Origin: Acholoe squamosa
Taxonomy: Eukaryota > Annelida > Polychaeta > Phyllodocida > Polynoidae
Direction of reading: 5' to 3'
Assembly (NCBI GenBank): GCA_949317995.1
Contig: OX439051.1
Coordinates: 39,249,250 to 39,313,249 of the forward strand
Length of the DNA: 64,000 bases
The stretch's first letter is position 1, and each line of letters starts with the position of its first letter. Below the pieces are notes generated by a model that was not told where the DNA came from, did no database searches, and worked only from the letters and a program-made list of their open reading frames with translations. Of the stretch, positions 1 through 64,000 are shown piece by piece. Both the position numbers and the translations under genes were made by a program.

Positions 1-459
1 TTAGGTAAAAGATTCGATGAAGCAGATTTGATGGACGCTGAAAAACGTTTGCCACGTCTTGGAAAACGTCTGCCACGTCTTGGTAAGCGTTCTGACGTAG
101 CAGGCGACGATGACGTAACAATGGCGGCCGACAAACGTCTGCCGCGCATCGGAAAGAGGCTGGAGGGCGCCGATTTGGAGGAGGTCCTCTTTTCTTCCGC
201 TGATAAGCGCCTGCCGCGCATGGGCAAACGCGGGGACGAGGAGGACGTTTTTGACACTGACAAGCGGCTGCCGCGCATGGGCAAGCGTCTGCCGCGTCTG
301 GGGAAAAAGTCAGACTCACAGGAACTCTTTGAGGCGTGGAAACGTCTACCCAGAATGGGAAAAAGAATGGACGAAGAGGACGAGGAACAACAAGTAGATA
401 AAAGGCTACCACGACTTGGGAAAAGGCTACCACGACTGGGAAAACGGGAGGAGCAGTAA
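1..459 (+). CDS. Neuropeptide precursor, LPRX-amide type (3' part, cut by window edge)
   Basis: The frame is open from base 1 to TAA at 457-459 (152 residues), so the start and signal peptide lie upstream. Nine complete cassettes LPRL, LPRM or LPRI followed by G and a dibasic site are visible at residues 17-23, 24-30, 47-53, 71-77, 90-96, 97-103, 116-122, 136-142 and 143-149 (five L, three M, one I); residues 1-4 (LGKR) are the end of a further one. Six spacers, nearly all strongly acidic, separate them; three places carry back-to-back doublets. Established processing rules (prohormone convertase at KR, carboxypeptidase, PAM amidation using Gly) predict secreted LPRL-, LPRM- and LPRI-amide tetrapeptides. 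The seventh cassette ends GKK, the others GKR. The C-terminal PRX-amide resembles pyrokinin and small cardioactive peptides, but four residues is very short; homology is inference. I do not recognise a named gene. Confidence is high for a peptide precursor, low for family. Confidence 0.9.
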   Translation, partial: LGKRFDEADLMDAEKRLPRLGKRLPRLGKRSDVAGDDDVTMAADKRLPRIGKRLEGADLEEVLFSSADKRLPRMGKRGDEEDVFDTDKRLPRMGKRLPRLGKKSDSQELFEAWKRLPRMGKRMDEEDEEQQVDKRLPRLGKRLPRLGKREEQ

Positions 460-868
460 GTAATGACAGTTCTAAAACACTGCTCCATCCCATAGAACTA
501 TTAGACAAAAATAATATTTATAAAATGTAAAAAAAAAAAAAAGAAAGAAATAGAGAATTATTCATTATAAGCGGTTTCTATTGACACTATGCCAGCAGCC
601 AAGATGTTGAGAGAATCTGAACACCAAAGGAGCTTTTTAGTCATATTGCTAAGTACCATCTGTATCGATAAGAAATGATAATGACACTTCTGAAATGCAT
701 TCTACCATCAAGGTGGTGATATGCCGATAAGAACACCCCAGCCTGAGGCGATTGCTCTAAAGCACTCATCTTTCTTACAACAACTGCCATTTTACAAGGG
801 ACACTATATTTCTAAAACCATTGCTGTATCATAAATAGGTAAGTCCCCTCACATCCACACTATGTGTG
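460..868. other. 3' flank of the peptide gene
   Basis: No reading frame of note. An AATAAT hexamer at 509-514, a weak variant of the polyadenylation signal, lies about 20 bp before an A-rich stretch at 531-551, so the transcript may end near 530. The A-run is genomic and could equally be a retroposed tail. No other structure seen. Confidence 0.35.
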
Positions 869-924
869 TGACGTAACACTCATGACGTAGGGGATGACGT
901 CATGACGTTATGACGGTGACGTCA
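869..924 (+). promoter_or_regulatory. Cluster of CRE / TGACG half sites
   Basis: Six TGACG motifs start at 869, 883, 895, 903, 911 and 917, spaced 14, 12, 8, 8 and 6 bp. Two are full palindromic cAMP response elements TGACGTCA (895-902 and 917-924). CREB/ATF bZIP proteins bind this motif. The cluster lies about 410 bp past the stop codon of the peptide precursor, so a role as a downstream or intergenic enhancer is possible but inferred. A tandem repeat of TGACG by slippage is the alternative; the irregular spacing argues partly against it. Confidence 0.5.
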
Positions 925-1432
925 CCACGCCAGTACTGTACGATGTATATTACTGTTCTGAACTTTTATACTAGCCCTGCTTATCATAATCATTATGATA
1001 GGAATGATAAAAGTATGATAATATACCAACAAATATCTGTCCATTTTTCCACATTCCATTGTTGTTGAACGGGTAAAGTATGTGTATGAATATGAATATC
1101 AGTCCTTACCATATTATGCACTTTTAGTATGTGAAAAGAAAATACCAACTTCCAGACTCAGACAGTTTTCCATTGATGGAATCGTTGTTTCATATTTTCA
1201 ATGCCACATATTTATTTTTGAATTGTTAACCTTGAAAACTGTGAAACTTATTTTTGTTATATAAAAGAGGATATTAACTGCAGAAAAAATTAAAATGATT
1301 AGTTATATGTTAATCTTTCCGTGTGTCTTTTAGAAGCATGCTTAAGATGGATAGACATAGCACAGGATCGATAGAGGAGTCACAATTATAAATGCATTTC
1401 TGATACAATAATGTTGGATTTTATTTGACCAC
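925..1432. other. Intergenic, nothing recognised
   Basis: AT-rich DNA. The frame at 1082-1264 is short, has no recognisable domain and is judged chance. Confidence 0.6.
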
Positions 1433-1699
1433 ACCCAGGTAGCACAGAGACATTGGCATAACGTTGGGCTGATGTTGGCCCAACCATCGGCTTTACATAG
1501 GCTGCCCATCCTGCCTACGTAGGCCCGACAGTGCCAACCAAATGCCAATATAGGCCCAACGTTTGCTTTTGGTCAGCAAACATCAGCATCGGCAAATGGT
1601 CGGCCATAGGGGCCTACGTAAACCCGATGGGCAGCCAACATTGGCCCGACGTTGGCCCAATGCATCGGGCCAATGCAAGTTTTTGTGTGCTACCTGGGC
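1433..1699. mobile_element. MITE with CCCAGGTAGCACA ends
   Basis: Left end CCCAGGTAGCACAGA (1434-1448) is matched by the inverse of GTGTGCTACCTGGGC (1685-1699). The interior is GC-rich and full of partly palindromic TTGGCCCGACGTTGGCC-like strings in both orientations, giving it high self-pairing potential. No protein is encoded; the frames seen across it on both strands are by-products of the repeats. Superfamily not determined. Confidence 0.65.
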
Positions 1700-1811
1700 A
1701 GGAACTATATTACACTATATTTCATCTTGTTAGACACATTTAAACCAAGCCTCAATCATAGCCAAACCTTAAACATAAATGTGTCAGAATCTCACGTTAA
1801 ACCTTTTGTCA

Positions 1812-2600
1812 CCCAGTGGGCACAGAATCAACGTTGAAATAACCTTATCAAACAGTATCCAAAGTTGTTTCAACGTTGATTCGACGTTCTTCTGGCAGGC
1901 CTATGTACATGTGTTACAGTACCATACCTAAGTTCTACTCAATTTAATCTGTTTTGAGATTAACTCATCTTTCTTACAACAACTAAATTATTTCCACATC
2001 AGTGTAAAGTGTTGAGAGAGATGGTCGGTGTCCCCTCCACATTCCTTTTCATCCTTGAATTATACTACCAAACCTGAAGCTGATCAGTGGATTTTGGAAT
2101 GAGTTACAGGAGCTTTACTTCTCTGCAATCAACCGTTAATCTGAATTCTAGTTCAACGTGTGAACGTTTCTTTAGCCATAAGAATATTTTCTTAAAATGC
2201 AAAATAAAACCCATTGTCTATCCAAGGACTTTGGTCTGACAATAAACCTAATTAATCATCTGTGAAATACTGCAAGATCATCACCGCGAAGAGAATAGCC
2301 CAACATGAAGTGACATGTACTGGGAATAGGGCCCTTAATGCACCCTGCACTAAGGGCCCTTTTCGCCGATCCTATCACATATTTTGATATCCCATTAAGG
2401 GCGATAATATATTGATGCATCATATGCATTGGTCGTTATAGTGCATGAATGCAAGGGACTCGCCATTACTGCATTCATACATTATTCCATGTACAGGGTA
2501 TACTTAGTTGGTACAGAATGCTGAATTAACGTTGAAATAACCTATATAAAAATATCAACTATGACCAACGTTTTTTTTTTAACTTTGATTAAACATTTTG
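1812..2600. repeat. AACGTTGAAATAACC dispersed repeats
   Basis: At 1812-1900 the string CACAGAATCAACGTTGAAAT is followed by an inverse version (GTTTCAACGTTGATTC). A second related copy sits at 2508-2600 (GAATTAACGTTGAAATAACC). They look like ends of a DNA-transposon-derived repeat of the GTGGGCACA type. No coding capacity. The DNA between them (1901-2300) shows nothing recognisable. Confidence 0.5.
2309..2382 (-). mobile_element. Hairpin mini-element, copy 1 of 3
   Basis: About 74 bp with ends resembling ATATGTGACA / TGTCACATAT and a central stem AGGGCCCTTA / TAAGGGCCCT around a GTGCAGGGTGCAT loop when read on the minus strand. Copies 2 (40728-40803) and 3 (58571-58654) are on the plus strand. 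It is too short to code and almost the whole element can fold on itself. Confidence 0.65.
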
Positions 2601-2799
2601 TCCCCACAATTGCATGAAATAAAAGCAGCCATGAAGAGTAGACTCACCACTGAAGCATTGGTGCATCATGAAGACCAATGTGTATGATGTATTTATAAGT
2701 CAGCTGCCTTTAAGGGGTTAATTTTCGTCCACATAATGCCAACTTGTATCAGTACGCTGAAGTAGAAGTGGCCACGGTATGTGGCAACAATATGGACAA

Positions 2800-2875
<76 letters not shown>

Positions 2876-4068
2876 TAGAATTGATAGGGTCCTCTAAGTG
2901 AGCAGCATTAAATAAACAAATTAAAATTTGTCAGATATTACTTGTCAGACCTGGTACAAACCCTGATGTTGACAACTTTAGATGGCCAAGGCAGATAGAC
3001 CTACCTGAAAACCAAGCCTTGGGTAATATACTGTGAAGTTGTCACTATGGAGGAACAGTAGTTGTCAGCATGAAGAGCCTGTGAGAGGTCTTAATCATTA
3101 CATGTGACAGATTTTGCATTGTTACTTTTATGGTGCTGACTTTGACATCTCTATGCTTTTTCTAGTGCAATAATATAATGCCAATCTTATCCCTTAACAT
3201 GGAGTGGAACTTTTACAGGCCAATACGGTATGTTGGCCTCGTTCATCGGCGGAGTAGGGCCTATAGAGTTTGAGTTTTAACAAGTTTATTGGCAAAAATC
3301 ATACATGTACGTTTTTCAGATCGGCCAGAACGCGGCAACAGGAAAGAAATAGTGTAGCGCTCAATCAGGTTGTACAGAGTTACATCAGGCAGGCATCATT
3401 TAGGGTGTAGATCATTACAATATTACTAAAAACATAACTACAGCCTCTTAGGGGCTGTATGTATCACCATTGGTTTGCACAAGTCGATGATCCGCAGGCA
3501 GCGTGTATAATATATAATATACAGGCTGATAGGAGACCTACTTACTTCATCTGTGAAAGCTACTTACCTCTATAAAGGCAATCCTAAGTCTAACAAGTTC
3601 CAAGTAACAGATAAAGGAACTGGACATTATTTGATAAAAGTACTAAAATAGCTCACAATCACTCTGAAAATACTGCCGGGTAGCGCAGAAAGAAAAAGTA
3701 TTAGGGAACCTGCTCCTGCTGAACTGAGACAGTACTGCAATCTAACCCTAGGGCAATAGAACTGTTAAGGATAGATTATACATCATTCATTTCCGAAGAT
3801 TCATACTCAGCAAGATGAAATTTCGTATTGAAAAAATGTGTAACTTGTTGAATGGAAACAAATCAATCAATCAATCAATTATTATCATCGCAGAAAATGT
3901 GTTATCATTGGAAATGAATGATAGAAGTATTTTTATCAAGTGAAATGAACAACGAAAGTAGTTGTCGATTGAAAATTATTCTGTTGCTACAAATTCTATT
4001 GACCTGTGGACACATGCCTGTATATTCATATCAAATGTAAGTGCAACTTTCCAGTCAATTCAGTGTAA
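2383..4068. other. Intergenic; simple repeat and TGCATCA motif
   Basis: A TGGTGCATCATGA motif of the dispersed TGCATCA family is at about 2658-2672. Nothing gene-like was found in the rest apart from the separately listed microsatellite; there are no frames above 60 codons of interest. Confidence 0.55.
2804..2873. repeat. (AC)n microsatellite
   Basis: An uninterrupted dinucleotide run of about 35 units. Likely length-polymorphic. Confidence 0.95.
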
Positions 4069-4200
4069 AAGAAGTCACAATTGCATTTTGTGAACTGTCG
4101 AGGACATCCACAAGTTGATTTCCCCCTAACCCTTTAAAGAAGTACAACTCCTAAGAATTTAAGCTCATCATTTGTCATGAGAACAAAATATAAATAATTT
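4069..4200. repeat. Dispersed repeat shared with 7826-7943
   Basis: The order of motifs GTCACAATTGCATTTTGTGA, then a TTTCCCCCTAACCCTTTAAA-like block, then ATTTGTCATGAGAACAAAAT recurs at 7826-7943 at roughly 75-80% identity by eye. It is noncoding and of unknown class. Confidence 0.5.
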
Positions 4201-4507
4201 CATGCAATTTACAGTGAAAATAAATTTGATAATCTTAATTAATATACCCTACTCAAAGTTACTCATAATGGTAATCATAGGCATTGCACAATGAGGTACA
4301 TCACATGGACAAGGTTGGACATATCCATAGTTATTACACGACTTCAGTGATTTTGGGTGCTTTTTCCATTTGATACCTGTTGATATTGCATGTTCTAGGA
4401 GTGCTGATATTATGGATATGGGCACAAGTGCCGACATCTATGATATCAGCACTCCTTACATGTCCTTATATGCCATATGTTACATGTTTAAACCTACAAA
4501 ATTTTCA

Positions 4508-4579
4508 GCCAGAAGTAGGGGTCGAACCTGCACTCTACTGTACCCAAATCCAACTCCCTATGCAGTGCGCCACAGGGAC
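4508..4579 (-). mobile_element. tRNA-Arg-like SINE module
   Basis: Read on minus it begins GTCCCTGTGGCGCACTGCAT (A-box region, very close to tRNA-Arg) and carries a perfect B box GGTTCGACCCC. The anticodon stem and the acceptor 3' strand do not pair, so it is not a working tRNA gene but a pol III-type SINE head. Confidence 0.7.
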
Positions 4580-4794
4580 TGACGAGAAATGCTTGGTTAG
4601 AACCAGGTCTCATTGATATGATACAAAGCCTGGGGAGGTCACTCACATATAACTACTGTACATTTTAAGTGTGAGAATACCCTGCAGTCTGGGTTGTGAC
4701 CCCCCCAGCTTTGTCGCTGCTGCTCCCATAACCGTGAAGACTGCCGGACGCGTTCAAACCAAGCCAGCAGCTACTTGGCGCCGAGGTGTGTGAA

Positions 4795-4866
4795 CCGACA
4801 GTATAGTGGTTAGCGCATTGCGCTCAGGCTTGAAGCTTCTACAGGTTGGTGGGACGAGTCCTGGTC
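4795..4866 (+). mobile_element. tRNA-like SINE module 2
   Basis: AGTATAGTGGTTAGCGCATT resembles a tRNA A-box region (Glu/Val/Asp type). The B box is weak (GGGACGAGTCCTGGTC). The upstream string GGACGCGTTCAAACCAAGCC (4745-4764) is shared, in inverse orientation, with the copy at 59821-59940. Confidence 0.55.
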
Positions 4867-4962
4867 ACGGCGTACATTTTTTTCTCAGTGTGTACACACA
4901 ATATGGCAGGCTTCAAGTCCCAGAGGGAGGAGAACTATTTTTTTTCAACTTGTATTTGTGGC

Positions 4963-5555
4963 CAGGTGAGGGAAAACATGCCTCCTGGGGGGAAATGGCT
5001 TTTTAAGGTTTAAGTCATGGGCTTTAAAATGAGATATCTTGAGCTAAAATACCCCCGATAGTTTTGCTGTAATTGCTTGTCAAACATAGGTTCGTGTGTA
5101 CAACTGAAAAGGGGAAATACGCTCTAAATGCATTATATCCTATCATAAACACTTATAATGCAAAAGATACATTTTGTGGAAAAATAACCAAAGGAATGTG
5201 ATGTTTTTGTCATAAAATTGGTTCTAGAGGGAATTTTTGAGCTCTGTTTTCGGTTCTGGGTTCCTGAAGGATTTTCAAAAAAACTTTTTTAGCAAAAGTT
5301 CCTTATTGGAATAGGGGAGTGGTTTCCATGGCAACTAGAAATTGCCTTATCTACCAATTTTCTATGTTTCCATGGCAACCAACCTTCCAAAATGGAACAT
5401 TTTCAGTGGAGATGGAATGATTTTAAGCATACCACTGGATTCCTTATAAAAAATTGGTCTAAAGCTTTTTTTAACATATTTGTCAGTGTTTTACCCATAT
5501 ACTGCCACCTGGTGGCCAAAACCAGTACTAAAAATCCCCCCCGGAGGCACGTTCT
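4963..5555 (+). repeat. Long dispersed repeat X, copy 1
   Basis: About 590 bp, matching 63423-64000 in the same orientation and 54005-54642 inverted. Shared landmarks in order: GGAAATGGCTTTTT, ATATCTTGAGCTAAAATA, TTGCTTGTCAAAC, GGTTCTAGAGGGAATTTT, TATGTTTCCATGGCAAC and CTGGTGGCCAAA. No open frame is conserved between copies. It interrupts the composite element here. Confidence 0.7.
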
Positions 5556-5636
5556 CCCCCGTTGGGCCACATTTATTGATATTCTATTGATTATTTATTG
5601 ACAATTGATTAAAAAATCGTGTAATAAAGACAGTAA

Positions 5637-5744
5637 GGTATGGGCTAACAGTCACCTCATTCGGTGTATCATATTATATCAAAACTCGTGGGCTTCGCTC
5701 ACTCGTTTTGATATCCTACGATACACCTACCGCTAGCCCATTCA
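5637..5744. repeat. Long hairpin (perfect-loop palindrome)
   Basis: TATGGGCTAA at one end pairs with GCTAGCCCAT at the other; the inner stem CATTATATCAAAACTCGTG-type sequence pairs with ACTCGTTTTGATATCCTACG around a GGCTTCGCTC loop. The counterpart at 59539-59650 has the same layout with a different loop (GGCCGTAGGCC). Confidence 0.7.
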
Positions 5745-5840
5745 TTACTTTTCTAATATACCACTTACCATAAAGGTGGGTTTAAATGCTGGGGTCTCAA
5801 ATAAGCCCCAGTTTGAATAAGTGCTGCGGGTACAGGGACA

Positions 5841-6553
5841 TTGAAAACACTCTTAAACCACTAAAGGCAGTACATTGTAAATTATGCGTGTCGAGTTTAC
5901 ACACTTTGGAAGACACTTATTTGCAGCAGAATTTTACTCGCTTATTTTTTTCAACACACAACACACTTAATGTCAGAAGTGTGCTGCATAAAAAGTGTGT
6001 ATAATATAAAGTGTGTTCAAGATAGCGTGTGTAGCGCTGGAAAATGTGTAGACTGATGACATGATATAGGTACAGATGACGTGATATAGGTAGAGATGAC
6101 TTGATATGGGTAGAGATGACCTGAAATAGGTACAGATGACTTGATATAGGTATAGATGACATCTGGAATGGAATAGTGCCATATTTTGTAAAACAATAAT
6201 CATAACATAAATATTGATTTTACTACTATATCTATAACATAATACATCTTCTGGTTGCCCTAAAGGGTCTCTATATCTCTATCATCATAATTTAATTAAT
6301 ATCAAAAGGCAGAACCTGCCACTTGCTTGTCCCTGATAGCCTACTCTCCACAAATCCATATGGGTCCTGACAGGACTGGATGATTAATAAAATGTGTGTT
6401 GATTGAAAACGCTTTACAGGATCTAAACATATTGTGTTAGAAAATGTGTGTTAATGTCCAGAAAGTGAGTAAAATGTTAAAAGTGGGTTGAATATCCATG
6501 TGTGTTACGATTTAGTGTGTTCCTGCAACACACATTATTTACAGTGTTTTCAA
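5841..6553. mobile_element. Possible element with TTGAAAACACT ends
   Basis: TTGAAAACACT (5841-5851) is matched by AGTGTTTTCAA (6543-6553). The interior is rich in AACACAC and its inverse GTGTGTT near both ends. At 6055-6160 a 21-bp unit (TGATATAGGTACAGATGAC and variants) is repeated five times. The minus-strand frames at 5917-6203 are produced by that tandem and are not genes. No transposase was seen. Confidence 0.4.
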
Positions 6554-7374
6554 ATAAGCGTAAGTGTTGAATATGGGGTATAGGGGTATGGAAATTACTA
6601 AGCGCTTGGGCGTTTTTAAAAACAGGCCATTTAAGCTGTGTGTCCACGGTGCGATAGAAATGGTAATGCAAAACCCACCGGTCACAAATCATAGAAAGTG
6701 TGCATATGGGGCCTCACATGTCATTCGCCCAGACATGTGCCCAGAATCATGAAAAATAATTCTTATAAGTATGCTTCTTTTATGATAGCAAGGACACATC
6801 TGACATAAATGATAATGTGATTTTCTTAATCTACAGGTCAAAATAGTCTGGACCTGAGATTTTCATGGAGGTATGATGATTGTTTCTGTAGGAAATGAAG
6901 CCCCCAACATGGCTTGTAACTTAGGCCCCTAAATGTCATTCGCCCAGACACAATTTCGCCCAGACAATTTTGGGTCCATTTTACCCCCCTGGAGCCCAAA
7001 ATATTCATATGGGACCATCAAAACCCATATGTAACACAAAGATCTCATCCAGCCTGACACTTTGAGCTAAAAAAATAGAGGGGGAAACTAAAATTCGAAT
7101 AGTAGGGGCTGGAATACCTCCAAATTCGTCATATGCAAACCTTCTATGATTTTCGACCCACCATTCATTTCCGACGATAAAACCACTCTTCTCGTCCATT
7201 TCTGATGATAATATCTTACATGTTTGATTTTTTGTCATCGGGAATGAATGACAAAAGTGGTTTTATCGTCGGGAATGGACGACAAAAGTGGTTTTGTCGT
7301 CAGGAACTTTTGGCAGTACTGGTCAATTATATTGCCTTGTGGGCACAAGGCTTTAGATAAAACCTGAAGAGCTG
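6554..7374. other. Intergenic with GTGTCCAC-type MITE remnants
   Basis: No gene. CTGTGTGTCCACGGTGCGAT at 6639-6658 and TTGTGGGCACAAGG at 7337-7350 resemble ends of the MITE family seen at 53589-53832 and 62259-62503. Between 7145 and 7315 the string AATGGACGACAAAAGTGG and variants recur three to four times, also on the inverse strand. Confidence 0.45.
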
Positions 7375-7527
7375 CAGTGGTGGATTTAGAGCATGGGGGC
7401 CCCTTTTGCCCAGTACTTAAGAGTTTAATTAGATGTTTTGGACCCCAAAATTTGCTCAAAAATAGGTGATGTGCCCCCTCCTTTAGGGCCGCGCCCCCTC
7501 CTTTTCCAAATCCTGGATCCGCCACTG
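7375..7527. mobile_element. hAT-type MITE with 6-bp target duplication
   Basis: 153 bp from CAGTGGTGGATTTAGAGCAT to CCTGGATCCGCCACTG. The terminal CAGTGG/CCACTG and the GCGGATCCAGG sub-end are typical of hAT non-autonomous elements. GAGCTG flanks both sides (7369-7374 and 7528-7533), supporting a target-site duplication; hAT usually makes 8 bp, so 6 bp is short or eroded. Glycine-rich frames read across it on minus are artefacts of the G/C-rich ends. A second related terminus (CAGTGGTCGATCC) is at 17291. Confidence 0.75.
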
Positions 7528-8159
7528 GAGCTGCCTACTTCCTCCAACTTCTTACTCATTATTCTGCGTGAAAAATGCAAAGGATTAAGAACATGGACGG
7601 TCCACTCATGGGAAGTGTATGTGGCCATTTAGGAAGTGGATAGGAATTGACTCCAACCTTTGCAGGGGATCACTTTGATAAGGTCAGCAACAGGACATTA
7701 GGAAATTAAGGCAAGGAAGGTTAATTTGAATAAAGGATCACTTCTAATGGATAATTACAGGGGATAAATTCAAAGCATCATTTTCACCATGCAAACCTTT
7801 CAGGCCAAACCAGAGGGCAGCAAGTCACAATCGCACTCTGTGACTTGTCAGGGACACCCATGAGTTAATTCCCCCTTATCCTTTCGATGAAGCTTATCTC
7901 CTCATAATTTAAATTCATCAATTGTCATGAGAAGAAAATACAATGCCCAGAAAGGTTGATTTGTGGATAGGATCACTTCAAATGGATAATTACAGGGAAT
8001 AATTTCAAAGCTATTTTTTTTACCAGGCAGAGGCTACCTTGCATGCAGGCCAAGGTTAATTTGTCCTAACCTCTATCTTTTTGAGGGCCGCTGATGCAGA
8101 CTCACCAGAACTTTATTTGTGCATCCTGAAGATCCTAAAGGGGGGAGGGGGTACACACC
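7528..8159. repeat. Diverged tandem repeats before the minisatellite
   Basis: A block with GGATCACTTCTAATGGATAA (7735-7754) recurs as GGATCACTTCAAATGGATAA (7971-7990), about 236 bp apart. Between them lies the copy of the repeat seen at 4069-4200. No gene. Confidence 0.5.
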
Positions 8160-11126
8160 CTGTACACGATACATCAATGAGGCTGTAAGGTACACGATAC
8201 ATCAATGAGGCTGCAAGGTACACGATGCATCAATGAGGCTGTAAGGTGCATGATACATCAATGAGGCTGCACAATACACGATGCATCAATGAGGCTGCAA
8301 GGTGCATGATACATCAATGAGGCTGTAAGGTACACGACACATCAATGAGGCTGTAAGGTACACGATACATCAATGAGGCTGTCAGGTACACAAAACATCA
8401 ATGAGGCTGCAAGATACACAATACATCAATGAGGCTGCAAGGTACACAATACATCAATCAGGCTGCAAGGTACACAATACAACAATGAGGCTGCAAGGTG
8501 CACGATACATCAATGAGGCTGTCAGGTACACAATACATCAATGAGGCTGCAAGGTGCATGATACCTCAATGAGGCTGCACGGTCCTAAATACTTCAATGA
8601 GGCTGTCAGGTACACAATACATCAATGAGGCTGCAAGGTGCATGATACATAAATGAGGCTGCAAGGTACACAATACACCAATGAGGCTGCAAGGTACACG
8701 ATACATCAATGAGGCTGTAAGGTACACAATACATCAATGAGGCTGTAAGGTACACGATACATCAATGAGGCTGTAAGGTTCACAATACATCAATGAGGCT
8801 GTAAGGTACACGATACATCAATGAGGCTGTAAGGTACACAATACATCAATGAGGCTGCAAGGTACACGATACATCAATGAGGATGCAAGGTACACAATAC
8901 ATCAATGAGGCTGCAAGGTGCACGATACATCAATGAGGCTGCAAGGTGCACGATACATCAATGAGGCTGTAAGGTACATGAAACATCAATGAGGCTGTAA
9001 GGTACACGATACATCAATGAGGCTGTAAGGTACACAATACATCAATGAGGCTGTCATGTACACAATACATCAATGAGGCTGCAAGGTACACAATACATCA
9101 ATGAGGCTGCAAGGTGCACGATACATCAATGAGGCTGTAAGGTACACGATACATCAATGAGGCTGTAAGGTACATGATACTTCAATGAGGCTGTAAGGTA
9201 CACGATACATCAATGAGGCTGTAAGGTACACGATACATCAATGAGGCTGTAAGGTACACGATACTTCAATGAGGCTGTCAGGTACACAATACATCAATGA
9301 GGCTGCAAGGTGCATGATACATCAATGAGGCTGCAAGGTACACAATACATCAATGAGGCTGCAAGGTACACAATACATCAATGAGGCTGCAAGGTACACG
9401 ATACATCAATGAGGCTGCAAGGTACACGATACATCAATGAGGCTGTAAGGTACACAATACATCAATGAGGCTGTAAGGTACACGATACATCAATGAGGCT
9501 GTAAGGTACACGATACATCAATGAGGCTGTAAGGTACACAATACATCAATGAGGCTGCAAGGTACATGATACATCAATGAGGCTGCAAGGTGCATGATAC
9601 ATCAATGAGGCTGCAAGGTACACGATACATCAATGAGGCTGTAAGGTACACAATACATCAATGAGGCTGCAAGGTACACGATACATCAATGAGGCTGTAA
9701 GGTACACTATACATCAATCAGGCTGTAAGGTGCACGATACATCAATCAGGCTGTCAGGTACACGATACATCAATGAGGCTGTAAGGTACACAATACATCA
9801 ATGAGGCTGCAAGGTACACGATACATCAATGAGGATGCAAGGTACACAATACATCAATGAGGCTGCAAGGTACACGATACATCAATGAGGCTGCAAGGTG
9901 CACGATACATCAATGAGGCTGTCAGGTACACGATACATCAATGAGGCTGTAAGGTACACGATACATCAATGAGGCTGTCAGGTACACAATACATCAATGA
10001 GGCTGTAAGGTACACGATACATCAATGAGGCAGTCATGTACACAATACATCAATGAGGCTGCAAGGTACACAATACATCAATGAGGCTGCAAGGTGCACG
10101 ATACATCAATGAGGCTGCAAGGTGCACGATACATCAATGAGGCTGTAAGGTACATGAAACATCAATGAGGCTGTAAGGTACACGATACATCAATGAGGCT
10201 GTAAGGTACACGATACATCAATGAGGCTGTCATGTACACAATACATCAATGAGGCTGCAAGGTACACAATACATCAATGAGGCTGCAAGGTGCACGATAC
10301 ATCAATGAGGCTGCAAGGTGCACGATACATCAATGAGGCTGCAAGGTACACGATACATCAATGAGGATGCAAGGTACACAATACATCAATGAGGCTGCAA
10401 GGTACACGATACATCAATGAGGCTGCAAGGTGCACGATACATCAATGAGGCTGTCAGGTACACGATACATCAATGAGGCTGTAAGGTACACGATACATCA
10501 ATGAGGCTGTCAGGTACACAATACATCAATGAGGCTGTAAGGTACACGATACATCAATGAGGCAGTCATGTACACAATACATCAATGAGGCTGCAAGGTA
10601 CACAATACATCAATGAGGCTGCAAGGTGCACGATACATCAATGAGGCTGCAAGGTGCACGATACATCAATGAGGCTGCAAGGTACACGATACATCAATGA
10701 GGCTGTAAGGTACACAATACATCAATGAGGCTGTAAGGTACACGATACATCAATGAGGCTGTAAGGTACACGATACATCAATGAGGCTGTAAGGTACACA
10801 ATACATCAATGAGGCTGCAAGGTACATGATACATCAATGAGGCTGCAAGGTGCATGATACATCAATGAGGCTGCAAGGTACACGATACATCAATGAGGCT
10901 GTAAGGTGCACGATACATCAATGAGGCTGCAAGGTACACGATACATCAATGAGGCTGTAAGGTACACTATACATCAATCAGGCTGTAAGGTACACAATAC
11001 ATCAATGAGCCTGCAAGGTACACAATACAACAATGAGGCTGCAAGGTGCACGATACATCAATGAGGCTGCACGGTACACGATACATCAATGAGGCTGCAT
11101 GGTACACGATGCATCAATGAGGCTCT
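8160..11126. repeat. 28-bp minisatellite array, about 106 copies
   Basis: The unit is GGTACACGATACATCAATGA followed by GGCTGTAA, 28 bp, repeated without gaps over about 2.97 kb. Variable sites include C/T in CTGYAAG, A/G in ACACRATAC and GGTRCAYGA. Rare variants mark higher-order structure: GAGGATGCAAGG at 8879, 9831 and 10363 (952 and 532 bp apart, 34 and 19 units), GAGGCAGTCATG at 10027 and 10559 (532 bp), GGTACACTATACATC at 9701 and 10961 (1260 bp, 45 units). 28 is not a multiple of three and stops occur in every frame, so it is noncoding. There are no unique spacers, so it is not CRISPR. Confidence 0.97.
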
Positions 11127-14100
11127 TAAAGGCTCAAAGTAGCCTCACAGGCTGACGTCTAAAACCAAAAACAGCAGTGATGCAGGAACCCCAGACTCAT
11201 ATTACCGGAACAGACATTGTGTACCACTCCTACACTTCTTGTAGGACCAGCACGTTCTCCTAATCTCTAACCAATGCCTTTCTCTTAGTGCCCCTGGCCT
11301 TAAGTACTGCAGATAGTCGATACATGAATGCAGCCCTTGTGAGCAACTCAACAGTGATTTAGTTATTTCACAGGATTGATCTAGTATTAGTTTTAGGAGG
11401 GTCAGCATGATACACCAATTGATGCAGTGTTGGCGAGTACTGCATTAATGGTGCATCATGGTGCGTAAGGAAAATGAACTAGGCGGCAGGCGTGATGCAG
11501 CTGCAACATTTTATTAAATGGTAAAAAATGATCTTGTTCTTTTTAGACGTATGTCACACCTACATTTTACAGTATACAAGTGAGTGTTCAATACAACTGT
11601 CTAATGCTATTGACTACACAATGCAGTGGTTATGCTGGCTGTCAGGGTAATATTGCTGTAGAACCTTGTGTATAAGCCACACCCATGCAGCCCTAACTTT
11701 GGAAGAACCCATAGCACTGAATCGAGGATGGACCGGTTACCGAGCCCACCATATGCACGCCGACATTAGTGACTTCTGACTCTAATCTCGCACTTCACTT
11801 TTTCTTGGCATGTCATGTAGTTTCGATGTGTGGTACCCTCTAAATAACACGTGCAATTCCAGGACTGGAACTGAAATGGCCTCGCACACACACTGTCCCA
11901 AATCTTCACTATGTATATGCCCTCATCAGCATCTTCAAAATTGCTGATTTAGTAAAGCTTTTTGGCTTATGATATAAGCCACGCTTGGGGCTTGAACACG
12001 TGGCTTGCACACAGAGTTTTCATGAAATAATTAAAGTAATGATTAAGAAAAGAGCGGAGAGCAGGGATAGAGCATGTGCTCAATGGCCTTCTATGGCATG
12101 TTCCTCACACAGTGTATGAAAACAAATAAAATACCCTAGTAAACACCATGGCTCTACTGACCATATGGTTCCTATAGGCTACAAGCGTAACTGGAGCTGG
12201 TTCTGGCAACACCCACTGATAAAGGCTGATAAGAATGAAACCATCTAGCCCCTGGAAGTGAGTGATATCCAGGAACTCGGAACCCGTCATGACCCGCCAT
12301 ATTTGTGTTTCCCAGCTTTTGACAGACCCAGCAAAATTCAAAATGGCAGACCCATTGGGTATGGCCCCAGACTATATGTGAGTGCAGACTACTTTGATGC
12401 AGCAATACAGTGCATCAGTATGATGCATGAATGCAGCATTATGGGGAGTTACTCACCAGGACTGTATAGATTAGGCATCATGACAAGAAAAGCCACAATA
12501 CATTGATGTAGTATTCACTGGACACTAAAGGGTTAACAAACATTAACCTCTAACACACATTTCTGAGTCGATATGACTTTCGTTTTTTCTAGAATGGCAT
12601 GTATACCATGTATATCATTATATCGAATAATATTATGGTCAATAAACGGTTAAGAAAATAATGCCATTTCTCAGGTAAAAAAGAGACATACAGGCACAGG
12701 ATATGATAATGATATTATATGATGAACATTGCCATTTCATCGGAAGTTTAGTTATCTAAATGAGTTTCTTCATTGAAATATAATGCAGTCTTTCCTTTAT
12801 TCATTCTTTCCTGACAACTCACCTTAAGCTATGCCTGACCGAATGGCCTGCATGGTGAGAACCTTTTCATATAGATACAAAATATATGGGAGGTCGCCGA
12901 TATCCTTCTGGAACCCAAGCAGCCTGAACAGCTGAGGGATACCTTCTACTTTATAGTCTCTTTTAGTCTCTGTGGGCCGATGCGCTGAAAAAGTGTGATG
13001 CACGAGCCTTCTTTACCATCTCCTCTCTGTATTCCCCACGCTTTCCCCCGGACAGATCCCTATTGGGGTCTTTGGGGTCGTGGGGGAAGGTTATGACAAA
13101 ATTACCTGAATAAAATACTGAAACTAGGCAAAGCACCTAGTCAGCCTTGTATCAAGGTGGCCAGGTTGGTTCTTGAACTGAGAACATTGCATGATGGCCC
13201 CCAACCAGGACCACATGTTGACAGTGACAAGTTTGCCTTTTATTATTCTCATTACTTCGAAAAACTTAGCAGAGAGAATAATTGTTCATGTCATTGTGTG
13301 TCCATGCCATTGGCATCAACTCTTTTGGGCCTTATTCACAGGGTTCTCCCATGTTGAAAAAAAAAAGAACTGGGCAATCACGCAATCCGATTGAATGAAC
13401 TGTTAATTTCCTCTCAAGTCCCACAACCCTGAATATGGTCACATAAAGTCGAATGAACAAAAAAGAATGGTTCTATGACACATCAGCCACTTCTTTCTTG
13501 TTAGGCACTCTCCTCAGATGGTTGCCTTTATTTGTAAGATGCTTTGAAATGTGAGCTTAATGTTGGAATAAAATCTGACAGTTCTGAGGAATGCTACATT
13601 TTGTTGAGTGAGAGTATTTTCAGTGCATGTTTCCTGAGTGGTGCTGCAACAGCCGGTTTTGCCACGCACCCACCGCACCTTATACTGGGATATTACGGTA
13701 TTATTAATTCTGGTAGGTATGTTAGTGTTGTATGAATCAGCTAATATGGGCTAGGGGTAGCAGATATTACTGATAAGCAGCCTTGAACTTGTGATATAAT
13801 GTAACACCAAATAATCAACAGTAAAATGTGTTCATTAATCAAAGCGTTTTTAACTGGTCCAAGTTATTACATTACAAAATACTCTGTAACTTAAAATCAC
13901 CCACTTGCCCATCAGGAATGTAATTGTCGGTGATAAATTGGCAATATTTTGAAATAATCTCCAGAGAACCCTTTCAAAGGGATAGTTTTGAGGCCAAAAT
14001 ATCAAATTGTTTCAAATGATTATCTAGTAGCGAGAAGTAGGTAGACCACCGGTAAATCAAATATAGATTAGATATCTTTCTATCCTATGTTTTCTTTAGC

Positions 14101-14664
14101 CATGTCTGAAGTTCAGTACTGCCCTTAGTAAATATTTTCAATGCCATACCCTACATTCAATCTGTTCAACCTTCGCACAAAGAAGTATCTTTGCTCCATG
14201 GAACTTTCCTTATTCTTGCATCATATTATTTTTTTTTCTCAGGGAGGATATTTCTCAAAATTTAAATTTGGGTTTTTGAGAAATGCCCACCATGGTTCTT
14301 CAGAGTGCATGGAAAAGTAAATTTATGTTATAACACGCCTTTTTAAAGGAAAACCCATCATAGCTAGTATGATTCTAGAATACAATCAGATGTTTCAAAT
14401 GCAATAGGAGAATCAAAGATGACACTCGAGGCACTAGGCTCCACTCTAACGTCTACATTTTACAGATAGGCCATGTTAAGAGGAAATACAGGTAGAATTT
14501 TCTTTACTGGTGCATTCAAATGTCAGCCTGTCACTCATCCCTGTGTGTCTGGCTCAAGTAGCAGGGATGAGACAAACCTGATTCTTCTTAGAGTAACCCT
14601 TTTATTACTGCAGCAATATCCTTCACTAACAAATCGTACTCACTTCAGTTAGGATCCAGACCCA
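11127..14664. other. Intergenic; scattered TGCATCA-family motifs, no gene
   Basis: TGCATCA-type motif groups are at 11409-11470 and 12392-12442. All frames here (for example 12105-12341, 12258-12506, 13157-13394) are under 85 codons, lack recognisable domains and overlap each other on both strands. At 13318 the run of A is short. Nothing else seen. Confidence 0.55.
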
Positions 14665-14833
14665 GGCAATGTCGCCAAAATGAGTATGATTTGAAACTCA
14701 GCCTGATCCTGGATGATACTGAGCTGCTGAGTCAAAACCAGAGTATTACCCAAGGATCAGCCTTATGATCTGCGAGAGTATCACCCCAGGATCAGGCTAA
14801 GTCTCAAAACATACTCATTATGGCGACATTGCC
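14665..14833. mobile_element. MITE with 47-bp terminal inverted repeats
   Basis: GGCAATGTCGCCAAAATGAG (14665-14684) is the inverse of the right end CTCATTATGGCGACATTGCC (14814-14833) with one mismatch, and similarity continues inward to CAGCCTGATCCTGG / CCAGGATCAGGCT. The element is about 169 bp and noncoding; superfamily and target duplication are not resolved. Confidence 0.75.
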
Positions 14834-16992
14834 CGAGTAAGATCTTTTTGTTCAGTGTGCGTATAAAGTGCACATTGAGCATGGTTCACATCTCCATCTC
14901 AACCTGATTTTAGTATTGTTCTAGTGTACAATTTTCACATAATTTATCAGGTGCACTGCAAACTTTGACTGACCTTATAAGATGTAGCAGCCGTCCATCC
15001 GCTCATATATGCCACGCCTTTTATACAGGGGAGATCGGTGTCTAAACAAAAAGAATACTTTTCAATGGCCATTTTCCAGACAAATGAATGAATTAAAAAG
15101 AAAGTAAGAATGTAATGGTGGATACTTTTATTCATCCTTGTACAAAAATAGGGCTTCATTGTATGATAGGGCCAAGTGTATATGCAAAACATCAGATTCT
15201 TTCCATATATTTATGTGTCTTGTATGGAAGCTATTATAATAACAGGAATATAACAGTAGTACAATACAGAGCAAGGGAACAAGCATGCTGAAGGTCAAGT
15301 GTCCGTTCAACAAACAGGTCAATGGTTTGGACAATTCATCATCACATTGGACATATCTCCTCTGGATGCAAATACACATCTTATATTGCCATACATTCAC
15401 AGTTGTGCAGGAGCCGTAGGGACGTGCATGCCCCACATTTTCCATGAGGCTATAACTGTTGCTTATGGTAAAAGAAATACCTTAATTCGCATAGCATATT
15501 CTTTGTTTGCTCTCGAACTGCTGAACCCAATGCTGTCATGTGGTTGTGATGAACAAATCGCCAATAACGAGATATTTTCAGTATTCTCTCTACACTAGTA
15601 GCAACCAACAAATGACCAAACATAAAATACTTTAAAATGATTGTAATGGGGCTGCTTTAGTGGAGTGTGCTTCTGTACTTCACTAGACAAGAACCAAAGC
15701 AGCATGGAGACAAATCCTTTTTGCAGAGAGTCCCAAAGAATTCTCTTCAAACACACACACACACCTTTCCTGGTTAGTGAGTGGCCATTGAATTGGCCGT
15801 CTGTAATGAATACTTCAAAATAGGACTTGGCTGATCAAACATTTGTAAATATGTGCAAAGGTAAGCAGAAATAGACAAATTCACCAAATTGCCTATTATG
15901 AAGAAACTTGTCCTCTCTTAGTGCATTCGTAGAAGGCTAACCTTTTACCTCATTGTAAATACGCTGAAATACTCAGGGGCCATAGACTTTGCGTTAGGAG
16001 GCCTTTGTGGGTAAATTCTACTGTTTTTCCTTAATAAACCATTAGACAAATGCAAAGGAACACTTCTGTGAAGGATGACTGGGGCATATCGCACTTGCAG
16101 TCTGCCTGCTGCACCGCACTCTACACACTTGCATTTCATGTGTAAAACATGTGCAAAAGTCTAACTTGTTACTATATTCACCAGTACTGCATCCATACAT
16201 CACCATTACAACATGGTTTGAACCTGGAGGCTCTAAGGTCCCCTCTATAGAAAAGCTAACCTAGGGTTTATAAGTGCAGGAAATGAGCCAGATGTAGCTC
16301 TGTCTGCACTCATTCAGGACGTGTCATTACCCATTATCTAGGCACACCCCCAATGGTAATTATCCACTCCCCATCGGCTCACCATCCGCTCTGTCCAAAT
16401 GTCCAAAATCCCTGTCCAAAAGTTGGCAGAGATCCCTGATTATGTTCACAGAGGTTCCTTGTACCACTTAACTGCCACATGGGGATTCTTGTAAAACCTA
16501 CATTGTTTCACTGTTATACAATTGTACAGTGATTCGCTGTTTAAAGGATTCCTGGTAGTTTTAACAGTTATCTCCTACAGTGTAGGATGTTGTATCATTG
16601 CATCTTTGGTGAAATTTCAGCCAGCACGACTAGCAATCGTATACATTCATTCAATGACCAATTGGTCAATGAAGCCATACATACCAAACATACCAAGTGG
16701 CTGGCGGTGGTTTTCCAATAAGATATTTTGCAGTACATACAACATATAAAACAGTATCTTCACACTGAAGGTGTACAAATAAATCCCCCATTGTGGAGAC
16801 TTATACAATTCTAGCCCTTTCTAGGCTGTTCTAACCTGGAGCTGACCTTGACCTAACTCAGGGACCAATGGTATCCCAGAATCAGGAAACATCAGCAAAC
16901 AACTCCCCAATACCTTTCTCCCATGGAGTTCATGTAATGCACCCAAGAATTTTTGGCGGGAAGTTCAACCTCCTGTTTCTGTATCATTTTCA
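14834..16992. other. Intergenic, nothing recognised
   Basis: The best frame is 15299-15598 (+, 99 codons), overlapped by a 105-codon frame on minus. Neither shows a domain, a signal peptide or flanking splice signals that persuade me. A short (AC)7 run is near 15750-15764. Confidence 0.5.
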
Positions 16993-17224
16993 CACTGCAA
17001 ACATGGAAGATCCGAAACTAGTCAGCAGTGACCACTTTAGGTCCTCAAGTCATCAGGATGACAATACTGACAGTACAGAGTCGTCACATTGACGACTCAG
17101 GTCGTCAGGATGATGACCTAAAGTTGTCATTTTGACTACCTAAAGTTGTAGTTTTAGGTATTGTCAACTTGAGGACCTAAAGTGGTCACCGCTGACTAGT
17201 TTCGGATCTTCCATGTTTTCAGTG
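16993..17224. mobile_element. CACTG-ended MITE, copy A (intact ends)
   Basis: 232 bp. Left arm CACTGCAAACATGGAAGATC and right arm GATCTTCCATGTTTTCAGTG are inverse with one mismatch; the arms extend about 55 bp (GGAAGATCCGAAACTAGTCA, then CACTTTAGGTCCTCAAGT). CA flanks both sides (16991-16992, 17225-17226), consistent with a 2-bp target duplication. Internal AGGTCGTCA / TGACGACCT strings alternate in orientation. The CAC terminus and short duplication fit the CMC group (CACTA/Mirage/Chapaev); this is inference. Confidence 0.8.
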
Positions 17225-18837
17225 CAGTCAAGCAGGGTAATAGCAGCCTCGTCTATACTTGACCACCCAGTTCTGTTCTTCACAGCTAGAACCAGTGGTC
17301 GATCCAAGGTTTGGAAAAGGAGTGGGTGCGGTCAACGAAAACTGAGCGGACTCTCCTTTTTTGACGGGTGTGGGTCCATATTGGAGCATTTTAGAAGTCA
17401 CCTGTACTGAAAAACAGCGTTTTTGAGTGAGCAGTGTAAAATCAATTAAGCAAAACCTGTGAAATTGGGCAAATAAGCGAGAGTCATTCAGCCTCTAACA
17501 TAGAGCACTATCTCCTCCAGCCACTTTGAATTCAAGTTGTCAGGTGTCACTTATGAAGCCCATCAAATGACACATTGTAGATGGCTAGGTGAACAGAGAC
17601 ATGAAGCCAGAGCTATTTCCCGGCGGGCGTATTAAGTGACTTGATGTGAAAAATTTCCAGCAGAAATCCCCAGGTATCTATAGATAGGCTAGAAAATAGA
17701 ATTAAATGCCCTGTCTATTGCTTAAACAAACAGGCGTGCTGATTCAGGGGTTTAACAGAGGTTTGAAATATGTGTTTGGGAGTAACAACGCATCAAATAA
17801 GCCTGTTGGTCCGCCTTGTCCAGCCAAAGTAAAAGGGTCCCCCATGAAAATCATCTTTTAAATTCAGGCCATGCAGCTTTCCAATGGTATATTGCATAAG
17901 AAAATAGCTCTACTATTTTCAGTGTTATCCCAGCAAATTGTCGTTAGTCCTCGTCAACCTGTGTGAAGTGGCTCACACATGTCGCTAGATGGAACACAAT
18001 GTCATTATAGCACAAGATCACCAGGAATAGCAATTGCTATGCCATGTGAGTCTAACACACAGTGACAAAAGATGACAGAATGAGTTATCACTCAAAAAGG
18101 AGTCACCATTGATGACCAATCATGGCGACAGATGACGACAATTTGCTTGGATGTCCCTACTGCCTGTAGAAGGCGCACCCTAACTTGCAATTCATCCATA
18201 TTCTTTAAGAAACAGCAAGAAGCTAGCCATGTGTATATGCCCTATACTACGGTAATACACAGTAAATATAGCATAGAAAAATAACGGAGGTATGACACAA
18301 AAGCTAGAAGATCAGAACCACAAAGTCAACATGTTTTCAAGTGTTCACATCAAAACATCTGGGTATCAACACACTACTGAGCACTGCCTCTGTATAATTG
18401 GGAATACCTGGGGTTCGTGGCACTTTGTTCAGAAGGAGCCATTAGTAAATTGCTCACCCACATCACCAAAATCTGAGCTGCTCGTTCACTCTGTATGGGT
18501 ACACAGGTGTTATGTATGACAGGAGTCCGTTTCCTAACAGGCTATGACTAAAGCCAACTATCTGGATGACGATTCATAAGTTAAAGACATAGATTTTGTT
18601 TGAAAACGATCAGTTGTGTAAGAAAAAAAAAACTATTGATCGTTTTGATGCAATACACAACATATATACTGTATTGATTCATACCATAAAAATTTCAAAT
18701 AGTTTTCATGAAAATTTTCATCCCTATGATAGTATTATTCTCAGCATAAAATGATCCTGACAATCTGATCATTTAAATGAAAGGATATTCTTTCAAAGTT
18801 ATGAATTGACCCCCAGGGAAGTTTGGGGGAAAGCACT
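17225..18837. other. Intergenic; solo hAT-like terminus
   Basis: CAGTGGTCGATCCAAGGTTT at 17291 matches the hAT-type MITE end at 7375, but no partner end was found nearby. No gene. Nothing else recognised. Confidence 0.5.
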
Positions 18838-18930
18838 ATATAAAGCCTATAATGACAAGACTGGAGCACATACAACTACTCTCTGCAACTATGATGCAGT
18901 CAATCAAGGTGCTTCTATTTTGACGCCGCT
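18838..18930 (+). promoter_or_regulatory. TATA box followed by a short secreted-peptide-like start
   Basis: A strong TATATAAAG (18838-18846) lies 53 bp before ATG ATG (18891), a spacing that fits a short 5' leader. The frame reads MMQSIKVLLF and then TGA (18921-18923), like the beginning of a signal peptide that breaks off. This may be a dead first exon or chance; no continuation with a good donor was found. Confidence 0.25.
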
Positions 18931-19010
18931 ATTTCAATTTGAACCTCTCTGAGGGGTATTCCATGAGCAACGTTTTAGTGAGTTTGGTCCATATTCCATA
19001 ATATTAAAGG

Positions 19011-19114
19011 GGTTATGCTAAAGGATGTGGTAAATATTATCATGTATACATGCAGTAAATATGGTTATGCTAAAGGATGTGGTAAATATTATCATGTATA
19101 CATGCAGTAAATAT
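19011..19114. repeat. Perfect 52-bp tandem duplication
   Basis: Two identical copies of a unit starting GGTTATGCTAAAGGATGTGG at 19011 and 19063. No divergence is visible, so the duplication is recent. Confidence 0.95.
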
Positions 19115-19380
19115 GGCTGTATACTTCAAAGGGGTCCCTAAATCATTGTCAAAGGAAGTTACAAAACCCATTTTTCATTAAAAAAGTTAATGGTAAAGTA
19201 TTGTGAAATTTGTTTATACCATATCTTTACTGACAAAATAATAATGATCAACTCATTAGTAGACAGACCTCTCTAATCTACATAAATGCTGTTCACATGT
19301 AGAGTCACGCTGACGGGTTTACCTCCTCCCCCCTCTCACCCCTCCCCCATAATATATGCAGAAGATTTATTTAACGGATA

Positions 19381-19668
19381 AAAAAAAAAGAAGATTCAAA
19401 ACTAGTCAGTGGTGACGACTTTAGGTCCTCAGGTTGACAATACCTAAAACTACAACATTAGGTAGTCAAAATGAGGACTTCAGGTCGTCATCCTGACAAC
19501 CTAAGTTGTCAATATGACGACGCTGTATCATACCATTATTGGCAAACTGACAACTGATGACCTAAGATCGTCAGTTTGACGACCTAAAGTTGTAGTTTTA
19601 GGTATTGTCAACCTGAGGACCTAAAGTTGTCGTCACTGACTAGTTTCAGAACTTCCAGGTTTTCAGTG
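19381..19668. mobile_element. CACTG-ended MITE, copy B (left tip eroded)
   Basis: The right end CCAGGTTTTCAGTG (to 19668) and both subterminal arms (AAACTAGTCAGTGGTGACGA / TCGTCACTGACTAGTTTC) match copy A. The left tip is replaced by an A-run at 19380-19389. The interior has several AGGTCGTCA-type blocks. It sits 375 bp left of copy C. Confidence 0.75.
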
Positions 19669-19868
19669 AAGTAGTATAAGAATTGACTAACGCAATGTAT
19701 ACGTTGTTCTATAGTAAGATGTTCGTCCTAATCTGTAGCAGATAATGCCAGGGACCTAACAGTTATCTATATAGTTGATAAGAGGCAAATATAATTATAT
19801 AGTTGTATGCAGAAAAAAAACAAAACTTAGATCAATAGGATATAATTGATTGATTGAGGATCTGGCTC

Positions 19869-21114
19869 ATGAGATTGGTTGCTAGGGAGAACGCATCATA
19901 CCCTACCATGAAGTAAGGTAGCAAGTCCCGCATGCCATTTATCTTAGACGGTAATGGTATGTTTAGAGGGTTCGCTGGGTCATTAAGGTCAGCGTAGAGG
20001 GGCCCTTCCTTCTATATGCGGGAATCACCAGCCTTGCCTTCTGCACTGAAAAACTGAGAGGCACGAAACTAGTCAGTGCAGACGAATTTAAGTCCTCAGG
20101 TTGACGATACCTAAAACTACAGCTTTAGGTCGTCAAAGTGGTGACTTTAGATTGTGATTCTGACCACCTAAGTCGTCAGTATGACGACTTTCTATTGTCA
20201 GTATGACGAATTTAGGTTGACATTTTACCTTGACTACCCTAAACTCATCTGTATTGATGAGGTTTAGGCGGCGGCATGTTTTCTGTGTGACCCTATGTCT
20301 ACATAAATGAACCTGTAGTAGGCGTCTAGGACAGCCATTAACACAACATTGAAATACTTCTTATAATTGTAGAAGGTGGTTCCACTCTTGCGGGGTGGGG
20401 AATATGAATGTGCTTCCCGTCCACTGCCCCGATCATGTGAGGGACTTGCCATTCCTTCCAAAATCCATCTGCAATGTCCTTCCACTCCGCTTCTGTTTGT
20501 GGAACCTGAAGGGAAAAAAGGGAAGCCATATATAGAAGATGTTGAATTTTGTTTCTTGTATATATCCCAAATTTTTTGGTGGCAGACAAGACCTTTGGCT
20601 AGGTAAATCCCAGATTTTATAATTGAAACACTTGATATCCCAAATAAAAGAAAAGAAACAAAACAAACCTTCAAGAAATCACTAAAAACGGCAGTCAGGG
20701 CAAAGCAGGTGTCTCTTATTATAGGGTAGACTGTTGACCCCCCCACTAAATGACTGTGGTGTAGAGTTTGACTGCTGTCTCCTACAATATAAACAGGATA
20801 TTAAGTCAGGTGTCTCAGATAGTTAAAATGCAAAAAAAAAAGACGCTTCAATACATACATATTTTATCATTAATATTCTACATTTGTAACTATTATGGGA
20901 TACATTTTATATGTCATACATTTTATAGAAAGTACAACAAAAGCTCACCTAAAGCCAAATACCGTAGCGTTATGTCAAGGCGTTCCTCTGGCTTAATAGA
21001 CTCTCTGAAGTTTGTGTCACGCCTGTATATCAGGGGGTAGACCTTGCTCAGGAGCTCTTTGTACTCTCCAGGGCCGGTCCTGAGAGTGTGGCGAAACTCA
21101 TTCACCTCATCCAT
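19869..21114 (-). pseudogene. PIF/Harbinger transposase, decayed and split by a MITE
   Basis: Read on minus, fragments occur in the order of a HARBI1-like DDE transposase. 21114-20949: N-terminal domain with ERLDITLRYLALG, then a GTGAGC donor. 20781-20669: GGSTVYPIIRDTC. 20505 downward: GAVDGKHIHI, which carries the first catalytic Asp, a one-base frameshift near 20393, then YYRFIYVDIGS. At that point the CACTG MITE (20044-20287) interrupts. The frame resumes left of it with EGKAGDS, a TAG at 20012-20014, and DAFSLATNLM, after which similarity ends near 19869. The third catalytic residue (Glu of the RRxxEN motif) is missing, so this copy is truncated as well as broken. Exon borders follow GT/AG; the GTTTGT donor near 20668 is weak. 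It is a different copy from the element at 25-32 kb. Confidence 0.85.
20044..20287. mobile_element. CACTG-ended MITE, copy C, inside Harbinger transposase
   Basis: 244 bp from CACTGAAAAACTGAGAGGCA to a right tip reading TTTTCTGTG (expected TTTTCAGTG). The left subterminal block ACGAAACTAGTCAG matches copies A and B; the right arm is strongly diverged. TG flanks both sides (20042-20043 and 20288-20289). Removing the element and one TG rejoins the transposase codons for VDIGS and EGKAG in frame, which independently fixes both ends. Confidence 0.85.
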
Positions 21115-21762
21115 CTGAAATTAATTTATTTTAATTTTATCTATGATAATTCTGCTGGTTTTGATGGAATACCCCCATTAGCAAACATTTTCCCAATCGA
21201 CGGCAGTGGAACAATCCGTTCATATTTCGATAGTATGATTATGAACAGCTAGAAGCCTCATTCAAATCTTATGCTTTAGATTAACAGCAATAGACGGACT
21301 TCAATCCTAGCCAAACACAATGTTAAATTAGGTCTCAGACCCAGTTATCGAATTGGTGAAATTTAGGTTCATTAGTTTCTGCACACACCCAGCAAGAAAC
21401 CTTGATTGCAGTTCTTAGCCAATTTGGATGAAAATTTCCTGAATCTGTCATTAGTTCGCACGGCATTTGTACTTTTTCTTTACTTTGAGGAGTTATATGA
21501 GAGTCATTATCTTCAAATGTAACCAATGAAGTAACCCCCATTATAATATGCTGAGTCATTTCCAACAACATATCAGTTGAAATTATTACATTTTAAGACT
21601 GCAAACTAATACTTGATTAAAGGCGATTGAGGGGGCGTCCATAGATCGGCCTATAGATATAAATGTTGTAAAGTGCTTTTTACTGATTCCAGGTCTACTT
21701 CACTTCTTTCACTGCTGAAAAAAAAGATAACTACAACAAAACCTCAGCCACAATGAATGACA
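21115..21762. other. Intergenic, nothing recognised
   Basis: The minus frame at 21335-21571 has no recognisable domain. Blocks near 21165-21235 (GGAATACCCCCATTAGC, ATCGACGGCAGTGGAA) faintly resemble the MITE ends at 46914-47099. Confidence 0.4.
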
Positions 21763-22387
21763 CACTGCAAAAATGGTGTTTAGATCCTAAACACAATTCT
21801 GAACATATTCTTGCAACGTTTTTGTAATCGCATTAATTTCCTAAACATGTTTAGCCAAACAATGTGCTTAGCTTAAGTGTTTAGAACTCTAGGTGTTTAG
21901 GTTGAAAATTTGTGTTTAGATTATCGATGAAATTTCGCGTTTAGATGTTTATTAATTTTTGTGTTTAGATGTTTAAGTTATTTGGTGGGAAGTTAGGGTT
22001 TGCAGACATGTATCCAATAAAAAAATAAAGGAATATTTTTTGTTTGTTTTCTCATTTATTGAAAGCCATCATCAGGTTTGTACACAGCAAAATCTCCCAA
22101 GATGTCAGACACAGCTATATACACTTACATGTACATACTGCATTAGAATGAGAGACTTGAGAAAGTACAACAGCTTGGCAGGAAGGACATTGCTTTATCT
22201 GTTACGAAATAACATGAAAAAGGTGTCAGTCATGAAACTCATTGATTAATTTAGGGTTTTAATGGTGGTGTAAGTTGAATTTAGCCAATCTTGTTCTTCT
22301 CCTAAATGTGTAGTTGATGAGACACCTAATTGACGGATATGTTTAGGTTTTAAACATGTTTAAAATCTAAACACCTTTTTTGCAGTG
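21763..22387. mobile_element. CACTGC-ended element, 625 bp, second family
   Basis: CACTGCAAAAATGGTGTTTA (21763-21782) is the inverse of the right end TAAACACCTTTTTTGCAGTG (22368-22387) with one mismatch; the arms continue with GATCCTAAACA / TGTTTAAAATC. CA flanks both sides. GTGTTTAG recurs at least six times in the left half. The termini start like copies A-C but the interior is unrelated. The 69-codon frame inside (22040-22249) has no recognisable domain. Confidence 0.8.
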
Positions 22388-23601
22388 CACATTAAAATAT
22401 ACAATGTATCAATTTGATGACAGGTTATTGCCTACAATGTAATGCAGGATGAAGCAGACAGCAACCTTTTATAACGTATCACATGTACGATCAATCCTCT
22501 GGAGATCGCTCAGGACAGAAAAGTGGTATATATGACTGGACATATGATCTGAGACCCCTAAACTGAGCCAGGGTGAGCGTATAGGTAATGAAATACAACT
22601 GCTCTGTGCAGTCAGCACTTATTAATGTAGTAATCAGTGGTAATTACATAGGGTTTGGTAGGGCAGCCGCACCTGGAGGCTGTTTCTTAATTAACAGGCT
22701 AAGACTAAGCCCTCCTAGTCATACCAGAATTCCTATGAGTATAGCATTGGCATTTTCAGTCGTAGGGCTGTTAGTGATCGTAGTGAACGTAGAAATGGCC
22801 TCCTGTCCAAGTCCATAGTGGTCGGTAGATGCTGGGCTGAAATAGGATTAGACGGAGGGATCTAACCATTTTGTACCATCTTGAACAATGCCTTCCTGAA
22901 TTTACCCCGCGATGTTATTTCACCAACTTGCTCCATCACCCTATAAGGAAGACATAGTGATGAAGACAGTTTATCAGCTTTATCTACGGGGTTTTAATGC
23001 CATACACTACATACAGCCAAACACACATAAAGGTATATACCAAACTTTATTTGCTAACAAAAATTGGCCAAACTAGTGAGAAGTGCCCATAGAAGATACT
23101 GATGATAATCATGAAGGTGTCAAGTGATGAATATAGTAAACATGGATTGGAAATTCGCCAATAAAATTATAATATCTTTATTTCATTAGTGGGTCCATCG
23201 TCAACATAGAAGTCTGCTATTTAGTAGTACATGTTACCATTCAGTAAGAATTGATGAATATATTCAGATAATAAGAGATAAGCTTAATACACTTAGTTCC
23301 ACATTGATCTTACCTTTCAAGATATACAGAATCCATCACTGATCCCTAATTGAGGATTGATAACTACATATACAGCTACATGGTCTGCTAGGCTTACACT
23401 ATGGTGGTTTATACCACGCTTTGGGGACTTCCGGTGGTTTTATATGCAGTTTAGCCGTGCATTATTCTGCATATACCAGCCATGTGCATTTTTGAAATTT
23501 TCGGTATATACTTTTTCGGGGTCAAGTTGGACTTTGAATATTTTGGGAAATTATGGCAGCTATACAAAGTTAATCTAGCCATTTTCCATTGTGAAAAACC
23601 G

Positions 23602-23678
23602 TGCCAACTCGTAGGAGAATTGAACCCCGGCCGCAGTGGAGGTAGGCGAAGGCCTTAGCCATAGTGCCACACTGAACG
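23602..23678 (-). mobile_element. tRNA-derived SINE-like module
   Basis: On minus: GTGTGGCACTATGGCTAAGG (A-box region, tRNA-Arg-like) followed by a B box GGGGTTCAATTC. The acceptor stem does not close. It is likely a SINE head with no visible second copy in the window. Confidence 0.55.
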
Positions 23679-23919
23679 GTGATGAAAACCCAATGTGAAA
23701 ATAAATAAGTTCTAACCTGAGGTCCTAGTCCTATGTTTGCACTCAGTTTTCATCTTGATTCCAAGCTTGTCATGTTATAATATTAAAATCCCAAGAAGTT
23801 TTCGATCCATAGAAGAGGAATGCGTGCTAATTTTCTCCATTTTCTTCGATATAAATAAGAATCCAATGACTTTTCTATCATAAGCGAGTCACGGTGCAGC
23901 CATTCCCACCCGCACCCAT

Positions 23920-23983
23920 GGGCTGTACACGCTGTATATACCCTCGCCGCTCCGCAGCTCGTGTATATACAGTGTGTACGGCC
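23920..23983. repeat. Imperfect 64-bp palindrome
   Basis: GGGCTGTACACGCTGTATAT pairs with the inverse ATATACAGTGTGTACGGCCC around a CCCTCGCCGCTCCGCAGCTC loop. Its layout resembles the hairpins at 5637-5744 and 59539-59650 but the sequence differs. Confidence 0.7.
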
Positions 23984-25722
23984 CTAGGGCTGCAATATCC
24001 ATGATCTATTAGCTTAGTGTGTAGACTGGCTCTTACATCTTCCTCACATCTGTACTATTACATTAAGATAGACACAACTCTATGGATATCCCTTTGGGGG
24101 TCATATTTACACAATCGCACACACTTGTATGTGCTGCTGTGTAGATAAACTTTGAAGGGGCAGGAAACCTTATTGCCATGTGACTTGTGCTACTGTATAA
24201 TTTACTGTAGTGTGACTAATTACAGCTCAATGAGCTACAAGACTTCAGTATAAATAAAGGAATTTACATACATACATACATAATATACATACATACTTCA
24301 ACCTGAGGAAGACCCAGAGCTATCTGTTTACTATCTATACTGCTACACTCAGGGATTGGAGGATAACTGGTCAAGGTTTCTGTTTCATACCACTATCCGG
24401 TCTATCACACTGATCTTTTATAGTAGAGGTTTTCCTGTGGAATGGGTTATTATGATAAAGTATATGATTCTGATATAATCATATAGGTTTACATGCGCGA
24501 CTCCACCTCTCGTATATTCCCTGAACCGCTAGGTTCCCTCGGTATAATCTTAATTATACCTCAACTTACAGGTAAGTCTCGAATAATTTCAAAATTAATG
24601 TTTAGATATCAATTATCATAATCTATAACCCAACAAAGGGGGGGGGGCTTGCTTACTTTTGAAGGAAACCTTAGCAGAGAGTATACAATCATCTTCAAGA
24701 TATTTCTAAGGTGTCCTTTGACTTCATTTCATGTGTATTAATCAGGTGGCTACATTACCTAACAAACTCTGCCTATAAAATTTTCATCAAAGCGGTCCTA
24801 AAGGTAAAAAAGCAGACTGTACCTCATAATATGGTGTAGCATATCAATTCAACAAAGTCACTTTATGGTCAGGCAGGCAGGATGGGTACTCCATGCAATG
24901 GTACACGGAGGCACTTTTGTGCCTGACTGCTGACTAATGTTCTCATCCCCTCATCAAGCAACAGGGAAAATGCTACACTATAATGACCCTCACCTTTTGT
25001 CTAAGCTCTTATAGAACATGGTGTCAGTAAAGATTCACCTACAGGATTAACTCTCATATAGATAATCAAAAACTGTCTGTTAAAATCCCAGGCTCCACTA
25101 GCACCACAGCCACGGCAGTGTTGCCCGCGGTACATAATTTCCATTGTTTTGTTTATTATTTATAATATTATTCTGTATTTAATCAGAGTATGCTTTCTTC
25201 TTGTCTCCTCAACTCAAAATATAAACAAAGAAATACATTTGGCGACCCTTAAATGGTTAAAGCATAAAGGAGTAACAGGGGTACACACAGAAAACCTGGT
25301 TTTGTCAATCTGCAGGGCATTTCAAAATTATATCCATAGTTATCATTTGGAAATGCCCTCCTAAGGTCGTTTGCACTGACGACATTCGGACCTTCTCAAG
25401 CGGTAAATCCACTACAACGCATAGGCCATGCATGCGTCTGAAAATGGACGCATGAGCTGGACGCAGAGCCAGTGGAGGCAGTCTCATGCGTCAGATTATT
25501 GGAGAAAAGGACAGACACATAGGGTTGAGTCTGGATCCACTGTCCATGCGTCTCCCATGCATCCTCCATGCGTCTACAGATGCATGGCAGACGCATGAGT
25601 GGAAGCAGATTTTTGTCATGCGTGGGTCAACAAACTTCTAGTTCCTCTCCTTCACGCACGTTGGCGCCACTGTAGTGAACGTATCATGTGACCTAGTCTG
25701 TCCGTACAAACAGAAAACCAAA

Positions 25723-28574
25723 ATGGCTTCCCGTCGGACCAAACGTGCCTCCAAAGAGGAAGAAATCGATGAAATCCCAGACAGCCCGCCTCTCAAAGAC
25801 ACAAAGAAGGCAGGAAAGAAGAAGGTTGGTTCTTCTAGCACTCCCTTTGAGGCAAGGAAGGCGGCTCCTGTGCCTACTAGAAGTTCCCCGCGGTTTAAGA
25901 AGGTCGGCAAATCAAAAGCTCGGGTGGGTCTCCCTCCTCCCAAGAAGAGGGGTAGGCCAAAGAAGTCGACTCCACCTTCTGCTTCTGTACAAGAGGACAG
26001 CGAGAGCGATGAAGAGAACGTTCCTGGTACCCCCCAGTGTGATAATTCTGTGACTGGTTAAGGTAAGCTGTGCATAACCCCCCGCCTGACGGGCCAGACA
26101 GAAGACATTCTTGTACACGGAGAAGAAACTAAACGTCATAAATCTAGTAAATCCCTGCAGTTTGAAAGACTGCCAGAAGAGTCAGGAGAGGGTGAGTCAG
26201 ATTCTCAGTCGCAGTCCCTTCTGCCTAAGATGCCTAAATCAAAACGTTCCCGCAAGAGGGCAGCTAAGTCCAAGGCGGATGAGCTTGATGTCGACGGTGA
26301 GGAAAATCCAACCCAGGAAGAAATGGAAGATATCTTGAACCGATCTCAAGGTACTATGGAAGGTGAGTTATAAGTTTAAGTCTGGACCCTAATATTGATG
26401 TCAGAAGCCATCCATGAAAGACATCATGCAAAATAGAAATTTATTGTTTCCCAACCTACCTGGAAGTTATTTCTGTTGGCTTTTAAGAAAAGGTTAAGCA
26501 AAGGTCTATTATAAAAAATTAAATATTTTCTTTTCACCTGTACTTCCCCTGAAAACAAATAAAAATGTACCAAATGCCTACATGTTAAAGAACCTTTTGT
26601 GCAAATCGGTTTAATTTTATGTTCGAGCTTTCCTTTTAAGTCATTTTGTTGTAAATTATTTCTCATGTGAACAAGTGTGTTTAATTGAATTTCTTCTCTT
26701 TTTTTCTCTCTTCTAAGGTCATGGTGATTACACAAAACATCCAGTTCTAGACCAGGATCAACAAGACGAAGACGGCGAAGAGGTAGACCAAGACGCAGAG
26801 GACCTTGTCAACCTCTAATCGACTATGATGAAAATGACTCCATCCAAATTTGACTTGAGATTTGAAGACAAGGATATGGAAACTTGGTGGACAGAAGACC
26901 CTACTCGTGAGGAGACTCTATGCAGGCTCTGGGAACAGGAGAGAGCTCTCTATGATATGAGGGCTAATGGCTAACGGGTGGCATCTGTGAAGGATTTGAT
27001 CTACGCCAAAATGGCAGTTATTCTTAAGGTTCCACGTGAGTAATTATTTAATTGTTCCTTTAATCCCTGTTTTCTATATGTTTTTTGTTATTCAATACTT
27101 AACATAGGCTATTCAATAAAAACCTGACCTTAAGTATTTGGTTGACAGTTTCATAACTAAAGTATTTGAAATAATACAAATTTAAAACATTAGTTCATTT
27201 TATACAAACATCTGGCTGCAAGATATTGCTTGTCCCTTTTTCCAGCAAAGAAAATCGAAATCAGGATGAGGAGTCTCCGGAACATGTACTCCAAGATACT
27301 GAAAACTGCTAAAAGTGGTTCAGCTGCTGTAGGTAAAACCCCTCAACAGAAGGACATATGCAGGTTGGTCGGGTTCTTAAGAACTTACTTGAACCAGAAT
27401 GAAACCTTCAACACCTACTATGGACGCAGCCCCGGGAAGGCCCCTTCACAGCTACCCCTAAGTCAAAGGGACTTAGAGGTAAGAGTGTGGTTTAGTTTAT
27501 AACTTTAGCCCCCTTCTGTGTAAGTCTATTTTCCCCAAAAAAATCTCAATCAAGTTCTTATATATATAACCTTAAAACAAATAATTAAGTCTGCATTTTT
27601 TGTGAAAACAAAAAGGTCCCTTGTTTTTAGTCATGATTTATAATTGTAGAGGTGTTTTTTTGGTTGAAGCTCATGAAGGGTTAAGATGTCATGGTAAATA
27701 ATATTAGACAGAGAGTGCATAAATTTCCTTTTTTTTCAGACTGATGAGAACTTGGAGGGGTTGTCTCAGATACCATTCCAACCTAAGCGCCGGAAGGTGA
27801 AGCTGGAACAAGAACAACTAGCTCAAGAGTTGGATCAAGATGAGGATGAAAGAGACGGTGAGGGTGAGGGTAAGGATGAGGAAGACGATGAGGGTGAGGT
27901 TGAGGGTACTCCTGTGTTCCAGTCTAGTAAAAAACATTATAGCAGAAACCAACACATTGGGACGCAGGCTGCAGCACACCGATCTTAGCGTCTGAGTCCA
28001 CCACGCAATCCACAGAAGAAACAGAGTCAGCCTGCTAAGTCAGGACAATCATCCAGCTGCAAGGATACAGCACCTGCAGCTTCTACCTCCAAAGACACTG
28101 TGAAAGGTGCAGGCAAAGGGCTGCATCAGACCTCAAGCAAATGTAAGGGCCAGGAAACAGCCTTGGATAGGTATAAAAGGTTGTTCAGCAAAGCAGAAGT
28201 GAAATCTGGCCTGCATTATTCTGAGGATGGCTCCTCCCAGAGAGCTTCTCTCTACCAACCATACACAGGAAAGCAGACCTTCATGCATGGTGGTGAGTCT
28301 TCCAAGGAGGACAGGTCTACTGACTATGGTGTGGAAACCCCTTCTGCAAATTGGTACACCAAGCAAGGACTTGACCATCGTCGGGCCCGTGAGGCTGAGC
28401 TGGACAAAAAGAAAGCCGAGAAGGCCAAGAACGACCCAGTGTTGAGGATGATGGAAAAAAAAATCCAAAGACCTAGAAAAAATGGTAGAAGTTTTGTCTA
28501 AACCCAAACCCACTAGTCAGCCTCTTACCTCAGACCCTGTTTCATCTGATGCCCAACTGTGGTCAGACAGGTAG
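25723..28574 (+). pseudogene. Harbinger-encoded MADF DNA-binding protein, broken
   Basis: Four exons can be read: 25723-26362, 26718-27035, 27246-27478 and 27740-28574, all with GT/AG borders and matching phases. The ATG at 25723 opens a basic N-terminus with an AT-hook (KKRGRPKKS). A serine/glutamate-rich linker follows, then a MADF domain split by the third intron: RLWEQERALYD in exon 2 and RSLRNMYSKILKTAKSGS ... RLVGFLRTYL in exon 3. A KRRKVK nuclear-localisation-like motif and an acidic stretch open exon 4. Breaks are TAA 26059-26061, TAA 26816-26818, TAA 26972-26974, TAG 27986-27988 and a one-base shift in the A-run 28455-28463, after which the frame continues in another register to TAG 28572-28574. 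In Harbinger elements this partner recruits the transposase to DNA and nucleus (known for the superfamily). The first TAA could instead fall in a tiny intron. Confidence 0.85.
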
Positions 28575-29151
28575 AGCAGATGTCACCGAAACTGCAAAGA
28601 AAGTTCATGTGTCATGTCACTAACATGGCGTATGATGCATTAGATGGGGAATGGCCTTCTAAGTAAACTTGATTCATGTTTGTCGTTCACGATGATTCTG
28701 CATAAAAGATGGAAGGTGTCAAATAACACAAGACAACACAAATTTGTTTGAACATTTTGTATAAAAAAGGAAAAGAACATTGTGTTTATTTATATAATTC
28801 TGCAAGAAAACCTTGCACGGTGCTTAATATGGAAAATTACATGTTCATGTCTTATGTTACTATAACAAGTATTTATCCAAGTTTTTACAGTTGGTGCTAA
28901 AGAACCTTTTGTTTTAGATAAATGATACAAGATTCAAACTCACAATTTTTTAATTTTGGTTCTCTCGACGCTCTAGGACTTAACTTAAAAAGGTGAGCGT
29001 CTATATATTAAATGACAGTACAATCAGCGTCTACAAACTAAAAGTGTACATGTATGAAAGACTTTCCCTCAAGGATCACGATCTCATGACTCTGCATTTA
29101 AACACATACGGGTACTGAAGTAAAACATAAATAATTTATTCTATGCTTACA

Positions 29152-29160
29152 CACAGACAG

Positions 29161-29226
<66 letters not shown>
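29152..29226. repeat. Compound (AC)n(AT)n microsatellite with T-run
   Basis: CA dinucleotides pass into about 20 AT units and a run of 15 T. It lies in the spacer between the two Harbinger genes. No other gene is seen in 28575-29537. Confidence 0.95.
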
Positions 29227-29537
29227 CATGTTTGTTCACTTAGCAGGGCTAGAGTTCCTTATATCCTGCCTCACTGAAGGGAGAAGCCTACACATGTATC
29301 ACAAAAGTGCCTTAAGCGACAGTATATTCCAGTTCAAGAACTTGTGATGATTTCTTTAATAAAGGTTCATGTTTTTGTTGTAAATCATACTATTTCTATA
29401 TTTCTATCTGAATGATATGCATACATAAGTTTGACTCATGAACCACAGTGTACATGACTTACTTAGATGAAAAGGAAATGTCTCTGACATTGTCATTACT
29501 GCCCACACACTAAAGTTCATCAACTCGGGGTCCACAC

Positions 29538-31542
29538 TTAGCGCTCAAAGTAGAAGTCATGTTGCATCACAACGTCCCACTGTTTGGGAAGTTCTCCCTC
29601 CTTGGTCAGACACCATCCCGCGAGATTGTTCCTCATTTTCTTGACCCTGTCTGATTGGTTCCGTACAGAAGTAGGGTTTCCGCCTGGGAGGACCTTCTCT
29701 GCACGCCACAGACCTCTGTGCTGTTTGTAGTCTTTCCCTTCCCAGTCGCAAGCTTCCTTCAGAAGGTTTGCTCCTGGGGCCACCGTTCTAAGGTAATTAT
29801 GCAGAGCCACACATGCCAGTACTATAATGTCCACATATTCTGGAGCCATTTCTATTTCTTGGCGGAAAATCCTGAAACGAGTGGCCAGGATCCCAAAAGC
29901 GTTCTCCACACACCGTCTAGACCTGCTGAGGCAGTAGTTGAATATCCTCTGCTGGGGGGTGAGTTTGGTGGAGGGATATGGCTTCATAAGTCTCTCACTC
30001 ATCTCGAATGCGTCATCAGCAAGAAAATGATAGGGCAAGTCCCCGTTGAAGCCATTGAGTACTTCCAGATAGTGATGCTTTATCTTCCGCTCAGACATCC
30101 ACATATGTGAACTTATAGTCTGCATCAACTAAGGCAAACAGAATTATGCTGTAATATCCTTTGTAATTGTAATAGTTCGAACCAGACTTCTTTGGCTTCT
30201 AAATCTGGATGTGCTTCCCATCCAAAGAACCCAGAACATGTGGCATGTTCCACTTGTTGTGGTACCCTTTGGCTATGGCTAACCACTCATCCCTCATGGT
30301 AGGCGGCTGAAACATAAAAAAAAGAAATCACACTCAGATAGAAGCAGGCTTAGACTTGCGCTTCTCCAGATGGGTAATTATTTTACTCCCACACTCAGAC
30401 TTCAGGAATTTCTTTTTATTGAAGAGTTTTATATGGAATGAAAGGTCTATTACCATGTCACAGACAGTATTAAAGTGGTTCCTTTTATTACATTTTTTAG
30501 CAGAGATGTACTTTATTTTCTTTTTTTTTTGGGGGGGGGACATCAACATAGTCTAATGACACATACCTTCAAGAAGGTTTCATGCAGGGCTCTGAAGATG
30601 GCTTTGCAAGTGTCTCTCACTATGGGTAGCACCGTCGACTCACCTACAAAGTAACCCTGGTGAAGAGTAACACTGTCTCCTGGAGAGGAAAACCAGGAGA
30701 CGAAAAACACATAATTAAAAATAATTGACTGAAATATTGTGTGAAGTTAATTAAATTGTTTTGATATAAAGCGACTCACAACTTTTTGGCCATAAATAAA
30801 AGAAAACGTATTCATCTAATTCTGAACTTGAGACGAGAAGGAAAAATTTCACTCTTTTGTGTCTGTACAGACTCAAACTTCTTACCTCTTGTCAGATACC
30901 TGATAGTCAAGCTCAGCCTCTCCTCAGCTGTGACTGCATCAAGGAAAGATGTGTCCTGGTATGTGATTTACGGTCGCACCATCTCTAGCAGGTCCTTGTA
31001 CACCTCCGGTGACATGCGTGTAGTCTTCTTGAACTCAGAAATGCAACCGAGCTGGAAATAAGGCAAAAAAATATATTAATGCCAGGAAATTTATTTTTTA
31101 TTTTTAGGTTTATGGTTTTCAAAGAGATGACACTTTTTACATAGAGGTCCATACAGACTCCATCTCATGAGTGTGCATCTGAAATTGTTTTGATGACCAA
31201 TTCTTTTTATTGATATGTTTTAATTCCATGAAAATAAAAATAACAGAGGCATGAGACTAGGCCTTATGTCGACATTGACTTGTGACATTGGGATGACAAT
31301 AATTGTACTGGTAAAACAGCATAAAAAATTCTCACCCTCAGAAAATCCTCTTCCAGCCTGGCAAGGGATCTTTTCATCCTTTCCTCCCTCCTTGAACGCA
31401 GATATGGGTGCATCCAATACGTGTGTGACCTCTGCACCTTGTGGTTGCGCAAGATTTAGTCGTCATCCAAGTCATCATCCATGATGACATAGGCTGCCAG
31501 GTTCCTTAGATTCTGCAGACGTTCCTCTTCTATAGACTGCAT
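29538..31542 (-). pseudogene. Harbinger DDE transposase (HARBI1-like), broken
   Basis: Read on minus, four exons with GT/AG borders: 31542-31336, 31051-30886, 30679-30567 and 30306-29538. Landmarks in order are YWMHPYLRSRREERMKRSL, RMSPEVYKDLLEMV and AEERLSLTIRYLTRG, GESTVLPIVRDTC, MPHVLGSLDGKHIQI (first catalytic Asp), FALVDADYKFTYVDV (second Asp), and LPYHFLADDAF with SRSRRCVENAFGILATRFRI (Glu). This is the DDE_Tnp_4 pattern, and the end runs to the usual C-terminus. Breaks: TAA 31458-31456, TAA 30970-30968, TAG 30201-30199 and a shift with a small deletion just after YVDV near 30115-30120. The start at 31542 (MQSIEEERL) is a choice; an upstream open stretch reaches 31719. The C-terminal 196 codons remain open. 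Confidence 0.88.
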
Positions 31543-32015
31543 CTGTGCCTGAATCTCAACCTGTTTTCTTTTGCATGATATGATGTTTTCAGTAGCAAAG
31601 ATTTCCAAACACCACCGACTTTCCTCTCCACGAAAGACCCAAACAGAGGTCACGTGACCACATGCACAGACAGACGCATGCGTAGTGGAAGTAGTCTCAG
31701 GCATGCGTCTTCCACGCATCTGCTACAGACGCACACTGATGGCCAGTGGAAGCGACTCTACAGATGCAGACCCTTGAAGCTGAGTTTTTTTTTGAAGACG
31801 CACGACCAGACGCATGGCTGAGATGCATGCGATTGCTCCCTAAACAGACTCATCGCTGACGCATTAGCCATGCGTCCTAGTGGATTTAACGTTTCAGGTT
31901 TCTAGTGCACTTCATACAAAGACACAATCCAAATACCTATCCTGGATAAGCCTCAGAATGTAAGTTAGAGTGGTGAAACATACTCAACAAAAACGGACAA
32001 ATTGAATTTTATTTC

Positions 32016-32460
32016 ATGTTAAGAAGGACAGTTCCTTTAGTAAAGTATAGGCACAACCATTCCCCACCAGGGTGTAAAGTAACTAGATCCCATTCTTCAT
32101 GACTCCATTCTCTAATGTGACGCCTTCAAAATAGCCTAAAACCCAATATCTAAGAGTGATTTTGGAGGGACTTTACCCAAGATAACATGAAATGAATACA
32201 GAGATCCACTCAATTTGCACCAAACTGAATCCTGCTTTGAGGCTAACTCGTGAAGAAACACTCAGTTTGGAGCAAATCTCGTGAACCTCTGTCTATTTAT
32301 TTCATGTTAAGAATGATTCTTGCTATAGGATTGTATGGGAAGACCCATTTCCTGCAGGGGCATGCGGAAATCTCATTCTACAGAGCTCCATTCTCTGCTG
32401 TGACATCATCGAAATAGCCTTAAACCTTTTATTAAAAGCGATTTTTGGGGGATTATCTGC
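32016..32460. repeat. 270-bp tandem duplication with an inner palindrome
   Basis: TTTATTTCATGTTAAGAA (32018 and about 32295) opens two diverged copies that both contain CTCCATTCTCT, then TGTGAC and AAAATAGCC or GAAATAGCC. Between them 32183-32309 is a palindrome: TAACATGAAATGAATACAGA is the inverse of the right end with few mismatches, extending through CCAAACTGA. Confidence 0.65.
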
Positions 32461-32660
32461 ACAAGAAATGCACTTTAAACCGCCTCCACTCCCAGTTTCT
32501 TCACTCATGGCCCCGTTTGGAACACCCAGACAACCACGCATGAAGAAACCAGTCATGTCAACACTTTACTGTGCAAACCAGTCTATTTCTATGGCTTGCA
32601 AATAATAATAATATGAAGGGATACTGTCAAGCTTATAACACTTACAACTAAGACATTTAA

Positions 32661-34142
32661 GGTGGGTCGCTACTATTGGATTTGGGCCTACTGCGCAGTT
32701 CCCTGTGCATATAGATTATCTTCATCAGAATCAGCCCATCTTTGGTACCCACATACTTATATCAGCCCTGAATGTGCAAAAAGATTTTGGGATGGCTCTG
32801 ATCAAAATTGTGTGTTTTATGACACTTTGAAATTTTGAGACATTCAAATCTAGATTTTTCTCATTATTCTCTAACATTCTTTTGCACCTTAGAATTATAG
32901 CCCTTACAATACCAAGACAATGCTCTAGAAGTGGTAGGCTATTCACAGCGACCAAGAGCATATAACAAAGCAGTCCAATGACAAGGATTTGCATATTTTA
33001 CCCAACATGCAGTGCTTTGAATATGGATCTTTTTTCAATACTTTTTTTAAGTCACATGGCCAAAACCATAAATAATGCATGGGACCCCATATCAAAATGT
33101 GACGAAACATGGAAAATCATAACATTAAGGGAAATACCCACATATGCTCTCAATGCAATATCTAAGGAGATATGGCTAGAAAAAAACAAGTTTAGAGCAA
33201 CTTTTCCTGAAGAATCAGAATATACAATGGCCAAAACTCTATTTTCATTCTAAAAAGGCCTTATCTAGAAGGCAAAAAGAACGTTTTTCCCATAATTTAA
33301 CACATTTGTTGACATTTGGTTGCCATGGAAACCATAATTTTGTTCTTTTTGGATAAAAATATACCCCATGTTATTAACCCATCCATAAGGTTTTCAAAAC
33401 TGAAAACAAAATAAAATTATCAATTCTAGTTCCAAAATTATAAGTAATTATTACTTAAAATTGTTATATTTTCCAATGATAGCTATTTTATGAACTATTC
33501 AGCAATATATCAATACCTAATTGAATTACGGCCTATCCTGAATGTTTTCATTTCGCTGACATCCATTGTTTGAGATGTTATATTTCTGTAGATATTTGGA
33601 GTATTTTAACATGAATGGTACCAAAATGTAGCTGAAGACATGAATTCAAAAAAATGTTATGGTATTCCACGATTTGTCACAAATTACTCTTATTAAAAGG
33701 CAAATTATCTGAACAATATTCTGAAGAAGTTTAAGAAAAATCTAGTGGTTGAAAATATGAATTTTATTTGTCTTTACTATAAAATAATAGAAAATTTACC
33801 CCTCTCTTTTCCGAAAAATGAGAGATTTACCCAGAATGCCATGCTGTGGACTTAAAATCAAAAATTCTTAATAAATAAGGATATCAGACTGTTTATCATG
33901 TGAAGTTTCATATCTCTGTATCAGATAATTATAACAGAAAAATATTCCCAAATCTGAGACACATTTTCTCTAATTTCTAGGTGAAGATTAAAATACTTTT
34001 ATTTTTCAAAAATCTGTAGAAAAAAAAAGTAGCTCGGGACCCCCTACTTTTCTTTTCATATTCTTATTCTAGATGATTTCTTGAACCTCTGGGAGAAAAT
34101 GAAGAAAATCTAGGATCTTAGATTCAATGGTAGCGACCCACC
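32661..34142. mobile_element. TTAA-flanked DNA transposon, non-autonomous
   Basis: 1482 bp between two TTAA tetramers (32657-32660 and 34143-34146). The ends GGTGGGTCGCTACTATTGGA and, inverse, GGTGGGTCGCTACCATTGAA differ at two sites in 20. TTAA duplications are made by piggyBac and Kolobok transposases; the GG-starting tips fit Kolobok better than piggyBac (inference). The interior is AT-rich; frames up to 91 codons (32978-33253) show no transposase motif. It contains a GGTTGCCATGGAAACCA palindrome near 33310. Confidence 0.8.
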
Positions 34143-35182
34143 TTAAGCAAGAACAACACTCATTTTTAGCACAAACAACTAAGTTTAATTAATTTCAAGT
34201 TCACTAAAACCAAATGATGAAAATGCTCAAGTGAAATTTGAATTAGTGAAGTTAAGAAAAAAGCAATAACGCGACAAAACTGACTGCACACAATTGGAAA
34301 AGACAGTTCTCTCTTTAGGTATAACATAAAATGAGAAGCACAAGATAAACGAGTCAAGGCCTGCTTGCCTTAACTTGTCAGCCTTTATACATACTCTTCA
34401 GATTGACAACTTAGATGGCTCAGGCAGATCTAGATGCCCATAACTGCTGACCCTTCAGTGGCAGGCCAGGGAGTTTTCAAGATGGACACAGAAGTTGTCA
34501 ACATAAAGAGTACGTGCCAAGTCTAATACTTTAAATTTGACAGGTCTTTAAGACCCATTTCCTCTCAGTGAAGGGGAATGCTGTAATTTCTACTGAACCC
34601 TCCTAGACCCACTCACCCCATACAGTGTGAATGAATTACCGCTGATTGGTATTGGGATATGTAGATGAAGTACGGCTAATTGGTATTACCAACAGCAATC
34701 ACATTTAGCTATATAGTAAATGTCAATAATAGAGGTGTATAATATACCAGCAGTAGTTCATACTGATATTATGTGATGATGTGAAGGATTCATCATAGCT
34801 GATAGATCGAATTTACGCGTGCTCATTTCTCTGTAGTTACTTTCAGATCTAAATGGGCTGTGCCATTTCAAAGAACTATATAGGAGAACAATAATCACCC
34901 TTATCTGATAAAGTTAAACACAAATCTATCTGTTCTAATTGACACATTACATGCACCTTACTTCCCTACCTATTCATATAATGCATTATCCTATCATATT
35001 TATAGATTAAACAGAAATCTAATAGATAAACTTCAAAGTTGTCTCTTCCAATAAACCAAAGCCCTCTGGACCTCGTGAGAGGCTCTGTGCATTCAAAAGG
35101 CCGACACATGGTTTAGCAGCAGCGTTGTATAGACAAAGCCTGAATGCAATATGGAACAAGTTATTAATGGATATGTCATGAT
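34143..35182. other. Intergenic, nothing recognised
   Basis: A TTAACTTGTCAGCC...GACAACTTAGATGG block near 34370-34415 resembles text at 2960-2985 (GACAACTTTAGATGGCCAAG), a weak dispersed repeat. No gene. Confidence 0.45.
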
Positions 35183-35189
35183 TTGTGAC

Positions 35190-35582
35190 CCCGGGGGGGG
35201 GCACTCTCTATGTAAGGTATACACATGTGCGGCTGGCAAGGGTACTTTTTCAAGGAAAAGTCCCTAGCAAGCCTCCTGTTTCAGCCACAAATGTCCCTAG
35301 CAAGGGTCTACTATTGAGCAAAAGTCCCTAGCAAGGGTCAACTTTCAGCACAGTTTTCATGAAAATAGCATAAACCAAATTCAATTTTCTCTCCAATCAG
35401 TGTAAATTTAAGACATTTTGAAACAAATCTAGGATTAGGCCTATTGAGTCAAAAGTGCCCTAGCAAGGGTAGGCTTTCGAAGAAAAAACCTGCGAACGAG
35501 TGCCCTAGCAAGGGTAAGGGTTGTCGTGGGTTCAGCCACACACCTGTATCAAAAAAAATTGAAGTGCCCCCCCCCCCCGGTC
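35190..35582. mobile_element. G-run-ended element with 7-bp target duplication
   Basis: 393 bp. TTGTGAC occurs immediately outside both ends (35183-35189 and 35583-35589). The left end is CCCGGGGGGGGGCACT; the right end, inverse, is GACCGGGGGG...GCACT. Five copies of CCTAGCAAG, most inside the palindromic CCCTAGCAAGGG, are spaced through it. No coding potential and superfamily unknown. Confidence 0.75.
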
Positions 35583-35589
35583 TTGTGAC

Positions 35590-38500
35590 TGATATCCAAC
35601 AATAACATGCAACGAGGGGGCGAAGTAACTGAACGTTACTTATAAACTTATAGACTGGTGTCCTAGCATGATATCATTATTTTTGTTTAATTTTAGATTG
35701 ATCAAAAGAGAAAATGGTCCAGACCTTAGTAACATATATAGTGCCCATCTGAATCTCACAGAGGTCTAATGATGACCAAGAGTGCATTTCTCAAAATAGT
35801 ACAAGTATACACGGCCACTGCAACACAGAACACCTCCACTCGTGAAGGGCAATTGTACCAAAAGGAAGTTGTTGCACGACATAGGGGAAAAGGTAGTTTT
35901 GCCTAAGATGTGCATCACCTACAGCAGTCACTTTCTTTTCAGTCTTGACTTTTATTTGTGCTACACGGACATGCTTATGACAGTATGATATACCATTTTA
36001 TTGTTCCATAAATTCTAACATATTTTGTATTAATCAAAGAAATATCTATGAAATTAATACATAGGTTGGTTCTAAGAGCTATAAGAGCGCTCAAACTTTA
36101 CATAAGAGCGTTCATGCCCCACTGCACACCAGCCAGGTCAGTTACATACACTCTCTGACATCAAAGGCTCCGACCTAATGGTTCATTGCACAATATAATA
36201 AAAATGAGGGTCTCAGTGTGCGACCTCATGGTTCAATGCACAAATTAATAACTTGTAAGTGAATGCAACCGGCCGTCACGGGTGCCTGAGCACCGCTGAC
36301 GCCGTCATGAGTGTCTGAGCACTCTAAGGACTGAACAATGGGTTACATAAGCACGACGCCATAACCCTCCGGTCGCTCTAGCGTCGCTCCTGAGCAACCT
36401 AGGTCAAATATCAAAAATTCTATGGAAAGCCCATAATTAGACGGTCAGAATGAGCCCAAGATCAAGGCGGAACTCCCAGTATTAAGGAAGTTACGCCATG
36501 GAGACTGAATCGACCTCCGAGTAAGCTACAGACAAACCGGCGGGAGTTACGCGCCTATCCAGCAGGCATTATAATCTTGGCACATTCAGCTCCGCGCATG
36601 CCCAAAATGGCGGTTATACAAGCATAAACGGCCGAGATATGAGGGTCTAAAGATGCAGAACCGACCAAGACAATGGGGGCCATAGCGGCGTCCATGGGGG
36701 TCCTTTGTCCCCCTGTGACACTTGAAAGGGTCCCCTCAAACAATTGTAGAGTTAGGCAGATGCTGCTGGCTCCAGTCAGTCTGGAGGTGCTTTTCCAAGA
36801 TTTGCTACAAATAGCCTGTCTGCACCTCCAGGAAGACACATCACCAAGAACCGCTCTAGAGGTAACATCTCCAGTCATCTCCTGCTACCTGCTATACCAC
36901 TGCACTATGGTGAAACTATGCTAGACAGGCATTGGTTTCCTACCATTAGTGGCCAGAGGCTATCTTCTTCAAGACTTCCACCAGAGGGTAAAGTTACTCA
37001 TTATTACATTATTCCTCTAAGCAGCAGGTCAGGAGCTAGGTGTGGGAACCCACCTAGAACTATGCTGGACACTGTATTATTATTACCTCACAGGTGGAGT
37101 GGAACTGAACATTGTACTTTATAAATTACTGTATGTTTACTGTATGTACAAATTACCTACATACTAACTACTGTATGATTGATATTTCTTACATGTTGCC
37201 TAAAGCTGAATAAACCAGTGACAACTGGAAATAACACTATGTTATTATGAGCCTGATGTTTTTACTCCATACACCACTAGTCATATGATATTTCTCATAT
37301 GACAACTTGATCATGCCAATCACTAGTATGACAACAGCCCGGCATGACAGCCATGTATACAAGTACCTTTCAGACAAAAACAAGACTTTTCAGTCTAATG
37401 TTTTAAGTACAAGTTGAATGATGAAGCAGAGTGTGACCTTTTATCGTGAGAGGGTACATACCAAGTGCTCTCTTAAGCTCATAATTATATGGTGAAAATG
37501 GAGACACTGACATCACCCTGTACAATACATTAATGTAGTTACATGAGATGCTCCAATTAAGACTTGATAATCTCAAGTCGTAGCATGTTGAGAAGTGCCA
37601 TCCTGAAAGGGCTTTACACCCTTAAGGCTTGACACCAGAAATACCAGAATGAGTCTATAGTGGGACTACCCAGGGCTGAAGGTATCAGGTGAAGGGGCAG
37701 GGTCTGTAGGCACGCATTGTGTTGGACTTACCTGACCTTCATTAAATCTGTGCCCACACCTGACCAGCCTCCACAGACCTGGTTAGATTCACTGTTTCTA
37801 TATCTCACTGACTCATGGATGCTTCCTTATCTATTTTGGGACTGCAATGTGTATTAATACATGATGCATGGGTTGTCATGATGCACAAATGCAGTCTTGT
37901 TGAGTACCTCACCTCTTTTCTGAACATGCTACAGCTATAGATGCAGTAGGTACGACCCACAATAGATGCTGGTGGATTAATAGGTTGTATTGAGTGGTCG
38001 TACACCGGCTCCCTGCTTTATACTATTCGATGTTTCACTCTTTTTTAGTTTCATGAGGATCCCTGGTAGATTCAACAGTTATTTGTACATTGCATGCAAC
38101 ATGCCCTGTTGAGTTATTTACCTCAATAGGATCTTAAGAGTGAGCAGCATAATTACAAAGAAAACAAAACTTTTTTTCAAATTTTACTTGTACAGACACT
38201 TCATGTTGACAACTTCTGTATTAATTTTGACAACTTCAAAGCCTATCCAACAAACAACTAGTATCATATTTCAATGAAGCACAATATGGAGCTTGGAGGG
38301 TTAGAAAGATGAGAGCAATTCTGGGCAGTTATTAAAAGATAGAATCTAATGTTCCACCGGACAAACTGCCATCGGTTGTCATAATAATGATAGATTTTGT
38401 TAATTGATGGTCTATTCACCATGCTGGAATCCATGTAGTATACATTCCTAATCAGCAATTCTCCCACGCAACTTCCACACGCATCCTCTAGTTATTTCCT

Positions 38501-38989
38501 GTTCATTAACCCTTTAGAACTTACCTACTGTGTTATCTAAATTTTACGTAATAATGCACAGATAATACAGCTCTGTATACGTGCATCATGCTGGCCATGC
38601 ATGGCAGACACATCAATGACAGATTGGTATAAGCCCAAATGCAGCGCTGGTGGGTAAACTTGCCAGTTGTGAATTTTGTGCTTCTAGAAATAAAGGAACA
38701 TCAACCTGCAGGCGTCATAATGCACTCCTTAAAGGGTTATCTATTTCGCTGCCAGAGTTCAGGGCAGGTATCTCCTCTACCTATCTAATAATTCAACATT
38801 GCTTATTGTCAGTCTGCATACCCAGGTCAGAACATCGCCACCTTAGTGCAAGAACGTTGTAACTGACATTTTGACAAAATTGGGTTTCCTTCTATTTTAA
38901 CTTTGATTGGACCTTACCTACTATGAGAGTACTGAAGCTATGTCTATGATGTGTGTTGCCTACAGGCTACAGCGCAATATCGTTGCATC
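35590..38989. other. Intergenic; GC-richer patch and tandem traces, no gene
   Basis: 36060-36920 is less AT-rich, with a diverged 62-bp tandem (CGACCTAATGGTTCATTGCA near 36171, CGACCTCATGGTTCAATGCA near 36230). Frames there on both strands lack domains. AATAAA at 37211-37216 after a TATAAAT at 37119 could mark an old transcript end or solo LTR; no partner was found. TGCATCA-family motifs are at 37861-37905 and 38581-38655. Confidence 0.45.
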
Positions 38990-39187
38990 AACTTTTTTTG
39001 GAGTTGCTTGCTTTGAGCGGCTGGGAGCGCAGTGACCGTAGCAACGTCATTATGTTTTCGGTTTGTCAGTGACGTCACTGTTACATTGTGATGCAATTTG
39101 TGACGTCATACATCGGCCATGACGTCACAGGTCGGCTGCAGAGTGGCAACTCCTATCCATGGTCCTTGCCACATTTGTCTTGTTTTC
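38990..39187 (+). repeat. CRE-bearing dispersed repeat, copy 1
   Basis: About 200 bp, matched in inverse orientation by 50576-50800. It carries three perfect TGACGTCA sites (39070-39077, 39101-39108, 39120-39127), plus GCGCAGTGACCGTAGCAACG and CTCCTATCCATGGTCCTTGC blocks shared with the other copy. Noncoding and probably a transposon relic. Confidence 0.7.
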
Positions 39188-40727
39188 AGTTGAGATTAGG
39201 CCCCATGCATTCTACTCACCATTTGTACAACCTAAACTATAAACAATACAGCTTCTAACATCATATAGAGAAAAGACAGATATATTGTGATTAAATGGCT
39301 AAACGTTAATTAATAGTGGATAACTGTTTATCCCCATAATTTGCCTTATAATCACTATTCACAAACCAGGGTGCAAATAACTCACTAAAATTTAATGATA
39401 ATGTCTCTATACTTAATTATGTATTAACATTTGCTTCCGCCCTAAACATCACGCCTGATGAGACATTGAGCTTGGAACCACATAAAAAAATCCCCCAATC
39501 CAGGGTAACATTTATCATTCTGTCAAAATCCACTTTAGCCATGACTACCATTGTTCATGATATTGACCTAATTAAGATGTTATTCCCATATCAGGAACCT
39601 AACTTGCCCTAGTTTTGAACTGCTATGGCACCAGAAAGAGGCTACTGCTCCCTGATTGGGCCATAGCCTCATAACCTTGGTTACGACAGTGGATGCTCAA
39701 GTCAAAAACTGACAATATGTGGTAGCGTTTCATAGGGTGCAGACCCATTCCGTTCCTGCATCGTTGCATCAACTTGATGCTATAGTAATTGTAACACTTC
39801 TTTTGCCTCTCCTGCAAACATGCAGTAACCTTCTTGCACTAAGGCAATGGCGTTTAGTATCTTTTACTACCAATGCAATAGTGGCGATTTAACTTTTCAA
39901 TACTCCCTGGTGCAACTGCACAATGACGACCAGGATACATGAAGTTTGAAGCTTCTTCTTTCAGCATTTAACATTCAGCACTTAAGTAGTTTAAGTATAA
40001 TGGCATCATAACAAGTGGACTTAACAACTTGGCATAGTGATGGTAAATGTCACACAAATTATATAACCTACTACTTCTAAGCTACTAGCATGCATTGACA
40101 TCTCGATTAAAATATACAATATCTAGTACATTAACCCTTTAAGTGCCCACAGTGTTCAAACGTATTGCACTGAAAGAATAATGTTCTCAAATTGAACAGC
40201 AAAGAATAGACAATCCCTATCAGACTTGTCACACCTGGCACAGACTCAAAAGTCTGTCCCAGGGCCAACAAGTTGAATTTGAGGGTTCTTGACTGTCTTG
40301 TTGGTATTATGCTCATCTAAAAAGACCCTAGCGATCCATGTATTTTTTTTCATCTGTTTCTGCCTCGTTTGCCATTTGTCACGAGGGGTTCACTTATGTA
40401 CCCCACAACATCTATTGTGTTGATGAATACAGGGGTTAAGGTTGGTGTTACAATATTGCATTAGTCCATCAAAACACCAGGGATTCAATTATGCACCAGT
40501 CTTATGTTACAAAATGATGTATACTATGAGTAAAAAGCCGATAAGCACTAAACACTGTAAGACGGTAACTCACATAAGGTCCTAGCTGTCTTGAATAAGC
40601 ACGGGGCTTCAATAAGCCACTACGGTATACTGAAGAGATATAATTTGTTGCTAATGGGCAGCCAGACAGCAAAATTTGCATACAGAGACATTTGATACTA
40701 GTTAATCAATGACTATAAAATGCACCA
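39188..40727. other. Intergenic, nothing recognised
   Basis: Short frames only (39623-39817, 40131-40316), no domains, no obvious repeats. Confidence 0.5.
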
Positions 40728-40803
40728 TATGTGACACGATCTGCGAAAAGGGGTCTTAGTGCAGGGGGCAATAAGACCCCCTTTCCCAGTACATGTCACA
40801 TAT
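40728..40803 (+). mobile_element. Hairpin mini-element, copy 2 of 3
   Basis: ATATGTGACA ... TGTCACATAT ends; stem GGGGTCTTA / TAAGACCCC around GTGCAGGGGGCAA. Relative to copy 1 two stem positions differ on both arms in a way that keeps pairing. Confidence 0.7.
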
Positions 40804-41020
40804 ATGTCATTTTTATTTCAGAGATTATCATCCTCACTTATGTCTCTCCCAGTGGATATATATGAACCCTCTTCTGTTGCCTTATAACTATTCACTCCTT
40901 TTTATGTTTAATTGGACCCTTCTGAATTCTATCCTTTTTTGTTGTTGATCTGACTGCTATTCATCAGGCCTGTGAACAGCGCTAGCGCCGTCATGATCTA
41001 GCCAGACCTTACACTATCTC

Positions 41021-41382
41021 AGGAGGGTGTTGCTCCTATAGTAAAAGGAAGAGCTGGCTAAAAATGCCCTCATTTCCAGTCCTTTCTTTTCATGTAGCTA
41101 TAACTTGTCCCTTTTGTTGCTCACAAGTGGTCATTCAAGTAGGTGCTCAAAAAGGCGGATTTGAGTAGGTACCTAGTTGGGAGATGTTAGTCAGTATAAT
41201 AAACTATAGAGCGTGTGACATGAGTAGGTACCTGGTAGTGCAGCTTTCTCTATTTTAAACAAGGCAGGTGACTTTTCAGAGTAATGTGGTGAGTGCAAGT
41301 ACTTAGGTGAAGCAGTGCACAACTTGTTTAGAAAAGAGGGCACATACTCACAGCTCTTTTTACAATAGGAGCAACACCCTCC
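41021..41382 (+). mobile_element. AGGAGGGTGTTGCTCC element, copy 1
   Basis: Left AGGAGGGTGTTGCTCCTATA and right TAGGAGCAACACCCTCCT are inverse. Interior blocks (TATAACTTGTCCCTTTTGTT, GTAGGTACCT, GCAGGTGACTTTTCAGA) recur inverted in 53206-53555. 362 bp, noncoding. Confidence 0.75.
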
Positions 41383-41829
41383 TGGAGGTTGTTACGTTTA
41401 TGCTGAATCGAGCTTGAAGTAGGTGCCCTCTTTTCATAACATGTCATGCTCTGCTTCATATGCTTACTTCCACTTTCCACATTAGACTGAAAAGTCCCTG
41501 CCATTGCCTAAGATTTGTAGGTCCTGCACTATTACGTACCTAATAGCGTCCCATTTTTGTTCAAGTGCTTTTGAGAGCCACATAGACATGCCTCATTTAC
41601 CTGCCACAGGACTCAGACTGAGAAGGTACTAGACTGACTGAGAAGGTACTAGACTGACTGACTTCTACAGACTAGATACCTCCTCACCTGGCCCTTTTCT
41701 AGGACCCAACTGGCATGACCACTTTTGTACAACACAGCATACAAGTTAGAATGACAAGGAAAGAGAGTACCGAAGTTAAGGCACTTCTTAGGCAGAACTG
41801 CCTTTTCCCATAAAAGTAACACCCTCCTG
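41383..41829 (-). mobile_element. AGGAGGGTGTTGCTCC element, diverged copy 2
   Basis: Lies tail-to-tail with copy 1, beginning GGAGGTTGTTACG and ending GTAACACCCTCCTG. It shares TAGGTGCCCTCTTTTC and TTAGACTGAAAAGTC blocks with the copy at 53.4 kb. It holds a perfect 20-bp duplication AGAAGGTACTAGACTGACTG at 41621 and 41641. Confidence 0.6.
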
Positions 41830-44800
41830 GTCCTTGTGCATGGCCTTTTTAGTAAGCCACAGACCAGCCCCTGCTAACCGTCTGTAAGAACAATAGGCTA
41901 TGCCATATATTATAGAAGATGAGGTTATCATGTCCGATTGCAACAGCTGCCTCCCATCAAGAAACATGATAGAATGGATATTCATAAATAGCGGGGAAAA
42001 GAACCAGATAATAAAGCCAAAGCTATAATCCAACCAGACAAAACAAAGAAATTGTTTTCTCTTTGTTCTCTGTTGTTACAAGCAGTAATGGCTATTTGTC
42101 ACAGCATAAACACATGTTCTTTTCTTTGTTTTTTTTTTGTTCTTGATGAGTAAGAGAGGACTTGACACCGGATTAAGTGAGTGATGAACATGGTATAAGG
42201 AAAAAGCATACTAAACCGACTCCAGCAAAATCATTGTTTGTAGGACCGATCAGTGTCCGTCACTGAGTCTGTGTAGTGTACATACATGTGGACATATTTT
42301 CATGAAGCTCCCTCATGGTAGAGCTTTGGCCCATTATAATATCATGCTCGTCATATTATCAATTCCATCTGGTTCCATAAGTACCCTTTAATAAATTTAT
42401 TTGATTCTTTTATACTTTTTTTTTTCTTTTTGAGGGCCCCATGATAAAATTTCCTCCTAATAGATCAATGGGAGGTTCAGGACTTTTCTACTCAAAAGTT
42501 GTTCAGAGGAAAAGTTCTTTCATCCAAATAGAACCTGACTGCTCAGTGGGATTTATCCATGACACTATGTTACCCTCACCAAGATCCTCTCTGCACAATG
42601 CTAATTGGAAGGCAAATAGGTTTTTCGATAAATGTTACATTGAGGGGGATATTTTGTTTTCGGGAGCATCAGCAATTATAATATTTAACATAAACTGTTA
42701 GTCTACTAGTCTACTGTTTATTGTAGTACAGCAAATGCTACCATTCGGTCAGTTAAGAGTGGCATTTATAAGTATAATGATTAGAGTTTTAGTTTGATGA
42801 TTTTTATTGGCCATAAATCAAATTATTACAGATTAGCTGCTCATTATATCCAAAAAATGAAACAGACTACAATGACATAACATTTCAAAATACATACCAT
42901 AATGGCCTCAAGGCTAATTGATCATATACAGTACAATACAATGATATCACAGCAATTTGACAGTCTTTTCACTTGTTACACATTATATGTGTATACAGCG
43001 TTTTGTCGAACAATTCTCTTGGCAGTAGATACAAACTATCTAGGAATGCACGTTTGGTGCCAAGCCTCTGCTGCTCAGGGTCGAGCTTAGTCCATATTTT
43101 CTCACCTCTAAAGTGAGGACTTTTTTCATACCTGCATTTCTTTGCCCTGCTGACACGAAGTTTGACTCTGGCATTACCATGCAGGTGATTTGGTGACGCC
43201 TCACTATAGACTTTAGGTTATCATCTATTTATCGTGCTGTTCTGTACCATTAATGATAAATTTAATACTATCAGTGTACAAGTCAACATTGGATCAAACA
43301 TACATTTTTATGTAAACTCCTTGAATGGTGCACCTTTGGCTTAAAGATGCTGGTCAGTACTATTCGTTTGTGTTAAAACCCTGTCTTTAAGTGTCATTTT
43401 GAGTTTAGGACTCATCCATAATTTAGAGCAGGCCCAGAAAAATGGTTTATGAAACCTAGGCAAAATCAAGCAAGTTAGGAATTTTCCCTAATGATTAGCT
43501 GTAAACTCTTAAGAAAAGTTCGGTGGTTTGGGCACATGCAAGCTCCCAACTTGGCTTTGGAATCAACTCCAGTCATGATAAAATTACCCTTTTTGTGTCC
43601 AATGAATTGCTTTTGACAATTCTAACATTTTGACAGTTTTAACATTTCTGACAAATATAGCATAAAACAGATGCAAAGGTGACCTCGCATTGCTAACCTC
43701 TGAAGATTATGACTCACTGATTTTATTGGCTTGATGTATTTTAGTTTTCATAAGAAAACAGATTTTCTTTTGTGACTTCATTGGTGTCCGATAACACTTC
43801 CTGAGAACCTATACATGCGTTTGATCATAATTATGTGAAAGGGACTTTTGGAAGAACCTGTTGCCCGAAATTGTAGTCAAATCACTCAGGTGGAAGCAGC
43901 GCTTAATGAGTATTTTTGAAAGGAAGCCCTCTCTCTTTATAAGGACAGACGGCCAGCCTTTGAGCTCAAATTTACCAGTACCAAAATGACTTGTGGGGTA
44001 TTGCAAAATATCAGTTCCAGATCTCTAATGGCCGGGTTTCTTGAAATTAAGAATGAATACCACTGTGAGAGGCCAACAAATGCCCTTGCAACTTTTGATA
44101 AGAAAATGTGCTCTTCTTAATTTCCGTACTTGAAATTAGAGTTTTAAAAAGACAAGCAATGGACTGAAATCAATTGAGATGTAAGCGCTATTGGAATTAA
44201 ACTACAGTGGACCTTTACACTAAATAAACGGTCATAACCCATACCCTCTGATGTATAGAACTTTACCTAACAATGACCCCCTCCATAAGAAAACAACTTT
44301 TTTTAAACAAACCCAAAAAGAAAGGAAGACACCTTAGTTCATCCTGGAAATACAGAGATCACTTGGCGTGTAAATCAAGAGCCATAGATATTGCACTGGT
44401 GGGGATGTAGAATGTCATACATGCACTAAAGCATCTTGATGTGATTCCCATGTGAATTATACTATTTTTGTCTCACATGGGGGAGGACCTGCTATTGCTG
44501 AGACATAATCCCGACCACAGGTGCACACACATGCTTTAACATTGACAGTCCCCTGTGAAAGAATATATCCGGCCTAGATGTGCGCCTATTGATCTGTGTA
44601 TTATTTGGACAGTGTCTATGGGTGTTATACTGATGCCATCATCAAATACATATCCTTATCGGGTACTCTCAATCACAACTATAAATGGGCTATAAATACC
44701 CCAATAAGTAGGCAGTATACCTACACCAGAATATACTTCTAGAATGTGTGTTCACACCTACAGCAGGTGGAACTGTATTTCAGAATAAAAAGGACTCAAC

Positions 44801-45087
44801 TGTATATCCATGTGGTGGGCGGACAGTGTGTGCGTAGGAGTCGAGCATTCAAACAGGTTCAAATTGAGCAATGGGGAACGATGGTACTGAAATACATATC
44901 ACACAATTTACAGCGTTTTTCCAATAGGTGCTAGCATACAGTGTGTGGTATTTCATACATGGACCATGTATGGACGTTGAAAGGTTTTTAATGGTATGTT
45001 AAAAATACCCTTCTCGTTTAGATGAGCAGTGGAGATGTGTGGATCAGCTGGGGTGAGGGGGTGCAAGAATAAAAAATAATCCATAGT
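41830..45087. other. Intergenic, nothing recognised
   Basis: AT-rich DNA with scattered T-runs (42129, 42417). Frames such as 42441-42701 and 42902-43090 show no domains. Confidence 0.5.
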
Positions 45088-45475
45088 AGAGGAGCAGCAA
45101 AGGGGGTCTGCAGGAGTGATTTAATTCTCAGAGTTACTGAAAGCTATAACATGTTTTTTTTATGTTGTCCACTTCAGGGGGGGTAGGTACCATCAGAATT
45201 CCTATAACATCAATATTATAGCTAGAGCAGATGGATTTGTATGTTTTCTCACCCTAAAAATAGGATCTATAATTTGAAGAGATCATTACATAGACATGCA
45301 GATTTCTAGGTGCCTGCACGAGAGCTCACACCCACAACTTCCCTTTTCCATACCCAGAGACATAGGACAACATAAAAAAAAAACATGTTGTAGCTTTCAG
45401 TAATCCTGCGAATTAAACTCCTTAAATAAGGCCTTTTTGGTGCACCTGCTGCTCCTCTATAGGCACTGGGACTTT
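45088..45475. repeat. Long imperfect inverted repeat
   Basis: GAGTTACTGAAAGCTATAAC followed by ATGTTTTTTTTATGTTGTCC (45128-45172) is inverted at 45365-45410 with few differences, and the arms extend outward through TAGAGGAGCAGCA (45088-45100) and its inverse TGCTGCTCCTCTA (45449-45461). The loop is about 190 bp. Probably a MITE. Confidence 0.65.
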
Positions 45476-46209
45476 GTAAAAGTAATGGTGGTTCATATGT
45501 ACCTTGCCCCAACCTAGGCCTATATAGGCCCTTTCTATACACCCGGAACAAGCAAACAAAGGCTACAATATAAATTGCAATATCTCGACCTTTGTCAATC
45601 CCCTTTGTTTGCTGAACAAATAATGCCAAACCTGACCTAATGAATACAATGACTATTGGGTCTATACAATACCCACATCGTTATGAACATCAATGAGTTA
45701 TGGACTACAATGCTGGAATACATTTTCAGAACAATGATTGTACCGTAGTATGGGTATTGTCCTACAATTTGAACCATTGTCCACATCAAATTCTCTGCCT
45801 TTCCATAGGCCTATATCACTAAGGTTTAACTACCCAAGCAGTATCTAGTAATCCTCAACATATTGCATTTCTAGTCCAGTCTTGCTGAGATCCCTTTGTA
45901 GACATTTAGGCCCTCTGTTGTATCTCCTTTTTTTAAATCCTGCCCTTGTCATTGGCTGTATAGCAATTTTACTCTGTCATCTGATTGATTGATTCAGATA
46001 GGTAATATAAAGCATTTAGTGCCCACACAGTTTTCACTTCTCACATGAAAGGCAGTGAGGTGGACCGCCCTAAAATTGGCCATGTACCTATTAAGCACAT
46101 AAATGACTGTATTAAATGACTATTCCCTATTTTTTCTTTAGTTAAGGGGAGGAGGAAGATCTAAAAGCCACAATATGTCCACAGCCGTCTATCTCTTCGA
46201 GTTGTCAGA
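45476..46209. other. Intergenic, nothing recognised
   Basis: No gene, and no repeat recognised. Confidence 0.45.
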
Positions 46210-46700
46210 CCTGTGGACAGCAATCACGCGCCTTAAGTCTGCAGCACTGACGAACTTTGGACCATAACGCTATGGGAAATTTCATCACTGTTTGGGCCAC
46301 AGGCAGCTGATGTCAAACAGGGCACTGCTATAGGCAGCTGATGTCAGTGAGCCTCGTTTTCTTCTCCAATTAGATCATGACATCACACACAGCAATGGGG
46401 GCTGTCCGCCAGCCACTGGTGTACAGTGAAAGTGGAATTAAAAAGATTTGGGGTGAATTGGGAACCCAATACTCATACTCCAAGGTCTAATAGAACTAGA
46501 AAGCCAGGGAGGGCTAAGGATCTAAGCATACTGTCCCTACATTAGTGACTGACAGCCGTCAGTCAGCCATAAATTGGTAGTTTTGTTGCGTATACAAAGA
46601 TTTCATCAGCTGCCCGTGCCTAAAATAGTGATGTAATTTCCCATAGCGTTAAGGTCCAAATTTCGTCAGTGCTAGAGGCGCGTAACTAATTATCCACAGG
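46210..46700. mobile_element. CCTGTGGA-ended MITE with shared core
   Basis: Left arm CACTGACGAACTTTGGACCA, TAACGCTATGGGAAATTTCA and GGCAGCTGATG is inverted on the right (46600-46690); tips CCTGTGGACA and TATCCACAGG. The core from GCCACTGGTGTACAGTGA (46414) through GTCAGTCAGCC is shared with 57187-57623, whose arms are different. Noncoding. Confidence 0.75.
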
Positions 46701-46913
46701 GGATGAGTTGTGGAAGGCATTATGTTTCAAGTAGATAAGACTTGTCCGAGTATAGAGCGATCTACTCTCAACTGCACCTGTACAAGAATGTAATTTGAAG
46801 TAAATCACTGCATTGCTATGTTTCTGTACATATAAGCACGCCTACTAACACATTTATCTTGTAGCTCCTCTAAACCTAACATGAACTGATACATTTGTTT
46901 GGGTCCGCTTAAG

Positions 46914-47099
46914 CAGGTATTCCATTGTGTCGGTCGGCTGTCGATCGGCCGAAATGTTTTCTCATCCAATCATTTTTAAAAAATCAAAAGTGATCAGATT
47001 AGTGAGATTTTTATAATCCGAACAAAAAGAATCGGCCAATGGAATTGCGTCGGTCGGATTACGGAATTTCCAGCCAACTGACGCAATAGAATACCCTCT
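46914..47099. mobile_element. GTATTCYATTG MITE
   Basis: GGTATTCCATTGTGTCGGTC (46917) is the inverse of GACGCAATAGAATACCCT with mismatches; inner blocks GGTCGGCTG / CAGCCAACTG. It is followed by a short TAGA run (47101-47121). The related element at 52117-52241 has GGTTATTCTACATTATCGGT. Confidence 0.6.
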
Positions 47100-47121
47100 T
47101 TAGATAGATAGATAGATAGAT

Positions 47122-49004
47122 TGAATACAATAGCAGACAGCATTTTGGGAGTTGGAACCAGCCAAAGATAGAGACAAGACTGCTCATACCTTTTAGATGT
47201 GATTTCAGTTGCTTCCAATTCTAGGTGCACCAGACAAAACAGCCTCCTGGATCTGGGTGCGCACACACTTTACTCCACAATTCCCAATGGAGTGCCCAGT
47301 GGCTGTCCCGAGACAACCACTAATAGAGCCTTTATAGAGAATATTTTAGAGAAGGAAAAACGGGACAACCTTAGTATCAATACAAGGTGCAAGCACAGCA
47401 TTTCTCTAAGCACATGATAGGGTAGAGGCACCCTAAGTTGGACAGACCCCTACAGTCGGACACCTTTGGGACTGAATTACATAATCAATATCAGAACATT
47501 GCCTATCATATTATTATGAACCAGATATGGAAATAAACCTATTGTTCTCTGCAACTGATACAGTATAAGAAATATAAGTCCTTTCATACATGGCTTTATA
47601 ACTGTGCAAACCTGCTGTGGTCTTGGCAAATTCTGGTCATGTGAAATGCTGAGCAAATGAGAAATCCGATTTAATTCTTCTATCTGTTGTGTCTTTACCA
47701 AGATGTATATAGGATTGCTATGTACTGCAAAATATAGAATTTACATAATCATTTGGCATAGCAAACCAGGATAGACCACTCATATTATATTTTGGGAACC
47801 ATTCTTATATCACCATCAAATTATACCTATAGTCAGACACCAATTGCACCCTGGCTGGGACACAATTACATGATGGCTCAAATGTTTTCAGAGTGGATCT
47901 TTTTTCATAAAATGAATCTGTTACACTATACTTGTAATCTTATCCCTCCTATGGTGTCCTGTATATTATGTGTCCTGCATCTTATGCTTCATTGTGTGGT
48001 CCTGTATCTTATATGTCCTGGATCTTAGAGTTTCTGATGTGGTGCTGTATCTTACATGTCCTGTATCTTACCTGTAGGCAACATAATCATTAGAAACTTG
48101 GTATGGAGAGGGGTTCGAACCCAAATACTGTAGGTCAGAAGACAGATGCCTTATCCATTAGGCCACAGGGTCATGCGATAGATATTGGCCTCCTTTCTTA
48201 CTTATCCTGGTCATGTCCTGTATCTTACAAAAACTTGTGCAAATAGGGGGGCTTATTCGCACGGAAATCTCGTGCAAATATCGCTTGCCTACTTGTACTC
48301 CCAGCCATGGATATTCAACCTTTCCTTGGTTTTAACTACTATCTAACACCTGCATTAAATAAGTACTCCATCTGCCCTGTGGAAGTCAAATAAATTTAAG
48401 TCTACACTATCCAATGTTACAGGTATGCAAAAATTATATCTTATAGTTACATCAACTAAATAGCTTACGGTTTCCAGAGGAATGCTACATGGTTTTACAG
48501 CATATTTCATATGTGGTTATCCATTATAACAATCATTTAATAAAGCGTCTGCCTCTAGGGTCATTCTTAAACTGAACTGTCTGACTTAAAGTTATTAATA
48601 TGTTATAGGGAGCTTTATTGAAATTCCTTCACAAATATAATGTGGTCAAGTATGACGTTCCCATTAGTGCAATAGAGAATAGAATTAACATGCGTTGAAG
48701 GTACACGACTGGACTGTCAAATATGGTCATCTCTGGTTTGGCCAGGAGCGTCCGAGCTGGGTGCCTATTTACCCTATTAAGCTTGGACTGGTCTGAACCA
48801 CACCTTGTGGGCTGTAATGAGTGCACTTAATGTGCTGATAAAGGCATGTGTCTAGCTCTCTGCTGGTCCTTATAAATAAATGAGTTTGGTAGAGATACAA
48901 AGATAGAGATTCATAGGATCACTGAAGACCACTCTCTTAGAGTATCACATCCTATAATCAGTTTCCTAAGATTGACCCAAATACAGATTACCCTTACCCC
49001 TTCA

Positions 49005-49007
<3 letters not shown>
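47122..49007. other. Intergenic; one SINE head, no gene
   Basis: Between 47930 and 48080 and again at 48205-48230, CTGTATCTTA(T/C)ATGTCCTG phrases recur irregularly. Frames are short and without domains. Confidence 0.45.
48102..48172 (-). mobile_element. tRNA-Arg-like SINE head or tRNA pseudogene
   Basis: On minus: GACCCTGTGGCCTAATGGAT (nearly identical to tRNA-Arg), AAGGCATCTG D-arm end, loop containing TTCTGA (anticodon TCT if folded as Arg), and TTTGGGTTCGAACCCC (B box). The 3' acceptor strand does not complement GACCCTG and the T stem is only three pairs, so I do not call a functional tRNA. Confidence 0.65.
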
Positions 49008-49061
<54 letters not shown>

Positions 49062-49152
49062 CTTCTCTCTCTCTCTCTCTCTCTCTCCTTTTCTCTATCC
49101 TTCTCTCTCTCTCTCCTTCTCTCTCTCTCTCCCTCCCAAACTCTCTCCCTCT
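49008..49152. repeat. (CT)n microsatellite, interrupted
   Basis: CT dinucleotides with a few TT, AT and CC interruptions over about 145 bp. The Ser-Leu-rich frame 48972-49253 is its translation and not a gene. Confidence 0.95.
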
Positions 49153-49204
49153 GTTCAACAAATCATTTTTGTTTTACTATTTTCATTCTATGGGTAGCCC
49201 AATA

Positions 49205-49320
49205 TGATGCCTCATGGGCCGTGTTGCTTTGTCACCATGATGCACTAATGTAATACTGGTCAGTGACTTGAGCATTCCATTAGTACATCATGGCAGCTAC
49301 ATTGCTGCATCATGCCAACC
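49205..49320. repeat. TGCATCA-family motif cluster
   Basis: CATGATGCACTAATG, ATTAGTACATCATGG and GCTGCATCATGCC lie within 115 bp in alternating orientation. It belongs to the dispersed family listed in the findings. Confidence 0.5.
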
Positions 49321-49469
49321 GAATAGAAGCGTATCAAATCTAAAATGATAATTATAAAACCAAGAAAAGGTTTCATGCATCAGGTCACCATGTGGCCCTA
49401 GCAGGGTTGATTCTCGCCTACACATATGATGTGCATCTATCTGGGCAAAAAGTCATTGTGCATTATCCT

Positions 49470-49990
49470 TAATGCTGTGTTCTGATTGGCTTATTGGCTC
49501 ATTGACAGTGCTAGATGGATAATGCACTCCCAGTACAAGAGGCTAACTTCATCTCACCTTTAGACATCACAATAATTATTATTGATTCCTGCATTATTAG
49601 GTGGCTAATGTATAATTTTTTTTTGGTCTGTGTTATATCGTGAATAAGGCACTTGGTCATGGCGGGGTTATGCTCTAGACTTCATCGAGATGTCTCTGGG
49701 CCTAGAAGACCCCTTTACATCTCAATACAGTCTAGAGCTCTCCGACAGCAAGGGCATTGTCTTCACTGCAGGGTTTTGATTGGCTGATTGACAGTGCATT
49801 ATCTAGATGGATAATGCACTCCCTGTACATGAGGTTAACTTCATCCAACATGTTGACTTTACAATTGATATTCCTGTGTTATTGGGTGGCTGATATGTGA
49901 TTTTTTTCTTTTCTGTGTTATAACAGGAATAAGGCACTTTTATCATCGCCTTGGCCCCTTGACATCTCAATACAGTCTAGTGCACTCCCA
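49470..49990. repeat. Diverged tandem duplication of about 285 bp
   Basis: Copy A near 49480 and copy B near 49773 both read GATTGGCT...GACAGTGC...CTAGATGGATAATGCACTCC, then GTACA(A/T)GAGG, TAACTTCATC, and end ACATCTCAATACAGTCTAG (about 49718 and 49963). Neither copy has a usable reading frame. Confidence 0.7.
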
Positions 49991-49999
49991 CTGCCATGC

Positions 50000-50575
50000 C
50001 CATTCCGTATTCCCTACACTGTCAGCCCAGTGACCAGTTCTACAGTAGATAGCTTATTATTCGGGACTACACTGGTAGTTTATGTTAGTACCAACCCATT
50101 GACCTGACTTGGGTTCTAGTGTAGGTACTACGGCGGTATGTATGTCCATTTACAATAAGGGCTCAGAGTGTAAATACTCTACAATGGTACATGAAATGAA
50201 CAGTCCTGGGTTTCTCTGGGACTCACCAATTTTAGTACATCCCATGATTGTACCAGCTGAAATCATTGTCGTAAATCCTACTGAATGCAGCTGCCATCCA
50301 ATGTTGTTGATGTTTTCTATAATGGCATGGACGCTCAGCATATTTTTCACATTGTTGTGCCCTTGACAATTGTAGTGTCTTTTGTACCAACCACTGCCAA
50401 CATTTTAAAATGTGAGCCATCTGCCATCTATAATATCGCTCCTTTCTCATTCTTTGATGGCTATAGGGTATTCCATAGGCTATAGCAATAGGATTTTCTC
50501 CAGGTATATGTTATACATGCATTATGACAATTAAGAAAAATAATCATTTATGGGAAGAGTCATTTGCTGGATTCT
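50000..50575. other. Intergenic; overlapping short frames without domain
   Basis: Frames of 66-85 codons on both strands (50109-50485) overlap each other. None has a recognisable domain; the multiple-frame openness looks like low stop density only. Confidence 0.4.
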
Positions 50576-50800
50576 TTAAACAAGAAAAATGTGGCAAGGA
50601 CCATGGATAGGAGTTGACACTCCTATCCCTCCTGCACAACTTGCCACTCTGCAGCCAACATGTGATGTCACGGCCGATGTATGACGTCACAAATTGCGTC
50701 ACAAGGTGACCGTGACGTCACTGACAAACCGAAAACATAATGAAGTTGCTACGATCACTGCGCTCCCGACCGCTACATGGCAAGCAACTCAAAAAAAAAA
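50576..50800 (-). repeat. CRE-bearing dispersed repeat, copy 2
   Basis: Inverse of 38990-39187. TGACGTCA is intact at 50682-50689 and 50713-50720; the third site reads TGATGTCA (50663-50670), a CpG-decay change. A short local duplication GGATAGGAGTTGACACTCCTATCC forms a palindrome at 50604-50628, absent from copy 1. Confidence 0.7.
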
Positions 50801-53205
50801 TGTGAGGGTGTGGGGGTATTTTGAGTAGTAAAGCACAATACCATCGTCATTATGATGCATGAATGCAGCCTGGCAAGGCTATGCACACAGCACATTTTTT
50901 CAGCACAGTCATAAAACATAACATGCACTTACACTATTTGTATAGACAATCCAGCAGAAATGGCATTGGAAGGTGGTGAAGTTTTCTATATGTATGGTGC
51001 AGACTCTGACCTGAAGGCATCGAGCGGACCTAAAAGGGTCAAGGCTACCTTGGATTCACCCATTAAACTTGTTATACTTAAGGCACAGAGGGAAAGCTAA
51101 CTGTTTCTAGCTCCAGCTCACTGTCTAAGGCCAAGTGGAAGCAATCCTGCTTCCCTATGTCCTATATTGGCTTAGTGTTGCCTGAAGATAAACCACTTAC
51201 AGCTGTTGTAGTGATCAAAGTCTGCCTCTGTCTGCTTTGTCTGTCTTTGCCCCTGGTGCATTGGTCTCAAGGACTGGTTTGTGGCCAATTTAGAAACATC
51301 AGTTCCTATCGCAGCTCACGTGCAATAAAATTTTGTATGTGAGATATAGTACGGTATCGTCTTTTAAATGCCTCAGAAGTGTGGAGGAAAGTAGGCAAAG
51401 GTTTATAAGTGTGGAGATCTTAGAGTGTTATATTATGACACATACAGTCATATTACCGTACCGCATGATGACTGTGGTGTGGTATGGCTATGCTGAAAAC
51501 CTAAAATGAGAAATAAGAAAAGGGATCCTCATGCCCACACACATTCTGAAAATTATGATTGACTAGCCTTTTGAAGTAGATACCAATAAATAATACTCTT
51601 AGGACACAATCCATGTGGGTGTTATTGTAAGAATACACTTAAACATGTTAGGGTGTAGTAAGGTCAGCAACATCTGCCTTCTTTGGTAAGCATCTCAACC
51701 ATTTAAAACCCATACTCATCATGATTTCACAAGCTGTACTTGATAACTGCCATGTCATTGATGCCACATCAAACTCTAAGAGGAGGGGCCCATTTCAAAG
51801 TTTGATCCACCCACAAGGAAATAGTAGACCTGCATACCCACAATTTATCCATATATAATGTTCGATTACATTATCATTAGGTTGACAAAAAATTGGAAGA
51901 AAATAAAAATTTAAATTGTGCCTATCAAACTTCAAGCATATAGGTTTGAGCATAGTTATTAACATACATTTCCCCCCGATTTCCCTCAAATAGAACGAAC
52001 TTACATCCAAATTCTCGCTAATCCAACCAAGTTTTCCTATATACTCTTGCATTAGAAAAAATAGTTTGATTAGTGAATATTTTGCCGACTGACAGCAGTG
52101 CAAAGCTGATTTGATTAAAGGTTATTCTACATTATCGGTCAGATGAATTTTTGCTAATCCAACACTCTTTTTCATGCATTTGATATGTAAAAACCGTTCA
52201 GCAAAAATTTACCTGACCGATGGCAGTAGAACCCGCCCTTTACCAACCGCATGAGAACCAACCAATTTCCGGCAAGGCAGAACTTCAGACCTCCAGATGT
52301 AACACAAGATGTAGCTATTATTCAGGGATATTTGAAATACATTTGGAGTGAGGATATATGCGGCTGTACCCATATCTCCTCACTTTTCCCATCTGTTATA
52401 TACCGCCCAGTGTTGCCTTACCACTTACCTTATTGTCTCCCCTGTTCCAATATACCTGGTTTGGTACTAACTATTCCCCATGATAATAGTTCTATTGTAT
52501 CTCTATGACTTTTCTCCACTTACCCCAAGCCTTTACTCCACTCACCCCAACACTTTACTCCACTCATCCCAACCCTTTAGGGGCCACATGATGTCAGCAT
52601 GATGCACTCCTCCAGTGCTGCATTCAGGTATCATACCGATCTTATGGTGATGTCATAGTCCCAGAGGGGTGGCATGATGCACCAATGAAGTGTTGGTGTA
52701 AATACCTGTCTGCAATGCATTGATGTATCAGGACGCCAAAAGAAAAGACACATTTGGTTATTATGGATACCATAATTATTCAAAGGGTAGATGCTCTTTG
52801 TTGACCAAAATTCATTTGGTCGCAGGCCTATCCAATACTGTGACACATTTCTCTATGACATCACATCATGGAAACACTTAATGACGTAAGTCAATACACC
52901 TGCAATAATATGGCGACATGAGCAGAGCTATGTCATGACGTAACTGGAATTGGACGCACGTAGTTCATATTGATTCCTATAGAATACTCTGTGTGGCGCT
53001 GTGTGGCGCTGCTGACACTGAACATGTTGTATAGGGAAGAATGGACTTAATAAGGTTTATATTGATGGTGACAATATCAGGTAAGGAAGTAGGTGTGTAA
53101 GTAGAATAAAGCTGAATAGAAGGCCAGTGCCAATGCCAAATGCTAATGAAGACTGTTATATCCCAATTGCACTGTATTGCCATGTTTCTGTACATATAAG
53201 CAGGT
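50801..53205. other. Intergenic with MITE and TGCATCA motifs, no gene
   Basis: TATGATGCATGAATGCAGCC at 50851; CATGATGCACTCCTCCAGTG to TGATGTATCAGG across 52599-52732. GACGTAA sites at 52883 and 52936. Frames have no recognisable domain. Confidence 0.45.
52117..52241. mobile_element. Short MITE with CGGTCAGRT arms
   Basis: AAAGGTTATTCTACATTATC with GGTCAGATGAATTTTTGCT is inverted at the right as AGCAAAAATTTACCTGACCG and GGCAGTAGAACCCGCCCTTT. 125 bp, largely self-complementary. Confidence 0.65.
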
Positions 53206-53555
53206 CCTGAAGCATGTTGCTCCTATGATAAAAAGAGCTGTCGGTAGCTACCCTCTTTTCAAAAGAAGTCAACACTGCTTCACCATTCAACTTGCACTCA
53301 CCACATTAGTTTGAAAAGTCACCTGCCCTGTTTAAAACAGAGAGAGCTGCACTATCAGGTACCTACTCATGTCACACACTCTATAGTATATTATACTGAC
53401 TGACTTCTCTCAAATCCCCCTTTTTTAGCACCATACTTGAATGACCACTTGTGAGCAACAAAAGGGACAAGTTATAGCTACATGAAAAGAAAGGACTAGA
53501 AATTAGGGCATTTTTAGCCAGCTCTTCCTTTTACTAGAGGAGCAACACCCTCCTG
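53206..53555 (-). mobile_element. AGGAGGGTGTTGCTCC element, copy 3
   Basis: Inverse of 41021-41382: the right end AGGAGCAACACCCTCCTG is intact, the left end is weaker (CATGTTGCTCCTATGAT). Internal order of blocks matches copy 1. Confidence 0.7.
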
Positions 53556-53588
53556 TTGACCACTTTGACGCTGTTTTAAACCTCTAAA

Positions 53589-53832
53589 GCCATGTGTCCA
53601 CCGGGGGATAGATATTGGTGCCAACAAAATTTCGAACAACAAATGCACCTGTCTCATCCATTTCTGGCGATAAAAATCTAAGATATTACAAATTATTGCC
53701 AAAATAGGGTGACGAAATAATTTTTGTTGTCCGACTTTTTAATTGTCAGCTGACTAATATGGTCCATTGTAAGAAATGAACGACAGATTTTGTCAGTACA
53801 AATTCTGACGCCCCGTGGATACACCATACCTT
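53589..53832. mobile_element. GTGTCCAC-ended MITE
   Basis: The left tip CCATGTGTCCACCGGGG is inverted on the right as CCCCGTGGATACACCATACC; similar ends occur at 62259-62503 and about 62530-62705. The inside holds Y-rich TCATCCATTTCTGGCGATAA-like blocks shared with 7145-7315 and 62600-62650. Confidence 0.6.
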
Positions 53833-54004
53833 GTACTACCGTGCATGCACATTCTGCTAATGTGTTGCAATTCAAATGTGAAAAAAAAACACAAAAAAAA
53901 AACAAAAACAAACAAACAGGTTTTATCTGTATTTTACATGCCAGTATAAAGTGCTTATATACGATACCAACATGATGGCATAAAGCCTTGACGTGGCACA
54001 GTCT

Positions 54005-54642
54005 CCTTAAAAGAAAATGTGACCCATCAAGGGAAAACACCCCTCCACGGGGGATTTTTAATTCCCCATTTGGCCACAGGGGGCATTGAAAGGGCAAAAT
54101 AACTCTAAAATAATTATAAAAATACATTAAGCTAATTTATGATGCAGAATTGAATGATCTCATTTAAAATGCTGCATTTTCGGTAGAAATGGCCAATATT
54201 TAAATGGTAAAATGAACATTTTTCATGAGAAATCGACCTATATGTCTGTTCCTGGTTGCCATAGCAACCATTCCAATGATCTACATTTGCAGATTTTTAT
54301 GTCAATTTTTGGGGATACTCACGAAAAACCCAAAACTGAAAACGGAAATGGAAAATTCCTTCTAGATCAAAATCTATGATTATAATCACCGTATTATTAT
54401 GTAATTCTTATGAAAAAGGCTGATTTATTGTGTTTTTAAACATATTATGGTTTATAATGTATTTAGAGATTGATCATCGATTTCAGATATGAATAAAGAC
54501 CTATGTTCAAGGAAGGGTTCTGACATGATTACTCGGAATATTTAGGCCAATGATGTCTTATTTTAAAGATCTGGAGATGAGCTTTGATAATGAATTTCCC
54601 TGCAGAGGGGTGTTTTTGCTTGCCTGGTCACAAATGGTAAGC
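54005..54642 (-). repeat. Long dispersed repeat X, copy 3 (inverted, diverged)
   Basis: On minus: TTGTGACCAGGCAAG start, CTAGAAGGAATTTTCCATTT, GGTTGCTATGGCAACC and TTTGGCCACAGGGGG-type end in the same order as copies at 4963 and 63423. The 144-codon frame over 53693-54127 on minus is fortuitous. Confidence 0.65.
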
Positions 54643-55354
54643 ATTGAGGCACCATGTCATCCTAAATGGACATAAAGCATTATGCCACCATGCCACCCAG
54701 TATAGGAAAGCGTTGAGGAACTATGTCATCCTAAATAGGCATGAAGGTATCTTGCCATGTGAAAGGAATATAAAGCATCGATGTATCATGCTTTTGAATG
54801 TGAGCAAAATGCCTTAAGGTGCCATTTTGGTATAATTCCTTTTATTACGGAAACATATATACAGATTACAACTCTTATAATATATACATATTTATATCCG
54901 TAACAAAAGCAGAAGGAACTCAGTTTGGGATAACTGATTATGACTGTTCCTCCTGGGTGTTAAGTTTGTATACCTTTTTTTTGTCGCCAACGTGGCGTAT
55001 ACTATAACCCATTTACATTAGACAGTCTTAACATTTGTTGGTGTACGTGTTTTGTTAGTCATTATATCAATATAATAACTTGCTGCAACCAGATATAGTT
55101 GTCATATATATGTGTATAATAAGATATAAATTCTCGGTGTGTATAACATTGGGTGTCTACTGATGGTATTGTAGACCTGCCTGATGTTATTGGCAGAGAG
55201 CTTATGTTGTTAATTAAGCTTTGGCTCTTGTTGGTGCTAGAGCTTGTTGGTCTGGACAGAATCAGGTACACCATAATATAACCATATTTCATTACCAATT
55301 GGTCAGTAATAATACAAGTTATTGGTGAACATACCAATTGTTAATTGGTTAACA
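54643..55354. repeat. Diverged 75-bp repeats around the LINE fragment
   Basis: GCACCATGTCATCCTAAATG (54649-54668) recurs as AACTATGTCATCCTAAATAG (54718-54737), and a related block CATTATGTCATCCTAACAGG lies at 56199-56218 beyond the reverse-transcriptase fragment, so the LINE may have landed inside this repeat. No gene in 54840-55354. Confidence 0.45.
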
Positions 55355-56170
55355 TAGGCCTTCGACTATTGGAAAGAACAGCTGTTCTTTTGTTCGCTTT
55401 CTGAATTCTTTTTCATCTTTAACTGACTTAGTTTAATTATCCAGAGACTCCCAGCAGTGCGCTGTCTTATATGTGACACCTTTTTCAAATAATGCACATG
55501 TGGCCACTGGACAATATAGTATTGGAAACTCTGCCCTCCTAGTTTGTCTAGGTAATATGTCTAAGTACTCATCTCGTTGTGTTCTTTTGAATGCATAATT
55601 TCTTATATGTGCTTCCCTTCTTATGCTCAGATATGGGATCTTCGCAGTATTATGTACCTCAATTGTGGGTGTTAGGAAAGGTGCCTTTAAGCACAATTTG
55701 AGACCCCTATTTTGTAGTCTTTGTAATTTTTTCAAGAGTTCCACATTATGGCCGTCATAGAAGATATCACCTTGATCAAATAGTGGTAACACAAAAGTTT
55801 TATATACTCTTAGCCTGGCAAGCTTTGGAAGATATTCACTAGCTCTTGATAGTGAGAATAACCTGTATGAAACATTTTTTATTACTTGCTTAATATGTAG
55901 TTTAAAGTCTAATTTTGAGTCCAGGGTTATACCTAGGTATTTATAATTTTGTACATAATCGAGAGTTTTTCCTTCGATTTTAAGATTTGGCCTTAAATGA
56001 TCTTTATTGATAAATGATTGGACGAATATTGTACTCTTTGTCTTTTTTATATTCAGGCTGAGCCTATTTTTATTACACCATTTTGCCCCATGCCATGAAA
56101 ATGCATTCACGCATTATTCTGTTTGAAATACAAAGACATCATCTGAGCAGTAAACGTTGAGTTGGGATGC
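55355..56170 (-). pseudogene. Non-LTR retrotransposon reverse transcriptase, C-terminal fragment
   Basis: Read on minus, CSDDVFVF (about 56135-56112) looks like the catalytic F/YxDD box, followed by a TAA, then WCNKNRLSLNIKKTKSTIF, YKYLGITLDSKLDF and RLRVYKTFVLPLFDQGDIFY, the normal order of motif C, thumb and C-terminal region in LINE-type reverse transcriptases. A TAA at 55435-55433 precedes TKSVKDEKEFRKRTKEQL, the usual FKxxLKxxL-like tail, ending near 55355. No fingers domain, endonuclease or 5' part is present: a typical 5'-truncated dead insertion. The 225 codons between the two stops are fully open, suggesting moderate age. Clade not determined. Confidence 0.85.
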
Positions 56171-57186
56171 TCTCGGAAATGGACACAAATCATTAAGGCA
56201 TTATGTCATCCTAACAGGGTTAGGCCAGACTGAGAGTAGCACAAAGTCTGTGTACGCAAATGCAACCACTTTGTGCGGCTTAACCCTTTAAAGAAAACAT
56301 GAGGCCCTATCATCATTAGCCCTCGATCTTGATCTTCCTGATACACCGGTATACTGCTGGTTAGTGTATACACCAGCACTGCACTGGTGCATCATGACAA
56401 CCCTTTAAGAGTGTATCAACCCTGGGGCGGCTTGATACATGAATGCAGCCCTCATGTATCAGCTCGCTATGGTGCTGCATTCCTCTATCACTCCAACAAA
56501 TGGTACACAGGGCATCAAAGAACTAGGCTGCCCCTTCAAGCTAAAGGTTGTCACCAGTGTCCGGGTCACTCTGTTGTGGTTCTACAAATTGTAATGGACT
56601 TCATAGACATAAGATGAGAGAGAATAGAATAAAGAAAGGACAAAGATACATGCGGGGTGATTCTGTTGGTGGGCTGCAACCCCTGCTTTGTTTTGGTGAG
56701 ATAAGCTGGTGCTAAAAATGAACTACTTTGCTGTTTGTCATCTGATTTGTTTTTCTCAAAGGAAAGAAAAATGTCATAGAATGAAGATGTTAAGAGTGAT
56801 TCATTAATGTGCAGGATTTTTTTTTTTTTAAATAAATCTAAAAAGAAAAAAAAAAGAACTTTGGAGGCGCTCTTGAATTTGAAAAATTCTATAAACTACT
56901 ATTTTTGATCCAAAGTTATGAGATTCGGATCGGAAAAGCTTCTTCTTATTATTTTATCTTCATTCTTATAAAATCTTTATTTTCTAAATGAATTAATAAT
57001 AAGTACACAAGACCAGACAAGTAAAAGTCTCGGAATTGACATCAAGACAAGGTTGGTTGATTTTTTCTTTATGGATTAGATGTAACCTGATTTTATCAGC
57101 CTTCTTAAGGCAAACCAATTTTTCCTTTGCTATTGCTTATTAGACTCATGATTGTATAAGTTACTGAGGTATATAATGAACTTCAG
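56171..57186. other. Intergenic; TGCATCA motifs, no gene
   Basis: GCACTGGTGCATCATGACAA (56383-56402), TTGATACATGAATGCAGCCC (56433-56452) and TGGTGCTGCATTCC belong to the TGCATCA family. A-rich and T-rich runs at 56818-56860. Confidence 0.5.
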
Positions 57187-57623
57187 CCCTGTGGACACTT
57201 AGTCATCCACCTCTAGCTCGGCGGTGATCGCGACATCACCTGCTTGGAGATGGGTGATGATGCACTGGTTTCCTGTATGAGGGCAGTGATGGTGGAGAGC
57301 CTCACTCTGAGTGCAATTGGGTCATGAGGTCATGATGTCACAGCGGCTATGGCGGCGATTGGCCGCACTTCGGCCACTGGTGTGCACTGATAGTGGAACT
57401 TAAAAGATTTGGAATGAATTCTGAACTGAATAATGACACTGCAAGCTCCAATAGGACTAGAAATTAAGGCATGGAGGGCCAAGGAAACTACACCATCCAT
57501 CAGTGACTAACGTCTGTCAGTCAGCTGTCTGTTTATCTTAGGCTCTCCACCATCACTGCCCTCAAGCAGGATATCAGTCACAAAATCACCCACCTCCAAG
57601 CAGGTGACTAAGTGTCCATAGGG
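57187..57623. mobile_element. CCCTGTGGACACTTAGTCA MITE
   Basis: Left CCCTGTGGACACTTAGTCA is inverted on the right as TGACTAAGTGTCCATAGGGG; inner arms GGGCAGTGATGGTGGAGAGC / GCTCTCCACCATCACTGCCC are an exact match. The core (57374-57530) is the one found in 46210-46700. Confidence 0.8.
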
Positions 57624-58570
57624 GACTGTACCTGGTGTATATAATGAATCTAATTGAATTTTACTGTACTCTAAATCCATTTACGCTAATGCCCATGGAA
57701 ACCATTATCTCACACAACTGCTATTGTTCCTATTGTATCTGGAATTCCACCATTACTTATTTATGTGCATGTTCATATTTCTGAGGGTAAGCTGCTCAAT
57801 GAAAAGCTTCTATGTTAAGATTTTTTTTTTGCAATTAAAAAAAACAACTTCAAACTATGAGCTGTTCTATCAACAAACAACTACAAGACTACACAATAGT
57901 CCAGTCATCATACAGGGCAGTCTAAGGGCCAACAGTTTATCAATAGTCCAGACATCATACAGGGTAGTCTAAGGGCCTACAATTTATCAATAGACCTTGG
58001 GCGGTTATTTCAAGATAGTGCCAATTTACCATTTTTTTGTTAGCTTTCCCTAAACTTCCTATGCAAGGCACGTGTGCAAGGATGAAAGTTTATACCATGT
58101 AAAACTACTCAGAAGGACTGAGTTATACTGCATGTGAGCAGTTGTAGTTTATTTAGCAATACCCTCCAGATGAATGAGCATCTTACTACCATTGGCTGTT
58201 TTGGCTGTTCATAGACCTACAGACATAATTCTGTAGTCTGTGTCTTGTTTTTGTCTTGGTAGGATGGTGGTAAATGTGGTCAGCTTGTAAATTGGTTAAT
58301 CTCAGATGGTAAGATGTCCCTGACTCGACCACATACCATGTGTGTACCTTGAGTCCTCTATCCTGGAATACTCCATTTTAGAGAGAAAACCGTAGTTCCT
58401 CAAAGTGGTCCTAAAAGGAAAAGCTCTTGCACATGTCTGGACCATGTATGAATCTCTTAGATTATAAAATTTACCTGACTAGAGTAGAGGTGCAATTGCC
58501 GACCTAGGGTATCGACATGTCAGGTGGTCGAGTCAGTGGCAAATTACCCTATGCTGCTATGAACACAACA
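57624..58570. other. Intergenic with a 47-bp tandem
   Basis: CAATAGTCCAGTCATCATAC at 57894 recurs at 57941 with one change, and the start of a third unit is at 57988. No gene. Confidence 0.6.
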
Positions 58571-58654
58571 ATATGTAACAGGATCTGCGAAAAAGGCCCT
58601 TAGTGCAGGGTGCATTAAGGTCCCTATTCCTAGTACATGTCACATTATATTATA
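58571..58654 (+). mobile_element. Hairpin mini-element, copy 3 of 3
   Basis: ATATGTAACA...TGTCACATTATAT ends, stem AGGCCCTTA / TAAGGTCCCT around GTGCAGGGTGCAT. One stem pair is broken (C against T). Confidence 0.65.
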
Positions 58655-59532
58655 TTATAGAGGACAGTGACTGGACTTACTCATCCTAACATGTGTCTTT
58701 AGTATTCTATACGCCAGCCCTCATGTGGATTATTGGGCAGGCAGGTCGTGCTGTTATACGAGAGCTATAACCTCCGGAGGGCCGCATAAACCCTGTAGAC
58801 ACTGGTCCATGCGGGGGTTGGGTTCATATGTTTATGATAATATCTCCCCAGATTATAGGGAGTACTCCACTTGAACTCCACTAGATGGTAGTTTTATTTG
58901 TATCTGGATAGGAGAGACAGGTGTACCTTTAAGGTGATAGGGTACCCTCTTGTGAGTGAGGGTTTAAACAAGGGATGATAAGCTAGCAACATTTAGGCAT
59001 GGCCTGTCTATATCAAGATGTCCCTAACATACAGGCAGGTCACCAGCCATGACAAATCTTTCAATATCAAATTCTTTGGTGATTATGAATGCATCCCTGC
59101 TGAGTCTTCCCGAGCAACTGACCAGGAGGTTATTTCACAATTTACCACTGTTCTGAATTAACCTCGAGGATTACATCCATCCCGCAGAGTTATTTGATAT
59201 ATTAATGCACTGTAGTCAAAGGGTTAGAAGATAAAGCTCAGGTTCCAGACGGATAAAATGTAGCTCTACAGCATTTTTATGGAGGGTAGGGATGCAGTTT
59301 ATTAAATGCTGTGTAGGTTCCCTTGGTTTAGACCCAGAGGTACCTATCAGCAACTATCATTTTTATAACCTTAACTGGCTAACTCCATACATAAAAGAGA
59401 GAATACGCACTAAGAAAAATCGGAAATCAAATGAGAAAGTGCCCTCTAAGACTTTAAACTCCTTACACAAGGGTGTACCAAAAGGCATTAACCTAAAGGC
59501 ATCCATGCAGTGGCTCTTTGGTTAATAACTAA
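58655..59532. other. Intergenic, nothing recognised
   Basis: The frame 59292-59525 (77 codons) has no recognisable domain. No repeats recognised. Confidence 0.45.
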
Positions 59533-59820
59533 GTAATGTATGAGCTAACAGGCACCGAATTCTGTTAGCGTAGGATATCAAAAGAAGTGGCCGTAGGCCA
59601 CGAGTTTTGATATCCTATGATAACAGAATGAGGTGCCTGTTAACTCATACCTAACTAAGTTTATTACACGCTTAATAAATAAAAAATCAATAAATAATCA
59701 ATAGAATATCAATAAAAACAAGTTGAAAACAAAAATCCTTCCCCGGGACTCAAAGCCTGCCATAGTCTTCGCCTCCCCAGGCTTTGTATCATATCACACG
59801 CGAAAAAAAAGATGCGTCCG

Positions 59821-59888
59821 GACCGGGACTTGTCCTGCCTACCTCTAGCAGCAGGGCGCAATGCGCTAACCACTAGACCACTGGGTCT
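59821..59888 (-). mobile_element. tRNA-like SINE module 2
   Basis: On minus: CCCAGTGGTCTAGTGGTTAG (Glu-tRNA-like A-box region), CGCATTGCGCCCTGCTGC and a degenerate B box in GGACAAGTCCCGGTC. Divergent to the Arg-like module. Confidence 0.6.
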
Positions 59889-60025
59889 CACACCTTGGCG
59901 CCTGGCTTGGCTTGGATTGGTTTGAACGCGTCCCGTGGTTATGTATACACAATCGGTACACACACCTCGGCGCCTGGCTAGGCTTGGTTTGGTTTGGTTT
60001 GGTTCTAGCCAACCACTTCTCGTCA

Positions 60026-60095
60026 GTCCCTGTGGCGCAATGCATAGGGAGTTGGATATGGGATCTGAGACTGCAGGTTCGACCCCTACCCTGGC
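60026..60095 (+). mobile_element. tRNA-Arg-like SINE module
   Basis: GTCCCTGTGGCGCAATGCAT and GCAGGTTCGACCCCTACC give clear A- and B-box regions. About 80% identical to the module at 4508-4579. No closed acceptor stem. Confidence 0.7.
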
Positions 60096-60310
60096 CATAA
60101 AAATTTCGTGGGTTTTAACGTGTAACATATGACATGTTAGAAGTGCTGATATCCACCCCAAACTGTGCGATATCCACCCCAAACCGTGCGATATCCATCC
60201 CAAACCATGTGATATCCACCTTGCATCTGTTCACATTACAGTGCAAATTATGCAGGAATATCAGCATGGGGATATCCAGAAAAAGCACTCAAAATCACAG
60301 AAGTCGTGTA

Positions 60311-62258
60311 ATATTAGTCGGTATCTTAATGTCCCAATAGATACTTGTGGCACTGACTTAATATTTTCTGTAGGAATGATATGACCGGAAGATATGACTG
60401 AAAAAAAAGGCATATGGTGAAGTGTAAAAATACTTACAAGCAGTTTCTGTACCGACAATGTCTTTACAAAATAATTTAATGTCTTTACAAAATGTGTTGG
60501 TATTATAAAATTGTGTGAAGGCGCCCCGATTAAAGTAGTTGCTGAAAGCTGACTCAATAATGACAAATGATTGTTACATGATGACGATGATGATCGACCT
60601 GATGTCAACCTGATGTAAAATTGCATTTCAATGATCACCTTTTTCAACATGTGATCCTTTATAGGCACATCATTGTAATATTGCTCTCGATTCAATGTAT
60701 TCAACGTTGGTTTTGCTACCCTTAGATCAACACTGTCATCTTTACTGTTGACTGAATATCTCAACATTGAGTCATGTAGCAAATACTAATGTTAAGACAA
60801 TATTACATTCACAATGTATCAGCATTCGAGCACATAAATTATGTTAAGGTGCCAGTGTTTTATCATTCTTGTAAACTTTCAAACTTCTCTACAGTTCAAC
60901 TTGCTTCAATTGTTTATAAAAAAAAACTGCATAATGAATTATCACATCAACATCAACTTAAGTGTGAAATTGGGAGAGCGGCACGTCCCCATATATGCAC
61001 AGGAGTGTGCTGAACACAGTCAATGGAATCTCCAATATGCCGACAATGTATCAAACCCTTGATTTGTCACCTAGAACAGTCAGCTAGTATGGACACTGGT
61101 TCTTGCTAGTAATCCCTGTGTAACTAGGTTAGGGAGGAGGGGAGGAAGGGTCCAGGGCCTCCTTTAAATGTCAGAGTTAGAGAAGAACAGATTTAGCTCA
61201 ATTCCAACCAGATTCCTGGCCTGAGCAGCTCAGATCTGAAGTAGGGAACTGCGCAGTAGGGCCAGGAGTCAGGAGCAAAAAAGAGGGTTAGCTCCCCAGT
61301 TGCTTGAGTAATAGGACTAATGTTAAGAATGTATTAGACGTTGCTAATACACTGCAAAAGTATGTCGCTGAAATTATGGTGAAATCTTTGTCCCACAGAT
61401 GCCAGAGGTCCTTCATTATTTTCACGGAGATTCCTCAATGCCACCTGGGGCTTTATTGTAGAAACTAGCCTACTTTGCTGCAATGTGATTATGGTGGTTC
61501 AAAACTTTAAAATCTTATGAGGAGACCTGGTAGATTCAACAATTACCTTTTAGAGTGTAGCGTAGCTGAAGTGGGTGGTGGGGTCTTTGTGTGTGGTAGT
61601 CAACACTTTTGTAACTGGGTGAATTGTGGTTGAAAAATTGGTTGTACACAACAGGGAGGATTTGTGCCTTTGTCTTGTAGTTGTTTGTCGGATGTGGGTG
61701 TGAAATTGGTAAGGTCTTTTACTTGATGGGATTGCAAGCTTTCATCAAATTGCAATAAGTAGGTAGTGTCCAGAATGTCTGCAGTTAAAATTACAGATGG
61801 TCCCACAGAAGAGCCATGTTGGCATAGAATGACCCCTTTAAAGTGAACTTCGAAGCCCAGTTAATTTGAGGGGACCTCAGGGGTAGACACTTACCTTTTT
61901 AGCTACAGGCCACCCAGACCTGTAGCTTCCGAGATCTATGGGCCCGCAGCTATATCTAGGGCCCAGAATTAGTATTACACTTATTTAAGAAGGAAAGTCC
62001 TATATGAGTTATTCTCCACATAAGTTACAGAAAATATTCATGCAAATAGTCAGTTATCATTCAATGTGATATTAGAATCTATAAGATTGAGCGAGCTCTT
62101 CGCCTAGACTCAGCTAGGACGTCACTTTCACAGCTGTAATTCAAAACTAACTTATTTGCCGATCTACGTGAACCGGTGCTCATAAGTTTCAAGTACCTCT
62201 TGCTCCCTGCTCTTATCCTATGCACTGTGGGGTAGCAATAAAAATAAACTTAGAGTCA
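60311..62258. other. Intergenic, nothing recognised
   Basis: The largest frame is 60261-60782 on minus (173 codons). It has no domain, its first part overlaps the end block of the composite repeat, and its composition is ordinary; I judge it chance but cannot exclude a lineage-specific exon. No RNA genes seen. Confidence 0.4.
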
Positions 62259-62503
62259 AGCTGTGTGGCCACAGGACAACAGAATCGGTACTGACAAAAT
62301 GTTCCGCTAAAAAATTTCTTCCAGCCTCCATATTCACCTGAAAATCACCTTCAGCATGTATTTCCGATAACAAAAATATTGGATATTATCATTGGAAATT
62401 GTCGATATAGAAGTGTACTTGTCATCAGAAATGGATGCTGGATGCAATATTGCTGGCGTAAGTTTTGTCGGTATTCTATCGCCCCTCTGAACACAAGGCT
62501 TCA
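62259..62503. mobile_element. GTGTCCAC-type MITE, second copy
   Basis: AAGCTGTGTGGCCACAGGAC with GAATCGGTACTGACAAAAT is inverted at the right as AGTTTTGTCGGTATTCTATC and GCCCCTCTGAACACAAGGCTT. About 245 bp, noncoding. A further copy or half copy ends at TGCATGTGGACACAAGG (62680-62696). Confidence 0.65.
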
Positions 62504-63422
62504 GGAGACAATAAGCATTCGATTTAAGAATGATCCCTTGTAAACTTGTAGTCTTTTTGTCACCCTATTTTTGTGAAATATCTAACATGTTTCCTTTTTA
62601 TCATTGGAAATGGATGACAAACGTGGTTTTATCGTCGGAAATAAATGATGGATTTCATCATTATAAATTTTATCACCCTGCATGTGGACACAAGGTTTTA
62701 GTTGTATTGAGAATATTGTTCTGTAATTCTATTGACTGCCATGAAAGAAAGTACCTTGTGTTACGTATGTATGGGCAGGCACTAACATTCTCCACTTTGA
62801 TACTTTGTCTGTATTGGCATATTCATTTACAGCTCATCAAGAGCTTTCATTTGGTATATAACACTTGCATATTTGAACCAGGTGGTCCTCTAAGGATCTC
62901 CCATCAGTAAATTTAGTCGGATGAATTAAAAATCAATTAAACTGAGATAATTGACATTTTAAACATATAATAATTTATGAATCCTATATAATTCCCATGT
63001 AATTCTATATAACCAAGAAAACTATGGCTATGTCTTCTAGGCATTTGGGGGTTAAATTCAGTTAAGTAGGCAAGGATTCTGAAAGATATCTACCCATAGG
63101 TTAGAAAAATGCTAAAATATCAATTTAAAAAAATCTGATATTTTTGACACTATACCACTTGAGAAGCCTATATCTAGGCTTCTAAATGTGCGACTTCAGT
63201 ACCACTTTGTTAGGATGGGTCACATATTAACCAATAAAGTGGTTACTTCTCCAAGTCAAATACATCTATCATCACAAAAATAAAGATCTTGAGGCAGGTG
63301 GGCGACCAAAACTAAAGCATTAAGTTTGTACCACAAACTAAGACAAACAACCAGTCGCCTTTGATGACAATAACCTTTGTGTTTGTTAACTCTTTGTAGA
63401 CAACACACTGCCTGCTGGTCCA
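62504..63422. other. Intergenic; MITE remnant, no gene
   Basis: The frame 62530-62910 (126 codons, +) starts in the MITE remnant (to 62696) and has no recognisable domain. 62900-63422 holds nothing recognised. Confidence 0.4.
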
Positions 63423-64000
63423 TATGTGACCAGATGGGGGGAAAGCTGCATCCAGGGGGGGAATGGCTTTTTGAAGTTGAAGTCATGTGCTTTAAAATGA
63501 AATATCTTGAGCTAAAATATTCCAAGTGGTTCTCCTGTAATTGCTTGTCAAACCTAGGTCGGTGTGAGGAATTGAAAAATGCAAATAAGCTCTAAATACA
63601 TTACATCCTAGCTTAAATAGTGTAAACACAAAAAAATACAGTTTTTTCTATCACAAAATCGGTTCTAGAGGGAATTTTCTGGGTCTGTTTCCGGTTCTGA
63701 ATTCCTTATGTAAATATCCAACACATTTGTGGCAAAAATTCCCATTTAGAATAATGGAGTGGTCTCCATGGCAACCAGAAATTGCCCTACATACCAATTA
63801 TCTATGTTTCCATGGCAACTAATGTCTCTTTTGCATTTCATAAATGGAACGTTTTCAGTAGAAAATGAATAATTCTGAGCAAACTACTGAATTCCCCATC
63901 AAAAATTGATCTAAGCCATTTTTTGGTATATTTTTCAGTGTTATACTCATACACTGCCCCCTGGTGGCCAAATGCAGAACTAACCCCCCCCCCCTGGATG
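63423..64000 (+). repeat. Long dispersed repeat X, copy 2 (runs off the window)
   Basis: Collinear with 4963-5555 in the same orientation, including GGAATGGCTTTTTGAAG, ATATCTTGAGCTAAAATA, GGTTCTAGAGGGAATTTT, TATGTTTCCATGGCAACTA and CCCCTGGTGGCCAAAT. By eye about 75-80% identical. Confidence 0.7.

Follow-up and report, generated by a model that had tools for sequence, protein, structure and literature searches.

Cutting by convertases at KR, trimming and amidation by PAM are established prohormone biology, and myomodulin-type receptors belong to the Srw profile. Peptides with PRX-amide ends are spread over the myomodulin, pyrokinin, sCAP, pleurin and ETH genes, whose mutual relationships are unsettled. 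Among these, the myomodulin genes of annelids and molluscs carry PRX peptides (PMC6425005, PMC8557429, PMC3890597; here and below, papers are cited from parts of their text). Spiralian myomodulins end in RL/RM-amide as well as PRX-amide (PMC8557429, PMC6425005), and the myomodulin precursor of Platynereis and Capitella was described with PRXGX peptides (PMC3890597). The defining core of pyrokinin/neuromedin U is FXPRX-amide (PMC8541414, PMC12747404), while decapod ETH (carcikinin) is DAGHFFAETPKHLPRIamide, the last four residues of which are those of LPRIa (PMC7212414, PMC8449533, PMC6158917). Finally, AAPLPRLamide of Urechis and QPPLPRYamide/pQPPLPRYamide of Helix are cited in PMC4346854.

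Here we describe a gene of the annelid Acholoe squamosa whose predicted main products share the C-terminal LPRX-amide of the Urechis and Helix peptides; the latter have seven residues, whereas LPRXa lacks the N-terminal ones. It is quite likely a multi-copy neuropeptide precursor gene that yields, from a gene of its own, PRX-type peptides resembling those of myomodulin genes.

The precursor gene and its cassettes

The window, a stretch of 64,000 nucleotides (G000:C17:39249250-39313249) from the 63-contig, 1.48-Gb assembly that was used for the genome searches, opens within this gene. On the plus strand, bases 1-459 carry codons 200-351 and the stop TAA (457-459) of the LPRX-amide precursor, the 3′ part of its one coding frame, which is open from base 1 onwards and reads LGKR...KREEQ. 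All nine complete LPR[LMI]GK[RK] cassettes that the initial annotation had counted here, with Leu, Met or Ile as X, were located (see the table). Three other frames on the minus strand and one on the plus strand are open over parts of the same bases, and we take them as by-products of the repeats.

The initial annotation had proposed a leftward extension to find a signal peptide. To the left the frame continues for 209 further codons without a stop, 361 codons in total, and the first suitable ATG, at G000:C17:39248653, gives a protein of 351 aa, P0001. From ATG to stop the gene spans G000:C17:39248653-39249708 in one frame; the part outside the window (G000:C17:39248653-39249249) contributes the ATG, a signal-like peptide, 10 complete cassettes and the start of the 11th. 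P0001 has Arg at position 2 and a hydrophobic start, MRLSLALLAAMATILCDQVISA. Its hydropathy peaks near the N terminus, with a mean of 2.55 over residues 5-15 versus ≤ 0.9 for 11-residue windows starting after residue 25, and by this measure of hydropathy P0001 carries a putative, signal-like N-terminal peptide. A length of 351 aa and a signal-like start do not fit the earlier caveat that the frame might lie within a long non-secreted protein.

Positions of the cassettes in the window
Feature	Position	Strand
LGKR, end of an LPRLGKR truncated by the window edge (its first nine bases lie outside)	1..12	+
LPRLGKR cassette	49..69	+
LPRLGKR cassette, direct double with 49..69	70..90	+
LPRIGKR cassette	139..159	+
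LPRMGKR cassette	211..231	+
LPRMGKR cassette	268..288	+
LPRLGKK cassette, direct double with 268..288	289..309	+
LPRMGKR cassette	346..366	+
LPRLGKR cassette	406..426	+
LPRLGKR cassette, direct double with 406..426; then EEQ and stop	427..447	+

P0001 contains 20 PR[LMI]-G-basic cassettes (12 LPRL, 3 LPRM, 1 LPRI, 3 MPRL and 1 FPRL), and its peptides comprise 16 LPR[L/M/I] tetrapeptides plus GSMMPRL, VMMPRL, AMMPRL and AFPRL. The hydrophobic start is followed by a short acidic stretch, then by GSMMPRLGKR, LPRLGKR, VMMPRLGR and AMMPRLGKR, and finally by a run of LPRL, LPRM and LPRI cassettes with acidic spacers, into which a single AFPRLGR is set. All 16 LPRX peptides, nine of them complete inside the window, stand directly after KR, and there are four head-to-tail pairs. 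Outside the cassettes (160 residues, signal part included), D and E account for 40% and K and R for 2%, which bears out the acidic spacers noted earlier; the spacers vary in length and letters. With LPRX in 16 of 20 cassettes, this anatomy supports the proposal of a tandem precursor of LPRX-amide tetrapeptides.

We propose that the ∼22 N-terminal residues direct the P0001 chain into the secretory path, where prohormone convertases would cleave it at the KR and KK pairs and also at the single R in VMMPRLGR and AFPRLGR. A carboxypeptidase would then remove the basic residues from the cut peptides, and PAM would convert the cassette glycine to a C-terminal amide. Acidic spacers separate many of the cassettes, and the predicted yield is up to 16 LPR[L/M/I]-amide peptides together with GSMMPRLa, VMMPRLa, AMMPRLa and AFPRLa. 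Calculated [M+H]+ values are 515.312 for LPRMa, 790.406 for GSMMPRLa, 745.421 for VMMPRLa, 717.390 for AMMPRLa and 602.377 for AFPRLa; LPRLa and LPRIa are isobaric at 497.356, and the mass check suggested in the initial annotation would not tell these two apart. Most probably the peptides serve as amidated transmitters or modulators of the PRX type.

The cassettes far exceed what shuffled codons produce. The window frame of 152 codons has nine, versus a mean of 5e-05 and a maximum of 1 in 20,000 codon shuffles, and the full 361-codon frame has 20, versus a mean of 0.009 and a maximum of 2 in as many shuffles. Constraint was counted over every G followed by K or R in P0001, a choice made without reference to the PRX motif, and 20/20 of these sites read xPRx. 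Among the 190 copy pairs, synonymous differences occur in 131 at the P codon and in 144 at the R codon, and neither position ever changes its amino acid; the first residue changes in 67 pairs, as does X. By a rough count over copies that, lying within one gene, are not independent, pN/pS was 0.16 for x, P, R, X and G and 0.05 for P and R. Inspection of the P0001 spacers revealed no decayed cassettes. The tandem repeat at 42-91 is 86% alike and that at 400-444 is 96% alike, and some copying of the cassettes, at these doubles, is recent. Since recent copying alone would give identical codons and neutral decay would give amino-acid changes, the PRX peptide core looks to be under selection. The precursor gene is real and intact, and its core is conserved.

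A genome scan with an LPR[LMI]GKR-type pattern, which misses two LPRX copies of P0001, returned 37 matches, 14 in the LPRX gene and 23 scattered, versus 27 for the reversed control pattern. Searched with P0001 at E ≤ 0.1, the genome gave matches outside the gene's own locus to an RY/RW-amide precursor gene (7.1e-6), a YMRFa precursor gene (0.01), a satellite (4.8e-7) and three other places (0.01-0.07). No second LPRX gene was seen in pattern scan or protein search, and as far as these searches reach there is a single LPRX locus. The window part of the precursor had no relatives among phages and viral contigs, nor did P0001 among bacterial and archaeal genome contigs. Several weak profile and PDB sequence matches to P0001 were put down to chance: in Pfam/NCBIfam, TopoV_HHH and E1_4HB stayed below cut-off (E 0.046 and 0.062), and Rad50 reached 18.5 bits (E 3.8e-4) where its cut-off is 700; PDB sequences matched at E 0.16 or worse.

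The initial annotation could name no family for such a precursor. That stands in so far as the literature matches listed, with supplementary precursor lists outside their scope, included no tandem LPRX-amide precursor; the myomodulin genes with their PRX peptides are nevertheless a named neighbour. The parts consulted of seven lophotrochozoan neuropeptide papers (PMC3890597, PMC8557429, PMC6425005, PMC7737342, PMC5747525, PMC7854359, PMC8398477), supplementary lists aside, likewise describe none. Among the matches listed, every occurrence of LPRLamide was the C terminus of AAPLPRLamide, and every occurrence of LPRIamide that of decapod ETH. A published supplementary precursor list may already include the gene without comment.

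Myomodulin and other tandem precursors of the genome

Seven clustered MLRMGKR matches led to a canonical myomodulin gene at G000:C10:51869004-51870110 (L027:3005-4111), while an MLRLGKR pattern gave four scattered matches and no cluster in the genome. The gene has 13 MLRMG, one at its start and the others after five P[LF]PRLG peptides (SPPLPRLG, AVPLPRLG, AAPFPRLG, AAPLPRLG, AVPFPRLG), and also holds ASIPRMGK. The residues behind the five PRLG are M, L, Y, M and V, never a basic one, and ordinary amidation is predicted not to apply to these peptides. With its PRXGX peptides the gene fits the description given for Platynereis and Capitella (PMC3890597). AAPLPRLG lacks an ordinary amidation site here, yet AAPLPRLamide is cited from an echiuran (PMC4346854). 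The myomodulin gene also matches Pfam Orexin just under the cut-off (22.1 versus 22.6 bits).

With the canonical MLRM gene located on C10, we dropped the reading of the C17 gene as the myomodulin gene itself; because the canonical gene exists elsewhere in the genome, the LPRX gene is a separate, distinct precursor. The two are alike in their tandem short amidated cassettes, their acidic spacers and their PRX peptides with a PLPRL/PFPRL core. They differ in that the main myomodulin product is MLRM-amide and its PRLG is followed by M, L, Y or V, whereas the LPRX gene lacks MLRM, has G and a basic residue after every PRX, and has four-residue PRX peptides in 16 of 20 cases. P0001 shares with myomodulin precursors the presence of PRX peptides, all 20 with an amidation site; LRL/LRM-amide peptides are absent from it, all 20 G[KR] sites being xPRx. 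The main peptide of the LPRX gene equals the last four residues of PLPRL, here followed by GKR, and the gene would thus make the amidated, shortest form of a PRX peptide, amidation being predicted. An all-amidated PRX gene beside a myomodulin gene with five PRLG that lack the ordinary amidation site is a natural pair, which lets one ask what receptor the PRX part serves and what the shortest workable PRX ligand is.

It is possible, if somewhat doubtful, that the LPRX gene arose by duplication of a myomodulin gene, retaining its PRX part in shortened and multiplied form, and that its peptides act on myomodulin-type (myosuppressin-like) receptors. The RL/RM-amide and PRX-amide ends of spiralian myomodulins (PMC8557429, PMC6425005) are consistent with such a descent, as are the five P[LF]PRLG peptides of the same-genome gene and the peptides GSMMPRL, VMMPRL and AMMPRL, which differ from the MLRM/MLRL ending mainly by P for L. 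Suitable receptors may be at hand, with 116 Srw receptor profile matches in the genome, some split or broken, from 125 of 286 candidates scored. P0001 also matches the myomodulin exon in BLASTP (E 7e-9), but this match is carried by the cassettes and the spacers are without similarity. When cassettes were masked, shuffles aligned as well as the real sequences in 172/200 cases for myomodulin, 173/200 for the YMRFa precursor and 20/200 for the RY/RW-amide precursor. Homology to myomodulin outside the cassettes was therefore not found, at shuffle level in a test that should have favoured a match, because some myomodulin PRX motifs were left uncovered; the masked similarity to the RY/RW-amide precursor may be read as a weak hint at most. 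Unmasked local scores against P0001 were higher for YMRFa, the longest precursor (256), than for myomodulin (191), with RY/RW at 183. Genome searches gave no link either: the myomodulin protein, P0002, missed the C17 gene at E ≤ 1 and P0001 missed the myomodulin gene at E ≤ 0.1. The exon layouts differ as well, the myomodulin exon following a likely TTTTGCAG splice acceptor and P0001 running from ATG to stop in one frame. The latter layout is not unusual in this genome, because the frame of the FVRIamide precursor, with 20 copies, also unites a Met, a signal-like start and the repeats.

That FVRIamide family was isolated from annelids and is not confined to them (PMC3890597), and a 20-copy precursor of this type is in keeping with a lophotrochozoan. 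Among the other amidated-peptide precursors, the YMRFa gene (G000:C10:68367868-68369484) has 23 YMRFG; in 20 cases the tetrapeptide is preceded by two basic residues. Like the LPRX gene, this FMRFamide-type gene has many tandem amidated tetrapeptides and acidic spacers, and it had the highest raw alignment score with P0001; it differs in its core, MRF as against PRX, and no spacer sequence is in common. The RF-amide end that marks FMRFamide is absent from P0001. The RY/RW-amide precursor on C14 (L011, reverse strand 2722-3330) has 10 cassettes, such as LFRWGKR, IFRYGKR, LLRYGR and LMRWGKR, in which the last residue alternates between W and Y.

PRX-amide ligands and their receptors

Our preferred reading, an annelid precursor gene of its own with myomodulin-like PRX peptides, leaves several receptor classes to consider. 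ETH-type receptors, Srw-type GPCRs and FaNaC-family channels are candidate pools for LPRXa by analogy. Srw-type GPCR matches lie across many contigs, many of them in long single open frames, and form a large receptor set. Annelid FaNaCs take FMRFa, FVRIamides and Wamides, and the tetrapeptide LFRYa weakly in one case; none of the peptides applied to six annelid genes of the FaNaC branch elicited a current, maybe through poor expression according to the authors (PMC9234716). We consider it unlikely that LPRX-amide forms a separate annelid transmitter system, with a dedicated gene supplying large amounts of the shortest PRX-amide to its own receptor, a GPCR of the expanded Srw-type set or a peptide-gated FaNaC-family channel. 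If it did, the LPRX gene would represent a PRX peptide that has parted from its former receptor.

Lower still is our confidence that this is a pyrokinin/neuromedin-U, sCAP or ETH-like precursor with LPRXa as minimal ligands of that receptor class, as the initial annotation had considered, from the PRX-amide C terminus, for the pyrokinin/neuromedin-U class. That terminus is indeed present, and pyrokinin, neuromedin U, sCAP, pleurin and ETH precursors share it, decapod ETH even as LPRI-amide (PMC7212414, PMC8449533, PMC6158917); these precursors differ from the LPRX gene in having longer peptides, few copies and the cores AFPRM and YPRI (slug) or FXPRL. FXPRL occurs in 0/20 cassettes of P0001, the FXPRX-amide core is absent, and AFPRL, GSMMPRL, VMMPRL and AMMPRL alone exceed four residues. 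The peptide AFPRLa resembles the AFPRMa end of the slug sCAPs (PMC7749107), but slug sCAP genes have two 9-residue peptides each (PMC7749107) and decapod ETH has 16 residues, and in place of two copies of LAFPRM-amide, as in the slug, P0001 has one AFPRL and no AFPRM.

An AFPRMG scan of the genome gave three matches and no clear sCAP gene, which speaks for this reading; the result is not clean, in that one match (L054, minus strand) is a frame of 51 codons in which a lysine run is followed by a single LAFPRMGR, a candidate exon. This frame, at G000:C5:78100985, reverse strand 1441-1593, is due to chance or is an sCAP-like exon. The remaining matches were set aside, one (L055) as an unrelated frame and one (L056) as a 37-codon frame.

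The idea of minimal ligands is weakened by data on the slug neuromedin-U receptor, which requires P, R and Y each. At 500 nM, N-terminal trimming lowers its response stepwise down to PLPRYa, which is active, and abolishes it at LPRYa (PMC7749107). If annelid neuromedin-U receptors resemble the slug receptor, LPRXa would be silent at them. The slug data leave room for the idea, because they come from another phylum and from a peptide with another last residue (Y), and ETH-type and other PRX receptors may still come into play because decapod ETH ends in LPRIamide. Last, a KRLPRI-bearing satellite elsewhere on C17 means that a PRX-like motif alone can arise through tandem repetition, but a degenerate or unexpressed repeat, or a satellite staying open by chance, is a highly improbable account of the LPRX frame, in which spacer lengths and letters differ unlike those of a regular satellite, core codons differ synonymously while P and R stay constant, and an ATG with a signal-like start precedes the cassettes.

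Genomic surroundings

The satellite just mentioned (L047, G000:C17:10797139-10797633) is regular, with the unit KRLPRIS in one frame and E 4.8e-7 to P0001, and is unrelated to the LPRX gene; L041-L043 are simple repeats. Within the window, a MITE-like element at 1434-1698, 1 kb downstream of the LPRX gene, has a GTTGGCC-rich interior between the terminal inverted repeats CCCAGGTAGCACA.../...TGTGCTACCTGGG, and a satellite of ∼106 copies of a 28-bp unit occupies 8162-11124. Rfam and tRNA scans of the 64,000 nt found nothing. In a Pfam scan of the window's frames, in which 187 of 220 frames past a length and complexity filter were scored, the one clear transposase was a minus-strand frame at 29541-30128 (DDE_Tnp_4, E 7.8e-17), which we take to be of the Harbinger type. 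A 226-aa open frame at 55436-56113 on the minus strand resembles, on inspection, the terminal part of a non-LTR reverse transcriptase, with no Pfam match above cut-off, and consecutive charged open frames at 25642-28498 on the plus strand, for which no family scored above cut-off, resemble the exons of a single nuclear protein. On the mitochondrial contig C63 (15,641 bp) the protein genes share a strand and are ordered ND4L-ND4-(gap)-ND1-ND3-ND2-COX1-COX2-...-COX3-ND6-CYTB-ATP6-ND5, with COX1 identified by profile and the others named by eye; this order is presumably the annelid ground pattern and points to an annelid.
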